From: Candidatus Methylomirabilis sp. | GTDB lineage: Bacteria > DYJV01 | DNA: 9,834 bases | Direction of reading: 5' to 3' | Assembly: GCA_020722945.1 (NCBI GenBank) | Contig: DYJV01000057.1 | Coordinates: 5,392 to 15,225, forward strand | In this document: one piece after another, positions 1-9,834 of the stretch | Numbering within the stretch: the first letter of the stretch is position 1 | How the letters are laid out: every line of letters begins with the position of its first letter | Notes under the pieces: generated by a model | Databases searched by the model: none | Seen by the model: only the letters and a program-made list of their open reading frames with translations | What the model was told of the DNA's origin: nothing | Made by a program: the position numbers and the translations under genes

Positions 1-20
1 TATGGAGGTATATTATAAAG

Positions 21-1250
21 ATGAGAGGTCTGAAATTTTTTAAATTTATAGTAATAATCAGCATATTTTTAACATACTTTGGCTGTGGCGGGGGTAAGCA
101 GGTAAGAGAAGATGAACTGAGTATGGGAAATGCAGATGAAATGTATGGCAAAGGAACTAAAACCATTGTTACAGAAGGAATGGCAGAAGTAAGAGAAGCA
201 GGAGTTCCCGAGGCTTATGATAGAGCAAAAGAGGATGCCTTAAAAAAGGCTATTGAAAAGGCTCTTGGAACAATTATTGATGCGAGAATAATTGGTTCCA
301 GTGGTGTTATTTTAGAAGAGAATATATATGCCAAGAAACAGGGATATATCAAAAAATATGAAGTGCTCTCAAAACATGTTGACGATGGTGTCGCTTATGT
401 TAAAGTAAGAGCAGTTGTTGGACTTGAAAAGTTAAAAGATGATGTTATGGCGCTTGATATTCTTCACCATAGAATGAATCTACCGAAAACCCTAATACTG
501 GTTAATGAAAATAATATGGAAACTGCGGGAAATACTGCTTATGATATTTTGGTTGAAAAATTTACTGCAAAAAGGTTTGATATAATAAGCCCTGATAACA
601 TAAGCAAGTCTTATAAAAAAGAGGTAGAAAAACTTTTCACTTCTATTAATAACGATGAGAATCAATTTATAACACTTGCCGCTAAAGTAGGAATGGATGT
701 TAATGCTGATGTTGTTATAGTTGGCAAAGCAAAATCTGTTGGAGCAGGGGAAGTCAAATATGGAAATTATTCCGGTAATATGAAATCATACCAGGCAGAT
801 GTCTCCTTTAAAACAGTAAATATAGGAGACGGAAGAATTATAGCAATATCTTCAAAACATGGAGCAGCAGTCCATATATCAGACCAGACAGGTGGAATAA
901 ATGCAATTAAACAAGCATCCGAGCAGGCTGCTGATGATTTGATTACACAGATAATAAATAAATGGGAAGATATATTAAATAACGGCAATATTATAACATT
1001 GTATGTTAAAGGATTAACTTTAACAGAAGAGATAAAGTTTGCCAAATCATTAAAAGCATATTTCCGAGAAGTAAAGGAAGTTTATAGCAAACAGAAAATA
1101 GGTGATACATCCGTGTTTACTGTAAGGTTTCTTGGAACACCAAAAGATTTAGCCACAGCACTTGTAACGAAAGAGACATTTGATTATGATGTGGATGTAA
1201 AATCCTATGATTTTGGGAAAGTTGTTATAAGAGCCAAACAAAAAAAATGA
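21..1250 (+). CDS. Lipoprotein with FlgT-N/LPP20-like domain
   Basis: A 409-residue exported lipoprotein, probably on the periplasmic face of the outer membrane. A basic N-terminus and hydrophobic stretch (about residues 8-19) lead into a relaxed lipobox, Y-F-G-Cys22. The residue after Cys is Gly, not Asp, which fits outer-membrane sorting. Residues about 47-140 have the LPP20/FlgT N-terminal pattern: a short strand (EGMAEV), then a long helix with the Ala-rich AxxDAxxxAxxxxxG spacing (AKEDALKKAIEKALG, 69-83), then YIKKYEVL and a VAYVKVRAVV strand (125-133). Residues about 155-320 alternate strands and helices and include ADVVIVGKAKS, like the middle domain of FlgT or CsgG/LpoB-type proteins. 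Residues 325-409 form a further small alpha/beta domain. The start follows GGAGGT (4-9) with an 11-nt gap. The fold-family call is pattern recognition; a flagellar role is not shown, since no flagellar gene is present. Confidence 0.75.
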   Translation: MRGLKFFKFIVIISIFLTYFGCGGGKQVREDELSMGNADEMYGKGTKTIVTEGMAEVREAGVPEAYDRAKEDALKKAIEKALGTIIDARIIGSSGVILEENIYAKKQGYIKKYEVLSKHVDDGVAYVKVRAVVGLEKLKDDVMALDILHHRMNLPKTLILVNENNMETAGNTAYDILVEKFTAKRFDIISPDNISKSYKKEVEKLFTSINNDENQFITLAAKVGMDVNADVVIVGKAKSVGAGEVKYGNYSGNMKSYQADVSFKTVNIGDGRIIAISSKHGAAVHISDQTGGINAIKQASEQAADDLITQIINKWEDILNNGNIITLYVKGLTLTEEIKFAKSLKAYFREVKEVYSKQKIGDTSVFTVRFLGTPKDLATALVTKETFDYDVDVKSYDFGKVVIRAKQKK

Positions 1251-1261
1251 TAAAAATATTA

Positions 1262-1289
1262 GTTTAGAGTTTAGGGTTTAAGGTTTAGC
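1262..1289 (+). repeat. Four tandem 7-bp repeats, GTTTAGR-type
   Basis: Four head-to-tail heptamers, GTTTAGA, GTTTAGG, GTTTAAG and GTTTAGC, sit 12 bp after the stop codon of the first lipoprotein gene. The period is exactly 7 bp and copies differ by one or two bases. The unit resembles a plant-telomere-type heptamer and also the short tandem heptamers known from some bacteria; here it is an intergenic microsatellite. No function can be read from it. Confidence 0.8.
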
Positions 1290-1292
1290 GTG

Positions 1293-1317
1293 TGCGTAAA
1301 AATGGTGTTTTTGCGCA
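1293..1317 (+). other. Hairpin in the intergenic region
   Basis: TGCGTAAAAA (1293-1302) pairs with TTTTTGCGCA (1308-1317) around a 5-base loop, TGGTG; one of the ten pairs is a G-T wobble. The T-run lies inside the stem and the 3' side continues GGATACC, so it does not have intrinsic-terminator form. It could be an mRNA processing or stability element between the two lipoprotein genes, or part of the adjoining repeat. Confidence 0.45.
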
Positions 1318-1378
1318 GGATACCAATATTTTTGAAAAACTAAATTATTAGTTAACAAAATAAAGGAGGTGAATTATT

Positions 1379-1837
1379 ATGGGAAAAAGATTATTACTTT
1401 TAAGTATGGTTGTTGTGCTATTTGCCTTTATAATGGCGTGTGGTTCTGAACCTGGCACAGATACCTATGTTAAAGGTGAAGATTATGAAACCGAAGGGTT
1501 TCTTGATGATGACACATTTCAAGTTGTAGCAGAAGGAACATGGCCTGATGAACTTGCAAATGCGAGACAAGTTATTAAAAGAAACAGAGCAAAAGAAGGA
1601 GCACTTTTAAAAGCACAGACAAGAGTTATGGAAATGTTTAAAGGATATGCGTTAAAAGCCAAAGGCGGTGCAGAATCAGGAGTTGGATTGGGTGAAGTTG
1701 CTTTAAAGAACATCGAAGGTTACGGAAAAGGCGGCTCAATTGTTAAAACAACTTATGATGAAGAAGATAACTGCTCTGTAGTTTACAGGGTCCATGCAAA
1801 CGGGCTAAAAAAGATGGCTGAAGCAGGTTTTGAATAA
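1379..1837 (+). CDS. Small LPP20-like lipoprotein
   Basis: A 152-residue lipoprotein with a clear type II signal: MGKR, a hydrophobic core, then I-M-A-Cys21 with Gly at +2, predicting outer-membrane anchoring. After an acidic linker (residues 24-45) comes one compact domain. It opens with a FQVVAEGTW strand (47-55), then a long basic helix holding IKRNRAKEGALLKAQTRV (66-83), a Gly-rich stretch (92-119), and a closing strand CSVVYRVHANGL (132-143). This strand, Ala-rich helix, strand order is the LPP20 pattern also used in the preceding lipoprotein. The start is fixed by a near-ideal AAAGGAGGTGA (1362-1372), stronger than that of its neighbour, which suggests high expression. It is probably co-transcribed with the gene before it, because no terminator is seen in the 128-bp gap, and it is followed by a strong intrinsic terminator. 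Its partner is unknown. Confidence 0.75.
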   Translation: MGKRLLLLSMVVVLFAFIMACGSEPGTDTYVKGEDYETEGFLDDDTFQVVAEGTWPDELANARQVIKRNRAKEGALLKAQTRVMEMFKGYALKAKGGAESGVGLGEVALKNIEGYGKGGSIVKTTYDEEDNCSVVYRVHANGLKKMAEAGFE

Positions 1838-1846
1838 AAATTTTAT

Positions 1847-1885
1847 AGAGAGGGATTAGATACAATCTCTTATCCCTCTCTTTTT
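1847..1885 (+). terminator. Intrinsic terminator after the lipoprotein pair
   Basis: A perfect 10-bp stem, AGAGAGGGAT (1847-1856) with ATCCCTCTCT (1872-1881), runs into TTTTT (1881-1885). The 15-base loop can add an inner AGAT/ATCT pairing. It starts 10 bp after the stop codon of the small lipoprotein and separates it from the next gene. Confidence 0.9.
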
Positions 1886-1965
1886 ACTCTATCTTCTGCT
1901 GCAATTTTTAAGTTTTCAAAATAAAAAATTATATCCATTCTTTAAGGAATAAAGGAGTATTCTCA

Positions 1966-3147
1966 ATGAAAAAAGGCGTGATAATATTTATAATAGGCAT
2001 TATCATATCATCCTCAACTATATATAGCGAGAAACTGATTCAGACTGACACTTTACCGAATAAATCTTTTAAAAAGATAGAATCACTTGCATTATATAAA
2101 TTTGATGGCAAACTTATAAACAGCGGGAGATTATCGTTTGTCGACACATTATCTATATCAGATAAATTCAGTCATTATCTGTTAAAAAAGTTTCAGGAAA
2201 TCCCGGGGTTTACAATAGTAGAAGTTGGAGAAAAAATTACTATCTCTGAAGGAGACAACCTATCTGTTATACGTGGCAAAAATGTTCCACAATATGATTC
2301 CAAAACATTTATCAATAGTGACGAGAAATCAGAAAATGTTGTCAAAACAATTGAATCTTCATTGTATGGAAAAATCACAAAATATTATGAAGGTGAAACT
2401 TTTGATACAAGTTATATTGAGATAACATTTTATCTCGTAAATACAAAGAGCAAAGTGATATATTGGGTTACACAAATGAGCGGCTGTTTAAAATATGTTG
2501 TTGATACAATAGTCCAAACAATAGCAACGGGAGAATATAGTGAACCAACTGTAAAAGATAGAGCAAACTTTAAATGGAAGAACCCTTATGAACTACGAAC
2601 AAAAGAGTTTGCCATAGAATATAGAAGAGGTTATATGCTCCCTGCGGACAAATTGGATTCAGGAGCTAACAATATACTTGCCCTTTATTTTAAACTGCCA
2701 TTATTTAATAAATTACCAATATATAATCAGATAGAAATTAATATTATACCATCTTTAAAATCAACAGATACAAGCAATCCATTGATGAATTATCAATATA
2801 CAACTTATGTCCCACTCTTCTTCGATTTCATCTATAATTTTGACACTATTATTAAAATAAATAACATAAGACCTTTTGCAAGATTGGGATTAGGAGGCAC
2901 TTTTATAAGCACATATTATAGTGGGACTGGTTATTATATTCCAACTGAAAATCGTTTTGATGGTATATTAAATTTTGGCATAGGAGTAGAGTACTCTATT
3001 AAAATAGGTCTTGTTAATATATGGAAATTATATTTTCGTTTAAAAAAGATAGGATTTGTTGGATATATAGATTACTACAAATGGTTTTCAAGTAATCCTA
3101 CTTCAGGCTCTTTGAACTTAAGTTTGGGTTTGAAATACTACTTTTAA
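1966..3147 (+). CDS. Exported CsgG/LpoB-like domain plus putative beta-barrel
   Basis: A 393-residue protein I do not recognise as a named family. A signal peptide covers residues 1-21 (MKKG, hydrophobic core, TIYS then EK); no lipobox Cys is present. Residues about 36-185 look like a CsgG/LpoB/TolB-N-type alpha/beta domain: KKIESLALYKFDG strand, a helix DKFSHYLLKKFQEI (66-79), FTIVEV, then SLYGKITKYYEG and a YIEITFYLVNT...KVIYWVT pair of strands. From about residue 205 the chain becomes beta-rich, aromatic and Gly-patterned (RPFARLGLGGTF, GILNFGIGVEYSI). It ends in SLNLSLGLKYYF, a terminal-Phe amphipathic strand typical of outer-membrane barrel proteins. The start follows AAAGGAGT (1951-1958) at 7 nt. 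It lies alone after a terminator, and its last 50 bp overlap the convergent ATPase gene. A barrel of only about 190 residues would be small (about eight strands). Confidence 0.7.
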   Translation: MKKGVIIFIIGIIISSSTIYSEKLIQTDTLPNKSFKKIESLALYKFDGKLINSGRLSFVDTLSISDKFSHYLLKKFQEIPGFTIVEVGEKITISEGDNLSVIRGKNVPQYDSKTFINSDEKSENVVKTIESSLYGKITKYYEGETFDTSYIEITFYLVNTKSKVIYWVTQMSGCLKYVVDTIVQTIATGEYSEPTVKDRANFKWKNPYELRTKEFAIEYRRGYMLPADKLDSGANNILALYFKLPLFNKLPIYNQIEINIIPSLKSTDTSNPLMNYQYTTYVPLFFDFIYNFDTIIKINNIRPFARLGLGGTFISTYYSGTGYYIPTENRFDGILNFGIGVEYSIKIGLVNIWKLYFRLKKIGFVGYIDYYKWFSSNPTSGSLNLSLGLKYYF

Positions 3148-3541
3148 TCAATCTTATATGATTACCTCTACCTTTGATATATCTATACTCAACCTTATCA
3201 ATTAATTTTTTTAATATAAAAAGTCCCAGCCCATTATTTTTTATATCTCGTAAGTTTTTGTCTGATTTCATCTTTTTATGTTTTAATAAATTAAATTTTG
3301 TGCCTTCATCAATAATATCAACTATAATATTATTGTCAACTTTCGTAATCACTATATCAATATACTTATTTTTTCTATTTTTATAATTATGTCTAATAAT
3401 ATTTGCGCAGACTTCATCACTACTTATAATTACATCTTCGGCTGTGTCTTTCTCAATATTGTAAAAATTTAGACATTTCTCGACAAAATTTCTAATCTTT
3501 GGCAAATTGTTTTCTATACCTTCAATTTTTAACTTTTTCAT
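3098..3541 (-). CDS. HATPase_c_2 protein, RsbW/SpoIIAB-like
   Basis: A 147-residue cytosolic protein of the GHKL ATPase group that includes anti-sigma-factor kinases and phosphatase-linked ATPases. The N-box is S-DEVCANIIRH (41-51) with Glu43 and Asn47. The G1 box is IDEGTKF (77-83) with Asp78 and Gly80. The G2 box is NNGLGLFILKKLID (102-115), and the closing strand is GNHIRLI (126-132). It is about the usual size for the family. Its ATG (3539-3541) overlaps the stop of the upstream sensor gene as ATGA, so the two are translationally coupled and surely act together. In known systems such proteins bind a sigma factor or an anti-anti-sigma STAS protein; neither is encoded here. The C-terminal tail, about residues 131-147, lies in the 50-bp overlap with the convergent gene and after the conserved fold. 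Confidence 0.88.
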   Translation of the reverse strand: MKKLKIEGIENNLPKIRNFVEKCLNFYNIEKDTAEDVIISSDEVCANIIRHNYKNRKNKYIDIVITKVDNNIIVDIIDEGTKFNLLKHKKMKSDKNLRDIKNNGLGLFILKKLIDKVEYRYIKGRGNHIRLIKSSISNPNLSSKSLK

Positions 3542-5529
3542 AATTTAAATTTTACGGCATAAACCTTCTCAGGCATATCTCTACCACGAATTTTAACATC
3601 AACAATATAGTGCATCTTTATCTTATTCTTCAAATGTTTAAACACTGCTTCTGATATAACTAATACACCTGGTTTTGTAATTGACTCAAATGAGTATGCA
3701 TCACGTATAGTGTCACCAACAACAATAAAGAATTTCCCGTAGTTGGAGCGCAATTGTGAATACGAAATGTTTCCAGTATTAATACTGATACTTATCTCTA
3801 TATTAGAATTATTTCTCTTATTAAACTTTCTAAGTTCTCTAAATATATTTGATGCTGCATTAACACTATTCTTAATATGGTCATAATGATTAAACGGCAC
3901 ACCAAAAACTGCAAGGAACGAATCAGCTGCAAAATAATCAATATATCCTCTATGTTTAGATACTATCACCTCAATATCATTCATAAATTTATTCAACAAC
4001 ATTTCCAATTCCTCTTTAGAATTACTGCTCTGAATCTCAGAAATATTTTTTATCTTTAGGTATAATGCTGAACCCTGTTTCATATCTGGAACTATCTTAT
4101 TAAACTGATTATTGATATACTCATTCACCATCTCTTCTGGAACTGTTTTCCCAAAAACAAGGAAGCCACCGACTTTTGATACAAGTCTATTGAATCTATT
4201 TTCAATCATTTTAAATTCTGTGCTTGAATTTAAAGTAACCTCTGTGTCTGGTCTGCCATGAAGTAGATTCTTAATTCCGTAAGAGATACGATTCAATGAG
4301 CCTGTAATATATTTTTTAAATAATAGAAATAAAATAAAGAAAACAATCGCTTCAAATAGGAAGAATATAATAAGAGTAAATAAAAAATTGGGATTTCTCT
4401 TATACTTGAATAATACCTTATTTGGATTTGCCATAGAAACAATATACCAATCTTTATTATCCATTTTTTCTTTTAAATATATTTCTTTACGGGACTTTAT
4501 AATAAGGTCACTATCACTTTTTAAAATTTTTCTCATAATATCAAAATCACCAACATACTCCCCTATATGTTCCTTATCAGGTGTATAAACAAGCAACCCT
4601 TTATTATTAACAACAACCGTGCTAAACAGTTCATTATATTCCTTCATAATATCTTTGAACAGCGAGTCAATTTTTATCGTAAAACCTGCCACTCCAATAA
4701 ACTTTCCTATCTGATTATATAACGGCGTAAAAAAAATAATATACGGCACTTCGGAATCTTGAAATTGTTTATATCCTATGTCAGGAAAGATGTTGTCCTC
4801 ATCTAAAAATTTATGGACATACTCCTTTTTTGTATCTGCAAAATTATCCAGAAACTGAAACGGCTCCATATTATATAATTTATGGCGTGATATATAAGTA
4901 TTCTTTTTTAAATTATATTTTGATAATATATATGGATTGTCAAGATAAAAGTATAAAACTGCTTTCTGCGGAATATTTTCCTCCAGCCATTTCATATATG
5001 GAGTATAGGTATATATGGTCCTCCAATATTTTTTATTCCATGGGGTGATATTTAATAGCCTTCCAAGATGATTAAAAATGAAAAAATTTTCAATATCCTC
5101 CCAATTTTTGCTGTACCTATTTAAACTCTTTTGCATATCAAGAATATGATTAAGATAAAAAGGCACACTATATTTTTTTGCAAATAACTCACATTTAAAA
5201 AAGTAATCTGAAACTCTATTATTAATCTCTTGCGATAAGAGTTTATGAGAATAGATATAACTGGAAAGATAATTTCTGACCTTTGGTAAATCTGATATTT
5301 TTGGCGGCTTAAAAAGATTGGAAAAAATTGTTAGTTGAACAAAAACAAATAAAATATATATTATGAGCAATATAATAACAGCCTTAAAATTTAAGCCTGA
5401 AAAGAATCTCTTTATAAAAGGGGAATATTTAAACTCGATAAAAGCAGATTTTATCTTCAAATTCAGCCTATGTTTATACCAGAAAAATTTGTTATTAAAA
5501 ATAAATTTTAATTTATCTCTTATACCCAT
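3538..5529 (-). CDS. Membrane sensor with Cache, HAMP and degenerate class III cyclase domain
   Basis: A 663-residue inner-membrane receptor. Order: basic cytosolic N-terminus (1-48), TM1 (about 49-70), a large extracytoplasmic region (71-380) whose second half has the Cache pattern (PLYNQIGKFIGVAGFTI, 269-285, then VVVNNKGLLVYTPDKEHIG, 305-323, and WYIVSMAN), TM2 (about 381-404), HAMP (about 405-455), and a class III cyclase-like domain (about 484-663). The cyclase fold is clear from DYFAADSFLAVFGVP (531-545), SISINTGNIS and VVGDT (603-607). Most catalytic positions are replaced: first metal Asp is Lys492, substrate Lys is Tyr532, purine-selecting Asp is Phe600, transition-state Asn and Arg are Arg609 and Ser613. 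Only the second metal Asp (Asp536) remains. It is therefore probably not a cyclase but a binding or signalling module. It is coupled by ATGA to the HATPase_c_2 gene. The ribosome site is weak (GGA about 12 nt upstream). Confidence 0.85.
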   Translation of the reverse strand: MGIRDKLKFIFNNKFFWYKHRLNLKIKSAFIEFKYSPFIKRFFSGLNFKAVIILLIIYILFVFVQLTIFSNLFKPPKISDLPKVRNYLSSYIYSHKLLSQEINNRVSDYFFKCELFAKKYSVPFYLNHILDMQKSLNRYSKNWEDIENFFIFNHLGRLLNITPWNKKYWRTIYTYTPYMKWLEENIPQKAVLYFYLDNPYILSKYNLKKNTYISRHKLYNMEPFQFLDNFADTKKEYVHKFLDEDNIFPDIGYKQFQDSEVPYIIFFTPLYNQIGKFIGVAGFTIKIDSLFKDIMKEYNELFSTVVVNNKGLLVYTPDKEHIGEYVGDFDIMRKILKSDSDLIIKSRKEIYLKEKMDNKDWYIVSMANPNKVLFKYKRNPNFLFTLIIFFLFEAIVFFILFLLFKKYITGSLNRISYGIKNLLHGRPDTEVTLNSSTEFKMIENRFNRLVSKVGGFLVFGKTVPEEMVNEYINNQFNKIVPDMKQGSALYLKIKNISEIQSSNSKEELEMLLNKFMNDIEVIVSKHRGYIDYFAADSFLAVFGVPFNHYDHIKNSVNAASNIFRELRKFNKRNNSNIEISISINTGNISYSQLRSNYGKFFIVVGDTIRDAYSFESITKPGVLVISEAVFKHLKNKIKMHYIVDVKIRGRDMPEKVYAVKFKL

Positions 5530-5541
5530 AATTTTATATTA

Positions 5542-5568
5542 TCCGATTTTGTTGTTAAAAATATCGGA
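5542..5568. promoter_or_regulatory. Inverted repeat in the divergent intergenic region
   Basis: TCCGAT (5542-5547) and ATCGGA (5563-5568) form a 6-bp inverted repeat with a 15-bp spacer, 13 bp upstream of the sensor start codon. It is among the few G+C-containing words in an otherwise A/T stretch of 124 bp (5530-5653) between the divergent sensor and CNNM operons. It could be an operator half-site pair or a 5'-leader hairpin of the sensor mRNA. Six-base arms can also occur by chance. Confidence 0.25.
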
Positions 5569-5653
5569 ATTTAAAAAAAAACATTAATTCATATATTTAC
5601 TACTTATTGACTTTTTGTTATAAAAACATATCTTATAAAGAGGAAATTATTTT

Positions 5654-6814
5654 ATGAAAGTTCCAGCAGGAATATTTATTAGTAATACTGAAACTGCTAA
5701 ATCTAAGTATCTACTGACACCCATTGATATGGGACACTACTTAAAGATAAAAGCAGGTTCTGCACTAGATAGCAATTTAAATGAAAATGTTACTGTTTTA
5801 GAAAAATTAAAACAGGTTTTTAACCAACTGCTCAAAATGGTAGAAAAAAATAATGACCCTGACATATTTAAAAAAGCAACGGAAAATTTACCCAAAATAG
5901 TAACAAAAAATTTTACACGGGATTTAACCTTTAAAGAGAAAGAAGTAATTATGTTAGAAGTTTCTCAAACTTCTGATTTGATGCCCCCTGATGGCGAATT
6001 GTTGCTGAAACTTATCTCTGCTTATCCTGAATATTACAAAACAAGCAAAAACAAGAAACCTCTTTCTGAAATAATTAAGATTGTTGAATCCGGTTCAAAT
6101 CTCTATATTTTAAATGATATATATTTACCACAGGAAAACCGCATGGTTATAGGATATGGCGAATTATTAACAAAAGAACTATTATCATCAATGAAATCCG
6201 AATTAAGAGGTGTAATAAATAAAAAGAAAGAGGATATATTCACTGATGTCTTATCAAGTGGTGAAAAAGTAGCACGAAACGATATTTACTCCTATATGGG
6301 AATACTATTAAAAAAATCTGGTGAAAGTATGGACGAAAATTTTATTCAATCACCCCAATTCCAGCAATTGCTGAAAGGGGACCCTGAAATATATTACATT
6401 GATGAAAAAGAGTTTAACGGTACAATAATTTATGATAAAAATAATAACTCCTTATTACTTTTACGCAAAATATTTAAAACAAATTACCTGCATCTTATAG
6501 ACTATTTTTCGGAAAAAAATGGTCTCTTTTCGTCTATAATAAAAGGAAAGAACCCAAAAATCATTATCACAGTTGCAGATACAATGGAAGAAATTGAGGA
6601 ACTGATTAACAACTTAAAAGAGACCTTCACTTTGCAAACCAGCAAGTATAATAAAAAATCCGAAGTAATATTCATTGTAAACAAGCAACCTGAAATAGAA
6701 AAAAAGATACGTGAGAATGGATTCACATTTATACTTGACAAAAAAATTATATTTAGTAACTTTAATCAATTCAGTGAGACACTGAATAATTTGGTTAAAA
6801 TGTTTAATGATTAG
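5654..6814 (+). CDS. Unrecognised soluble protein, first gene of the CNNM operon
   Basis: A 386-residue protein I do not recognise. It has no signal peptide or membrane segment, so it is probably cytosolic. The N-terminal part (residues 1-45) is strand-rich; about 46-100 looks helical (NENVTVLEKLKQVFNQLLKM); 100-180 mixes acidic helices with strands such as NRMVIGYGELL (162-172). Residues about 299-385 look like a small alpha/beta domain with alternating strands and helices: NPKIIITVADT, a MEEIEELINNLKETF helix, SEVIFIVNK, an EIEKKIRENG helix, FTFILDKKIIF, then a final helix. That pattern resembles a response-regulator-like or Rossmannoid fold, but no phosphoacceptor cluster is evident. The start follows AAAGAGGAAA (5637-5646) at 7 nt. 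Only 21 bp separate it from the first CNNM gene, so an operon is likely. Its divergence from the sensor gene offers a possible regulatory link. Confidence 0.7.
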   Translation: MKVPAGIFISNTETAKSKYLLTPIDMGHYLKIKAGSALDSNLNENVTVLEKLKQVFNQLLKMVEKNNDPDIFKKATENLPKIVTKNFTRDLTFKEKEVIMLEVSQTSDLMPPDGELLLKLISAYPEYYKTSKNKKPLSEIIKIVESGSNLYILNDIYLPQENRMVIGYGELLTKELLSSMKSELRGVINKKKEDIFTDVLSSGEKVARNDIYSYMGILLKKSGESMDENFIQSPQFQQLLKGDPEIYYIDEKEFNGTIIYDKNNNSLLLLRKIFKTNYLHLIDYFSEKNGLFSSIIKGKNPKIIITVADTMEEIEELINNLKETFTLQTSKYNKKSEVIFIVNKQPEIEKKIRENGFTFILDKKIIFSNFNQFSETLNNLVKMFND

Positions 6815-6817
6815 AAC

Positions 6818-6825
6818 AAGAGGTG
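6818..6825 (+). promoter_or_regulatory. Ribosome binding site deciding a TTG start
   Basis: AAGAGGTG lies 10 nt before TTG at 6836. There is no in-frame ATG before residue 69 of the CNNM gene, and that later Met is inside the first membrane domain. This site and the TTG therefore set the start. Confidence 0.65.
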
Positions 6826-6835
6826 TCAGAGGGCA

Positions 6836-8098
6836 TTGGAAGATAATCTTCCCATAAATATCATTTTTATATCTATTCTACTTGTATTATCTGCTTTTTT
6901 TTCTGGTTCAGAGTCAGCATTTTATTCTATTGATTATATCACACGCGAAAAACTTAGAAAAGAAGATAAAAAATCTAAAATCATTTACAATCTGCTCCAA
7001 CATCCTAATAAACTTCTTATAACTATTTTAATAGGGAATATGTTTGTAAATATCCTTGCATCTTCTTTAGTCTCAGGTTTTGCAATTACGCTGACATCAC
7101 AAGTTGGAATTTCCAATATATTAGGAGTTTCCATAGCAATAACTATAATGAGTATATTAATTATACTTTTCGGTGAAATAATGCCCAAAATAATAGCCAT
7201 CTCAAAACCAATTACATTTGCAAGAATATTTGCCATACCCATTAATATAGTAATAATACTGCTAAGGCCTGTATCAATCATTTTTCAATATTTTACTGAT
7301 ATAATTACAAACAAAATAATCAAATATTCTTCTGAAACTATGAAAGAAGAAGATATCAATTCAATAATCAAGATAGGACACAAACACGGAATTATTGATG
7401 AAGAAGAGAAAAACATAATGGAAAATGTTTTTAGTAGCGTGAAAAAAGAGGTGTCTGAAATAATGATACCCAGGACAAAATTATTTGCACTCAATATTGA
7501 AAAGGGTGAAAAATATATAATAAAAAGCATAATAAAAAATAAGTATAGTCGCGTTGTAATCTTTAAAGAAATAAGGGATAATATCATAGGTATAATACGA
7601 AAGAAGGATATTCTACCATACTATTTCAATTTAAAAAAAGCGAACACTTTAAAAGATATAATAAAACCAGTAATTTTTGTTCCTGAAAATAAAAAAATAA
7701 ATGATATGCTGCGTGAATTTCAAAAGGAAAAAAAAGATTTTGCAATTGTGGTTGATGAATACGGGGGAACTTTAGGTGGCTTAACAATTGATGACATTGT
7801 TGAAGAGATAATGGGTGAATATCAAACAGACTATGAGCAGGAAAATGTTCATTTAAAAAAAATAGGTAAGGATAAATACATAATCAATGGGGATATGGAA
7901 ATTGAAGAATTTAATGAGATATTTAATGCATCTATTGAATCAGAAGATTCAGATACTATAAGCGGACTGATAATGGAACATACTGAAAAAATTCCTCAAA
8001 CAGGTGAAAAAATTATAATTGACCATTTTGATTTTACAGTTAATAAAACAAGGGGCCCAAAGATATTACGATTAATGGTTGAAGTAAGAGAAGGGTAA
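6836..8098 (+). CDS. CNNM/CorC family divalent-cation transporter, first copy
   Basis: A 420-residue membrane protein of the hemolysin C/CorC/CNNM family (UPF0053), associated with Mg2+ or Co2+ transport. The DUF21 membrane domain spans about residues 5-160, with the signature FFSGSESAF (21-29), the GNMFVNI segment (67-73) and GEIMPK (113-118). A cytosolic CBS pair follows (about 205-330): MIPRTKLFAL (210-219) opens it and VVDEYGGTLGGLTIDDIVEEIMGE (305-328) closes it in classic form. The CorC_HlyC domain is about 340-418 (YIINGDMEIEEFNE, with the SGLI core). Length and order match full-size family members. It starts at TTG behind AAGAGGTG. It is followed after 3 bp by a second family member, so the two are translated from one message. 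Substrate is inferred from the family; no transport specificity can be read directly. Confidence 0.92.
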   Translation: MEDNLPINIIFISILLVLSAFFSGSESAFYSIDYITREKLRKEDKKSKIIYNLLQHPNKLLITILIGNMFVNILASSLVSGFAITLTSQVGISNILGVSIAITIMSILIILFGEIMPKIIAISKPITFARIFAIPINIVIILLRPVSIIFQYFTDIITNKIIKYSSETMKEEDINSIIKIGHKHGIIDEEEKNIMENVFSSVKKEVSEIMIPRTKLFALNIEKGEKYIIKSIIKNKYSRVVIFKEIRDNIIGIIRKKDILPYYFNLKKANTLKDIIKPVIFVPENKKINDMLREFQKEKKDFAIVVDEYGGTLGGLTIDDIVEEIMGEYQTDYEQENVHLKKIGKDKYIINGDMEIEEFNEIFNASIESEDSDTISGLIMEHTEKIPQTGEKIIIDHFDFTVNKTRGPKILRLMVEVREG

Positions 8099-8101
8099 TT
8101 T

Positions 8102-9346
8102 ATGATAATTATTTTAATAATAATTATGATTTTACTTGAAGCATATTTTGCTGGAACAGAAACTGCTATAATATCAGCAAGTGAAATAAAACTGAGAGCA
8201 ATGATTTCTAAAAAAAGAAACAGTGAGTGGGACAAAAAAATCAGGCGTGTATTATTTATGATGAAAAATACCGATAAGGTCCTAAGTGCCCTACTGGTTG
8301 GAACCAACATCTGTATAGTTACAGCTGCCTCTTTATCATCAATGTTGTTTATAAAACACTTTGGAACTTCCGGTGAATATTATTCAACTTTAGTAATTAC
8401 AACATTGATTTTAATTTTCGGTGAAATATTTCCAAAATCAATATTCAGAAAAATTGCCGAGCCTGTACTTATAAAAACAGTTTGGTTTTTGGAATTTGTT
8501 ACAAATATATTTTTTCCTGTTGTTAGTTTTATAGTAAAAATCACACATAGAATAACATCAACAAAGGGAACAGAGGAAAAGAAAAATAAATTTTTCCTGA
8601 CAAAAGATGACTTAAAATCAATTTTCAATATAACTGCTAACAATGGAGTTATTAAGGAATTTGACAAAAAAATATTATACAGCGTGTTTGACTTTGGAAC
8701 AACTTATGCACGTGAAATTATGGTTCCATTGATTGATATTATTTTAATACGCAATGACAAAAAAGTTATAGATGTCATTACATTAAGTGAAAAAACTGGT
8801 TTTTCAAAAATTCCAGTATTTGCTAAGCAGGTATATAATATTATAGGCTATATCAATGTCAATAACCTATTTAAAGCTAAATCAAATGAGAATCTTGCTA
8901 AATATATAGAGAAAGCTTACTATGTTCCGGAATCAAAAAAGATTGATGACCTGTTCGTTGAAATGAACAAAAAAAAATTACCTGTTGTATTCATAGTTGA
9001 CGAATACGGAGGAGTTTCTGGTCTTATAACGTTAGAAGACATAGTTGAAGAAATTGTGGGAGAAATAGAAGATGAATCCAATTACAGCGAGGAAGAAGCA
9101 ATAAAAACTGCAAGTAAATATGAATGGGTAGTTACAGGGGGGGTAGATATAGATGACCTATTTAATGAAATAGGATTAAGACTTCCTAAAAGAGGATTTG
9201 AAACAATAGCTGGGTTTATTGAATACTATTTAGGCAGAATTCCACGCAAAAATGATTCATTCATTTATAACAATTTCAAATTTACTGTGTTGGTAAGCAC
9301 AAACAGAAGTGTGGAGAAAATTAAAATAACAAAGATAAAAAAATAA
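8102..9346 (+). CDS. CNNM/CorC family divalent-cation transporter, second copy
   Basis: A 414-residue paralogue of the preceding gene with the same order. DUF21 covers about 1-150: the first helix begins at Met1, AYFAGTETAIISASE follows at 14-28, GTNICIV at 67-73 and GEIFPKS at 107-113. The CBS pair is about 203-322: REIMVPLIDI, then FIVDEYGGVSGLITLEDIVEEIVGE (297-321). CorC_HlyC is about 335-411 (WVVTGGVDIDDLFNEIG, then FETIAGFI). The first-helix motif is AGTE where the first copy has SGSE, so the Ser at that cation-site-proximal motif is replaced by Ala. The two copies differ widely outside motifs, so this is an old duplication rather than a recent one. AGAAGGG (8089-8095), inside the end of the previous gene, serves as ribosome site at 6 nt. 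Transcription probably ends at the downstream stem. Confidence 0.92.
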   Translation: MIIILIIIMILLEAYFAGTETAIISASEIKLRAMISKKRNSEWDKKIRRVLFMMKNTDKVLSALLVGTNICIVTAASLSSMLFIKHFGTSGEYYSTLVITTLILIFGEIFPKSIFRKIAEPVLIKTVWFLEFVTNIFFPVVSFIVKITHRITSTKGTEEKKNKFFLTKDDLKSIFNITANNGVIKEFDKKILYSVFDFGTTYAREIMVPLIDIILIRNDKKVIDVITLSEKTGFSKIPVFAKQVYNIIGYINVNNLFKAKSNENLAKYIEKAYYVPESKKIDDLFVEMNKKKLPVVFIVDEYGGVSGLITLEDIVEEIVGEIEDESNYSEEEAIKTASKYEWVVTGGVDIDDLFNEIGLRLPKRGFETIAGFIEYYLGRIPRKNDSFIYNNFKFTVLVSTNRSVEKIKITKIKK

Positions 9347-9388
9347 AACCAATAAAGAGCCTGTTAAGACTTAAGACTCTTTATTGGT
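9337..9388. terminator. Shared terminator stem between CNNM operon and ferredoxin
   Basis: ACCAATAAAGAG (9348-9359) pairs perfectly with CTCTTTATTGGT (9377-9388) across a 17-base loop that itself contains the palindrome TTAAGACTTAA. Read on the minus strand, the stem is followed by TTTTATTTTTTT (9348 down to 9337), a good intrinsic terminator for the ferredoxin gene. On the plus strand the stem is followed by AACTTAAAAATT without a clean T-run, so termination of the CNNM operon there is weaker. Confidence 0.82.
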
Positions 9389-9398
9389 AACTTAAAAA

Positions 9399-9581
9399 TT
9401 ATTCTGACTTAATAGCCTGCGTAGGACATTGGTCTATAGCACTCTGAACAGTAGATTCATCAAATCCTTCTTCTTTTATAACTTTTGCTTTGCCATCATC
9501 ATCCATCTCAAATACATCTGGTGCTATTGATACACATACTCCACAACCAATACAGGCTTCCTTATCAATACTTACTTTCAT
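9399..9581 (-). CDS. Small [4Fe-4S] ferredoxin
   Basis: A 60-residue cytosolic electron carrier holding one [4Fe-4S] cluster. Cluster ligands are Cys10, Cys13 and Cys16 in ACIGCGVC and Cys52 in CPTQAI. The second-cluster cysteines of two-cluster ferredoxins are absent. APDVFEMDDDGKAKV (20-34) is the usual strand-turn-strand of the single-cluster type, and overall length and motifs are close to the Thermotoga maritima ferredoxin. The positions of that protein's disulfide (Cys20 and Cys43) are Ala and Ser here. ATG at 9579-9581 is preceded by a strong AGGAGG (9592-9587) at 5 nt. It stands alone, convergent with the CNNM operon, with its own promoter candidate and terminator. No redox partner is encoded nearby, so the partner is unknown. 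Confidence 0.95.
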   Translation of the reverse strand: MKVSIDKEACIGCGVCVSIAPDVFEMDDDGKAKVIKEEGFDESTVQSAIDQCPTQAIKSE

Positions 9582-9629
9582 CTCTTCCTCCTCAATCTTT
9601 TTATTATTTAGAAAAAATTTTGAGAGAAA

Positions 9630-9657
9630 AATATACTTCCCACAATTTCTGTGACAA
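9630..9657 (-). promoter_or_regulatory. Sigma-70-type promoter candidate for the ferredoxin gene
   Basis: On the minus strand TTGTCA (9657-9652) and TATATT (9635-9630) are spaced by 16 bp, each one base from consensus. Transcription would start near 9623, giving a leader of about 42 nt that includes the strong AGGAGG ribosome site. This is the best promoter match seen in the window. Confidence 0.6.
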
Positions 9658-9694
9658 GAAAAAAAAGTGTTGTTGCATAATTAATTTGACACCA

Positions 9695-9808
9695 TGTCAC
9701 CCCCCTGTATTCACAGGGGCAGGCTCTGCGAATGCAGGGGTCTCATATCTGATAATTCACGATATTATGAGAAAAATCAAGGCGATTCCTGCATACGCAG
9801 GAATGACA
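9695..9808. repeat. REPIN/MITE-like element of inverted palindromes
   Basis: A 114-bp non-coding element, richer in G+C than its surroundings, bounded by TGTCA (9695-9699) and TGACA (9804-9808). It contains three hairpins. CCCCTGT/ACAGGGG (9702-9708, 9713-9719) closes on ATTC. CTCTGC/GCAGGG (9724-9739 region) closes on GAAT with a G-T wobble. ATTCCTGC/GCAGGAAT (9785-9792, 9797-9804) closes on ATAC. The first arm ACCCCCCTGTATTC and the inner GAATGCAGGGGT also form a longer imperfect inverted repeat. Two REP-like palindromes in opposite orientation around an AT-rich middle (9741-9780) is the REPIN layout. The translated phrase IPAYAGMT is a familiar sign of such repeats. No transposase is present. 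Confidence 0.75.
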
Positions 9809-9834
9809 ACGGGCCTTATTTTTACAAAATAATG

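Follow-up and report, generated by a model that had tools for sequence, protein, structure and literature searches.

What does a membrane receptor do when its output domain has kept the fold of a class III cyclase but hardly any of the catalytic residues, and when its gene overlaps that of an RsbW-like protein? The question is raised by two genes in a 9,834-nucleotide stretch of Candidatus Methylomirabilis sp. DNA, here called the window. The features of the pair are as follows.

3538-5529, minus strand: receptor gene, an intact open reading frame of 663 aa, encoding a predicted Cache-type membrane receptor with a degenerate class III cyclase output
3098-3541, minus strand: RsbW-like gene, an intact open reading frame of 147 aa, encoding a stand-alone HATPase_c_2 protein of the predicted protein kinase or anti-sigma switch type
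3538-3541, minus strand: ATGA stop-start overlap, read from the sequence, a putative translational coupling signal
5530-5653: intergenic region between the receptor gene and the divergent gene at 5654, the likeliest promoter site for the pair

The overlapping genes and their products

At the base composition of the window, the chance of 663 open codons in one given frame is ~3e-26, and that of 147 open codons ~2e-6. The kinase gene ATG is preceded by no Shine-Dalgarno-like sequence, which fits translational coupling of the two genes, but the receptor gene start likewise has none; coupling is a probable feature of the pair. Four-base overlaps are common in operons, also where the genes have nothing but the transcript in common, and are no proof of interaction. 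In the presumed promoter region there is a sigma-70-like match at 5558-5531 on the minus strand, although such matches are no more frequent in 5530-5653 than expected from shuffled sequence. A convergent gene (1966-3147) and the kinase gene share 50 bases (3098-3147) at their 3' ends. Elsewhere in the window are a lipoprotein-like gene at 21-1250 (FlgT_N 22.3 bits, below cut-off; LipL46 lipoprotein model 60.7 bits against a threshold of 400), two tandem genes for CNNM/CBS/CorC_HlyC membrane proteins (6836-8098 and 8102-9346), a short ferredoxin-like reading frame recognized by eye (9403-9582, minus strand) and a contig-end repeat (9640-9834) with eight matches in the genome, some of them at other contig ends, which may be a mobile or palindromic element at which the assembly was interrupted.

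The receptor can be divided into five parts.

5323-5394, minus strand: predicted first transmembrane segment, about residues 46-69 (Kyte-Doolittle maximum 3.0)
4390-5322, minus strand: predicted periplasmic sensor, residues 70-380, membrane-proximal half dCache-like (dCache_1 below cut-off)
4318-4386, minus strand: predicted second transmembrane segment, about residues 382-404 (Kyte-Doolittle maximum 3.1)
4162-4317, minus strand: degenerate HAMP-like linker, residues 405-456, from profile-profile colinearity and not from Pfam
3550-4071, minus strand: class III cyclase-fold domain, catalytically degenerate, from the Pfam profile and alignments

The output domain is cyclase-like (Guanylate_cyc 45.8 bits, cut-off 21.9), and the SpoIIE/PP2C output domain of an RsbU/RsbP-type PP2C receptor is absent. 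A degenerate GGDEF output was rejected, GGDEF_GdpP reaching 18.6 bits against a cut-off of 30. For the sensor, dCache_1 scores 33.4 bits over the whole protein and 35.4 bits over the periplasmic part alone, both below the cut-off of 45. Pfam detects no HAMP domain in the linker, not even in a scan confined to it; residues 404-660 are nevertheless colinear with ten Cache-HAMP-cyclase proteins in profile-profile alignment (99.5% probability, E 2.5e-23), and degenerate HAMP is therefore the most suitable name for the linker. The periplasmic sensor has no sequence relative in its own or the sister genome, and the receptor has no close relative in the named genomes searched and none in the viral contigs, phages and plasmids searched. 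An AlphaFold2 model of the receptor from the single sequence was unusable (mean pLDDT 38.6).

Alignment of related cyclase domains places the six canonical positions at K492, Y532, D536, F600, R609 and S613 of the receptor. Active cyclases have at these positions D, K or E, D, a residue that determines the base (D, E or N among the aligned domains), N and R. Five of the six active-site residues are lost: the first metal Asp is replaced by K492, K/E by Y532, the base-determining D by F600, Asn by R609 and Arg by S613, the second metal Asp (D536) being the sole one kept. By comparison, both Asp, Lys, Asn and Arg are retained in 28 of the 29 cyclase loci from other genomes, the exception (L039) having S at the first Asp and H at Asn, and the two other cyclases of the same genome, on contigs C22 and C56, keep all five. 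With only the second metal Asp, neither the receptor's own site nor a site shared in a heterodimer can be complete, and the domain is predicted from its residues to be an inactive pseudocyclase, a term not found in the literature searched.

Two other accounts of the receptor may be considered. Class III cyclases act as dimers, and the degenerate domain might pair with C22 or C56, the complete cyclases that retain both metal Asp, Lys, Asn and Arg, as its regulatory subunit, with the kinase as a side partner. The receptor, however, keeps a single metal Asp and lacks both Asn and Arg, and so has no half-site with which to complement a heterodimer, whose catalytic form was rejected for want of a complementary half, and the C22 and C56 genes are unlinked to it and their products only 22-30% identical; a subunit role is thus quite improbable. 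The second account is that of a decaying cyclase-receptor gene with a functionless link to the kinase gene, in keeping with its occurrence in one genome, with the weak HAMP and Cache profile scores and with a codon-position GC contrast weaker than in the neighbouring genes. Against this, 663 open codons in sequence of 30% GC and a colinear domain order argue for maintained coding, and decay seems improbable too, if a little less so than the subunit role.

The 147-aa protein matches HATPase_c_2 (PF13581) at 77.2 bits (cut-off 27.4), and its best PDB match is RsbW (6m36, E 2.4e-7). It misses the NCBIfam equivalog cut-offs for RsbW/SpoIIAB, with 58.7, 48.7 and 42.3 bits against 145, 155 and 135, respectively (the first two for RsbW models), and is, by these profile scores, RsbW-like and not an equivalog. 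The kinase residues of the N-box (E43, N47, H51), of D-x-G (D78, G80) and of G-x-G (G104, G106) are all intact; the protein should therefore bind ATP and phosphorylate, and is predicted to be kinase-competent. The preliminary description had proposed an ATGA overlap of receptor and HATPase_c_2 genes, a degenerate cyclase and an RsbW-like ATPase, all of which stand: both frames are intact and have 3538-3541 in common, the catalytic losses contrast with near-complete conservation in relatives, and the ATPase is of the RsbW type with every kinase residue kept.

Partner-switch components elsewhere in the genome

It had also been remarked that no STAS or sigma gene is in view. Within the window this is true, and a PP2C gene is lacking there as well, but it is a local fact only. 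The assembly (2.5 Mb in 184 contigs, 98% complete, 5.8% contaminated, with the window on contig 96) encodes five STAS genes elsewhere, four of them with Ser or Thr at the phosphosite: the motif is DSSG at C87 and C137, DSTG in both C72 genes and DSAG in the C44 gene, which by eye we take to be CheA-linked. There are in addition four PP2C genes and four genes with sigma-70 region 2; by eye, the products of the latter look like RpoD, a protein of the FliA type and two other sigma-70 proteins. Partner-switch parts are thus available in trans, and absence of local partners proves little. The search for such genes elsewhere, which the preliminary description had called for, thereby weakens its argument from missing neighbours.

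Which of these STAS proteins the kinase might act upon is not singled out by similarity, since they match RsbW-linked STAS proteins about equally. The STAS genes at C137 and C72 have no adjacent HATPase gene. Four further HATPase_c_2 matches occur in the genome, one on C23, one on C44 and two on C87, where they flank the STAS gene. The HATPase_c_2-like genes flanking a STAS gene in locus L011 (5099-6094 and 6782-7354) keep the N-box and D-x-G, their second glycine box being unaligned. Two other matches carry an N-terminal receiver.

L010 1059-2015 and L009 4241-5044: HATPase_c_2 proteins with an N-terminal receiver, clear at C23 and weak at C44

Response_reg scores 67.9 bits in the C23 protein and 17.2 bits, below cut-off, in that of C44. 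The receiver fusion shows that HATPase modules of this same genome come under direct input control.

Search for the pair in other genomes

Each protein was used to search 386 genomes, and the neighbourhoods of the 29 best loci outside the genome itself were inspected for each. None of the 29 cyclase loci has an RsbW-like gene within ~1.5 kb, and a cyclase gene adjoins none of the 29 RsbW-like loci, 22 of which have a STAS gene or domain nearby. Wider stretches around 20 cyclase loci, up to a few kb on each side where the contig allowed, yielded two weak HATPase matches in large frames. L295 and L300, with a weak HATPase match in frames of ~530 codons that are probably histidine kinases in our reading, were set aside as candidate second pairs.

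A further 115, less similar RsbW-like loci were inspected over ~4 kb on each side where available. STAS and/or PP2C occurs in 86; a cyclase-like gene is within reach in three, each time on the other strand or separated by other genes. Candidates for a second pair were set aside at L178, where RsbW and cyclase are separated by a PP2C gene, at L287, where the genes are on opposite strands and more than 3 kb apart, and at L197, where PHP-like and STAS genes intervene and the cyclase-like domain is weak (28.6 bits). In this last locus (845-2536, genome G116) the gene for a membrane protein with that weak C-terminal domain is located upstream of paired STAS and RsbW-like genes, from which the PHP-like gene separates it. 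When 84,980 named genomes were scanned by pattern and the 80 best RsbW matches kept, STAS was found within 5 kb of 78, PP2C of 75 and cyclase of none. An adjacent cyclase gene is consequently seen in none of 224 RsbW-type neighbourhoods, these samples being chosen by similarity, possibly overlapping in part, and not random.

The sampling comprised one genome of the organism's own family and two of its phylum, and the sole other genome of the phylum has no match to either protein. Conservation of the pair in relatives, against which the preliminary description had set its proposal, was thus not found, that second genome being without both genes and no sampled genome pairing them. With one genome sampled, absent conservation is lack of support for the pair and not disproof. 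The arrangement is unusual: the receptor-kinase pairing is seen in one genome and in no other of those sampled, and no title or abstract in the searched literature describes an RsbW and cyclase pair.

The survey also lends weight to another explanation, by which the RsbW-like protein would be an orphan partner-switch kinase of the ordinary sort, its target a STAS protein encoded at a distance, and its gene merely co-transcribed with that of a receptor that signals otherwise or regulates the kinase only indirectly. Orphan RsbW-like genes are frequent, 29 of the 115 further loci having neither STAS nor PP2C within ~4 kb and lying beside unrelated genes (DNA polymerase I, FtsZ, QueH and glycosyltransferase are among the neighbours), and the genome does supply STAS and PP2C genes at a distance. 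Yet a stop-start overlap ties the gene to that of a signalling receptor more closely than a chance neighbourhood would, and no other output activity is apparent in the receptor. The orphan explanation is a serious possibility, albeit one we would not expect to prove correct.

A possible sensory unit and its relation to known systems

That receptor and kinase are functionally linked by one route or another is probable. Taken together, the stop-start overlap, the loss of catalytic residues and the preserved kinase motifs would fit control of the co-translated kinase by protein contact. A dimeric receptor would sense an extracytoplasmic signal with its dCache-like domain, and the HAMP-like linker would relay it to the paired cyclase folds. 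These would have ceased to produce cyclic nucleotide and may instead provide a platform on which the RsbW-like kinase, itself made from the receptor's mRNA by stop-start coupling, is docked or gated. The kinase would then phosphorylate or sequester one STAS protein encoded elsewhere, an action that one or other of the four PP2C proteins would undo. We put forward tentatively, at somewhat less than an even chance, that the Cache receptor docks or gates the kinase in this way and so feeds a partner switch encoded elsewhere. The stricter version, in which the dimer of dead cyclase domains binds the co-translated RsbW-type serine kinase directly and controls it allosterically, a pseudoenzyme replacing PP2C at the sensory entry, is on the unlikely side. 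Dimerisation, direct docking, the identity of the STAS target and the downstream output are steps that we infer. Further points for the docking or gating reading are that the cyclase is degenerate inside an intact 663-codon frame whose residues 404-660 can still be aligned to Cache-HAMP-cyclases, that STAS proteins with DSSG or DSTG motifs and PP2C proteins are encoded in the same genome, and that this genome fuses HATPase_c_2 modules to receiver-type domains; points against it are that the pair occurs in one genome only and that four-base overlaps are commonplace. Resting on one pair in one genome, it is a testable hypothesis and not a discovered class.

Partner switches are usually taken as phosphatase-controlled. 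If the docking or gating reading is true, a sensor acting on the kinase via a non-catalytic cyclase fold would be a second kind of entry point; it would assign a bacterial pseudocyclase a role, and would widen the view that sensors and outputs are coupled as an 'exchangeable toolkit' (PMC12143880).

Among known systems, RsbW/SpoIIAB, as represented by B. subtilis RsbV-RsbW (PDB 6m36, PMC7340262), resembles the kinase in its HATPase_c_2 domain, stand-alone size, N-box Glu-Asn-His, D-x-G and G-x-G, but here the scores are sub-equivalog, there is no adjacent STAS or sigma gene, and a pseudocyclase receptor gene overlaps instead. The RsbV-RsbW-PP2C clusters of Ignavibacteria, Melioribacter, Calditrichota, KSB1 and others (L097-L176) contain the best-scoring RsbW proteins of the named genomes (26-38% identity), and differ in the company these keep, the 5-kb counts given above being of STAS and PP2C to the exclusion of cyclase. 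Cache-HAMP class III adenylate cyclase receptors share with the present receptor a linker at the HAMP position after the second transmembrane segment and a colinear cyclase domain, whereas here the catalytic residues are lost, the HAMP is degenerate, the sensor is dCache-like and not single-Cache, and a kinase gene overlaps. A precedent for direct contact is offered by RsbT, a HATPase-family protein. In the B. subtilis general stress response, RsbT binds RsbU at its linker and N-terminal domain, and outputs that can be exchanged are driven by sensor domains of a shared kind (PMC12143880), so that an RsbW-related switch protein can bind a sensor/effector dimer directly. The output of RsbU is an active PP2C-type phosphatase, whereas the candidate partner here is a pseudocyclase receptor, to which binding is putative.
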